IMG/VR virus record: IMGVR_UViG_3300025168_000255 | Location: 1 to 36,823 of that record | Strand: one strand, 5' to 3' | DNA length: 36,823 nucleotides | From: a virus | In this document: positions 1 through 36,823 of the stretch, one piece after another | Layout: every line of letters starts with the position of its first letter | Position numbering within the stretch: position 1 is the stretch's first letter | Translations under genes and position numbers: made by a program | The notes under the pieces: generated by a model | Told to the model about the DNA's origin: nothing | Database searches by the model: none | The model's input: the letters and a program-made list of their open reading frames with translations, nothing else

Positions 1-127
1 ACCCAAGGTCAGGGTCATTCGCCATAGGACTAGTTTGTTTAACTATCGAAGGCTCCATTTGCTCATAATATTGTTGAGTATGTTTTAGTGTTTCTTTTAC
101 CCACTCCACACGTTCTTCTCGATAAAT
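1..127. repeat. 127-bp exact direct repeat, copy 1
   Basis: Every base of 1-127 matches 35151-35277, and the copies differ from base 128 (C here, A at 35278). The repeat lies inside the 5' part of the 2OG oxygenase gene. It begins at the first base of the window. A 127-base overlap is also a common largest de Bruijn k-mer, so it may mark an assembly-graph junction rather than a biological repeat. Confidence 0.95.
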
Positions 128-157
128 CAAAGAAGGAAAGTAAGCATAAGACTCCAT
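1..157 (-). CDS. 2OG-Fe(II) oxygenase, N-terminal fragment (allele A, cut by window edge)
   Basis: The frame starts with ATG at 157 and runs off the window after 52 codons. The protein begins MESYAYFPSLIYREERVEW and is nearly identical to the first 52 residues of the complete oxygenase at 34729-35307, differing only at residues 2, 3 and 5. The active-site part is missing because of the window boundary, not because of a stop. The start overlaps the stop of the 78-aa gene (157-393), exactly as in the complete copy. The first 127 bases of the window are identical to 35151-35277, so this is either the same gene reached from the other side of a circular map or a second copy. The family assignment rests on the complete copy. 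Confidence 0.8.
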   Translation of the reverse strand, partial: MESYAYFPSLIYREERVEWVKETLKHTQQYYEQMEPSIVKQTSPMANDPDLG

Positions 158-393
158 TAGCTATTTACAAAAGTTTCTAGTTCTCCAGCCAACGTAGTCA
201 CTGTTGAAGAAGTAATGTCAGTCGCATCAGCCGCTGCTTGAGTACGACGATTTTCAACTAAAATTTCTTTAGCCATACGCAATGTTTCTAATTTATTTGC
301 TTTTGACAAATTAGCTGAATTGACTGTGGTTCTCCCTGTTTCCATAGCAATGTGCATTTCTACTTGGGATTGCTGATCTGTTGTTAACGCCAT
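157..393 (-). CDS. Conserved 78-aa fibre-associated protein (copy A)
   Basis: A small hydrophilic, helix-prone protein of unknown function, starting MALTTDQQSQVEMHIAMETG. It has no signal peptide or membrane segment. The start has a clear ribosome site (AAGGA, about 8 nt upstream). It follows tail fibre A after 26 nt and its stop overlaps the start of the 2OG oxygenase. A second copy with the same neighbours lies at 35307-35543. The N-terminal third and the central segment around KLETLRMAKEILVENRRTQAA are conserved between copies, and the differences cluster near residues 22-30 and in the C-terminal 25 residues. I recall similar small proteins beside fibre genes in marine phages, but no function is known to me. 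A fibre chaperone or assembly role is possible from context only. Confidence 0.85.
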   Translation of the reverse strand: MALTTDQQSQVEMHIAMETGRTTVNSANLSKANKLETLRMAKEILVENRRTQAAADATDITSSTVTTLAGELETFVNS

Positions 394-419
394 TTCAATA
401 TTCCTTCTAGTGTATTAAA

Positions 420-2453
420 TTACGATAAGTTTTTAGCAGGGAGTGTGACATACCACGTTGTACCATTGTCTGGTGAAAAGAAAAACCAAATATCAGTTGC
501 TGAAGCAGTAGTTGTACGGCTCGGTACTGATCCTCCAGCATACTTAAATGTACCTCCAGCAAAGGCCAAAGTACGGTTAGGTGTGCCATCGTTAGTAAGA
601 ACCAATGTAAATGAAGTTGCCCTGCTGCTTACTGCATTCGGCGTAGCTAATGTAAGCGTGGCATTTCCGTTTAATGTTGCAGTAAAGACGTTGCTGTCAT
701 TACAATCTATGGTTTTAGCCGACCCTGTGTTACCCAATGCAGTAACTTTATCAGAAAATGTTCCACTGAAAAACTGATTAGAATCAAAAGGTATAACTGC
801 GTTGCCAGCACTATCTTGTAAAGCTGTTGTGATTTTAGGCGTTGTAAGTGAAGGACTTGTATTAAAAACTAATGTCCCTGTGCCTGTTTCATCTGAAACT
901 GCCGTTATCAAATTGGCAGAAGATGGTGTAGCAAGGAAAGCATCCAAGTTTGCGTTCAAGTCGCTTATTTGGCTCAGAGTGACTGAAGTCGCTGTGGGAG
1001 CAACAGCAGTCCATGCTGAACCTGTATACACCCTCATCTGGTTAGATGAGGTGTTAAATACAAGATTTCCTGCAACCTGCGCGTCGCCGTCTGGATCAGT
1101 AGCTGGATCGCTAGATTGAGCTCCTTGGTATTGATCGGTAAAGGTATCTAGTGTGTTAGCCGCAGAAGTCGCAGATCCAGCAGATGATGTAGCTGATGAG
1201 GCTGAGGACACGGCCGATGCAGCACTTTCTCCAGCCTTTGTGGTAGAAATTCCAGCCTGAGTGGTGCTAGTAGTCGCACTGGCAGCCGCAGCATTTTGAG
1301 AAACTAATGAGGCAGCAGCGGATACAGAGGCCTCGCCAGCTTTGGTTGTGGCAGTAGCAGCGTCTGTGCTTGAACTTGCGGCAGAATTTGAACTAGCAGT
1401 CGCGCTAACGGCCGCAGCATTTTGAGAAACTAATGCAGCCGCAGCAGAATTTGAACTAGCTGTAGCACTTCCAGCAGATGCTGTTGCTGAATTTGCACTG
1501 TTTGTTTCAGCAGTTTCGGCCCCTGTTTTTGCGCTTTCAGCAGCCGTTTGGGCTGTTTCTGCTCCTGTCTTGGCTGTTTCCGCTTGATTTTTTGCTACAA
1601 CCGATGCGTCTTTAGCGACCACACTAGCGTCTTTTGCCACAACAGAAGCGTCTTTAGATGTTTCGGAAGCTGTCGCTGATGTCTGGCTAGAGGATGCTGA
1701 GGATGCGGCAGCAGTCGCGCTAACGGCCGAAGCACTAGCCGATGCAGCGGCAGCGGCTGACGTTCCAACCCAGTAAGTCGCATTTGAAGCAGGAACTTTA
1801 TTTAAGTTTGAATTTTGTAATGACGTATAGAGAATGCCATCTGTACCCACGACATTCTCATGGATAGCGTAGGTCCGAGTAGGTAGCCAAGCAAACGCCA
1901 GAGATGCCCAAAAAGCTGTCTGAGTCGATGGATTTTTATTGGTGTTGCTGTTCTGTAAAGACTGATATTGCAAGGTTTCATAGGTCACTACACTGCCTAT
2001 GCTATAGGTAATACCTGCGCTCCACTCTACTGAGTACAATAAAGTCCAGAATCCTGACGTAGTTGTAGGATTATTGTTCTGGTTAGCGTTAACAAGAGAT
2101 CGATAGTAGACGTTATCAGAGCCCAATACGACAGCGTTAGCGGCATATATCCTGGTGGCAACCCAAGCGTCACCAAAGTTACTTGCTGTCTCTCCTACCG
2201 GGTCTCGGACAACTATCTGCACATCACTAGCGTTAGTTAGGATAGCTTTAGCGTTACCGTCAAAGAAGATATTAGGTTGCCGTCCAGCAGCCGTAAGTAT
2301 GACCGGGTTAGTGTTAGGTATCGTGAAGTTAATGTCAGAAAAAGTAACCTTAGCCGTAGTGGTGCCTGACTCAAAAAAATACAGCTTACCAGCGGATAAA
2401 GGATCACCAGCATCGTCAAAGTATTGTGCGTTTATTTCACCAAATCTAGCCAT
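420..2453 (-). CDS. Tail fibre A (677 aa), modular receptor-binding protein
   Basis: Domains in order: residues 1-95 form a head-binding-like domain (FGEINAQYF, then a G-x-LYFFESGTTT pattern) resembling the layout of the P22 tailspike anchor. Residues 97-228 hold three tandem carbohydrate-binding-like repeats of about 45 residues, each with a YxSLxNxNxNxxP core and a closing Trp. Residues 232-445 are an Ala/Ser/Thr-rich shaft with KDASVVA and ETAKTGA heptad-like repeats, probably a trimeric coiled coil. The last ~138 residues form a globular tip that is clearly homologous to the tip of fibre B (35557-36823). The start has AGGAC upstream. It is the last large gene of the structural run, after the ejection-type proteins. 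Fibre assignment is confident; receptor specificity is unknown. Confidence 0.9.
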   Translation of the reverse strand: MARFGEINAQYFDDAGDPLSAGKLYFFESGTTTAKVTFSDINFTIPNTNPVILTAAGRQPNIFFDGNAKAILTNASDVQIVVRDPVGETASNFGDAWVATRIYAANAVVLGSDNVYYRSLVNANQNNNPTTTSGFWTLLYSVEWSAGITYSIGSVVTYETLQYQSLQNSNTNKNPSTQTAFWASLAFAWLPTRTYAIHENVVGTDGILYTSLQNSNLNKVPASNATYWVGTSAAAAASASASAVSATAAASSASSSQTSATASETSKDASVVAKDASVVAKDASVVAKNQAETAKTGAETAQTAAESAKTGAETAETNSANSATASAGSATASSNSAAAALVSQNAAAVSATASSNSAASSSTDAATATTKAGEASVSAAASLVSQNAAAASATTSTTQAGISTTKAGESAASAVSSASSATSSAGSATSAANTLDTFTDQYQGAQSSDPATDPDGDAQVAGNLVFNTSSNQMRVYTGSAWTAVAPTATSVTLSQISDLNANLDAFLATPSSANLITAVSDETGTGTLVFNTSPSLTTPKITTALQDSAGNAVIPFDSNQFFSGTFSDKVTALGNTGSAKTIDCNDSNVFTATLNGNATLTLATPNAVSSRATSFTLVLTNDGTPNRTLAFAGGTFKYAGGSVPSRTTTASATDIWFFFSPDNGTTWYVTLPAKNLS

Positions 2454-2469
2454 TGTTTTGTCCTATATT

Positions 2470-4281
2470 CTAATCAAAGCTGTTAAGCAAATCTTTCATT
2501 GCCTTGAATTGGGCTTGTTCATTTATGCCACGCAACTTATCAACAGCGGCTTCGCCAAACTTCATTGCTAAGTCTGTTTTACCTCTAGGTAATGAGCTTT
2601 CAATAACACCGCCTAAGCTAGTTGATGCTTTAGTTCCAAATATTTTATCAAGCTCTATAGTGAATGCTGCTTGATTAATTAAATCATCATCAAAATCTGC
2701 ACCATATTTTTTTGCTATAGTTTCCATCTCGTCTAAAGATGCCAATAAATTCCCTCGGCTTTGAATATTTGAATCAAGAGCTCTTAATTTTGTCCCTACA
2801 CCAGTTATTGCTTGTGGGCTATCTAAATCAATAGTCCTGCCTACAGAGCCTCTAAAATTATCCATTGCATTAATAGTTTCAGCATATTTTGAATTAGCCT
2901 TGTCGTATCCTGAAAAATTTGCATCTAAAACTTCATCTAGCTCTCTTCTTAAATTTTTTACAACTCTTTCTGCTTCGCCAGATAAACCATCTACCATTTT
3001 TCCATGCGTTACTTGCTGATCAATAAATTGTTTAAACTTATGAACTTCAAAAGCCGTCATATCTCTAGGGCTTCTCATTCTTTTTACAATCAAATTTAAT
3101 AATCTTTCGGCTCCTGCTAACTCTTCAATAGTAGAACCAGAAAAATTTAAAGTTAAATCGTCTTTAAAATTAATACCCATGTCTTTTAGGGAATTATTAA
3201 AATTATTAACAGGCTGGTCAAAATTAACATATTTATTTTTTAACACAGTCCTTGCGTATCTATCTAAACTTCTTCCAGCTTTTAAATTTTCTCTTTGTAT
3301 TAATTTATATCTTTTAATAATAGATTCACCAGCTACATCAGTAGTTCTATTCAACATACTAAATCTTTTATTACCAGTTGCTTGCTCCATAATACCCAAA
3401 GAGCGCAACATATTTTTGCGATCTGCTGGACTTGCTTCTCTTATCATAGCCACCAAGCCTTCATCAAAACCCTGTCTTATCGCTTCTTTTTGCATTGGAT
3501 TGACAACAGCTATTTTCCCAGATTCTGGAACAGAAAATCTATCTCTTGACTCAAGCCCTAATGCTTTTGGCCCAATAGGAGCAGACGTTGCCTCTTTCAC
3601 CGGAGAATCTTCTAGCCTAAATTCAGCAGTGCTACTTTTTGTAGCTGGCATTCCACCACTCTCTATATCTATTCTTGCTTGAGATTGCGCTGAGGTTGGA
3701 ATTAAAGGGCTAGGTTTAGTGCTTTTTGCTAAAGCAGAAGCTCCTAATCTTGTTGGAACCCCAACCCCTGCAATATTTGTTATAGCTTCAATATTTCTAG
3801 CGGCTCTTGGGTGCTCTTGAGAAAACTCTGACCACTCCTCAAGCCCTGACTGCAAAGCTCTCTTGCCCATTTGCATTAATTCTGTCTGACCAAGCATAGT
3901 GACAGCATCTACAATTCTATCTTCAATTACGTCAGGAGTTATAGCTGATAACCCTTGACCTGCTAAAGATAATCCCTCGCCAATCACATCACCATACTTT
4001 CCAGCAACTTGACCAGAGGCTTGCAATGAGGTTTCAGTTTTGCTTTGATCTCCTAAAAAATTTGCAAGAAATATATCTCTAGCTTTTTCACTACGCCTAG
4101 AGTCACCACCCATCATTTCCATTGCAGACCCAACACCTCTAACAATAGGACCAGCAACACCTTCTACAAATGTAGGTGATGTAGCCTTCTGAACTTCTGC
4201 CTTAATAAACTCCGGGCTAGAGCCAGCAGGAACTTGTAAAGTTGTTCCATCTGGAAGAGTGACTGTATCCATTAGTTCCAT
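2470..4281 (-). CDS. Ejection-type virion protein (603 aa), P22 gp16-like by position and length
   Basis: The N-terminus has the VTLPDGTTLQVPAGSSPEFI type of motif that I recall at the start of several podovirus internal virion proteins. Next come Gly/Ala-rich amphipathic stretches (about 40-190) and a long helix-rich C-terminal half without transmembrane segments. It is the last of the structural genes before fibre A, the position of gp16 in P22, and its length is close to the roughly 609 aa of P22 gp16. No residue-level homology to gp16 could be shown by eye, so the function (DNA ejection, possibly membrane channel formation) is inferred from position. The start at 4281 has AGGA about 9 nt upstream; a start three codons later is also possible. 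Confidence 0.65.
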   Translation of the reverse strand: MELMDTVTLPDGTTLQVPAGSSPEFIKAEVQKATSPTFVEGVAGPIVRGVGSAMEMMGGDSRRSEKARDIFLANFLGDQSKTETSLQASGQVAGKYGDVIGEGLSLAGQGLSAITPDVIEDRIVDAVTMLGQTELMQMGKRALQSGLEEWSEFSQEHPRAARNIEAITNIAGVGVPTRLGASALAKSTKPSPLIPTSAQSQARIDIESGGMPATKSSTAEFRLEDSPVKEATSAPIGPKALGLESRDRFSVPESGKIAVVNPMQKEAIRQGFDEGLVAMIREASPADRKNMLRSLGIMEQATGNKRFSMLNRTTDVAGESIIKRYKLIQRENLKAGRSLDRYARTVLKNKYVNFDQPVNNFNNSLKDMGINFKDDLTLNFSGSTIEELAGAERLLNLIVKRMRSPRDMTAFEVHKFKQFIDQQVTHGKMVDGLSGEAERVVKNLRRELDEVLDANFSGYDKANSKYAETINAMDNFRGSVGRTIDLDSPQAITGVGTKLRALDSNIQSRGNLLASLDEMETIAKKYGADFDDDLINQAAFTIELDKIFGTKASTSLGGVIESSLPRGKTDLAMKFGEAAVDKLRGINEQAQFKAMKDLLNSFD

Positions 4282-4298
4282 TCGCTATATTCCTATTA

Positions 4299-5669
4299 CT
4301 ATTTTATATCTATTATAACGCCATTAGCATCAACTGTTATGTCTCGCCCTCCTAACGGTACTCCTCCGTTATCTTCAGGGTTGCCATTCAGTGTATTTAG
4401 TTCATTTAAAGGATAAAAATTTTGTTGCAAATAACCATCCATATCTTGTATAGCAAATTCTCCAGACTCTCCCATCTGTTTACCTCTTAATTTTGCTCTA
4501 TCAATATCTGACTGAGAATAACTGATAAGATCGTTCAATAAAGCTCTATTTACTACCGTTGATTGATTTTCATTTGCCTCTATACTAGCTAACAAATCAC
4601 CCTCTCGTGCTGTAAAAGCAGCCCCAAAAGTAGGCTTTAATTGTTGTAGAACATTTTTACGCAAAATGTACGCAAGCCTTCCTTCATCGGCAGGAGTAAT
4701 ACCTAAAGCTCTTCTAAGTTTTATTCCTAAAGATGCTATTCCACCAGTTTCAACTACTTCTAATATTTTTAATGCGTCTTGAAGTCTTTGCATATTTCTT
4801 GCAGCTCTTATTCCTGTATCTAAAACGTCCTGATTCCTTATTTCTGTAGCGGATCCTCTGGCCTTTTCTGAGGCTATTTGCCCTGCTTCAACAATGCCAA
4901 ACTCGTTTGCTTCATTTAATACGGTTCTTATTTCATTAGGGTCTGTTATTAAATTGCCTGTCCTGTCATATACTTTTTGTGGACCTATTCTTGGCTTTTC
5001 AATAAAAACTCCGTTGCCGAATGAAATAGTTTTAGACGCGCCCATTTGACTGTCAGCACCACCATAAAGCATAAATTCTCTACGATCTGCCGAACCTTTT
5101 TGCAAACCAGCAGCATCTGCTTGCATTTCCAATGCTCTAAATGTTTGAGGAACGTCACCGAAATAACCACTTTGTTGTCCCATAGCTACAGCGCGTTCCA
5201 AATCATCAGAGACAGCACCAAAACCGCCTGTCTGGAAGTCTTGCAAAGTATTTTCGCTCTCTGTTGAGTCTATACCCATCTGTCTTTCTAGCTGAATTCT
5301 GTCTTGCATTAAATCAATGAATCCTTGAGTGTCTCCACTTTGAGCCATTAGCAATCCAGCTTGAGCGTCCTGAGCAATAGTCTTAGCTAGAGCCTCGCGC
5401 ATCTGCAACGACTGCATACCCTGAGCTTGTCTCATTTGATTTTCTTGCATTAACTGTTGCTCAAACTGTGGCAATCTTCCACCTACAGCAGCACCTAGAG
5501 CTCTAAATCTGTCACCCTGACTTATATCTCCGTATAGGCTTGGTCTTTGGTTAGTAGGCTGTTGATTTAACCCAGCCAGCCCCATAGCGGTCTGACCTAC
5601 GTTTCTACCAACATCCATTGCTGTTTGACCAACACCGCTTAAAGCGTTTCTGATATCTTCTAATGCCAT
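4299..5669 (-). CDS. Ejection-type virion protein (456 aa)
   Basis: A Gln/Met/Ala-rich protein. The first 40 residues repeat GQTAMxxG twice, residues about 65-140 are helical and rich in Gln and Met (QMRQAQGMQSLQMREAL), and the remainder is mixed helical with no membrane segment. Soluble, helix-rich, Gln/Ala-rich proteins in this location are typical of P22-type ejection proteins (gp20 in P22 is of similar length), but I do not recognise a specific family. It lies 8 nt downstream of the 593-aa gene and 17 nt upstream of the 603-aa gene, all on one strand, so it is probably co-expressed late and packaged in the virion. The name is by context. Confidence 0.6.
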   Translation of the reverse strand: MALEDIRNALSGVGQTAMDVGRNVGQTAMGLAGLNQQPTNQRPSLYGDISQGDRFRALGAAVGGRLPQFEQQLMQENQMRQAQGMQSLQMREALAKTIAQDAQAGLLMAQSGDTQGFIDLMQDRIQLERQMGIDSTESENTLQDFQTGGFGAVSDDLERAVAMGQQSGYFGDVPQTFRALEMQADAAGLQKGSADRREFMLYGGADSQMGASKTISFGNGVFIEKPRIGPQKVYDRTGNLITDPNEIRTVLNEANEFGIVEAGQIASEKARGSATEIRNQDVLDTGIRAARNMQRLQDALKILEVVETGGIASLGIKLRRALGITPADEGRLAYILRKNVLQQLKPTFGAAFTAREGDLLASIEANENQSTVVNRALLNDLISYSQSDIDRAKLRGKQMGESGEFAIQDMDGYLQQNFYPLNELNTLNGNPEDNGGVPLGGRDITVDANGVIIDIK

Positions 5670-5677
5670 GATGACCT

Positions 5678-7459
5678 CTAGGTTATATTTGACATATTAG
5701 GATTTGTATACCCAGGAACACCTTGAGGATTTGTATACATGGGAACACCATAATTTTGAGGATTGTAATAATTATTTTGATTACCAAAAAATCCACCAAA
5801 TCCTCCGGTCTGTGGACCAGTGTAAGTTCCAGACCCTAACATTGGCTGTTGTTGTTGCTGACCCATGTTTTGAGCCGTTCCATAAGCACTAAGTGCGTTA
5901 GATACTACTGCACCATAGTTAGGAACATTTATAGGAACAGGTGCCAAACCAGCCAAAGCCCCTCCGATGTTTTGAGCAGAACCCTGCATTGCGGCTCCAA
6001 AGCCTTGCTGTGACCTAGCCTCATTTAATGCAGCTTGATTGACTTGGTTGACTATATTACTTGTCTGACCGCCTATCATATTAGCTACGTCCTGACCCTG
6101 ACCTGCGTAGATATTGCCTAGATCAGTAGCAGCCGCTCCGTATTGACTGGCTAACTGCTCACCGACCCTAGTCCTTCCTAGTGCTAGGTTTTGTCCTAAG
6201 TTTGATATGGCTTGTGCAGCAGGTAGCCCTGTCTGCATATTGTAAGAGCCTTGCTGCTGTGCGGCAGTAAGTCCACGCCCGGTCAACGCATTGAGATTAG
6301 CTATTTGATTCTGTAAGTCCCCGGAAGCTAGGCCAGTGTTAAATCTAGCAAGCTCTTTCATTACATTACCACCACCAGCACCACCTCTTGCAGCCGCTGT
6401 TCGTAGTGCAGCTTGCTCTCCCTGCTCCCTAAGAAACTGCATCTGTGGGCTTGCTTGGTAAGCCTCATCAAATTCTGCTTGGCCTAGAGCTCCAGACAAT
6501 GCTTGTTGTTGCTGTAGTGCGTTAAGACCAGCCTGAGCATAAGGATTAACATCTTGCCTCGATGCTACGTTTAGCTGATTAAGCATACCAATGGCACCCT
6601 GAGCACCAGCTTTTCTTGCCATCTCTGAACCACGCAACCCAGTAGGTATCTCCGCTCCGGTGTTGTAGTTAGTTGTTGCAAATGCAGGTAGCTGAGCCTG
6701 AAATCCACCCATAGTTTGAGCAGCAACAGGTTGAGCAGCGGCAGTAGCGGCAGGTTGAGCAGCAGGAAGTGCAGCAGGTTGAGCGGCAGGTTGAGCGGCA
6801 GGTTGTGTGACAGGTTGAGCTGGTGCTTGTTCCACTGTACCACCTAGCGCAGTAGTCATATCAGGTAGGGCTTGACCAGCATAAGGATCGGCTATGGTAG
6901 GCACTTGACCAGCAGCTACCTCAGCCCTACGGCCCATCTCATCTTTAACTTGCTGCTCTGTTACACCAAACTGTTCGGCAACATCAGCTTCAGTCATAGC
7001 CCCAGAACTTATTGCATTAGCGACAGAGTCAACTTCTTGAGTTGTATAGCTACCGTCAGCAGGAATAGACTCTAAAGGAATATCAGGAACCTTGCTCACT
7101 GGCATACCTGCTTGAGCCTCAGCTATTTGAGCCTGATTGTAACTAAAGTCTGCCGCTAGATTTTGTTCTACTACAGCAGGAGCGACATCAAAGTGAGCAG
7201 CAATGTCTCCAGTGCTTGCTACACCTAAATTAATTAGCTTCTCAACCTTCCTAACTTCTTGTTCTGAGTATTCGCTCTTAGGCTCTATACCTGCAAGATT
7301 ACTAATAACAATAGACTTAGGAACATTAAAATATTGAGCAACTTCTCCGACATTTACCGTTCCAGAGTTTAGTAAATCCGTAACAGCCTGGACCTCTTCT
7401 GGAGTGTACTTTGAAGGATCTGTTTTGAATGGGATGCTTTGTAAGTCTTGTAAGGCCAT
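5678..7459 (-). CDS. Ejection-type virion protein (593 aa) with three HTH-like repeats
   Basis: Residues 18-55, 64-101 and 138-175 are three tandem repeats of one pattern: a Y-(S/T)-x-x-EV helix, then a segment ending EVAQYFNV, DIAAHFDV or DVAEQFGV that looks like the first half of a helix-turn-helix. Residues 211-247 are a Pro/Ala/Gln linker made of AQPA units. Residues about 250-560 are Gln/Ala/Gly/Asn-rich and helical, including MQFLREQGEQAALRTAAARG, a pattern I associate with podovirus DNA-transfer proteins. The tail is Gly/Asn/Tyr/Gln-rich. The start overlaps the stop of the 250-aa gene by one base. Function is inferred from composition and location. The N-terminal repeats could bind DNA, or be a capsid-interior docking module. 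Confidence 0.65.
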   Translation of the reverse strand: MALQDLQSIPFKTDPSKYTPEEVQAVTDLLNSGTVNVGEVAQYFNVPKSIVISNLAGIEPKSEYSEQEVRKVEKLINLGVASTGDIAAHFDVAPAVVEQNLAADFSYNQAQIAEAQAGMPVSKVPDIPLESIPADGSYTTQEVDSVANAISSGAMTEADVAEQFGVTEQQVKDEMGRRAEVAAGQVPTIADPYAGQALPDMTTALGGTVEQAPAQPVTQPAAQPAAQPAALPAAQPAATAAAQPVAAQTMGGFQAQLPAFATTNYNTGAEIPTGLRGSEMARKAGAQGAIGMLNQLNVASRQDVNPYAQAGLNALQQQQALSGALGQAEFDEAYQASPQMQFLREQGEQAALRTAAARGGAGGGNVMKELARFNTGLASGDLQNQIANLNALTGRGLTAAQQQGSYNMQTGLPAAQAISNLGQNLALGRTRVGEQLASQYGAAATDLGNIYAGQGQDVANMIGGQTSNIVNQVNQAALNEARSQQGFGAAMQGSAQNIGGALAGLAPVPINVPNYGAVVSNALSAYGTAQNMGQQQQQPMLGSGTYTGPQTGGFGGFFGNQNNYYNPQNYGVPMYTNPQGVPGYTNPNMSNIT

Positions 7460-8211
7460 TATCCTTGCTCCCCACCCATTGCGTTAAAAATGTTTTGAAC
7501 TTGTGTTGGACTAAAACCAGCAGCAGCAGTAGCTTGTCCTGTTGTAGTAGCCTGTCTGGCAGCAGCTTGCTGTATGTTCATTGGGCGATTCTCAGCCCTA
7601 CCGTACTGATCGAAATGCCTAAGAGCAAATCCTTGTTTAGTTGCTAAAGTAGGGTCTCCTCCGATAGCTAAAGCGTCCTTGTTGGCTTCGTAATCAGCTA
7701 AAACATCCGGGTTAGCTGCGAGGTAGGCGTCTGGGTTAATAGGCGTAAGTCCTAGCTCTGCACCTTTAGTAAATTGAGGCACCTGCATCTGCTGAAATTG
7801 TAGGCTTTGTGGATCAGTAAGCCCAGATAGCTCTGAGTAGTTCACAGGGACGCTCTGAGGCTGTAAAGCACCATAGTTAATAGAATCGCCTAACAATGCG
7901 TTTCTTTGCCCCATAAGCCCTGCTAGAGCCGCCTGTTGAGCCATGTAATCACCACGCCTCATAGCTTCCATTTGAGGAGCGAATGTTTCACCTTGCAGTT
8001 CTAGCGTCTGATCTAGTGCTTTCTGTCTTATCTCCTGTGCTTGTTGATAGCTTGGAGTGATAGCCTCAATGCCAGCAAGCCCGAAGTCACGGATAAGATT
8101 CTCTGTCACTTTGCGCTGCTTTTCTTGCTTCTCAGTAATTTTCTTTTGGGTTTTTATGCCATATAAATCAGAACCTATTTGCGCTCCAGCCATCATTAAC
8201 TCGAAAGACAT
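7459..8211 (-). CDS. Ejection-type virion protein (250 aa), P22 gp7-like by position
   Basis: The N-terminus (MSFELMMAGAQIGSDLYGIK) has a short hydrophobic helix followed by a Lys/Glu/Gln coiled coil (about 20-45). The middle is Gln/Ala-rich. Residues about 157-210 carry one copy of the YLAANPDVL ... HFDQYGRAENR unit, a motif otherwise common as repeats in bacterial surface proteins. The C-terminus is Ala/Thr/Gln-rich and ends GGEQG. Length and position match gp7 of P22 (about 229 aa), the smallest ejection protein, but I cannot show direct homology. It is tightly packed with the 593-aa gene downstream and lies 9 nt from the 83-aa gene upstream. Confidence 0.6.
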   Translation of the reverse strand: MSFELMMAGAQIGSDLYGIKTQKKITEKQEKQRKVTENLIRDFGLAGIEAITPSYQQAQEIRQKALDQTLELQGETFAPQMEAMRRGDYMAQQAALAGLMGQRNALLGDSINYGALQPQSVPVNYSELSGLTDPQSLQFQQMQVPQFTKGAELGLTPINPDAYLAANPDVLADYEANKDALAIGGDPTLATKQGFALRHFDQYGRAENRPMNIQQAAARQATTTGQATAAAGFSPTQVQNIFNAMGGEQG

Positions 8212-8220
8212 ACCTTTCTC

Positions 8221-8472
8221 CTAAACCGCTATCCAACCCTGTGAGCGATCTCCACCGATCTCAGGCTGCATTTTTCTGTATTGTATGGACCCGGCTCCAC
8301 CATTGGAGTCTAGGTATAAACTAAATTGTCTGGCTTCTACTACTCCTTCCGGGCTACCTGTTCCAACTATTGGAATGCTTAAAGCAGCTTCTTGCGTAAA
8401 CTGTCTGAACGGTTGTGCCATTGTACCATCGGCATCGACTATAGGCTGTCCTTGATTTAGCTTATAACTCAT
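8221..8472 (-). CDS. Hypothetical 83-aa tail-region protein
   Basis: A small soluble protein beginning MSYKLNQGQPIVDADGTMAQ, with the middle segment SIPIVGTGSPEGVVEARQFS and a C-terminal GWIAV. It is probably beta-rich. Its start overlaps the stop of the gp10-like gene by 4 nt (8469-8472), so translation is likely coupled. In P22 the slot after gene 10 holds the tail needle gene 26, but this protein is much too short and lacks the heptads of a needle. I do not recognise the family. A minor structural role in the tail is the simplest reading of its place. Confidence 0.65.
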   Translation of the reverse strand: MSYKLNQGQPIVDADGTMAQPFRQFTQEAALSIPIVGTGSPEGVVEARQFSLYLDSNGGAGSIQYRKMQPEIGGDRSQGWIAV

Positions 8473-9890
8473 GCTGTAGCCTGTATATTACCAGTTAATT
8501 GTATTAATACTGGCTTTACTGGGTCACTGACCGTAAACCTAAACAACTCAAACCGACTAGCCCTTCCGTTCCTTCTCCAGATAGGTCTGTGTCTGTACTC
8601 GCCTATCTTACCAATACTTCTAAATCGAGTATCGGACCATGTTTTTCCGTTAATGCTTCGAGCCATACCAATTTGAGGATCTGGCGTGTTTGCGTCACCT
8701 ACACCACTTTCAACAGTCATCTCTATGTCCGGGACCACAAACGATTCCATATTGTTCTGGAATGGCTGTGTGACTACAGTCCTCAGTATCTCAGTGCCGT
8801 ATTCTGTATAGACATCTGGGTCCAAGTTACCTATCCGACCATCAATAGAATCACCAGCCCATATTAAATTATAAGCCCTAACTAGCGCATTGACCCTGTA
8901 GCCTCCTAAAGAGCCCTCTACGACCGATTTCCGTTCATGCCATCTCTTACTAATAGTATCGTAAACAAACGTGCTACCGGGCAGTGCGAAGCCTACAAAG
9001 TATGCTCCCTTCTGAGCGTAGGCCCATGAGTAGATTTCTGATATTTGGGTCTGAGTTAAATCATTTAGTTGATTGTCAATTGCAGTAGTAGATATCTTTG
9101 CAACGCTGTTACCATTCAATGCCCAAATCGCAGGTGATTCATTAGCACCAGCACCAATGTAAATAAACGTATCCTCGATAGACTGAATACTAAATGCGGC
9201 AGATATTCCCTTGCTTAAAAACAAGCCTGTTCTTTGAAATGGGAAGTCAGCACCACCAAGGTTCTGAAATGCTTCAATCGTCTGCGAACCACCGATAAAT
9301 AATTGGTTTTTAAATACAATTGGAGCAACAATCTCATCCGGGTCTGATTCAGCAGTGCCAAAGTCTAGCGCGTTATAGGCTAGTCCATTGTTTAATGCAG
9401 AGATAATAAACTTCTTTGAGTCAGTCGTTAGGCAGAAGAATCCATCAATAAACACTACCTGTTGAGGATTACCGTTAGCCGTAAAGTCAGAATCTGTGAT
9501 CTGCGTTAGTGTTGTATTGGCGTGAGTGTAGATATATCCACTGCCTCCCGGCACCAAAACCAACATTTGAGTGCCATTATCAGCCATTGAGACCCTTCCG
9601 GTTCCTGCTATAACGCCACGAGAAGACAGAGTGTAATCTGCTGCCATGCTGTACAAATGACCGCCTATTACAAAGTAAGGCACACCATTCATCTCGTGAG
9701 CACCACGACAACTATCTAGCAAACTTCCGCTGGCAACCTGAGTGAGTCCCGGAGTGCCGAATAAAGTCTCTTGATTAAGCGCAGGAGCCTGAACAATGTT
9801 TGGATAGAAATTAGTGCATTCTTGCGCTGAGATAGGCAGACTGTCGCTCTCATAGAATCCGTTCGCTATTGGCAGGATAACATTGGGCAT
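8469..9890 (-). CDS. P22 gp10-like packaged DNA stabilisation / tail hub protein (473 aa)
   Basis: It has the layout of the phage stabilisation family: a start of type LPIANGFYESDSLPISAQEC, a TNFYPN element, then repeated beta-propeller-like blades (FIDGFFCLTTDSKKFIISAL, NQLFIGGSQTIEAF, PSIxxxWHERKS-type turns). Length matches P22 gp10 (about 472 aa). In P22 this protein plugs the portal-tail junction after packaging and holds DNA inside. Genomic place agrees: it follows the gp4-like gene and the 281-aa gene, and its stop overlaps the start of the 83-aa gene by 4 nt. The family call is confident from the N-terminal pattern, the length and the neighbours. Confidence 0.85.
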   Translation of the reverse strand: MPNVILPIANGFYESDSLPISAQECTNFYPNIVQAPALNQETLFGTPGLTQVASGSLLDSCRGAHEMNGVPYFVIGGHLYSMAADYTLSSRGVIAGTGRVSMADNGTQMLVLVPGGSGYIYTHANTTLTQITDSDFTANGNPQQVVFIDGFFCLTTDSKKFIISALNNGLAYNALDFGTAESDPDEIVAPIVFKNQLFIGGSQTIEAFQNLGGADFPFQRTGLFLSKGISAAFSIQSIEDTFIYIGAGANESPAIWALNGNSVAKISTTAIDNQLNDLTQTQISEIYSWAYAQKGAYFVGFALPGSTFVYDTISKRWHERKSVVEGSLGGYRVNALVRAYNLIWAGDSIDGRIGNLDPDVYTEYGTEILRTVVTQPFQNNMESFVVPDIEMTVESGVGDANTPDPQIGMARSINGKTWSDTRFRSIGKIGEYRHRPIWRRNGRASRFELFRFTVSDPVKPVLIQLTGNIQATA

Positions 9891-10735
9891 TAATTAGATA
9901 TTCCTAATATTGCGTCAGTTACAACTATATTATCTGTTCCACTCGCATTACCAACAAAGAGCTCGATGTAATCATTCTGAGAAACAGACACGTTAAAGAA
10001 TGTTGAACAGTTAGCTGTCTGAGCAGTATCTACCTCTCTGACTATCTTACTGCCAGCTTCTACAGTGCCATTCTTTGCTATCTGTATAAATAAATCCTGA
10101 TTATTAGCAGATGCAGGTTTAATCGTCGCTGAGACATGAACCGCAACTACGTTTGTAGCAGTCCCTGTGTACGTCAGCTTGCCTGTTGTATCTCCAGTGA
10201 AGGATGACTGTATACCTACAGTAAACGTGCCTCCAGCCTTAACAGGGACGTTCTGAGTAGATATTGTGGTAGCAGTAGAGTTGCCTTGTATATGGACCTG
10301 ACCATAAGGCAATGCAACAGCAGCAATAGTAACGTGATTGCTAGTGGACGTTAGCTGAATGCCTGTACCAGCAACCAAACTAGCAATATCTGGCGTGGTG
10401 TCAGTAGTATTTAATAGTAATGGAGACCCGGTAGAGTCAGCAACGAAGTTATGTTGCAACTTCAGACCGTTCTCGGCTGAAACGCTAGAGAGCACTCCAG
10501 GACCGTTCTCTATGTTCCTAATCTTGTTGACCGACCCATCTATGTCCAAAACAGCAGTGCCTGAAGCTGCCCCGGTCTGTACGATAGTTCCGGTCACACC
10601 TAAGCCACTTACAAAATTTGAATAACTAATTTTAAAGTTAGTGCCGTTTACAAAGTAGTCTACAAACGCGCCAGCATCAACCGTGGTCTTAGCTACAAAC
10701 TGCGACTTTTTCCTTCCTTGCGCTCTATCAACCAT
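9890..10735 (-). CDS. Beta-rich head/tail decoration or fibre-like protein (281 aa)
   Basis: The N-terminal 100 residues have short repeats of fibre type (GPGVLSSVSAENGLKLQHNF, then a DSTGSPLLLNTTDTTPDIASL segment). The last ~140 residues look like a jelly-roll fold of the C1q/TNF type: alternating beta strands such as GGTFTVGIQSSF, NVVAVHVSATIKP and NDYIELFVGNASG, and a terminal VVTDAILGISN strand. There is no signal peptide or membrane segment. It lies between the gp4-like and gp10-like genes and overlaps the former by 8 nt, where P22 has no gene, so it is an addition to the conserved module. A trimeric decoration or short-fibre role is inferred from the fold pattern only. Confidence 0.55.
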   Translation of the reverse strand: MVDRAQGRKKSQFVAKTTVDAGAFVDYFVNGTNFKISYSNFVSGLGVTGTIVQTGAASGTAVLDIDGSVNKIRNIENGPGVLSSVSAENGLKLQHNFVADSTGSPLLLNTTDTTPDIASLVAGTGIQLTSTSNHVTIAAVALPYGQVHIQGNSTATTISTQNVPVKAGGTFTVGIQSSFTGDTTGKLTYTGTATNVVAVHVSATIKPASANNQDLFIQIAKNGTVEAGSKIVREVDTAQTANCSTFFNVSVSQNDYIELFVGNASGTDNIVVTDAILGISN

Positions 10736-11210
10736 TAGTATTAGTCTCCAAACCTATCGCACCTGTAGTTTCTGCCAATATATCTGCTTCAGAATCTGGA
10801 TAAAAATGCCCAGAGTAAGTATAAAGTCTATCTTCGTTACCCGACCCGATTGGCAATGTAGAAGGCATTCTAGTCCTTCCCATAGTCTGTCCAATGGTCT
10901 GCATAGTAATGTAACCGTCCCTAGCAGCCTTGACTAATCCTTGAGAGATAACACCACTGTAGTCAGGAGCGACCTCAATAGCCATGTTAGCTATTAAACC
11001 TCGCAGAGCACCAGCCGGGATAGTTACCTCGTCACCTAAGTTAGATACCTCGGTGTAACCAAGCTGAACGCCTTGTGCGTCAAGCTGAGTCATATAATTA
11101 TTCATTGAGAATATGAAGTCTTGATACTCGTCGGGCTCTAGCGGAGCCTCACTAGCCTGTACAAGTATTCTCTGTAAGGATGCCTTTGCAACTTGCGCTA
11201 CAGTAGCCAT
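10728..11210 (-). CDS. P22 gp4-like tail accessory factor (160 aa)
   Basis: The protein matches the P22 tail accessory factor family in length (P22 gp4 about 166 aa) and in pattern: an N-terminal helix (VAQVAKASLQRILVQASEAP), an EYQDFIFSMNNYMTQLDAQG segment, a GYTEVSNLGDEVTIPAGAL segment and a helical APDYSGVISQGLVKAARDGY block. In P22, gp4 binds under the portal after packaging and provides the platform for gp10. Here it lies between coat plus small basic genes and the gp10-like gene, as expected. Start and stop overlap neighbours by 1 and 8 nt. The call is by family pattern plus synteny. Confidence 0.85.
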   Translation of the reverse strand: MATVAQVAKASLQRILVQASEAPLEPDEYQDFIFSMNNYMTQLDAQGVQLGYTEVSNLGDEVTIPAGALRGLIANMAIEVAPDYSGVISQGLVKAARDGYITMQTIGQTMGRTRMPSTLPIGSGNEDRLYTYSGHFYPDSEADILAETTGAIGLETNTNG

Positions 11211-11416
11211 TATTCATATGTCGCTTTAATCATTGACTTTTTGACCTTTCCAGCTTTTTTTGGTTTTGTGTTTTTATTTAATTCTGATTTGTGGAAAACC
11301 CTTACACTTGAGTTTGTATGCGTAGTTCCTGTGTGAACAGTGCCATCAGCCATAGTATGAGTTGGGCCGTTGTACTGCTTACCTGATGCTGTGAAATGTT
11401 GTACGCCTTTAGCCAT
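11210..11416 (-). CDS. Small basic protein, 68 aa
   Basis: The sequence starts MAKGVQHFTASGKQYNG and is rich in His, Thr and Lys, ending in a cluster of Lys (KPKKAGKVKKSMIKATYE). It has no membrane segment or cysteines. Its last residue overlaps the gp4-like start by one base. It is the third of three small Lys-rich genes after the coat terminator. All three end with a similar acidic Tyr/Phe-Glu (ATYE, ATYE, AKFE), suggesting common origin or a common C-terminal signal. I recall such proteins as uncharacterised neighbours of capsid genes in marine phages. A DNA- or capsid-binding role is possible but unproven. Confidence 0.75.
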   Translation of the reverse strand: MAKGVQHFTASGKQYNGPTHTMADGTVHTGTTHTNSSVRVFHKSELNKNTKPKKAGKVKKSMIKATYE

Positions 11417-11425
11417 TACAGACTC

Positions 11426-11593
11426 CTATTCGTATGTCGCGCCTTTTGCTGTCTTGGCACTCTGCTTAAAAGCCTTCTTAGTAGGAGCTCCGGGGCTGCC
11501 AACTTTTCTCATGCGTTCTGGTGTTCTACCAGCAGCTTTCTGTCTTTTAATTCTTTTTCTTTTTTTGTGGATGTTCTCATATAAACCACTCAT
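11426..11593 (-). CDS. Small basic protein, 55 aa
   Basis: A short frame with ATG at 11593 and TAG at 11426, starting MSGLYENIHKKRKRIKRQKA. It contains RMRKVGSPGAPTKKAFKQS and ends KTAKGATYE. It is about one-third Lys/Arg. The start overlaps the stop of the 88-aa gene in an ATGA junction, the coupling style used throughout this genome, which supports it being real. The pattern (MSGLYxNIHxKRKRI ... GxPTxKAFKQSAKTAK) is one I recall as a recurrent tiny protein in marine phage genomes, with no known function. It fills the gap between the 88-aa and 68-aa genes. Confidence 0.8.
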   Translation of the reverse strand: MSGLYENIHKKRKRIKRQKAAGRTPERMRKVGSPGAPTKKAFKQSAKTAKGATYE

Positions 11594-11856
11594 TCAAACT
11601 TTGCTCCTTTCATTGACTTGCTACCCTTACACTTCCATCTCTTTCTTGAAAGCCTAAGAGGAGAGTTAGGGTCTTTAGCCGCTTTGGGAAAGTCTTTCAT
11701 CTGACCCATTGACCTAGCGCAGTAAGCATCACCCTCGCTAGTACCCGGCTTAACGCGAGGGCCACCGTCTTTGGCCTTTCCAGCTTGCCCGTAGGAAACC
11801 TTCTTGCCAGAAGCAGTGACTTTTACTTTCGCTTTACCTTTGCTCGGTTTTGCCAT
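11590..11856 (-). CDS. Small Lys/Gly-rich conserved phage protein, 88 aa
   Basis: It begins MAKPSKGKAKVKVTASGKK and continues with GGPRVKPGTSEGDAYCARS, QMKDFPKAAKDPNSPLRLSR and KRWKCKGSKSM. Two Cys and many Lys/Arg suggest a small nucleic-acid or structural protein. I recall this pattern (KPGTSxGDAYCARS ... PNSPxxLSRxxWKCxG) as a conserved domain of unknown function found near capsid genes of marine phages. It is the first gene after the coat terminator; its start is only 5 nt beyond the terminator's T-run, so read-through or a downstream start is needed for its expression. Confidence 0.8.
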   Translation of the reverse strand: MAKPSKGKAKVKVTASGKKVSYGQAGKAKDGGPRVKPGTSEGDAYCARSMGQMKDFPKAAKDPNSPLRLSRKRWKCKGSKSMKGAKFE

Positions 11857-11860
11857 ATTT

Positions 11861-11882
11861 AAAAAAGGGCTCCGAAGAGCCC
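11861..11882 (-). terminator. Rho-independent terminator after the coat gene
   Basis: On the minus strand a perfect 6-bp stem (GGGCTC/GAGCCC) closes a TTCG tetraloop and is followed directly by six T. It begins 15 nt after the coat stop. The C(UUCG)G loop is a very stable tetraloop. It would lower transcription of the tail genes relative to coat and scaffold. Confidence 0.9.
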
Positions 11883-11896
11883 AATCTCAAGGGAGG

Positions 11897-13165
11897 TTAT
11901 ACACCGAACCCATGCCCAGCCATGAACGGATTAAACGTGGCATATGCAGGAAGTAAGTCGAAACGTACTTTCTGCGTATTAGCGTCACCGTCTGAGTATT
12001 TACTAACTCGGATAGACATGCCGTCTTCAGTAGTGGCAATCGTGTCAGTTGAATACAACTTCGGCAACTTAACAGTACCAATACCAAAAGCTTGCTTCAT
12101 ATAGAACAAGTTCGGCTGATAAGTAGTGGCAGAAGCAGAACAGATTGTAACAACCGCACCGTTAGCAGGAGCAGCGTCAACCGTATTGTACTGACCACCA
12201 GCCTCAAAGATAGCTGGGCCAGCTACTACTAGAGTACCTGCACCTGCACCACTTAAGGTAACGTCAGCAGTCACAACGCCTGTCCACGGAACCGCAGCAC
12301 CATTCTCATCGATCATAGCAACACGAGAGTTGATGTTTAGACGGTTAACGTCAGCGATCTTAATCATATCGCCAGCCTTAACTACCATGTTTGCCTGTAG
12401 AGCAGTGACAGCGATGTTTTGCGTCATTGTGTCTTTAGCTGTGACATAAGTAGCGTCAGGAGCAGCACTTAGTGTACCTGCGCGGTCTGCACCAGTACCT
12501 GAAGTGAAAGTGTTTAAACTTTGAGAAGTCAACGCTCGAAGTCCACCAAAGTTGGCAGAAATCTGGCTGTTTTCCCACGCTGTACGAACAAGTTGGTCAG
12601 CAGCATTTAAGCCATTTTGCTTATCTGCAAGCTTAGTCGCTGTGAAAGGGTTCATCACATAATACTTATCGACTTCAGCCGGGACACCTACGCTATCGAG
12701 TAGCGCACCAGCACCAGCTATATCAGTCCAAGCATCAGCAAAGACACCGTGAGTACCATAGCGTAGCGAAGCGTTCTTCAACATATAACCACCAAGATCA
12801 GTCTCTAAGTCAGTTACAATTCTTCGAGCCATAGGCGCGAGGATCTGCTCTAACTGATCGAGCTCTAATGCTTCCTGGATGTTGGTGAACTCTGTAGCCA
12901 CTGTGAAGTAAGGCTGTACTGTACCTGTTGCCTTACCTGCAATGATATCTGACTTAGTTTGACCAGTAAGGTCACCGCCAGCGGTTCGGATTGAGTTGTA
13001 GTCGTGAGGACGTTTAAAGTCTACGTTGGAGCCTGTAGATGGGCTGAATCGACCACTAAGAAGCTGTGTATCGACAGTTTTAGTTAATACTCGTGCGCTT
13101 TCAAACGCATTTAGGAAGACCCTCGCTAAGGGTCTGGTAATGTTACTTGATAGATTATTAGCCAT
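11897..13165 (-). CDS. Major capsid protein, P22 coat (gp5) family (422 aa)
   Basis: Family pattern: an N-terminal helix with ALARVFLNAFESARVLTKTV-like sequence (NITRPLARVFLNAF), a FKRPHDYNSIRTAGGDLTG segment, and a helix with QEALELDQLEQILAPMARR that matches the HK97-fold spine of P22-type coat proteins. An Ig-like insertion-type beta region follows (about 225-345). Length is close to P22 gp5 (430 aa). It sits between scaffold and the tail accessory genes, 16 nt after the scaffold stop, and is followed by a strong terminator, as expected for the most abundant product. The ribosome site GAGGT lies about 10 nt upstream of ATG. Confidence 0.9.
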   Translation of the reverse strand: MANNLSSNITRPLARVFLNAFESARVLTKTVDTQLLSGRFSPSTGSNVDFKRPHDYNSIRTAGGDLTGQTKSDIIAGKATGTVQPYFTVATEFTNIQEALELDQLEQILAPMARRIVTDLETDLGGYMLKNASLRYGTHGVFADAWTDIAGAGALLDSVGVPAEVDKYYVMNPFTATKLADKQNGLNAADQLVRTAWENSQISANFGGLRALTSQSLNTFTSGTGADRAGTLSAAPDATYVTAKDTMTQNIAVTALQANMVVKAGDMIKIADVNRLNINSRVAMIDENGAAVPWTGVVTADVTLSGAGAGTLVVAGPAIFEAGGQYNTVDAAPANGAVVTICSASATTYQPNLFYMKQAFGIGTVKLPKLYSTDTIATTEDGMSIRVSKYSDGDANTQKVRFDLLPAYATFNPFMAGHGFGV

Positions 13166-13181
13166 TTCTGGATTACCTCAT

Positions 13182-13988
13182 TCATTCAAAGATTGCTCCT
13201 TTCGGTGCCTTTGCAGAGGGAGCTTTACCTGCTCTCTCTGGCGTGTTCACCGGGTCTGGAGCCGCATTTACTTTAGGTTTAAGTGCAGATGCCTTTCCAC
13301 GAACGTGTGTTGCTATCCTAGCTGCCGCCTGTGTAGGAGACATCGCCCGAAGATTATCCAATTCAGTAAAATTCTGACTGAGGTACTTGGTAATGACAGG
13401 TCCAAGATCATCTTCTAAAATATAGTTAATGACTTCTTGTGACATGCCATGCTGCACTGCGTTACCAGCAGCTTGCAGTTCCTCTGTCGAGATACCTAAT
13501 TGAACGGATCTCTGGGTATAAGTAGCTACTTTATCGTTAAAAAGCTCCTGCTCTTTATTTTGCTGCTCTTGATAAACCCTCTGGCGTTCCTGTTCACGGA
13601 TACGCTGTTGAGTGTCATATGCAGCCTGTCTAGCTATGGCCTCATCTCTTAATCGCGCCTGTTGTTGAAAATCCGCTTCGCTTAACGCAAAAGGATCAGG
13701 CTCTTTCGGGACCGCTGGCCTCTGCTCTTTAGGAATCTGCTGCTCTAAGTTTTTAATTTTGTTATTTAAAGCTTCAAGTTCACGCTCTGATGCTCTGCGC
13801 TTACCTCTCTCCTTATAAATCTGTTCATTAAAAACTTTTTGCTGCTCTTCATTAAAAAGCGGTTCGGTTTGTTTCTCCTGAACCTCTTCAGTATCCGGTG
13901 ATGATTCGGAGTCAGTCTCCTGACCTTCAGTTTCTACCTCTTCAAGCTCAACATCTTGAGCCTCATCAAGCGTATCGTCTGGTTCCAT
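13182..13988 (-). CDS. Scaffolding protein (268 aa)
   Basis: The N-terminal 45 residues are strongly acidic (EELEEVETEGQETD type). Residues about 45-170 are a long Glu/Gln/Arg coiled coil (RGKRRASERELEALNNKIKN; QQRIREQERQRVYQEQ). The C-terminus is basic and Pro/Ala-rich with lysines (GKASALKPKV; GKAPSAKAPKGAIFE). An elongated coiled coil with a basic C-terminal coat-binding tail is the layout of P22 gp8 (303 aa), which drives procapsid assembly and then exits. It lies directly upstream of coat. Assignment is by composition and synteny, since scaffolds conserve little sequence. Confidence 0.8.
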   Translation of the reverse strand: MEPDDTLDEAQDVELEEVETEGQETDSESSPDTEEVQEKQTEPLFNEEQQKVFNEQIYKERGKRRASERELEALNNKIKNLEQQIPKEQRPAVPKEPDPFALSEADFQQQARLRDEAIARQAAYDTQQRIREQERQRVYQEQQNKEQELFNDKVATYTQRSVQLGISTEELQAAGNAVQHGMSQEVINYILEDDLGPVITKYLSQNFTELDNLRAMSPTQAAARIATHVRGKASALKPKVNAAPDPVNTPERAGKAPSAKAPKGAIFE

Positions 13989-14079
13989 CGTTTTTACCTA
14001 TGTAAATGCCTTAATGAGCGGTAAGGTTCCGTTGCTCCAGAAAAGCGTGGAGTGCGCTATGGTGTAAATATATCATAAT

Positions 14080-14108
14080 TTTACAAAAAGCAATACTTTT
14101 GATAGTAT
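14080..14108 (+). promoter_or_regulatory. Sigma70-like promoter of the plus-strand 55-aa gene
   Basis: TTTACA at 14080-14085, a 17-nt spacer and TAGTAT at 14103-14108. The ATG of the plus-strand gene follows 6 nt after the -10 box, where transcription would start, so the mRNA would be leaderless. No Shine-Dalgarno sequence precedes the ATG. The -10 region overlaps a 7-bp inverted repeat (14091-14110) that could be an operator. Confidence 0.55.
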
Positions 14109-14110
14109 TG
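14085..14110 (-). terminator. AU-rich hairpin with T-run between the 516-aa gene and scaffold
   Basis: On the minus strand CAATACT-ATCAAA-AGTATTG (14110-14091) forms a 7-bp stem followed by CTTTTTG. It could terminate transcripts leaving the terminase-portal-516-aa unit. The stem is AU-rich, so termination may be partial. The same palindrome overlaps the -10 box of the plus-strand promoter, so an operator role is the alternative. Confidence 0.5.
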
Positions 14111-14114
14111 ACAT

Positions 14115-14282
14115 ATGAAATACAAACTTAAATCTAATTCAGCAAAAACTTGGTTTGATACCCTAACTACTGATCATAGTAATTTTGATATTGATACTTT
14201 AGATTATTTACTCGAATCAGATAATATTATTAATGAAGACAAGATTATCTTAAAAGATTATTTTAATACTTTTAAGGCTTAA
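14115..14282 (+). CDS. Small plus-strand gene, 55 aa, possibly leaderless
   Basis: The frame starts ATG at 14115 (MKYKLKSNSAKTWFDTLTTD) and ends TAA at 14282. The product is acidic and Asp/Asn/Ile-rich with one Trp, without membrane segment or Cys. It is the only plausible gene on the plus strand within the 23-kb late region, and fills the gap between scaffold and the 516-aa gene, whose last 11 nt it overlaps tail to tail. A good promoter places the start of transcription at or near the ATG. In AT-rich DNA a 55-codon frame by chance is unlikely but not excluded. I do not recognise the protein. Candidates are a small regulator or an accessory (moron) gene that entered with the 516-aa gene. Confidence 0.5.
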   Translation: MKYKLKSNSAKTWFDTLTTDHSNFDIDTLDYLLESDNIINEDKIILKDYFNTFKA

Positions 14283-15822
14283 TCAATCCTTTTCTAATTA
14301 ACTCATCTACCATTTCTCTAGTAATTATTCCGTGACCTCCGGGTAAAAACGCCTTCATTGTCGGAGAGTCCAACAATCCTCCAATCTCAAAATCTCTACC
14401 AGCATCTAATTGTTTCTGCCTAAAATCGTAAAAACCTGTATCCGCTGTTCCTCCTAATGGATTGAAGTTGAATATGTTTGCTTTGCCATTATCTTTTAGT
14501 GCTCCTAACGGCCTACCCTGTAGAGCCGCTGTATATGATGGATGATCGCTTTGTAAAAAACTTTTGTTTGCAACGGCAGTTGGGTCTAGCTCGTAAATCA
14601 TATCTATATCACCAAATCTAGGGCTGAATTGTTTTGGGTCTGTAACAATAGCCCTTACTTGAGATTTGTTTAAAGAACCTGAATCTTTAGTTATTGCTCG
14701 GCTTTCTGATGAAAATTCGTCTAAAGCTTTTGTAACGCTTTTCCTTGCACCTCCAAGGTTTGCTAAATATTCTGGAGTAGCTTTATCAATGCCTATCCAA
14801 TCTTTTATTGGTGCCAGTTCATTTGTTTTTGTTCCAGATCCTGTTCGTATTCTTTTATCTAATATTTTTTTATCTGCTTTACTCATAACTTTTTGAGCGT
14901 AAGGCACCATTATATCTGTGCTCATAGTCGCAAAGTCTGGGCTCTCTGGCCTCATACCAAAAGGTATAAATGCAACAGGTCTGTCTCCTAAAGCTTGAGC
15001 CGATTCTGCACGATTAAGCTGACCTTTTACTGCTCCAGGAGCAGAAGCAAAAGCTATGTTTCTTTTTAAATTTTCTGGCTGAAGACCAAAGTATTTACCT
15101 CCACGCATGACAGCATTTAATGGAACATTATTTACAGATGTCACTGTTTCTAAACCGCTACGGCTTGTATCGGACATACCTGTTATAAACGGCCTGTCTA
15201 TTAAATCTTCCGCTGTGATTAATGGGGCTTGAGAGATAACAGGATCAGTCATCTCTACCGTCATTTCGTTTACAGACTTTGGGTCACCAATTCTTTGTAA
15301 TAACTCTGTGTCTCTTGTTACTTCAGGAATTGGCCCACCAAAATTCCGCAAGGCTGATTCACCTTTCTTTAATCCTTTAGCAAGAAGATCACCAGCAATC
15401 GGGATGGTTCCTAGAGCAACAGCAGCACCATCGATACCCATGCCTAGCCTATCCCCGGAGCTTATGGACTGACGCAGATCTCCTACACCTACCGCATCAC
15501 CGACTCCGGGTATGAAGTCCAGCGAGAACTCTGTAGCGTCTGATAGGTTTTCTAGCCCCTGCTTGTATCCACCACTAAAGCCAAAGTCATCAATAAATTC
15601 TCTCATTTTAGAACCAACCGATGCCCGGAAGTTAGGATTGAAAGGATTTACAGTGCTCTCAAACGGCTTCATGTCCTGACCAACATAGGTTGATCGTATT
15701 TGATCTTCAGTAAAGCCTCTTCTTTTGGCTTCATCCAAAGCTTCTTGTTGTGATATTTCTGGTAGCGGATTCTCTCTAGTGTATCCAGCTAAACTTTCAA
15801 TATCTCTTAACGCACTAGCCAC
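14272..15822 (-). CDS. Accessory protein of unknown function between portal and scaffold (516 aa)
   Basis: The frame starts with GTG at 15822, with GGAGA about 7 nt upstream, and overlaps the portal stop by 8 nt. Residues 102-152 form a hydrophobic Gly-rich hairpin (DFIPGVGDAVGVGD ... ALGTIPIAGDLL), similar to the linker before toxin domains of polymorphic toxins and also found in large phage virion proteins. The C-terminal part has conserved-looking blocks (RPVAFIPFGMRPESPDFATM; KDWIGIDKATPEYL; AIVTDPKQFSPRFGDID; SDHPSYTAAL) that I recall from uncharacterised phage proteins thought to be carried in virions. P22 has no gene at this position. No catalytic motif is evident. It may be co-packaged and injected, or simply a passenger gene. 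Confidence 0.7.
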   Translation of the reverse strand: MASALRDIESLAGYTRENPLPEISQQEALDEAKRRGFTEDQIRSTYVGQDMKPFESTVNPFNPNFRASVGSKMREFIDDFGFSGGYKQGLENLSDATEFSLDFIPGVGDAVGVGDLRQSISSGDRLGMGIDGAAVALGTIPIAGDLLAKGLKKGESALRNFGGPIPEVTRDTELLQRIGDPKSVNEMTVEMTDPVISQAPLITAEDLIDRPFITGMSDTSRSGLETVTSVNNVPLNAVMRGGKYFGLQPENLKRNIAFASAPGAVKGQLNRAESAQALGDRPVAFIPFGMRPESPDFATMSTDIMVPYAQKVMSKADKKILDKRIRTGSGTKTNELAPIKDWIGIDKATPEYLANLGGARKSVTKALDEFSSESRAITKDSGSLNKSQVRAIVTDPKQFSPRFGDIDMIYELDPTAVANKSFLQSDHPSYTAALQGRPLGALKDNGKANIFNFNPLGGTADTGFYDFRQKQLDAGRDFEIGGLLDSPTMKAFLPGGHGIITREMVDELIRKGLIKP

Positions 15823-18031
15823 CGTTTGCTCTCCTAATAATATCTATATCAGGAATTGATCCTATCTGCCTCATTCTTTCCTCTTCAGCCATTTCGTTCA
15901 TCTTGCGCTGGTTGTCTATCTCATCACCAAACGCTTTAGTATTAGTATGATCTATCGTGGCACCAGCCTTCTCAGCTTCTACCTGCGTCTTAATCCTGCT
16001 GGTTTGAGCATTAAAGACATCGACCTGATTCTTGGCCTGATCCGCAACCACATCGTTCTGTTCTCGTTGTGCGTCTAGCTGTATACGCATAGTGTCATTC
16101 ACAACCTTCTGCTGTTCTACTTGGACCTTCATCAAGTCAGCTTGAGCCTTCATCTGTTCAGCTTGCGCTAGGACCATGTTTGGATCTGGTGCCTGTTGCT
16201 GTCCTTGTTCCATCTGCACTTTCATTTGATCGAGCTCATCTTGGGTCATCTGACTCTGTGGTATCAAACCCTGAGCTATCATTTGTACACGCTTACGCTC
16301 TGCGATCTGCGAGGCAGCAGGTGTATTAACGTTCTGTAACAACAGGTCTCCAGCTATCTGCATAAGACTTGGATCTACCTGAGCCAGCGCAGTTATTGAT
16401 TCAACAGTCTCTTGCTGTCTGTTCCTAAAGCTAGGTCCAGCGCGACACACAACATCATAAGTACCTACGCTTAAGTCATTAACCGTCTTAACTTCCCCGG
16501 TCTCTTCATTTATGACCTTTTGATCCAATCTAACCATGTCATAAGACTCATCCTCACGTAGTATGCGAATAGTTCTCTGGGTATCGTACATCAAAGGTAT
16601 AGCATCTTTTAAGATTCGCCCTGTAGCAGCTATGGCGATCTCTAAGCTCTTTGTGTACTTAAACGTAGAGTTGCTGCCCCGGTCTTGGAGCTCCTTAATC
16701 GCTATGCCTGACTGTGCGTTAGGGTTGTCTCCCATACTTGCGGCAAACATACCAGCGGTCTGACCGATCATGGACCTCATGGCTTCAGATATTGTTCTTA
16801 GCCCCGGATTGATCTGTGCTCCACCTTGCTGCTGCGGAGGTGCAGGTGACTCTGGGTCAACATTATAGAACTGTACTGGGTCTGCGTTAGTATTTAGAGT
16901 GCTTAATTTTTCTTCGTAACCTGCTGCTTGAGTAGCAGTAACCCAATACTTAGCGCGTGGTGCAAGAGCTCCTTCCTCAATCTCCCGTGACACTGAATAA
17001 TTCATCACTCTTTGAGGGTCTAGTAGCTTCTCAACTACGCCCCAGTAAATTGTCTTGTTCTCAATAATCTTGTAATTAGCGTAAGTTGGAACTATGGGAA
17101 TGCGGCAAAATACAGTAGGTTTCTTTTCTTCAAGGAAGTCTTTAGCATCAAAGTAGCGACTACATACATAATGCTTCTTGCGCGTCCTGCGTCTAACCTC
17201 TGTGACATCAAGTTTCGCTAAATCATCTACTATTTGCTTATAGTCATCGTCTACTTCATGGGTCTGACCATTAGACATCAAGACTAACTCTCTCTCCTCA
17301 GACTCAAGATAGAGAAACTCACCAACAACAACGACCTCAGCCTTATCGTAGTAAGCTTGACCGTCACGGTCATCTGATACGCTTTCCTTACTACCGTTAG
17401 GCCATCGTGCTTCATACTCATCTATCGCCATCGGATGTAAGCAAAAGGCATATCTACTGTCTGACTTGTCTTGGAGCTCTGCGCTAGGATCAAACCAAAC
17501 CCGGTCTACAAAGTTACCAATCTTCTCGATAGCAAGGTCTTGGTCAAACGAGTTGTCATCTATAAACTTCTGCACTATTCGCCAACCATCCATACCACCG
17601 ACTATCATTCCTCTAGCCGCTTGAGAGTAGACCGTAGAAGCATTGCTCATAGCCTCGATGTTACGAATAATCCCATCATAGGTCATGGCTATGTCTTTTG
17701 TAGCCTTACCACCAGCAGGGCTTATCCGAACGTCAAAGTCAGATTGCTCTATCTCGGAGGCAACCTGATCCACTATTGGGTTTACCATATCAAAGGTATA
17801 TCTTGGCTTCTCTGCATCTTTGTTTTGAGCAATAGCATACGGATCCCACATGCCGTCACGTTTGTTGATAAAGAGCATAGACTCTCGGAGCATCTCCCGG
17901 TTATCACAGTCTGCACTCTGGCAATTTGCCAATAACTTTATTACCGAATCGTGCGTACTGTAATCAGCTTTGTAAGATAAATCACTCTCTACAGAACCTC
18001 GGTCCTCTTCACCATCTTCATAATCAACCAT
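15815..18031 (-). CDS. Portal protein, P22 gp1 family (738 aa)
   Basis: Length is close to P22 gp1 (725 aa). The pattern fits the P22-type portal: KPRYTFDMVNPIVDQVASEI near residue 75 and IRPAGG-like DVRISPAGGKATKDIAMTYD. GWRIVQKFIDD follows, then RVWFDPSAELQDKSDSRYAF and the central VVEKLLDPQRVMNYSVSREI. The C-terminal ~130 residues are a Gln/Met/Ala helix (barrel-like; MKVQMEQGQQQAPDPNMVL), as in P22, where the barrel reaches into the capsid. The dodecamer forms the DNA channel and docks the terminase. Its start overlaps the large terminase stop by 8 nt, and it is followed by the 516-aa gene, then scaffold and coat. Confidence 0.92.
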   Translation of the reverse strand: MVDYEDGEEDRGSVESDLSYKADYSTHDSVIKLLANCQSADCDNREMLRESMLFINKRDGMWDPYAIAQNKDAEKPRYTFDMVNPIVDQVASEIEQSDFDVRISPAGGKATKDIAMTYDGIIRNIEAMSNASTVYSQAARGMIVGGMDGWRIVQKFIDDNSFDQDLAIEKIGNFVDRVWFDPSAELQDKSDSRYAFCLHPMAIDEYEARWPNGSKESVSDDRDGQAYYDKAEVVVVGEFLYLESEERELVLMSNGQTHEVDDDYKQIVDDLAKLDVTEVRRRTRKKHYVCSRYFDAKDFLEEKKPTVFCRIPIVPTYANYKIIENKTIYWGVVEKLLDPQRVMNYSVSREIEEGALAPRAKYWVTATQAAGYEEKLSTLNTNADPVQFYNVDPESPAPPQQQGGAQINPGLRTISEAMRSMIGQTAGMFAASMGDNPNAQSGIAIKELQDRGSNSTFKYTKSLEIAIAATGRILKDAIPLMYDTQRTIRILREDESYDMVRLDQKVINEETGEVKTVNDLSVGTYDVVCRAGPSFRNRQQETVESITALAQVDPSLMQIAGDLLLQNVNTPAASQIAERKRVQMIAQGLIPQSQMTQDELDQMKVQMEQGQQQAPDPNMVLAQAEQMKAQADLMKVQVEQQKVVNDTMRIQLDAQREQNDVVADQAKNQVDVFNAQTSRIKTQVEAEKAGATIDHTNTKAFGDEIDNQRKMNEMAEEERMRQIGSIPDIDIIRRANGG

Positions 18032-19454
18032 TGTTTGCCCAACCAGTAAAATTAATTTCTAAGGGTTTTTTCTTCATTGCTGACGGCTTGTACATTGCCA
18101 TCATTAAGCTATCGCCCATGTTTGGTGAAGGTATCTGGTACGGCTTCTTTGCCATGTCAATCTTAGACATAACCTGTAACCTTCCACTGTTGTTTCGCTT
18201 AATCGGAATACGACAAACCTCCGATCTCAATTGATCTAAAGCTTTAATGTCAGAGGATAAACTAATTTGATCCTCCGGGTCCACATATTCTCCTTTACTT
18301 ACTGCTCGATATGTGGCTTCAAATCTGTCTCTAAGTCTCCACCAATACTGGCTACGCTTGTTAAAGAACGTATCCTTGTTGGTTTTTCCTCTTACGCTAC
18401 CTCCAGAGATATACTGCATGTCTGGTTCTTCTACCGCTTCTGAGCCCTTAAACATGAAATACTCAATACCGTTCTTATGCTCTAGTGCTTGATCTACCTG
18501 ACGCTTAAGAGATACACCAAGACCGTCGCAGTCCCAGACAAACCAGTCTGCATTGTCTGCTACCGCTTTATCTAAAGCCCAATCCATGCCCTCAGCAGCC
18601 TCACCAGTTACTTTTTCACAGACATCTAGCACCAGATTAGCGTGTCGTAGGGCGTATCCTTTACTGTCACCACCAGTATCTGATGGGTCATGTGATGCAA
18701 TGATCGCTCCCTGCGGCTTCCAGTTTAGCTTTATATGAGCATCGATTGCAGCGTTAAACCACTCTACCGGGATAATAGAGTCCTCGTGCTCATCATAATA
18801 CTCTCCCTCCCAGATATGCCGATACAAGGCAGGAGGCATCTTGTTTTTGTCATGCAAGCGTTCTTGCTCTAATACATTAGGGAATCCCGGATTGTCAGAC
18901 CAGTTGATCCACACAATAGTATGCAGGTCATCTTCAAAGTAACCATCACGCCTGAGCTCTTTCTCAAATGGAACTATAAATCTTTGTGAAAATGGGTCAG
19001 CTACGCTTCGAGGGTTAGCAGCCATCCAGAGCTCTGATCCTGCTGTTCTCAAGGTAGGAGTCAACGCCTTGAGCGATTCGGCTGATATAGTCTGTCCTTC
19101 ATCCAGAAAGACTCGATTAAAATCGTGGAATGACTTAACGCTTTCCGGGTTCCGGGCTAGACCCTTGAACTTAAAAACACTAATGCCTTGATAGAGTATT
19201 TCTTGCTGATTAACTTCAAAGCCAGTGAGATTAAGCCGCTGGATCTCAGCCTTGAGCAGTGCGTGGCTACTATCCAAGATACTGCTTTGGAACTCCCGGC
19301 AGCAAAGAGTCTTGATCCCTTCTGCTTGAGCAGCCCATAGGCACATATCAGCTATAGTCATGCTCTTACCTGAGCCTCGACCACCGATAGCTATCTTGTA
19401 TCGCTTTGGTTTGACAAAACGCTTTAGCTTTCTTGGCATCTTAGCTACAGGCAT
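18024..19454 (-). CDS. Terminase large subunit (476 aa)
   Basis: An N-terminal ATPase with Walker A GGRGSGKS at residues 24-31 and Walker B VFLDEG at 115-120, plus a C-motif-like segment (ELWMAANPRS). The C-terminal RNase H-type nuclease is marked by SHDPSDTGGDSKG, WDCDGLGVSL and a final MGDSLMMAM acidic residue. Length agrees with P22 gp2 (about 499 aa). It pumps DNA into the procapsid through the portal and cuts concatemers. A headful mechanism is suggested by the P22-like module and by the circular map, not by the sequence alone. The start at 19454 lies 3 nt after the stop of the 48-aa gene; its ribosome site is weak, so coupling is likely. Confidence 0.93.
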   Translation of the reverse strand: MPVAKMPRKLKRFVKPKRYKIAIGGRGSGKSMTIADMCLWAAQAEGIKTLCCREFQSSILDSSHALLKAEIQRLNLTGFEVNQQEILYQGISVFKFKGLARNPESVKSFHDFNRVFLDEGQTISAESLKALTPTLRTAGSELWMAANPRSVADPFSQRFIVPFEKELRRDGYFEDDLHTIVWINWSDNPGFPNVLEQERLHDKNKMPPALYRHIWEGEYYDEHEDSIIPVEWFNAAIDAHIKLNWKPQGAIIASHDPSDTGGDSKGYALRHANLVLDVCEKVTGEAAEGMDWALDKAVADNADWFVWDCDGLGVSLKRQVDQALEHKNGIEYFMFKGSEAVEEPDMQYISGGSVRGKTNKDTFFNKRSQYWWRLRDRFEATYRAVSKGEYVDPEDQISLSSDIKALDQLRSEVCRIPIKRNNSGRLQVMSKIDMAKKPYQIPSPNMGDSLMMAMYKPSAMKKKPLEINFTGWANNG

Positions 19455-19456
19455 AA

Positions 19457-19603
19457 TTACTCATACTTAATTTTGTTTTTCTTTTTCTTCTTAGCTTTAG
19501 ACATAGCTATGGCAATAGCTGTTTTTTGAGGCTTACCTGCCGCCATCTCGGTCCTGATGTTCTGGCTGATTGCAGCCTTACTGCTTCCCTTCTTCATCGG
19601 CAT
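19457..19603 (-). CDS. Small Lys-rich protein, 48 aa
   Basis: Start chosen at ATG 19603 because GGGAG precedes the ATG cluster and because the longer frame would lie inside the small terminase gene. The product reads MPMKKGSSKAAISQNIRTEM, then AGKPQKTAIAIAMSKAKKKK and a KNKIKYE tail. The SxNIRTEMAAGKPQKxAIAIAMSKA pattern is a conserved phage domain of unknown function that I recall beside terminase or capsid genes. It overlaps the small terminase stop by 26 nt and lies 3 nt from the large terminase start. It is strongly basic, so nucleic acid contact is possible. Role unknown. Confidence 0.75.
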   Translation of the reverse strand: MPMKKGSSKAAISQNIRTEMAAGKPQKTAIAIAMSKAKKKKKNKIKYE

Positions 19604-19964
19604 CATCATCTCCCATGATTTCCCAAGTCCAGTGAGTGTCAACTTCAATGGGACCACCACCATCTCCAACGTGCTCTGTCCTGCTCTTCTCTGTCCATCC
19701 CATCCTTTGAGATAGCCAAAGCTTCATGCTTGGATGGTCTCCTTCCATAGCCTTATCATACAGCTTTTCAACCATAGCGATACCTGCCCTAGTCTTACTA
19801 CGGTTATAGACCTGAAAAACGTTTTTATCCCTTTTTAAAATTGCACGTAAGGTATTGTCATCTATACCAAAATACGCTGCTATCTGCTCGTGAGTTAATG
19901 AGGGTGCTATTTGTTCTAGCTCCTTGATTTCCTCTTCAGATAGGACTCTCTCTGGTCTACCCAT
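19578..19964 (-). CDS. Terminase small subunit (128 aa)
   Basis: The N-terminal 60 residues contain a helix-turn-helix of the terminase small subunit type: LSEEEIKELEQIAPSLTHEQ, then IAAYFGIDDNTLRAILKRD. The helical middle (MVEKLYDKAMEGDHPSMKLW) resembles the oligomerisation core of such proteins, followed by LSQRMGWTEKS and an acidic C-terminus (DDDADEEGKQ). It would recognise the packaging start site and hand DNA to the large subunit. Its start directly follows the stop of the methyltransferase gene (TGA then ATG), and the 48-aa gene starts within its end. The call is by motif and by its place upstream of the large subunit. Confidence 0.85.
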   Translation of the reverse strand: MGRPERVLSEEEIKELEQIAPSLTHEQIAAYFGIDDNTLRAILKRDKNVFQVYNRSKTRAGIAMVEKLYDKAMEGDHPSMKLWLSQRMGWTEKSRTEHVGDGGGPIEVDTHWTWEIMGDDDADEEGKQ

Positions 19965-20741
19965 TCACATTACCGCCTTAATTATTTCTGCTGCCGCTTG
20001 TGGGACAATCGCGTTACCTGCTCCCCTGAGTATGCCCACTCTATTGGGTATCCCATCAAGTAAAGGGAAAAGCGCGGATTCAACTGGGATGGGACGGTGC
20101 TTTCCGTCTCGGCAGTGGATAAGGGTTGAGCCTGACCACAAAGTTGAGCAGCTACGTCTAACGTGTCCACCGATAACTTGCCGTTGCGAATCCGACCGCC
20201 GATGTAACCGCCTTTGTGATCTCTGGTCGATGGTGTCGGCCACGCGCCTGGCTGTGAAGAAGAGTCTGTCCCTTTTGTGGTACGCACCGACAGCCCCAGA
20301 TGGGAGTACACACGCTGCTGAGGCGTAACCTTCTTTCTCAAAGTCATTTTGTAGATCATCGAGCCATCCAAATTTGATAGCTGATGCAACTTGTTCTCCA
20401 AACACTGCTGGAGGATTGCGCTCTCTAATGAGATTAAAGAAGACAGGCCAGAGGTGTCGGCTATCGTCTTTTCCCTTACCTTTTCCAGCGACTGAGAAGG
20501 ATTGACACGGAGGGCTTCCTGTCCAAACAGGTCGGCTTGAGTCCCACTGGGCAAGTTCGAGTGCTCTTGACCATCCACCGATTCCTGCAAAGAAATGGCA
20601 TTGCGTGTAATCACTAAGTTCTCTTGCATGGACATCCACGATTGATCGCTCATCTACATCTCCATAAGGTATCAATTTATCTGAAATTAGTTGGTTTAAC
20701 CACTTTGCGGCGAAAGGATCGAATTCATTATAATAATTCAC
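19965..20741 (-). CDS. DNA cytosine-5 methyltransferase, short (258 aa)
   Basis: Motifs in order: I, FFAGIGGWSRAL (about 50-61); IV, TGSPPCQSFSVAGKGKG with the catalytic Cys; VI, VFGEQV in place of the usual ENV; VIII, KRDRLFF; X, GNAIVPQ. The enzyme transfers a methyl group from AdoMet to C5 of cytosine, probably protecting phage DNA from host restriction or affecting packaging. The region between motifs VIII and X, which holds target recognition, is only about 80 residues, and the whole protein is shorter than usual (over 300 aa). There is no partner restriction gene, so it is an orphan enzyme. It overlaps the zinc-finger gene by 4 nt and abuts the small terminase. Confidence 0.88.
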   Translation of the reverse strand: MNYYNEFDPFAAKWLNQLISDKLIPYGDVDERSIVDVHARELSDYTQCHFFAGIGGWSRALELAQWDSSRPVWTGSPPCQSFSVAGKGKGKDDSRHLWPVFFNLIRERNPPAVFGEQVASAIKFGWLDDLQNDFEKEGYASAACVLPSGAVGAYHKRDRLFFTARRVADTIDQRSQRRLHRRSDSQRQVIGGHVRRSCSTLWSGSTLIHCRDGKHRPIPVESALFPLLDGIPNRVGILRGAGNAIVPQAAAEIIKAVM

Positions 20742-21160
20742 AAATTCAACCCTTTTCTCAACTCATCTCTAGCTTTAGATACCTTATAAGCTTTGTAATC
20801 GCTATATCTAGGTTTTTCACCTCGATTGACTGCTGAGTCATAGATAGCAATGTACATATCGTCCTCTTCTTTGGTCTTTTTTAACAACCAATTATCGTCT
20901 GCGTCAAATTTTTGACGGTTCTGAAACAAAGAACTAGCTGACAGCCCTAAAGATTTTACCACACTATCACCTTTAGCACCGCAACTATGACAATGAAATA
21001 ATATAACTTCTCCACCCTCAATACCTCGATTAGTTTTTACACTAATGCTCATGCTAGGGTTTTTATCATCATGGACCGGGCAACAAGCAACCCATCTATC
21101 AGTTCCTTTAGAACTTACCTTATCCAACCTATCTAAAACAGAATCATACCATTCCATCAT
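20738..21160 (-). CDS. Stand-alone primase-type (CHC2) zinc-finger protein (140 aa)
   Basis: The N-terminal 75 residues are a CHC2 zinc ribbon as in DnaG and phage primases: RWVACCPVHDDKNPSMSI with C27 and H30, and FHCHSCGAKGDSVVKSLGL with C57 and C60. The remaining 65 residues are charged helices and do not contain a TOPRIM or polymerase core. The start overlaps the helicase stop by 4 nt (ATGA style). In bifunctional phage primases the finger recognises the priming site. Here it may recruit host DnaG or act with the adjacent SF2 helicase as a replication initiator. The zinc ribbon is certain; the role is inferred. Confidence 0.85.
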   Translation of the reverse strand: MMEWYDSVLDRLDKVSSKGTDRWVACCPVHDDKNPSMSISVKTNRGIEGGEVILFHCHSCGAKGDSVVKSLGLSASSLFQNRQKFDADDNWLLKKTKEEDDMYIAIYDSAVNRGEKPRYSDYKAYKVSKARDELRKGLNL

Positions 21161-22668
21161 TTACCCCATTTAGTCTTTGAATATCTAATATTTTTACTCG
21201 TGATCCAGCTAAGTACCTCAGTGGTAGGGTTGCACATAGACTGCTTTAGTCCATTTGGAGCACAAGACATAGCCTCAATATACTTATGATAAGCCCATCC
21301 TTTCTTGTAACCATGCTGATTGCCATACCATAATAAAGAGCCATACCACTTCTGCTTATCCTCTTTTGTGAGCTCGGTCCTGCGTCTTTCGGAGCTTGAA
21401 AGGTTTTTCGCTAATTTAAGCTTGGTGCCATCATCCTTAATAATCTTAGCTTCAGGTGGTAGCACATATCCGCAAGCACCACAGACTCTTCCAGAAAAGG
21501 CAGCACTACACTGAGGACACTGCCTTACAATAAGCTCTTTTTCTTCTTTCTTAACTTGGTCTTGTTCGCTATAAGTCTTTTCTTTGTCATCTAACTTATA
21601 TGGCACTACATCCTCTGGGAATACTGAAAAATACTCAAGATTACCTGCATGATCTAAAACTATGGCTCTTTCTTTTCCCGGTGATGTACGCCAAACCCTT
21701 CCAATGCGCTGAATCCAAGCGATCCTTGACTTGGTTTTGTAGCAGTCACAAAGGATTTCTACTCCCGGATCATCCCAGCCAGTATTCAAAAGCTTACTAT
21801 TGACCAAAATCTTATACACACCATTCTGAAAATCTTGGTGAATAAGCTCTCTTTCGACCGGGTCCATGTAACCATCTATATGACACGCTACCTCTTGCCC
21901 AATCTCAGAATTAAACCTATCAACAAGCGTCTTTGAGTAGGCTATGGATGGTGCGTAACAGACAGCCCTTTTTTGCAGATTGTCACTATGATCTAAGTAA
22001 TTTTTTACAATATCACCTGCTAAAGTATCGTCTTCTAACATTTTTTGACCTAATGAATCCCCATCATAATCACTGGATCCGGTCCTTAAAGCTTTAGTTT
22101 TAATGCCTTCAGAGCTTACGGACCGACCAATATAGTAATCGGTTGGACATAAATATCCTTTTGCAATTAAATCTCTCGGAGTGGTCGTAACGATAAGATC
22201 ATCATATAAGCCCTCACAAGCCATTCCACGGCTGAAAGGAGTTGCACTCAGCCCCAAGAAAGGAACAGCCGTATATTTCCGCATAAGCTCCATCATGCCT
22301 TTGTAGAGCGTGTGACACTCATCAACGACAGCAAAATTAAACCAAAAGTTTTTGCGCTTTAAAGCAGTTTGAATTGAGGCAATCTGAATCTTTTTATTGG
22401 GATCATATCTCGGATCATCGGCTTGTAAGACCGAATAATCGGCACCCATCGCATCAAAAGCATCGCAGGTCTGCTGTAATAACTTTAACCGATCACAAAA
22501 AAAGACGGCAGTCCTACCTTGCTCTGCCGCCTTCATCATAACGTGTATAGCTATGTGAGTTTTACCCATAGAACAAGGAGCTCCCAGAACTGGTCTGAGA
22601 TTTCCTTGCCTAAAGCTGTCCCTAAGAGCCTCTACCGCATCTTCTTGGTGAGGTCTAAGGGTTACCAT
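21157..22668 (-). CDS. SF2 DEAD/DEAH-box helicase with C-terminal zinc ribbon (503 aa)
   Basis: Helicase motifs: Walker A GAPCSMGKT (29-37), DECH box (116-119), motif III SATP (141-144), motif VI QRIGRVWR (320-327). After the helicase core, C384, C387, C396 and C399 form a CPQC ... CGAC zinc ribbon, followed by about 100 residues without a known pattern (KKGWAYHKYIEAM). The architecture resembles phage SF2 helicases used for replication or recombination (UvsW/RecG-like activity), with the ribbon probably binding DNA. It lies upstream of the zinc-finger gene and downstream of early small genes, and is the largest non-structural gene in the leftward early cluster. Confidence 0.9.
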   Translation of the reverse strand: MVTLRPHQEDAVEALRDSFRQGNLRPVLGAPCSMGKTHIAIHVMMKAAEQGRTAVFFCDRLKLLQQTCDAFDAMGADYSVLQADDPRYDPNKKIQIASIQTALKRKNFWFNFAVVDECHTLYKGMMELMRKYTAVPFLGLSATPFSRGMACEGLYDDLIVTTTPRDLIAKGYLCPTDYYIGRSVSSEGIKTKALRTGSSDYDGDSLGQKMLEDDTLAGDIVKNYLDHSDNLQKRAVCYAPSIAYSKTLVDRFNSEIGQEVACHIDGYMDPVERELIHQDFQNGVYKILVNSKLLNTGWDDPGVEILCDCYKTKSRIAWIQRIGRVWRTSPGKERAIVLDHAGNLEYFSVFPEDVVPYKLDDKEKTYSEQDQVKKEEKELIVRQCPQCSAAFSGRVCGACGYVLPPEAKIIKDDGTKLKLAKNLSSSERRRTELTKEDKQKWYGSLLWYGNQHGYKKGWAYHKYIEAMSCAPNGLKQSMCNPTTEVLSWITSKNIRYSKTKWGK

Positions 22669-22774
22669 TAGTTCTGATTTCCTCCGCTCTCAAAGCGTCT
22701 TGATAGTCCATTTCAGACACAAATCCGTAACAACCTAGAATAAATATCAAAACTAATATGTTTTTAAATTTCAT
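22655..22774 (-). CDS. Tiny lipoprotein-like protein (39 aa)
   Basis: The start at ATG 22774 is chosen for the GGAGG box 9 nt upstream and the overlap with the preceding stop. The product is MKFKNILVLIFILGC, then YGFVSEMDYQDALRAEEIRT and NGNP. The n-region, hydrophobic core and ILGC fit a lipobox, so the mature form would be a 25-residue acylated peptide. It overlaps the 121-aa gene by 11 nt and the helicase start by 14 nt. A small outer- or inner-membrane lipoprotein expressed early could act in superinfection exclusion or, as in Rz1, in lysis; neither is shown. The family is unknown. Confidence 0.6.
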   Translation of the reverse strand: MKFKNILVLIFILGCYGFVSEMDYQDALRAEEIRTNGNP

Positions 22775-23129
22775 TAGCATAATCCTCCTCATCGGCAAGA
22801 AAACTTTCGTAGCGCATCCAAATTCTGTCTGATAAAGAATCAACAACCATTTGTCGCGCCTTTTCGTAATTTTTTCGATACTTTAGAAAAAAATCGTCAT
22901 GGGATAATTTGCCAGAAAAAGCAAGCATCATGTCACGCTCAAAAAAGTTATACTCATCATAACTGTCGAACATGGCATTTACTGTATCTCCATAAACCTC
23001 AGCGTTAGCTGAGACTAAAGCATTGCTTGATGCTATTGATGGATAACCATTAACAACATTTTCCTTATAATCAATAAGATCCTCTAAATGATCGTCTATT
23101 GCTTCTGAAACCGCCATTTCGTTATACAT
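22764..23129 (-). CDS. Hypothetical early protein (121 aa)
   Basis: The start is set at ATG 23129 with a strong AAGGAG box 6 nt upstream; longer versions would run into the 50-aa gene. It begins MYNEMAVSEAIDDHLEDLID and is acidic, rich in Tyr, Phe and Asp (DSYDEYNFFERDMMLAFSG; DDFFLKYRKNYEKARQMVVD), and predicted helical with no membrane segment or cysteines. It is the third gene of the leftward early unit. I do not recognise a family. The many acidic residues could suit a small inhibitor or adaptor of host proteins, but nothing in the sequence proves this. Confidence 0.75.
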   Translation of the reverse strand: MYNEMAVSEAIDDHLEDLIDYKENVVNGYPSIASSNALVSANAEVYGDTVNAMFDSYDEYNFFERDMMLAFSGKLSHDDFFLKYRKNYEKARQMVVDSLSDRIWMRYESFLADEEDYANEI

Positions 23130-23139
23130 ACATTGCTCC

Positions 23140-23292
23140 TTAATAATTTTTAATATCACCCTTGCAATCGTTTTCAATAAAATCTTTACCAAAAGCAAAT
23201 TCCATCACTTGTGCCTTATGCTCAGGTGAGCATTGGTTAATTTTTTTGTTTTCTATAATGTCAATCATTTCATCTGTAGTTAAAGCATTCAT
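23140..23292 (-). CDS. Hypothetical early protein (50 aa)
   Basis: ATG at 23292 is preceded by GGAG 8 nt upstream, and the TAA at 23140 lies directly before the ribosome site of the next gene. The product starts MNALTTDEMIDIIENKKINQ, then CSPEHKAQVMEFAFGKDFIE and NDCKGDIKNY. It has two Cys and is helical by composition. It fits exactly between the UNCG hairpin and the 121-aa gene with normal spacing, which supports it being real. Function unknown. Confidence 0.7.
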   Translation of the reverse strand: MNALTTDEMIDIIENKKINQCSPEHKAQVMEFAFGKDFIENDCKGDIKNY

Positions 23293-23317
23293 ATTTGATA
23301 CTCCGTCATTTAATGAT

Positions 23318-23333
23318 GCCCTCCGGAGAGGGC
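23318..23333 (-). ncRNA. Stable UNCG-loop hairpin in the early leader between two genes
   Basis: On the minus strand GCCCTC-TCCG-GAGGGC forms a perfect 6-bp stem closing a C(UCCG)G tetraloop. It lies between the 72-aa and 50-aa genes. No T-run follows on the minus strand, so it is not a standard terminator. It may be an mRNA stabiliser, a processing site or a pause site. Confidence 0.55.
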
Positions 23334-23347
23334 GGTTGATTGTGTTT

Positions 23348-23566
23348 TTATTTAAGATATGTCACGCCTTTAATTTTTGCGTTCAAAGACTGTTCAATCT
23401 CTTTAAGAAAAAAGTTTATAGAACTTGATGCTCCTGCCGCTCTACCTTTCCAATATTTTGCCATTTTCAAATCTTTACTTTGACAAGATTGCTTTACGTT
23501 CTCAGTAAACTGTATTAATTCTTTTTGAGATATTTGTAATCCTTTGGTCAAAGTATCAATGTTCAT
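23348..23566 (-). CDS. Hypothetical first early gene (72 aa)
   Basis: The first gene of the leftward unit, starting MNIDTLTKGLQISQKELIQF about 26 nt downstream of the predicted start of transcription, with a weak AAAGGT ribosome site. The sequence is helical and basic (KDLKMAKYWKGRAAGASSSI; KEIEQSLNAKIKGVTYLK) with one Cys. Being the gene nearest the control region, it could be a regulator, but no helix-turn-helix is evident. A UNCG hairpin lies 15 nt after the stop. I do not recognise the family. Confidence 0.7.
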   Translation of the reverse strand: MNIDTLTKGLQISQKELIQFTENVKQSCQSKDLKMAKYWKGRAAGASSSINFFLKEIEQSLNAKIKGVTYLK

Positions 23567-23598
23567 GTTTGTTTACCTTTTTAGTTGATGTTGGGGAC

Positions 23599-23626
23599 AT
23601 GATATCAGCTACACTACCAATGTCAA
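23599..23626 (-). promoter_or_regulatory. Leftward early promoter
   Basis: On the minus strand a perfect TTGACA (23626-23621), a 16-nt spacer and TATCAT (23604-23599). Transcription should start near 23592, 26 nt before the 72-aa gene. The -35 box is one arm of the palindrome at 23621-23638, so this promoter may be repressible. Confidence 0.75.
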
Positions 23627-23638
23627 CACATTTTGACA
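23621..23638. promoter_or_regulatory. Operator-like palindrome over the leftward -35 box
   Basis: TGTCAA-N6-TTGACA is a perfect 6-bp inverted repeat with a 6-nt spacer (CACATT). One arm is the -35 box of the leftward promoter. The other arm has no matching -10 box on the plus strand, which favours protein binding over a second promoter. No repressor gene was recognised in the window. Confidence 0.45.
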
Positions 23639-24031
23639 CAGCAACGAAAATAAGTAGTCATTAGATGGTTATGGACACCTATAGACAGATTTAGAGCATG
23701 GTCCGTAATTTGGAATTTGCCGGAACGATTTCCCAACTGGAGGCTCGTCATACCCCACCTAATGTGTCCGATTACCCGGTTTGTAGCTCCATATTTGCTT
23801 TAGAGCTCAGTCCCATCAATCCTGTCAAATCACGCTATCTGGGCGTTTCAGGCTACCCATAGCCATTTTCCTTGAGTTTTTCCGGTCAAGCAAAATCAAC
23901 ACCGGACGATCAGTGTACAGAACAATTTTAATAATGTAAAATATACAACATATGCGGCTGTTATGTGACTTCACACACCACATCTTGTACCCGTCAGCAA
24001 GCCTCTCCTGGAACAGTCGCATTCCCACCAC
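23639..24031. other. Central non-coding part of the divergent control region
   Basis: About 390 bp with no supportable gene. It contains two small inverted repeats: GGCTA-CCCA-TAGCC at 23851-23864, and TCCGGT ... ACCGGA (23881-23886 and 23901-23906) with a 14-nt loop, plus an AT-rich stretch at 23925-23955. It separates the two divergent transcription units, and such regions often hold the replication origin, but no clear iterons or DnaA-box cluster is seen. No tRNA-like structure is visible. Confidence 0.5.
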
Positions 24032-24060
24032 TTGACACCACCAATCCACGCTGTTATCTT
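24032..24060 (+). promoter_or_regulatory. Rightward promoter of the recombination operon
   Basis: A perfect TTGACA (24032-24037), an ideal 17-nt spacer and TATCTT (24055-24060). Transcription should start near 24067, leaving a 5' leader of about 25 nt before the annealing-protein gene. The -35 box has the same sequence as that of the leftward promoter, so both may be expressed by the host sigma70 holoenzyme. Confidence 0.75.
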
Positions 24061-24092
24061 ATCATTTCTTTTAACCTTGACGGGAATCTATT

Positions 24093-24674
24093 ATGGATAA
24101 TCAATTATTTTGGAAGGCTTTTAGTGATGCCCAAAAACGTTTCATCACGCCTGAAAAAGACGGCATCAACACGCACATAAAAAACCAATATTACAAGTTA
24201 GAAACATTGTTGCCGCCAGCGATGAAAGCTTTTTCGGATAACGGCATTTTATTTTATTTTGAGGATATCAACAACGAACGTGATGCAGGTGTCCGTATCC
24301 ATCTTAGACATCTAGCAAGTAATCAGCATCACAGCCAAACTTGCCTTGTTGATAAAGAAAAGCTCGGTGCTCAAGCTACTGGTGGATGCTACACGTATGC
24401 CAAAAGATACCTTCTAGCAAGCCTCTTTTTAATTTCAGACCCTAAGCTTGATGATGATGCAGAATTTGCTACGCATGGTGATCGAACACAACAAAGTAAA
24501 TACCACGGACCTATTGATTCTAAAATTATTGATAATCTCAAAAAACAACTAGCAGAAGTCAATGTGAACGATGAAGAAGCTTTGAAAAGCGTAAAAGCTG
24601 AGGACTGGAGTCTGACCCCTAAGCAAATTAAAATCTTGCAAGCAAAGATTGACGTTCGCAGGAACAAATCTTGA
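24093..24674 (+). CDS. erf: Erf-family single-strand annealing protein (193 aa)
   Basis: Residues 94-115 hold the ERF signature (QATGGCYTYAKRYLLASLFL), followed by the acidic DPKLDDDAEF. The N-terminal part has the expected pattern, a helix (FWKAFSDAQKRF), NQYYKLETLLPPAMKAF and a GILFYFEDINN strand. The C-terminal ~60 residues are a helical extension (KIIDNLKKQLAEVNVNDEEA). P22 Erf anneals complementary strands and circularises or concatemerises the genome for replication and headful packaging. It is the first gene of the rightward operon and partner of the next exonuclease gene, which starts within its stop codon. The ribosome site (ACGGGA) is weak and about 8 nt upstream. Confidence 0.85.
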   Translation: MDNQLFWKAFSDAQKRFITPEKDGINTHIKNQYYKLETLLPPAMKAFSDNGILFYFEDINNERDAGVRIHLRHLASNQHHSQTCLVDKEKLGAQATGGCYTYAKRYLLASLFLISDPKLDDDAEFATHGDRTQQSKYHGPIDSKIIDNLKKQLAEVNVNDEEALKSVKAEDWSLTPKQIKILQAKIDVRRNKS

Positions 24675-25321
24675 AAGTTAAATACTGCCAGCAGGGCAGT
24701 CAGGAGTGGCTTGAGGCACGAGCAGGTTGTATTACTGCAAGTTCCCTCAAGGCTCTCGTAACCAGCAAAGGCGCAAAAACTACCTCAACGACTAGAGATA
24801 CTTATCTCAACGCAGTCATTGCTGAGAGGATGTCTGGTAAGCCTGTAGACACGTTTAAAAGTGACGATATGTTGCGTGGCACTGAGAGAGAGTCAGAAGC
24901 TCGTGATTTCTTTGCGACGATTCTTGACGTTGATATTAAAGAAGTTGGTTTCTATCTATTGGATGACCATGACATAGGCTGTTCGCCTGATGGCGTTTTT
25001 ACCTTTGACGGAAAAGACTGTGCCATAGAAATCAAATGTCCTCGCGCAAGCACCCATATCAGGTATATGAAGAACAAAAAATTACCTACGGAATACATTC
25101 AGCAAGTGCAGATGCAAATGCACATAATGGAGCTTCCGTCCATGTTTTTTGCTAGTTACCACCCTGATTTAAAACCGTTCATTATCGAAGTAAAAAAAGA
25201 TGATGAATTTCTTGAAAAGGCTTTGCCAATCCTGATAGAAGCCGACACTTATGTAAAATCACAAACGGAGATATTAAATGGCCAACCGATATTCTTTACT
25301 TTTAAATCTATCGCCAAGTAA
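24671..25321 (+). CDS. YqaJ/lambda-exonuclease-type recombinase nuclease (216 aa)
   Basis: The frame starts with TTG at 24671, overlapping the Erf stop (TTGA), which implies coupled translation. Motifs of the PD-(D/E)XK viral recombinase family: an N-terminal QGSQEWLEARAGCITAS, RGTERE at 69-74, SPDGVF with D107, EIKCPR with E120 and K122, and a Q-rich helix VQMQMHIM near 146-153. The enzyme degrades one DNA strand from double-strand ends to give single strands for the annealing partner. Together with Erf it forms a complete two-component recombination system. The pairing of a lambda-type exonuclease with an Erf-type annealer is a module swap relative to both lambda and P22. Confidence 0.9.
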   Translation: MKVKYCQQGSQEWLEARAGCITASSLKALVTSKGAKTTSTTRDTYLNAVIAERMSGKPVDTFKSDDMLRGTERESEARDFFATILDVDIKEVGFYLLDDHDIGCSPDGVFTFDGKDCAIEIKCPRASTHIRYMKNKKLPTEYIQQVQMQMHIMELPSMFFASYHPDLKPFIIEVKKDDEFLEKALPILIEADTYVKSQTEILNGQPIFFTFKSIAK

Positions 25322-25559
25322 ATTTACCGATGGATACTACGCTAAACTTGATGTAGACCGCCTAAAATCGCTTCTGTCTGACTTTGAAAACGGCAAAGTT
25401 ACGCTAGACGATAACGGCAAGATAACTCTTACAGGATGGAAAAATGTGCCTGACGATGGTAGTAAACCATATCTGTCGGTTAAATGGTCTGAACCTGTCG
25501 ATCAGCCACAACCTGCTCAACAGCAGTCATCTCAAACTTTCGAAGATATTCCGTTTTGA
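25278..25559 (+). CDS. SSB-like single-stranded DNA-binding protein (93 aa)
   Basis: A short protein with an OB-like beta pattern (YYAKLDVDRLKSLLSD; GKITLTGWKN; KPYLSVKWSEP), then a Pro/Gln-rich flexible tail and the C-terminal hexapeptide FEDIPF, the hallmark of the SSB interaction tail (usually DDDIPF). The tail recruits recombination and replication partners. It overlaps the exonuclease gene by 44 nt and lies in a recombination operon, where SSB is expected. The body is shorter than E. coli SSB (178 aa) and sequence similarity is not obvious, so the call rests on tail plus context. Confidence 0.7.
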   Translation: MANRYSLLLNLSPSKFTDGYYAKLDVDRLKSLLSDFENGKVTLDDNGKITLTGWKNVPDDGSKPYLSVKWSEPVDQPQPAQQQSSQTFEDIPF

Positions 25560-25783
25560 AAATTATCACCTACGCACCAGGTAAGGCTAAAGAGCCCAAA
25601 AACCGTAGCGTTCGGAAATGGCTAGAGCTTGACGATGACCAAGCTTTAGCTTTTGACGATTATGGTGAAATGCGGTCTGCTCTATGGTCCATAACATCTT
25701 ATCTTAGATCCGCTAACCATGACTATAAGGCTACGAGTCGCTCAATTGACGAGGGTTTTATAATCGCTAAGGTCAAAAAATGA
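25556..25783 (+). CDS. Hypothetical protein of the recombination operon (75 aa)
   Basis: TTG at 25556 overlaps the stop of the SSB-like gene (TTGA), the same junction type as Erf/exonuclease. It begins MKIITYAPGKAKEPKNRSVR and continues with KWLELDDDQALAFDDYGEMR, SALWSITSYLRSANHDYKAT and SRSIDEGFIIAKVKK. It is a small basic-acidic mixture with two Trp and no Cys. Its stop overlaps the NinG start by 4 nt. I do not recognise the family. Its place between SSB-like and NinG suggests an accessory role in DNA metabolism. Confidence 0.75.
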   Translation: MKIITYAPGKAKEPKNRSVRKWLELDDDQALAFDDYGEMRSALWSITSYLRSANHDYKATSRSIDEGFIIAKVKK

Positions 25784-26184
25784 AAGAGACTCCGAGAGCC
25801 AAAGCCTTACGTTTGCTTCAAAAGCTAGTACGGATGAAAGCTGCTGATGATGATGGGATGGTTACTTGTGTCAGTTGCGATAAAAGGATCCATTGGAAAG
25901 ACGCAGACGGTGGTCACTTCATTCCCAAGGGAGCATCAAGTTTTTGGTCCCTTGATGAGCGCAACGTCCATGTCCAGTGTAAAGGCTGTAACGGCTTTGG
26001 CATGAAACACGGCACTTCCGCACAAAGATATACTATATATATGCAACAACAGTACGGAGCAGATTTTGTTGCAGACATGTTAGCCTCAAAAAACACAGTC
26101 CATAAGCTTTACAAAGCTGATTATGACGAAATGATAAAAGAGTTTAAGGTTGAAATTAAGGAACAGGAGAAAAGATTGTTATGA
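25780..26184 (+). CDS. ninG: NinG (Rap)-type recombination endonuclease (134 aa)
   Basis: Two zinc-binding pairs, CVSC (30-33) and CKGC (67-70), flank GGHFIPKGAS (44-53) and DERNVHVQC, the pattern of lambda NinG (DGGHF/DERNVHxQC). It resembles an HNH-like fold, with H46 as likely catalytic His. In lambda, Rap cuts branched and D-loop intermediates and boosts recombination initiated by phage exonuclease and annealing proteins. Here it lies two genes after a recombinase pair, fitting this role. Shorter than lambda NinG (about 204 aa). The ATGA junctions on both sides show tight translational coupling. Confidence 0.85.
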   Translation: MKETPRAKALRLLQKLVRMKAADDDGMVTCVSCDKRIHWKDADGGHFIPKGASSFWSLDERNVHVQCKGCNGFGMKHGTSAQRYTIYMQQQYGADFVADMLASKNTVHKLYKADYDEMIKEFKVEIKEQEKRLL

Positions 26185-26597
26185 CAGGAGAATTCTGGAT
26201 AGTTAACTCAGATCACACGTTAGAGCAGTTTAAAAAACATGTTGAAGAGCTCTATCACAAAGATAAATATATCATGCTGCAATGGAAAACCGGGAAGCAG
26301 CGGAGCTTAAAGCAAAATTCTGCTCTTCATGTCTGGTGCCAGCAAGTTTCTGACGCACTTAACGACAGTGGACAGGATATGCGTGTTGTTTTGGCCCATA
26401 AGGCTGATATTCCGTGGACCCAACAGCTTGTAAAAGAGCACATATGGAAGCCAGTTCAAGAGTCTCAGATTGATGAAAAATCCACGGCTAAGGCTCATAA
26501 AATCGATTATGTAAAAGTCTATGAGATTCTTAATCGATACCTAGCTGAGAACTTAAAAATTACTATTCCGTGGCCTGTGCATGACGGCAATTCTTGA
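26181..26597 (+). CDS. NinB-like recombination mediator (138 aa)
   Basis: The core KTGKQRSLKQNSALHVWCQQ resembles the RSLxQN motif of lambda NinB (Orf), and DSGQDMRVVLAHKADIPWTQ, then LVKEHIWKPVQESQIDEKST, match a common phage variant of this family. In lambda, Orf loads annealing protein onto SSB-coated DNA, replacing RecFOR. Here SSB-like, Erf and exonuclease genes lie just upstream, which fits that role. The start overlaps the NinG stop in ATGA, and the gene ends inside the next frame (17 nt overlap). Assignment is by motif pattern and context; other single-strand-binding roles remain possible. Confidence 0.6.
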   Translation: MTGEFWIVNSDHTLEQFKKHVEELYHKDKYIMLQWKTGKQRSLKQNSALHVWCQQVSDALNDSGQDMRVVLAHKADIPWTQQLVKEHIWKPVQESQIDEKSTAKAHKIDYVKVYEILNRYLAENLKITIPWPVHDGNS

Positions 26598-27105
26598 AAT
26601 ACATCCGATATGGCACGATATATCCGAGGATAGCCCGGATCAACTTAACAACAGGTCAGTTAATAAAAACTCATATATTACTGGTATTTTGGGCGAATTG
26701 GCCGTATCTGAGGCACTAGCAAGTCTAGGTATAGATCATAGCTATGAAGATACTTATGAATATGATTTTATCATTCAAGGCGTAAAAACGGACGTTAAAA
26801 CGACTAATTTTATATCGGGTAAGATTAATGAAGATCACCATGTAATGCTGACCGATTACCTACGCAACCAAAAATGCGAGGCGTATATTTTTTGCGCTAT
26901 TAACTATCCAGAAAATGCTGTGTATATTATGGGTTGTTGTGCTAAATCATGGTTTTGGGAAACCAGTGCCGCTAAGGACTATAAGAAAGGCGAGTATGTA
27001 TCTGTAAAGCCAATTAAAGAAGATGCTAGACGCATGAAATTTAAACATTTAACAAGTATTTATGATCTGCCGTTATTAGCAAAAGCTATTAAAATTTTTA
27101 ATTAG
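26581..27105 (+). CDS. PD-(D/E)XK-like putative nuclease (174 aa)
   Basis: Residues about 34-75 contain GILGELAVSEALASLGI, then YEYDFIIQGVKTDVKTT. The E of GELA, the D of YDF and the D-x-K of TDVKT fit the PD-(D/E)XK core (E ... D ... (D/E)-x-K) used by many restriction and repair nucleases. The rest carries two Cys (GCCAKSWFW) and a basic C-terminal part. It overlaps the NinB-like gene by 17 nt and is in the recombination operon, suggesting a DNA-end or branch-specific nuclease, but a family cannot be named. No partner restriction or methylase gene adjoins it; the methyltransferase is on the other strand. Confidence 0.6.
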   Translation: MTAILEIHPIWHDISEDSPDQLNNRSVNKNSYITGILGELAVSEALASLGIDHSYEDTYEYDFIIQGVKTDVKTTNFISGKINEDHHVMLTDYLRNQKCEAYIFCAINYPENAVYIMGCCAKSWFWETSAAKDYKKGEYVSVKPIKEDARRMKFKHLTSIYDLPLLAKAIKIFN

Positions 27106-27116
27106 TTGGAGACAAA

Positions 27117-27335
27117 ATGAGCGAAATTACATTTACGATGCAGAACCCAGAAGATACGGATAAATGGCTAGAAACTTTAGATCAGAAAATGGAAGGCACT
27201 GACTTTAACCATGTAGCTTCTATGGCTCTGTCACTAAGGTATATGGAAGAGTTTATCTTTAACGATAAGCTTCGTTCTAAAGATTTCTTTGCTTATATGA
27301 AGGAAATTAAGGCTTATCAGCCAGATATGCACTGA
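27117..27335 (+). CDS. Hypothetical last gene of the rightward operon (72 aa)
   Basis: It begins MSEITFTMQNPEDTDKWLET and continues with LDQKMEGTDFNHVASMALSL, RYMEEFIFNDKLRSKDFFAY and MKEIKAYQPDMH. It is acidic and helical with no Cys or membrane segment. The ribosome site GGAG lies 7 nt upstream of ATG at 27117. The last 19 nt overlap the convergent thermonuclease gene (ends 27317), and no hairpin terminator separates the two units, so antisense read-through is possible. I do not recognise the family. Confidence 0.75.
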   Translation: MSEITFTMQNPEDTDKWLETLDQKMEGTDFNHVASMALSLRYMEEFIFNDKLRSKDFFAYMKEIKAYQPDMH

Positions 27336-27715
27336 CGATTCTTGAGATGAGCAGCTTTTACAAGCTTTTTGTTCTGCCCGGTGTATTCGACAGCGTGATA
27401 ATTCTTTAGTAGCTCTTTAGTGAGCCACTTGGTGCCGACCTTAAAGTCTCCCAAGTATCTGCCGTACTTGCCTTTCTCGTTAGTTTTTAAAATTATTTCC
27501 TTCCCTTCAAGAAATTTTTGAACGAATTCTTTTGCGAGAAGCCCATATCTTTTTTCAACCTTATTAGAAGTTCTCGATTCGGGGCAGTCCACTCCAGATA
27601 AGCGTATACGCTCCCCACGAATCCAGTGGTTGAAACCAAGATCAATATCAACATCAATAGTGTCTCCATCTACAACTCTCCTTAATTCGGCTTTATATTC
27701 ATACGTCATCAGCAT
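27317..27715 (-). CDS. Thermonuclease-like (SNase) protein (132 aa)
   Basis: Staphylococcal nuclease fold with the full catalytic set: RVVDGDTIDVDIDLG (strand with Asp residues), RIRLSGVDCPE (R38, E46) and KYGRYL (R86). Length is normal for the domain. There is no signal peptide, so the enzyme acts in the cytoplasm, where it could degrade host DNA or RNA late in infection, or act outside after lysis. It overlaps the endolysin gene by 17 nt, and is the last gene of the lysis cluster. A start two codons later (27709) is also possible. I am confident of the fold but not of the target. Confidence 0.88.
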   Translation of the reverse strand: MLMTYEYKAELRRVVDGDTIDVDIDLGFNHWIRGERIRLSGVDCPESRTSNKVEKRYGLLAKEFVQKFLEGKEIILKTNEKGKYGRYLGDFKVGTKWLTKELLKNYHAVEYTGQNKKLVKAAHLKNRQCISG

Positions 27716-28157
27716 ATCGTCCAGTAGTTAATTGCTCTGCGAGCTCAAAGCTTCTATTGCCTACCTGTCGGCTCCACTTAGAATCAAGAAACTCAATTGC
27801 ACCTCCTTTTGCATCTCCACCTTCGAGACACTGAATTGCCTTGCGAAACAATCGGAATTTTGTACTGCCAAGATTAAAGAAGATGTTTATGATAGCTTCT
27901 TGCCTAACGTCATCAAGCTGTCCGAACCACGTATACTCTCCGCTTAATTCCTTTATGCAACGCAGGACATCAGCTTCAAGGAGATACATGGCCTCTTCTT
28001 CGGTAATACCTAAGCCGCCTCTAGGATCGACATTGCGTCCGATTCCTATCGTAAGCCGCCCACTGTTTTCGATGTCTTTGCCACTATCGTCATAAACGTG
28101 AGTTTCAAAACCCTCATGTCTTTTAAGTTGTTCTAATAATTTTATCATTTTACTCAC
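27699..28157 (-). CDS. Endolysin, T4-lysozyme (GH24) type (152 aa)
   Basis: The frame starts with GTG at 28157, inside the holin stop (GTGA). The catalytic E-D-T set fits: E15 in LKRHEGF, D24 in YDDSG and T36 in GRLTIGIGR. Downstream segments such as FFNLGSTKFRLFRKAIQCLE and EFLDSKWSRQVGNRS are the conserved C-terminal lobe. It has no signal or SAR segment, so it needs the holin to reach the peptidoglycan, which is cleaved at MurNAc-GlcNAc bonds. The gene is next to the holin, as usual for lysis modules of gram-negative hosts. It is truncated relative to T4 lysozyme (164 aa) only slightly. Confidence 0.9.
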   Translation of the reverse strand: MSKMIKLLEQLKRHEGFETHVYDDSGKDIENSGRLTIGIGRNVDPRGGLGITEEEAMYLLEADVLRCIKELSGEYTWFGQLDDVRQEAIINIFFNLGSTKFRLFRKAIQCLEGGDAKGGAIEFLDSKWSRQVGNRSFELAEQLTTGRYADDV

Positions 28158-28618
28158 TTTGTACTTGATCCACTGAACCAGAATGCCGCCATCGTCCCAA
28201 GCACCCCGGATAACTGACCGAGTACGAGCGATATGATGGTTTCATCATTAGCATCGTGGGGCATGATTGTTACAGTCATTACATACACCCCATATAAAAT
28301 AAGAGCTAATATACCAAAAACTTTAGGTGTCCAATCGTTTTTAAAAGTCTCTCTTGCATGTTTTCTATCATCTACTTCAACTTTGAAAGACTCAAGATTG
28401 ATTTCCATCGCTTTTAATTCGTTTTCGGTTTGAGTCAACGCAGGAATTTTGTCTGGTTCTCGTTCGACCAGTTCTTCAATCTGCTCTAGCGTTGAAGTCT
28501 CAGGCATGTTTAATTTTTTAGCTGCCATTTTTATAGCGATGTTAGCAACTGGATTACCGCTAGTTGCAACATTTACTAAAGTTGGTGCTAACGCTCCTAA
28601 AATGCCTTTAAGAGACAT
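28154..28618 (-). CDS. Holin, three-transmembrane type (154 aa)
   Basis: An N-terminal helix (GILGALAPTLVNVATSGNPV, then NIAIKMAAKKL) precedes a charged segment. A K/R/D-rich middle (FKVEVDDRKHARETFKNDWT) is followed by two clear membrane segments, KVFGILALILYGVYVMTVTI and about 133-150 (SLVLGQLSGVLGTMAAFWF). This is the layout of the GTA/three-TM holin family (DDRxxAR pattern before the membrane part). It would permeabilise the inner membrane for the endolysin, whose gene starts within its stop codon. Start at 28618 overlaps the lipoprotein stop by one base. Confidence 0.85.
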   Translation of the reverse strand: MSLKGILGALAPTLVNVATSGNPVANIAIKMAAKKLNMPETSTLEQIEELVEREPDKIPALTQTENELKAMEINLESFKVEVDDRKHARETFKNDWTPKVFGILALILYGVYVMTVTIMPHDANDETIISLVLGQLSGVLGTMAAFWFSGSSTK

Positions 28619-28848
28619 TAAGCTCCAACCTCATCTGTTGGAGTTACTTGCTCGGCTACTATATCTTCGATGGTATCGCACACATCAGGTACAACAACTC
28701 CAGTGGTTGCGCTTAACGCACTACGACCGACAGCACGTACTCCTTTGTAAAAAGAACTGCAATATACTTCCTGGTTGTCTATAACCTGCTGCACAGAAGT
28801 ACAGCTTGATAACATTACAATCGCACTAAGTAATAATAGTAGTCTCAT
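28618..28848 (-). CDS. Small lipoprotein of the lysis cluster (76 aa)
   Basis: A typical lipoprotein signal (MRLLLLLSAIVMLSSC), with the lipobox LSSC and the acylated Cys at residue 16. The mature part (TSVQQVIDNQEVYCSSFYKG) has two further Cys and an acidic C-terminal tail (VAEQVTPTDEVGA). It lies directly before holin and endolysin, so it may act as an outer-membrane spanin-type (o-spanin) or as a lysis accessory. The i-spanin partner could be a membrane-anchored protein upstream. It is not clearly Rz1-like (not Pro-rich), so the role is tentative. The start overlaps the lipase end by 23 nt. Confidence 0.7.
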   Translation of the reverse strand: MRLLLLLSAIVMLSSCTSVQQVIDNQEVYCSSFYKGVRAVGRSALSATTGVVVPDVCDTIEDIVAEQVTPTDEVGA

Positions 28849-29521
28849 TTTTTTGCTCCTTTATGAATCCTTTTAAGCGTTTCTTATACCCATCCATGAA
28901 GTGATCGGAGATGGCATCAGATACACCACCGTCCTTGTCCTTCTTGGCTGGGTTTATAAAGTTCTTACCAGAATTAGCAAAGTATAGCATGGTCTGTGAT
29001 TTAGACGGGCCGTAGCAGAACCGAGGTATCTTGGCTACAATGTCACTGCCCATCACACAGGAGATTTGATCGTCCAGTTCCATAGGACGTTTAAAGCCTT
29101 TGAAGAATGTATTAGGTTTGCCAAAAGTAATCAGACTTAAGTTAGGGTGCTTTTTGTTTAGTTTAGCGGCTGTTAGCTCTGCAAGCGCACCGCCCAAGCT
29201 ATGCCCACATATTAAAGTACGCTTCTTATAATCGATAAGCTTCTTGATCTGACCCCAAACAGAGGCATGAGCCGTCGCAAAGCCACCGTGACAGAAGCGA
29301 CCTGCATACGGTACAGGTATAGCACTGGCATTAAAAATCCAATCAGCGGTCGATTGTGTCCCTCTGAACACAATGATGTCTACTGACTTACGCCTAACAA
29401 AATAGGCAGTGGTAGAGGTCCACTTGCTTTCGATCTTTGTGGTATTAACATATTCGTTGTCTTTGTAAGCCTTCATAGACCAGCTACACGCCATTGTTAG
29501 TAGTACCGGGTCTAATTTCAT
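28826..29521 (-). CDS. Class 3 lipase (231 aa)
   Basis: The alpha/beta-hydrolase core is intact: oxyanion strand VFRGT (51-55), nucleophile elbow GHSLGG with S108, D160 in MGSDIVAKIP, and H207 in SDHFMDGY. This is the Ser-Asp-His triad of fungal-type class 3 lipases. No signal peptide is present, so it works in the cytoplasm or on membranes after holin action. It lies in the lysis cluster. Hydrolysis of host phospholipids could help release progeny, or the product could remodel host lipids. The lipase family is well supported; the role is inferred. Confidence 0.85.
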   Translation of the reverse strand: MKLDPVLLTMACSWSMKAYKDNEYVNTTKIESKWTSTTAYFVRRKSVDIIVFRGTQSTADWIFNASAIPVPYAGRFCHGGFATAHASVWGQIKKLIDYKKRTLICGHSLGGALAELTAAKLNKKHPNLSLITFGKPNTFFKGFKRPMELDDQISCVMGSDIVAKIPRFCYGPSKSQTMLYFANSGKNFINPAKKDKDGGVSDAISDHFMDGYKKRLKGFIKEQKNETTIIT

Positions 29522-29739
29522 TTGTCAGCCTTTGTCTCAAGTCGTTTAAAGATTGCACCAAGCATTTCTTTAACTTCTCTAATGTCCTCACGATAATCTT
29601 CTTTAGTGACATACTGCACAGCGATAGACTTCATATCGGCATCTATTCGATCTAGCAAGACAAAGACCCTATTAACTAGCCAGCCTCCAATAAATCCCGA
29701 CACGCCTACTGCCACATTAAAAAGCACTTGATACTCCAT
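29518..29739 (-). CDS. Small membrane-anchored protein with coiled coil (73 aa)
   Basis: The start is set at ATG 29739, which overlaps the stop of the 162-aa gene (TAATG). The product begins with one transmembrane helix (MEYQVLFNVAVGVSGFIGGW) followed by LVNRVFVLLDRIDADMKSIA and a charged coiled-coil part (YREDIREVKEMLGAIFKRLE). The layout (N-terminal membrane anchor, helical cytoplasmic or periplasmic domain) resembles XhlA-type hemolysin accessory or i-spanin proteins of lysis clusters. It lies directly before the lipase (4-nt overlap) and two genes before the lipoprotein. Function inferred from topology only. Confidence 0.65.
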   Translation of the reverse strand: MEYQVLFNVAVGVSGFIGGWLVNRVFVLLDRIDADMKSIAVQYVTKEDYREDIREVKEMLGAIFKRLETKADK

Positions 29740-30227
29740 TATAACGATCCAATAAAAGAAATTATCCAGCCACCACCGCCCATTAAAATTACACATACAA
29801 CGACTAAAAACAGCAATTCATTAAACTCTCTTTTTTTCTTTGCTATTCTTATTCTTTTTTCTTTTTCTTTTTTTTCTCGTTGTATTAGTTCTTTTTTTCT
29901 TTCTTCTCTAATAGCTACAAACTCATAGTAAGCAGGTGATTTTCCTGCATCACTAAATATTTTTTTTAGCCGTTTTTCATATTTTTTACTAGCTTCCTTT
30001 GCTTTCCAGACTTCTTGAGCGTATTGATTTAACGAAGCATCATCGTATTTTTCGTTTTTGTTTAACTTTATTTCATTTTGAGCATTATCGATTTTTTCTT
30101 TTGCTTCGAAAATTGATCCAATCTCATTATGCAAAGAGTCAAAACGCTTTTTGTTTTCTAATCCTTTTTCAATTAAATTAAAAGCTTTTTCTGCCGAAGC
30201 AATTAGTATAGTTATTTCTGCTATCAT
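29739..30227 (-). CDS. Coiled-coil protein with C-terminal membrane segment (162 aa)
   Basis: The N-terminal helix (MIAEITILIASAEKAFNLIE) and a long Lys/Glu coiled coil (about 20-135, such as EERKKELIQREKKEKEKRIR) end in a single membrane segment (FLVVVCVILMGGGGWIISFI) near residues 140-160. The stop overlaps the start of the next small membrane protein. The topology (large coiled coil with a C-terminal membrane anchor) is the mirror image of a classical i-spanin, so a role in lysis or membrane docking is possible. I recall similar proteins in marine phages, uncharacterised. It begins one base after the sulfotransferase stop region. Confidence 0.65.
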   Translation of the reverse strand: MIAEITILIASAEKAFNLIEKGLENKKRFDSLHNEIGSIFEAKEKIDNAQNEIKLNKNEKYDDASLNQYAQEVWKAKEASKKYEKRLKKIFSDAGKSPAYYEFVAIREERKKELIQREKKEKEKRIRIAKKKREFNELLFLVVVCVILMGGGGWIISFIGSL

Positions 30228-30979
30228 TAGTTATATACCGCATACGCTTTTTCCCATGCAACAAAATCTTTAGAAAACATATCTAAAGTTTTTTGTTGTC
30301 TATCAGCAGACAAGTTATTAAAGTAATATGTATTGTCATGATCACTGGCACGAATATTTAAATTACTTGTAACTGTACCGCCTTTAGCTTCAATAAAAGA
30401 AGTAGCGTGTTCGTTAATGTTTTCAAAATTAAAAAGCTGCGCATGATCTGGATAATAAGATGTTTGCGCTTTTAAACTGTTTTTTATTCCTGAATGATCT
30501 ACTATCTCAATAAAAGCAGTGTCCCACGCTGCATTTGGTTCTGAAATACGAATATCTTTCCATTGATCAATATCAGAATACGCACCGTATTTTTTTAAAT
30601 TTTCAGCAGCAATTAATCTTCTACGTATATTAGCGTAATAATATAAAGAGGCAGCCCAGTCTACAGGATGTCTAATAGTACCAACCCACGGCATATCTGC
30701 TGAGGCTAGTCCTTCTTCTACTACTTGAGTATATGTTTTTTGTGCTTCTTTTAAAGACTCGTAACCATGCAAATTTGTAGGTAATTCAGAATACTTTAAA
30801 TTGTTATTAGCATCGCTGTACTCTTTAAACTCTTGCCATGTAGAAAAACCACCCTCTAAAGCGTAAACATCTTTATCATAATCAATAAGACCTGACTCTA
30901 AAAAATATATTTCAAGAGAAGCACCACCAGTTTTTTGCGCTCTTGTAACAGCAAAATTATTTGAGTTACATACAATCAT
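30227..30979 (-). CDS. Sulfotransferase-like protein (250 aa)
   Basis: Two cofactor-binding signatures of PAPS-dependent sulfotransferases are visible: a 5'-phosphosulfate loop AVTRAQKTGGASL (10-22), with K16 and T17, and the 3'-phosphate motif TIRHPVDWAASLYYY (101-115), with R103 and S111. The C-terminal half is less conserved but carries aromatic and charged residues typical of substrate pockets. There is no signal peptide, so it would act in the cytoplasm. Possible targets are hydroxyl groups of phage proteins, host lipids or glycans. It lies downstream of a set of 2OG hydroxylases and a glycine-rich adhesin, and a link between hydroxylation and sulfation is a hypothesis. A kinase-like role is less likely. 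Confidence 0.75.
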   Translation of the reverse strand: MIVCNSNNFAVTRAQKTGGASLEIYFLESGLIDYDKDVYALEGGFSTWQEFKEYSDANNNLKYSELPTNLHGYESLKEAQKTYTQVVEEGLASADMPWVGTIRHPVDWAASLYYYANIRRRLIAAENLKKYGAYSDIDQWKDIRISEPNAAWDTAFIEIVDHSGIKNSLKAQTSYYPDHAQLFNFENINEHATSFIEAKGGTVTSNLNIRASDHDNTYYFNNLSADRQQKTLDMFSKDFVAWEKAYAVYN

Positions 30980-31200
30980 TTTGTAATTACCACCGTATCC
31001 GTGTCACTAAAAAATAACATATTACCTTCACACACAATGTTCCAATCTAGTCCTTCTTGTTCTGTTCTAGAAGGAACTTCAATAATAACGTGTCTTGCTA
31101 ACCATTCTGTATTATCTTGTAAAACTCTCCATGCATGTTCAGTAGAACCTCTACCTACTTGACCTTTTGATTTATTAAATCTTATTCTGTATTTGGGCAT
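30976..31200 (-). CDS. Hypothetical 74-aa protein
   Basis: It begins MPKYRIRFNKSKGQVGRGST and is beta-rich (EHAWRVLQDNTEWLARHVII; DWNIVCEGNMLFFSDTDTVV). It has four Trp, no membrane segment and one Cys. It overlaps the sulfotransferase start by 4 nt and the 124-aa gene by 19 nt. I recall this type of short protein near fibre and oxygenase genes in marine phages, without known function. Its close coupling with the sulfotransferase may mean a joint role. Confidence 0.75.
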   Translation of the reverse strand: MPKYRIRFNKSKGQVGRGSTEHAWRVLQDNTEWLARHVIIEVPSRTEQEGLDWNIVCEGNMLFFSDTDTVVITK

Positions 31201-31556
31201 ATAGGAAGTTCAAGATTTGTTGCAAAATCAGGTTTTAATTTTGTAGCTTCTAAAGCCATTACATATTCTTTCCATAAAAACATATCGCCTACTGTTAAGC
31301 CAGCATCCTCAAGAGCTTCTAAAGCTTTGTTTTTTTCTTCATTAATTCTATCTAAGTTCCTATCAATTTTAATTTGTTTTTCTTCTTCTGCCGAAAGTTC
31401 AACCCAACCTTTATCTACATAATCAGGCCCAATCCATGAAAGATCTCCTAACTTTTCTTTAATTCCTGAAAGACCAAATATTGGACCCCAATTATTTGGA
31501 AGCGGCCCTACTTCGCTTAGTGATTCGTTTGTTGACAATTTTCTTAGTTGCCACAT
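31182..31556 (-). CDS. Hypothetical 124-aa protein, tail-fibre-chaperone-like by layout
   Basis: It begins MWQLRKLSTNESLSEVGPLP and contains NNWGPIFGLSGIKEKLGDLS, then a charged helical middle (EEEKQIKIDRNLDRINEEKN) and a LELPICPNTE end. The MWxLRKLS ... GPLPxNWGPIFG pattern recurs in marine phages near fibre genes, in my recollection. Its length and place after a fibre-like adhesin are reminiscent of small tail fibre assembly chaperones, but no chaperone motif is seen. It overlaps the preceding 170-aa gene by 65 nt, an unusually long coding overlap. Confidence 0.7.
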   Translation of the reverse strand: MWQLRKLSTNESLSEVGPLPNNWGPIFGLSGIKEKLGDLSWIGPDYVDKGWVELSAEEEKQIKIDRNLDRINEEKNKALEALEDAGLTVGDMFLWKEYVMALEATKLKPDFATNLELPICPNTE

Positions 31557-32004
31557 TGGTTTCTTCCTCTTTAATTTTATCTAAAGGCGTACCCGGTTGT
31601 TCTCCTAATCTAGGTAATTCTACTGCTGATCTTAATTTTTCTAGTTCATATTTTGGATGAGGTGCGTGACCGACACCTTGAAAAGGCTGCATACCTCTAG
31701 CGTATTCCAGTTCTTCAGGACTCATTTTCCAATCACGCCAAGATCCAAAATCTTGCCTTGGTACAATTTGAATGTGACAACCTATTCCAGCCGATAGTTG
31801 ATTAATTAACTCCATAACTTCTACAGGCTGGTAAGTATTCCATAAAAATTTTCCTGATCCGCTTCGCATTATTATTTCTACTGCACCACCACCTGCTGTG
31901 CCTATCGTAATAGACTGCGCTCTAGTTTTATTTGCTTTTATGGATTCTAATTGCTGCTCTCTTGACTTTTCAGCAATTTGTTTTTCCAGTTCTTTCTGGT
32001 TCAT
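31492..32004 (-). CDS. Hypothetical 170-aa protein
   Basis: The start is set at ATG 32004, which overlaps the stop of the glycine-rich gene (ATGA); a TTG start four codons earlier (32016) is less likely. It begins MNQKELEKQIAEKSREQQLE (coiled coil) and then has a small beta domain (SITIGTAGGGAVEIIMRSGS; PVEVMELINQLSAGIGCHIQ). Next comes PRQDFGSWRDWKMSPEELEY and a basic C-terminus (TKKIVNKRITKRSRAASK). It has a single Cys. I recall similar proteins in marine phages next to fibre genes, function unknown. The last 65 nt are shared with the next gene in another frame. Confidence 0.75.
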   Translation of the reverse strand: MNQKELEKQIAEKSREQQLESIKANKTRAQSITIGTAGGGAVEIIMRSGSGKFLWNTYQPVEVMELINQLSAGIGCHIQIVPRQDFGSWRDWKMSPEELEYARGMQPFQGVGHAPHPKYELEKLRSAVELPRLGEQPGTPLDKIKEEETNVATKKIVNKRITKRSRAASK

Positions 32005-32993
32005 TGTGCATTCCAAGAAACGACTACTTGACCTCCACTAGTTCCAACTACAATAGGATAAGAGGCTCCGGGCGTAACAGTGACTGCCTGATTACCATTG
32101 TTGCTTCCTCCTCCACCGGGATTACCGGGAGAATTTGATCCTGATCCAATATTACCACTACCACCGCCACCACCGCCTCCTCCTCCAGCGGTATTTCCTA
32201 ATGCACCAGCACCACCGCCACCTCCACCGCCACCACCTGTACGTGTAGCATCTGGATAAGAAGGACAAGAACTACCATTTAGTCCGGGGTTTGCAGCATA
32301 ACTATTTAACAGAGGGGATTGCTGTGCACCTTTTCCACCATCTCCACCCCATTTACCGCCAATAGAACCTGCTGCCCCTACTCCAGCAATATCGGAACTC
32401 GCAGTCCCATTTCCTCCAGCCTGGTTGTATGAAGCACCACCACCGCCTCCACCGCCTGAAGTATCTTGTGCACCTCCAAATATAGTACAACAAAAAGGAG
32501 CTGTACCAGATCTTCCGTATCCTCCAGATCCTCCACTATGCCTTCCTGTTCCACCCGGAGTAAGACTGTTTGCAGGATATGAATTACCTGCTGGTCCCGG
32601 ATTTCCACTAGAACCTCTAGTGGCCGCAGAGCCTCCAGTTCCAGCATTGCCTCCAGTTGATGTTAACCCAAAAGCGGAAGATGGGTTTCCTGCTGTTCCG
32701 GGACTACCTGCTACAGGTGAACTACCTGTACCAATACCTGCCGTCCCACCAGAACGACCAGCAAAATATACGGTGTTTGGCAATCCATTTGCTCCAGTTC
32801 CTCCAACCCCTCCAGCACCATAGCCGCCGCCTGAACCAGCACTACCAGAATTGCCGCTACCTCCTGTAATATTTACTACAACTGCTGTTATATCAGCAGC
32901 AGTATATGTTCCGGGATTATTAAATGTTTCGCTTCCAGCCGGTACAACAAGCCTTCCACCAAACAAACCGACTTTAGTAGTCCCTATAGGCAT
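32001..32993 (-). CDS. Glycine-rich adhesin / fibre tip protein (330 aa)
   Basis: An N-terminal beta domain (FGGRLVVPAGSETFNNPGTY, then AADITAVVVNITGG) is followed by residues about 45-300 that are dominated by Gly, Ser, Ala, Pro and Asn in GGSG, GGGGG and GNPG runs. The C-terminus has a short beta segment (VTVTPGASYPIVVGTSGGQV). Such polyglycine sandwiches are typical of receptor-binding adhesins such as gp38 of T-even phages, where loops between polyglycine helices decide host range. It lies between 2OG oxygenases and small proteins, 3.6 kb from fibre B. A Pro-rich plus-strand frame across it is its shadow. Confidence 0.8.
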   Translation of the reverse strand: MPIGTTKVGLFGGRLVVPAGSETFNNPGTYTAADITAVVVNITGGSGNSGSAGSGGGYGAGGVGGTGANGLPNTVYFAGRSGGTAGIGTGSSPVAGSPGTAGNPSSAFGLTSTGGNAGTGGSAATRGSSGNPGPAGNSYPANSLTPGGTGRHSGGSGGYGRSGTAPFCCTIFGGAQDTSGGGGGGGASYNQAGGNGTASSDIAGVGAAGSIGGKWGGDGGKGAQQSPLLNSYAANPGLNGSSCPSYPDATRTGGGGGGGGGAGALGNTAGGGGGGGGGSGNIGSGSNSPGNPGGGGSNNGNQAVTVTPGASYPIVVGTSGGQVVVSWNAQ

Positions 32994-33562
32994 GGCTGTA
33001 CTCCTAAAAATTCTCGTTTATCAAATTTGTATTCAACATAAGGACCATTTTTATCTACGTAATGCAGCATAAATTGAACGTTCATTTGATCTTTAACCAA
33101 TTTTCTTCTCCAGTGCAGTGTTTCGCAACCTTTATAAATTGCAGCATCTCCAGCAGATAGTATTAATTTTGATGGATCATTATCTTCGTACTGCATCCAA
33201 ATAGGCCACGGGTTTCCAGTACAAGCAACATTAACAGTTACACTGATTTCACATGAAGGTCTATCTGTGTGAGGTTGTAGCTCTTCACCTTCTTGATAAA
33301 CCCTACTAAATGAATAAGTAGGTTCTAAGTTCAGTCCTGTATGCTCTTCTACTAGAGGCAAATATTCTTTAAGAATTGTTTCTATTAAAGGATCTGCGTA
33401 ATAACTAAATTTACTAGAATCACCAGCAGAAATTATTTCTTTAGCTAACCACTCGCCTCGTTTTATTTTATTTTCAAAATACTGAGATATTATGCTTATA
33501 GATTGTTGATCTATAAATTCTGACACTTTAACAAACCCAAAGTCTTTAAATTTATTAATCAA
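32984..33562 (-). CDS. 2OG-Fe(II) oxygenase D (192 aa from TTG start)
   Basis: The start is taken as TTG at 33562, overlapping the stop of the preceding oxygenase (CTTGATTAA). The next upstream ATG (33667) would overlap that gene by 113 nt. The double-stranded beta-helix metal site is visible: QPHTDRP (H98, D100) and the distal CETLHWRR (H150), with strands ISVTVNVACTG and AAIYKGCE between. This is the Fe(II)/2-oxoglutarate dioxygenase pattern (HxD...H), which hydroxylates a substrate using O2 and 2OG. The arginine that usually binds 2OG is not obvious at the C-terminal strand. It is the fourth oxygenase in the run and ends 10 nt inside the adhesin start. Substrate unknown. Confidence 0.75.
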   Translation of the reverse strand: MINKFKDFGFVKVSEFIDQQSISIISQYFENKIKRGEWLAKEIISAGDSSKFSYYADPLIETILKEYLPLVEEHTGLNLEPTYSFSRVYQEGEELQPHTDRPSCEISVTVNVACTGNPWPIWMQYEDNDPSKLILSAGDAAIYKGCETLHWRRKLVKDQMNVQFMLHYVDKNGPYVEYKFDKREFLGVQPCL

Positions 33563-34148
33563 GAAGAAACCATCCTGTTGCAATGTATTTTGTATTATCA
33601 CCGTACACAGGGTTCCCTCGGTGCATATGTGTGTACCCGGCAGGCCATAAAACCATAGTATTTTCAACAGGTCTTATTCTACGCTGTTGATATAAAAATT
33701 CAGTTTCCCCATTAGCATCTTCAGGAAGAGTATTTAAATACAACATATAAACTACCGCTCTTCTTGAATCCCAAGGACCGTTTGCTTGTTCAGAGTGCCA
33801 TACGTGATAACCGTTTCCTGAAGAAATTTCTTGTATTTTTATATTATTGCAAGATAACTTTACATCTTTAAGATAAGAAAATTGTTCTGAATACAAATCA
33901 AAACATCTTTGTAAACCTTCAAAAAAAATTATGTCAAATGGATTATTTTTAAAGTTTTCAAAACCAGACATTAGGCTTAAAGACATAAAACTATCTTCTT
34001 TATAATGTTTAGAAATGCCGTTTTCTTCTTGTCGAGTTCTTGCTCCATACTTTTTATTTTTTTTAAATTCCAAAATTAAATGTTGACAATATCCTTCAGG
34101 ATAAACGTTTGGGAAAGTACCTATAAAATCTTTATATTTAATGTTCAT
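33555..34148 (-). CDS. 2OG-Fe(II) oxygenase C (197 aa)
   Basis: The metal-site pattern is YHVWHSEQANG, giving H118 and E120 (H-x-E instead of the usual H-x-D), then RRAVVYMLYLN, ETEFLYQQRRIRPVENTMVL and the distal WPAGYTHMHRGN (H174 or H176), with K187 and YIATGWF at the 2OG-binding strand. This is the prolyl-4-hydroxylase-like layout known from phage 2OG oxygenases. The protein is cytoplasmic by sequence. It overlaps the previous gene by 4 nt and the next by 8 nt. The target residue or molecule is not evident. Functional status is good: all strands are present and no stop interrupts it. Confidence 0.85.
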   Translation of the reverse strand: MNIKYKDFIGTFPNVYPEGYCQHLILEFKKNKKYGARTRQEENGISKHYKEDSFMSLSLMSGFENFKNNPFDIIFFEGLQRCFDLYSEQFSYLKDVKLSCNNIKIQEISSGNGYHVWHSEQANGPWDSRRAVVYMLYLNTLPEDANGETEFLYQQRRIRPVENTMVLWPAGYTHMHRGNPVYGDNTKYIATGWFLLD

Positions 34149-34729
34149 TTAAAAGGTGTCCCTGATACCCATGTTACTAATGTTTGACGATTTCCTTTTG
34201 TAACAGGAGTTACTTGATGCAAAGTCCATGAAGGAAATACAGTAATAAGACCACGCTTCTTTTCAATACAAGTTGGTGTTTTAGAATTTAATAATTGCAA
34301 CTCTCCTCCTTCGTAATCGTCTGGCTCTGAAAGTTGTAAAACCAAAGATAGTTTTCGGGATGGTCCCTCATTGCCAAAGTCTTGATGCCATGTGTACATT
34401 CCTTGCTCTGACTCGTTGTAATTAGTAAGCTGAAGTTTTTCACCAAAACCTGTCAAATCAAACCTAAAAAAACTTGCATTTAAACTTGAAACAACATGAG
34501 CTAAATTTTCAAAAACCCAAGAATTTTCGTTGTTTTTACTTAACCAATTGAGTTTTGATCTTCTTATTTCAGAAATAGTTTCTCCGAGTTTTTGACCTCC
34601 TACTAACGCTTTTTGTGAGGCTTTCTTTGTTTGATCCTGTAACCAGTTCAATTGTTCTTCGTTAAAAGCACCCTCCCACCAAGCAAAAGGTTCTATTCGT
34701 TTAGTGTAAGGAGTCACTAAGTGTTCCAT
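34145..34729 (-). CDS. 2OG-Fe(II) oxygenase B (194 aa)
   Basis: Clear PKHD-type metal and cofactor site: TWHQDFG (H115, D117), then RKLSLVLQLSEPDDYEGGEL, FPSWTLHQV (H171) and GNRQTLVTWVSG (R181 binding 2-oxoglutarate). N-terminal helices (FNEEQLNWLQDQTKKASQKA) complete the fold. It is the most canonical of the four oxygenases. It would hydroxylate an unidentified substrate, possibly a phage protein such as a tail fibre. It shares one base with oxygenase A and 4 nt with oxygenase C, so the run is translated as a coupled set. It is distinct in sequence from its neighbours, so the four genes are not recent duplicates. Confidence 0.9.
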   Translation of the reverse strand: MEHLVTPYTKRIEPFAWWEGAFNEEQLNWLQDQTKKASQKALVGGQKLGETISEIRRSKLNWLSKNNENSWVFENLAHVVSSLNASFFRFDLTGFGEKLQLTNYNESEQGMYTWHQDFGNEGPSRKLSLVLQLSEPDDYEGGELQLLNSKTPTCIEKKRGLITVFPSWTLHQVTPVTKGNRQTLVTWVSGTPFK

Positions 34730-35307
34730 TAAACAAACCTCTTATTACAAGATAGTACAAAGTGAATAAACTTTGTTGGCGTTTGGACCTGATTGGGCGT
34801 AATCATGTGAGGCAACCAGCTATTAAAAAACATCATGGTACCGGGCTTAATGTTATTAAAGTGTACTTGAGGTGTTGCTAACGTAATTTCTTCGCTTGGC
34901 GAAGGCCACAGATCCGTCATTTTTTTTCCGGGTCTAGGGTCATCAAAAATAGGATACGATCCTCCTTCTGGTGTTTCTAAAAAATAAAAACCTGAAATCT
35001 GACTGTTTGCATGAACGTGCAAGAAGTTGCTCCCAGTACAAGCAAACTCCTGTCCCCACATACCTGATAAATAAAACTCATGTTCATCTGTAAAATAACC
35101 TTGTTCCTTTAAAATACTAACGCCTTTATCTTTAAAGTAAGACGCTAAATACCCAAGGTCAGGGTCATTCGCCATAGGACTAGTTTGTTTAACTATCGAA
35201 GGCTCCATTTGCTCATAATATTGTTGAGTATGTTTTAGTGTTTCTTTTACCCACTCCACACGTTCTTCTCGATAAATAAGAGAAGGGAAGTAAGAGTAAG
35301 CGTCCAT
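34729..35307 (-). CDS. 2OG-Fe(II) oxygenase A (192 aa), putative-2OG family 5 type
   Basis: The metal-site pattern is NFLHVHANSQISGFYFLE (H97, H99), then DDPRPGK and the distal FFNSWLPHMITPN (H167), the layout I recall for the 2OG-FeII_Oxy_5 family common in marine phages and cyanobacteria. The usual C-terminal R-x-S-x-x-F-N strand reads FIHFVLSCNKR here. The start at 35307 overlaps the stop of the 78-aa gene. The first 52 residues are almost the same as the partial gene at 1-157, and 127 nt in this region (35151-35277) are exactly repeated at the window start. It lies directly after fibre B and its companion gene. Substrate unknown. Confidence 0.87.
   Translation of the reverse strand: MDAYSYFPSLIYREERVEWVKETLKHTQQYYEQMEPSIVKQTSPMANDPDLGYLASYFKDKGVSILKEQGYFTDEHEFYLSGMWGQEFACTGSNFLHVHANSQISGFYFLETPEGGSYPIFDDPRPGKKMTDLWPSPSEEITLATPQVHFNNIKPGTMMFFNSWLPHMITPNQVQTPTKFIHFVLSCNKRFV
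35151..35277. repeat. 127-bp exact direct repeat, copy 2
   Basis: Identical to 1-127. It lies inside oxygenase A, covering residues about 11-52. Immediately to the right the sequences diverge (35278 onward versus 128 onward), while still encoding homologous genes. If the genome is circular, joining here gives a 35,150-bp map. Confidence 0.95.
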
Positions 35308-35543
35308 TAATTATTTATATACGTATTTAATTCACCTGCTAATTTAGTTACTGCATCTGAAGTAATTGCAGTAGCATCAACAGCTGCTTGAGTACGACGA
35401 TTTTCAACTAAAATTTCTTTAGCCATACGCAATGTTTCTAATTTATTTGCTTTTGATACATTAGCTGCATTAGCTGTGTTTCTCCCTGTTTCCATAGCAA
35501 TGTGCATTTCTACTTGGGATTGTTGATCTGTTGTTAACGCCAT
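35307..35543 (-). CDS. Conserved 78-aa fibre-associated protein (copy B)
   Basis: Second copy of the protein at 157-393, also 78 aa, starting MALTTDQQSQVEMHIAMETG. Substitutions cluster in residues 22-30 and in the last 25 residues, while the stretch KLETLRMAKEILVENRRTQAA is unchanged, also in DNA (long identical blocks). The ribosome site AGGAGA lies 8 nt before ATG. It sits 13 nt after fibre B and overlaps the start of oxygenase A by one base. Each fibre gene is therefore paired with its own version, consistent with a dedicated partner (assembly, chaperone or linker) of the fibre or of the oxygenase. Confidence 0.85.
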   Translation of the reverse strand: MALTTDQQSQVEMHIAMETGRNTANAANVSKANKLETLRMAKEILVENRRTQAAVDATAITSDAVTKLAGELNTYINN

Positions 35544-35556
35544 TTTAAATCTCCTA

Positions 35557-36823
35557 TTAACTTAAATCTTTGGCAGGAATTGTAACATAATATGTAGTAC
35601 CACCATCAGGTGTAAAAAAGAACCATATATCAGTTTTACTAGCTGCAGTAGTTCGACTAATAGATCCTCCCGGATACTTAAAAGTTCCTCCAGCCAAAGC
35701 TACAGTTCTATTAGCAGTACTATCATTTGTTAGTACTAAAGTAAATGAACTAGCTCTATTGCTTACACCATTAGGAGTAGCTAAAGTAAAAGTACAATTA
35801 CCATTAAGTGTGGCAGTAAATAAATTACCGTCATTTAAATCTATTGTTTGTGATGTACCAGTGTTTCCTATAGCTACAACTTTATCAGAAAATGTACCAG
35901 AAAAATACTGATTATTATCAAAAGGAATAACTAGGTTAGCACCTGAATCTTGTATACCAGTAGTAACTTTAGGGGTTGTAAGTGCTGCACTAGTGCTTAA
36001 CGCCATATTACCAGTGCCTGTAGTACCTGTAACTCCATCTACTAAATTTAATTCAGTTGCCGTACTTGTTACACCATCAAGTATATTAAGTTCTGCTGCA
36101 GTACTTGTAACTCCGTCAAGTATATTTAACTCTGCTGCAGTGCTTGTTACACCATCAAGTATATTAAGTTCTGCTGCAGTGCTTGTTACAGCTGTACCAT
36201 TTATAGATAATGCATCAGTCTCTAATGTGCCATCAACATCAACATCTCCTGATACATCTAATGATCCTGCATCTAACTCGCCAGTAATAGTTAAATTTCT
36301 TAAACCTGAATAATCTTTGTTAGCATCAAGTACAACAGCTTTAGAAGCAATGGCTGTACCAATAGCTGTTGTACCTAGATCAAGCGCATTAAGTTCTCCA
36401 ACTACAGCAGTAATACCGTCTAATGTATTTATTTCTGCTGCAGTGCTTGTTACGCCATCTAAAATATTTAACTCAGCAGCAGTGCTAGTTACACCATCAA
36501 GTATATTAAGTTCTGCAGCGGTTGATGTTACACCGTCAAGAATGTTGAGTTCGGCTGTAGTAGCTGTTACACCATCAAGAAGATTAAGCTCGGTAGCCGT
36601 TGCAGAAACTACTACATCTTCATTAATTTTAGGCGAGGTTAATGTTTTATTAGTAAGAGTATCTGTAGATACAAGAGATACTAATGTTGAATTAGCACCT
36701 GCAGGTAGCATTAAAGTATTAGTAACTCCTGCTGAGTGAGGTTGTCCATAAACTTTTTGACCATGACTGTTGCTTTCACAATTAAATACTATTGCACCTG
36801 AATTAGTATTACCTCTAACTACA
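35557..36823 (-). CDS. Tail fibre B, N-terminus cut by window edge
   Basis: The frame has no stop to the window edge, so the apparent ATG at 36711 is internal. The 37 codons beyond it read on from the edge with NTNSGAIVFNCESNSHGQKV, then YGQPHSAGVTNTLMLPAGAN, a pattern I recall from marine phage fibres (NCExNSHGxK ... PPHSAGxxxTLxLP). Two clusters of a 13-residue repeat (consensus TAAELNILDGVTS) form the shaft, separated by a beta segment (DANKDYSGLRNLTITGELD). The last ~138 residues are homologous to the tip of fibre A (for example DSGANLVIPFDNNQYFSGTF). It is followed by the 78-aa gene and oxygenase A. Confidence 0.85.
   Translation of the reverse strand, partial: VVRGNTNSGAIVFNCESNSHGQKVYGQPHSAGVTNTLMLPAGANSTLVSLVSTDTLTNKTLTSPKINEDVVVSATATELNLLDGVTATTAELNILDGVTSTAAELNILDGVTSTAAELNILDGVTSTAAEINTLDGITAVVGELNALDLGTTAIGTAIASKAVVLDANKDYSGLRNLTITGELDAGSLDVSGDVDVDGTLETDALSINGTAVTSTAAELNILDGVTSTAAELNILDGVTSTAAELNILDGVTSTATELNLVDGVTGTTGTGNMALSTSAALTTPKVTTGIQDSGANLVIPFDNNQYFSGTFSDKVVAIGNTGTSQTIDLNDGNLFTATLNGNCTFTLATPNGVSNRASSFTLVLTNDSTANRTVALAGGTFKYPGGSISRTTAASKTDIWFFFTPDGGTTYYVTIPAKDLS
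36028..36180 (-). repeat. 39-bp tandem repeats in fibre B, cluster 2
   Basis: Four units of 39 bp encoding TAAELNILDGVTS and variants, with high DNA identity between units. They form part of the shaft of fibre B. Repeats of this kind can expand or contract by slippage and confuse short-read assembly. Confidence 0.85.
36373..36600 (-). repeat. 39-bp tandem repeats in fibre B, cluster 1
   Basis: About six units encoding the same 13-residue pattern (TATELNLLDGVTA to VVGELNALD), the last ones degenerate. The unit is the same as in cluster 2, with a 170-195-bp non-repeat segment between the clusters. Confidence 0.85.

Follow-up and report, generated by a model that had tools for sequence, protein, structure and literature searches.

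Temperate phages carry toxins of the MuF type, for which Jamet et al. (2017), in the available text of their study, proposed that immunity is provided by small ORFs following the toxin genes (PMC5576092). Polyvalent proteins, as described by Iyer et al. (2017), are multidomain cargo proteins that are encoded near virion genes and were proposed to be injected; the terms 'immunity protein' and 'antisense' are absent from the main text of that paper as it was available (PMC5512222). In polymorphic toxin-immunity systems, a swappable C-terminal tip is accompanied by an adjacent cognate small gene that is exchanged with it, and in the portion of their survey available here Zhang et al. (2012) counted same-strand unidirectional genes as operons and checked head-to-head pairs for shared promoters (PMC3482391), criteria under which, we infer, tail-to-tail partners would readily escape notice. 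Other phage-borne polymorphic toxins with immunity genes are described, in the accessible part of a further report, for mycobacterial and Streptococcus phages (PMC9503650).

Here we analyse a locus of a P22-like phage in a window of 36,823 nucleotides, the whole stretch of IMG/VR virus record IMGVR_UViG_3300025168_000255, in which a 516-aa cargo gene faces a 55-codon gene on the opposite strand. As far as the available text of the MuF study allows comparison, the likenesses are a gene just downstream of the portal gene, a constant N-terminus with a variable C-terminal effector, and an adjoining small ORF, there of less than 150 aa and proposed to confer immunity (PMC5576092). However, no MuF domain was found in the window cargo protein, and here, in P22-like phages, the small gene is encoded tail-to-tail on the other strand and has a promoter-like site of its own. 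The integrase family PF00589 was found neither in the window nor in any of 12 related records, and PF00239 in none of 10 records including the window, in records that may be incomplete. Homologues in the same genomic slot resemble polyvalent proteins in having ART-PolyVal and LPD23 domains and sub-threshold methyltransferase matches, none of which is seen in the window protein, but the two classes of C-terminal tip considered below, A and B, have no convincing Pfam family. The locus resembles polymorphic toxin systems in that a constant N-terminal part is joined to differing C-terminal tips (for example in locus L029) and a small gene is exchanged with the tip, but the partner is convergent and not co-directional, so that the pair forms no same-strand operon. 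Type II toxin-antitoxin systems consist of two small co-transcribed genes, whereas these genes are convergent and one is a 516-aa modular gene. A literature search confined to open-licence papers, mostly at the level of listings, brought up no paper that we recognised as describing this cassette. We propose that the product of the small gene is most likely an immunity or antitoxin-like protein.

Results

A modular cargo gene in the portal-scaffold slot

The features of the locus are collected in Table 1. Relatives of at least part of the 516-aa protein are encoded in 45 IMG/VR loci and a related scaffold protein in 74, and the cargo genes between portal and scaffold range from 429 to 1071 aa among complete cases. 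Residues 38-159 of the window protein are 95% identical in L029, whose C-terminus differs, and L012, L013 and L018, which have other N-terminal parts, share its tip at 77-78% identity. ART-PolyVal and LPD23 domains were found above the Pfam cut-off in the slot homologues L029, L069, L104 and L064 (PF18760, ART-PolyVal, at E 3.2e-11 in L104; PF18838 at E 2.2e-10 in L064), and the methyltransferase matches in slot occupants fall below that cut-off. The original prediction had regarded the 516-aa gene as an insert acquired jointly with the small gene; the link between the two stands, but homologues or other modular cargo fill the same slot, and on these comparisons the gene is one variant among the modular, polyvalent-type cargo genes that P22-like phages carry between portal and scaffold. 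The window protein has no Pfam or PHROG family up to E 1, including MuF, ART-PolyVal and LPD domains; a phage collection held nothing matching it or the tip of L127, a genome contig collection held no relative of the A tip, and sequence searches against solved structures were uninformative.

Table 1. Features of the small gene, the cargo gene and their borders in the window
Feature	Position	Strand	Remarks
Scaffold gene	13182..13988	-	Downstream slot border; phrog_8865, E 2e-20
Candidate minus-strand promoter, extended -10 TGA-TATATT	14067..14072	-	For scaffold/capsid; by eye
-35-like hexamer TTTACA of small gene	14080..14085	+	Sequence
-35-like TTGCTT of candidate scaffold/capsid promoter	14088-14093	-	By eye
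Inverted repeat CAATACT (14091-14097) / AGTATTG (14104-14110)	14091..14110		Over the -10 box
-10-like hexamer TAGTAT of small gene	14103..14108	+	4/6 consensus positions; TG extension; ends 6 nt before ATG
Small convergent partner gene	14115..14282	+	55 aa, acidic, pI 4.75; three predicted helices
Cargo gene, proposed effector	14272..15822	-	516 aa, modular; between portal and scaffold
C-terminal domain (tip), class A	14275..15360	-	362 aa modelled, pLDDT 88.8
N-terminal module	15346..15822	-	About residues 1-159; common to cargo genes with other C-termini
P22-type portal gene	15815..18031	-	Upstream slot border; PF16510, E 1e-138

The slot looks like a general insertion site. In Pseudoalteromonas phage H6/1 (L144, KX257490.2) positions 4789-5478 hold four annotated small ORFs on the opposite strand and no cargo gene, and Vibrio phage 234P9 has only a short gap at the slot. 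In L142 (MW202879.1) an unannotated antisense frame of 64 aa overlaps the end of the cargo gene (stop at 5029) and may be another partner or a chance frame. A survey that left out repeated downstream sequences yielded a second antisense ORF of 57-66 aa, alike among L134, L136 and L139, which lies about 167-367 nt after the cargo stop, upstream of partner B (see below), and possibly forms a two-gene antisense operon with it.

The small plus-strand frame is very probably a real protein gene

The 55-codon frame, with its ATG and stop codon, is where it was originally read. It is also, as claimed, the only gene against the late direction: in a gene list drawn from the ORF table without a gene caller, minus-strand genes tile positions 157-22668 and the next accepted plus-strand gene starts at 24093. 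This tiling has four gaps of more than 60 nt, the largest of which (283 nt, 13989-14271) contains the small gene, whose 3' end overlaps the cargo gene tail-to-tail by 11 nt.

A frame that is short, has a G+C content of 22.6% (41.6% for the whole window) and follows a consensus promoter match of a kind common by chance could be an accident of AT-rich spacer DNA, and its exact copy has no informative close relative. However, a leave-one-out profile, built without the window sequence, matched the window ORF at E 4.5e-7 as its sole match among 513 window frames of at least 30 aa. It also recovered L108, L109/L111, L020, L021 and the L003-like group; L113 followed at E 0.064 and L024 at E 0.89, the partners in L126/L127 were not recovered and that in L116 gave no match, and since profile detection was weak or absent in these cases, L126/L127 and L024/L113/L116 were assigned by position. 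With tblastn, antisense frames 25-27% identical were found at the equivalent place in other loci; depending on the alignment, the window partner is 10-30% identical to its relatives, though the tips reach 80% identity.

The substitution pattern also argues against a chance frame. A dN/dS ratio was obtained for 32 of 38 small-gene pairs, which share sequences and are not independent, after the codons overlapping the cargo gene had been trimmed; all ratios lie between 0.00 and 0.31 and 28 of the 32 within 0.03-0.2, synonymous sites being saturated in the other six pairs. In 11 untrimmed pairs, codon positions 1, 2 and 3 hold 90, 69 and 200 differences. Relatives of the small gene in the equivalent position thus evolve under purifying selection, as judged from these substitutions. 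The original prediction looked to close relatives for a broken frame or a lost promoter: both are intact in the L002/L106 contig, but this contig is identical to the window over the small gene (0 differences) and therefore uninformative, so that selection on the window's own copy is read from its family. Together with the conserved start and promoter geometry described below, the profile detection and the selection in relatives make a chance frame very improbable indeed, and they uphold the earlier suggestion of a small protein gene. The protein is modelled as three helices (pLDDT 90.3); fold searches returned nothing beyond a general helical resemblance (best Z 4.2, with Foldseek E above 1), neither PADLOC nor Pfam gave a match, and three matches at E 8 in the phage collection were taken as noise.

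The partner follows the C-terminal tip of the cargo protein

We searched 142 sequences, a set extended by class A and B tip searches, with profiles of the two tips and the two partners, and merged loci from one contig by contig name before counting. The partner is a small acidic ORF of 48-63 aa that lies tail-to-tail with the cargo gene, and all 28 partners tested are acidic, with net charges of -2 to -11. Partner A is present in 34 of the 55 A-type contigs, the window included; 16 have room for a partner but none was recognised and five are truncated, which gives 34 of 50 that can be judged. Partner B is present in 16 of the 17 B-type contigs and the remaining one is truncated (16 of 16 judgeable); presence counts of both types are partly circular, as the profiles were built from many of the counted loci, and many contigs are near-identical. 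The contigs left out as truncated are cut off within about 110 nt of the tip end (L026, L028, L117, L121 and L125 of type A and L141 of type B), and a contig-edge fragment in L094 is the sole partner without a visible tip. There are no mixed pairs: the A tip occurs only with partner A and the B tip only with partner B. Tip and partner distances are correlated (Mantel r 0.73, p 0.0002, n 16), also when scaffold distance is taken into account (partial r 0.72, n 13). By these comparisons, partner class goes with the class of the cargo C-terminus and not with the N-terminal module. No A- or B-type partner was seen beside cargo genes that lack both tips, such as those of L029 and L104 (ART-PolyVal).

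The A-type contigs without a recognised partner are L025/L027/L082, L118-L120, L122-L124 and the seven of the A5 group. Partner A was looked for in 11 records, ten belonging to these 16 contigs, and did not turn up; the search lacked a positive control, covered partner A only and was made in records that may be fragments. Among the slot cargo genes whose modules were compared above, the distance from cargo stop to scaffold gene is 108-231 nt in loci without a recognised partner and 247-386 nt in those with one. Either the cargo can do without a partner in these 16 contigs, or they encode one that went unrecognised.

Cargo tips A and B are probably related to each other: L041, L137, L138 and L140 score 48-51 bits with the A tip profile, and one phage protein of MW202879 was matched by queries of both kinds, A5 and B, with direct comparison of the two tip profiles giving only 15%. 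A single superfamily of partners A and B was also considered and found no support (hhalign 2.2%).

The occupation of the slot in phage H6/1 by opposite-strand small ORFs with no cargo gene would suit an unrelated early or moron gene, for example one with an anti-defence function, that sits next to the cargo gene by coincidence. Such a gene would not be expected to pair A with A and B with B or to diverge in step with the cargo tip, and the small protein has no PADLOC or Pfam match; we consider this explanation improbable.

Cargo gene and partner are exchanged together

Pairs of closely related contigs that differ in tip class delimit the exchanged segment. L007 (A) and L039 (B) share 96.6% identity across the 1562 nt that run through the portal gene to where the cargo gene starts, and 97.1% across the 1759 nt from the small-gene ATG through scaffold and capsid; between these flanks they have different cargo and partner genes, save for 307 nt of the N-terminal module that are 87% identical. 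The flanks of L003 (A) and L036 (B) are 93.7% and 98.8% identical, with a 299-nt block at 91% within the differing cargo. Upstream of the small-gene ATG, 299 of 300 nt are identical in L007/L039, where alone the exchange border lies exactly at the ATG. The border in L003/L036 is inside the promoter, 11 nt before the ATG (289/300 identical), and L013 (A) and L054 (B), with 296/300 identical, differ within the 6 nt that precede the ATG; L054 is too short to show the other border. The remaining three of the six A/B pairs compared are identical upstream at 270/300, 288/303 and 260/305 positions. From these alignments, the small gene and all or most of the cargo gene were replaced together, leaving the greater part of the promoter region in place. 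Joint acquisition, as originally predicted, is therefore borne out for cargo and partner, which differ together in L007/L039 and L003/L036, but not for the promoter region, which largely stays in the backbone.

The exchange bears on the second part of the earlier suggestion, 'small protein or antisense control'. A plus-strand transcript that enters the cargo gene could lower its expression, the peptide being secondary, and the 11-nt convergent overlap would fit, as would the lack of a terminator-like site after the ORF (the sole one in 12000-17000 is at 13911). Nevertheless, antisense RNA would not need the protein-level purifying selection that is seen outside the overlap, nor does it account for unrelated partner proteins A and B behind nearly identical upstream sequence, and we regard antisense control as distinctly improbable.

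A promoter-like site at a conserved distance from the start codon

The predicted arrangement, TTTACA-N17-TAGTAT followed by 6 nt and the ATG, was confirmed. A bare consensus match is not above chance (seven promoter-like sites in 5 kb, 8.8 expected), so the case for a promoter rests on comparison; hexamers scoring equal to TAGTAT occur at two other offsets in the window, and likewise in several other loci. We compared 17 near-relative loci with distinct upstream or protein sequences, leaving out the fragment L094; by eye they come down to about seven distinct promoter sequences, so that they do not count as independent. In 16 of the 17, exactly 6 nt separate the end of a -10-like hexamer from the ATG, the exception being L048, where TATAAT ends 5 nt before it; TG is present at the extended -10 position in 14 of 17, and a Shine-Dalgarno motif upstream of the small gene in none. 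When the upstream 60 nt of ten loci were shuffled, p was 0.02-0.07 for the exact hexamer and 0.001-0.005 with TG included, values from related loci that cannot simply be multiplied. Six distant loci tested (L108, L109, L113, L134, L137 and L041) have Shine-Dalgarno motifs and not the 6-nt geometry, which indicates that the near-leaderless geometry belongs to this phage group and not to the whole system. The claim of a leaderless promoter thus gains support, at sequence level, from the conserved position in near relatives. The 7-bp palindrome reported at the -10 box does exist but is not kept in the sister locus L024; it is probably incidental, and a role as operator was rejected on the same ground.

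By eye, a candidate minus-strand promoter for the scaffold gene lies back-to-back with that of the small gene and overlaps its -35 element, an overlap that would let the two promoters exclude each other. The scaffold leader is strongly conserved between the window (13989-14078) and its relatives; by eye it has an extended -10-like TGGTATAGT, short inverted repeats and, in relatives, a CCACATATTGTGG palindrome, and it is probably a scaffold/capsid promoter and leader.

An element of 76-80 nt was observed in eight relatives (L007:3302-3380, L013:3784-3863, L015:2428-2506, L020:2591-2666, L048:2647-2722, L068:5806-5884, L075:1342-1417 and L085:4460-4535) and was not seen at the corresponding place in the window. 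On the scaffold strand it folds into a 7-bp closing stem with a hairpin which, on visual inspection, looks like the T-arm of a tRNA; four of 17 pairs are changed on both sides among the eight sequences and the other strand folds far worse. ARAGORN found no tRNA in it and no Rfam family matched at gathering score; at a loose Rfam threshold, the L048 element gave one chance-level match only.

The promoter also bears on whether the small protein could be a packaging chaperone or adaptor that keeps the cargo C-terminus inactive or foldable or docks it to the procapsid. Such a protein would equally account for the pairing, the joint exchange and the acidity, and in its favour no A/B-type partner was seen beside cargo without an A or B tip (L029, L104), which points to a domain-specific need. 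A chaperone would be expected in the same late operon, whereas the small gene has its own sigma-70-type promoter-like site on the opposite strand, and the 16 A-type contigs (of 50) without a recognised partner also speak against it. A chaperone is in our judgement unlikely, though it deserves serious consideration.

The class A tip may have a PUA-like core

The class A tip was modelled with a pTM of 0.86. Among viral predicted structures, 17 resemble it with E of at most 0.001, of which 11 come from uncultured Caudovirales phages and one, from a Flavobacterium phage, is labelled as a structural protein; Foldseek of the model against the PDB gave nothing significant. VIA-align ranked 21 YTH rows first (best Z 6.1 and rmsd 3.9 for 140 of the 362 residues, short of what is regarded as reliable), followed by 2gbs and 1zce, which we take to be EVE domains, then by an unrelated pyrin domain (Z 3.1) and, just below it, by ZmASCH, 5y6b (Z 3.0). 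The best structural neighbours are thus PUA-like domains of the YTH/EVE/ASCH kind, described in the available parts of a ZmASCH study (PMC5615036) and an EVE survey (PMC7641849), with no supporting sequence match. We tentatively suggest from the model that the tip has a PUA-like core and may act on RNA or modified nucleic acid; RNA is named because ZmASCH is, in the accessible text of that study, a ribonuclease (PMC5615036).

Elsewhere in the window, three consecutive genes at 33555-35307 match 2OG-Fe(II) oxygenase families, and a DNA methyltransferase-like gene lies at 19982-20653 beside the terminase small subunit gene. The latter is worth noting, since modified bases can be recognised by folds of the YTH/EVE type.

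Discussion

We think it probable, with some reserve, that the 55-aa gene encodes a dedicated partner of the C-terminal domain of a virion-delivered effector, most likely an immunity or antitoxin-like inhibitor. The cargo protein would probably be packed into the head and enter the host along with the DNA; its gene lies among the head genes, and one fold neighbour is labelled as a structural protein. On the minus strand among these genes, the cargo gene is presumably expressed late. The partner, on the other strand behind what would be an independent sigma-70-type extended -10 promoter, would be transcribed from at or beside its ATG and would need neither late activation nor a ribosome-binding site, so that it could be made upon entry of the phage DNA and during production of the effector. 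The two genes form a tail-to-tail unit that is inherited and exchanged as a whole. What speaks most against immunity is the group of 16 A-type contigs without a recognised partner.

A more specific version, which we hold to be rather unlikely, is that the delivered effector strikes RNA or translation through its PUA/ASCH-like tip, that the leaderless mRNA of the antidote could still be translated when ribosomes or mRNAs are damaged, and that the ATG marks the recombination border of the exchanged cassette.

If the immunity reading is right, P22-like phages would have toxin-immunity cassettes of their own with an unusual layout, in which the partner lies on the opposite strand, is near-leaderless in this group and is exchanged with the effector. 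Surveys that seek same-strand partners would easily miss such a layout. The proposal also makes testable why some cargo tips in the slot have a partner and others, some with ADP-ribosyltransferase domains, have none recognised, and families A and B would provide ready cognate pairs for binding and cross-protection tests.
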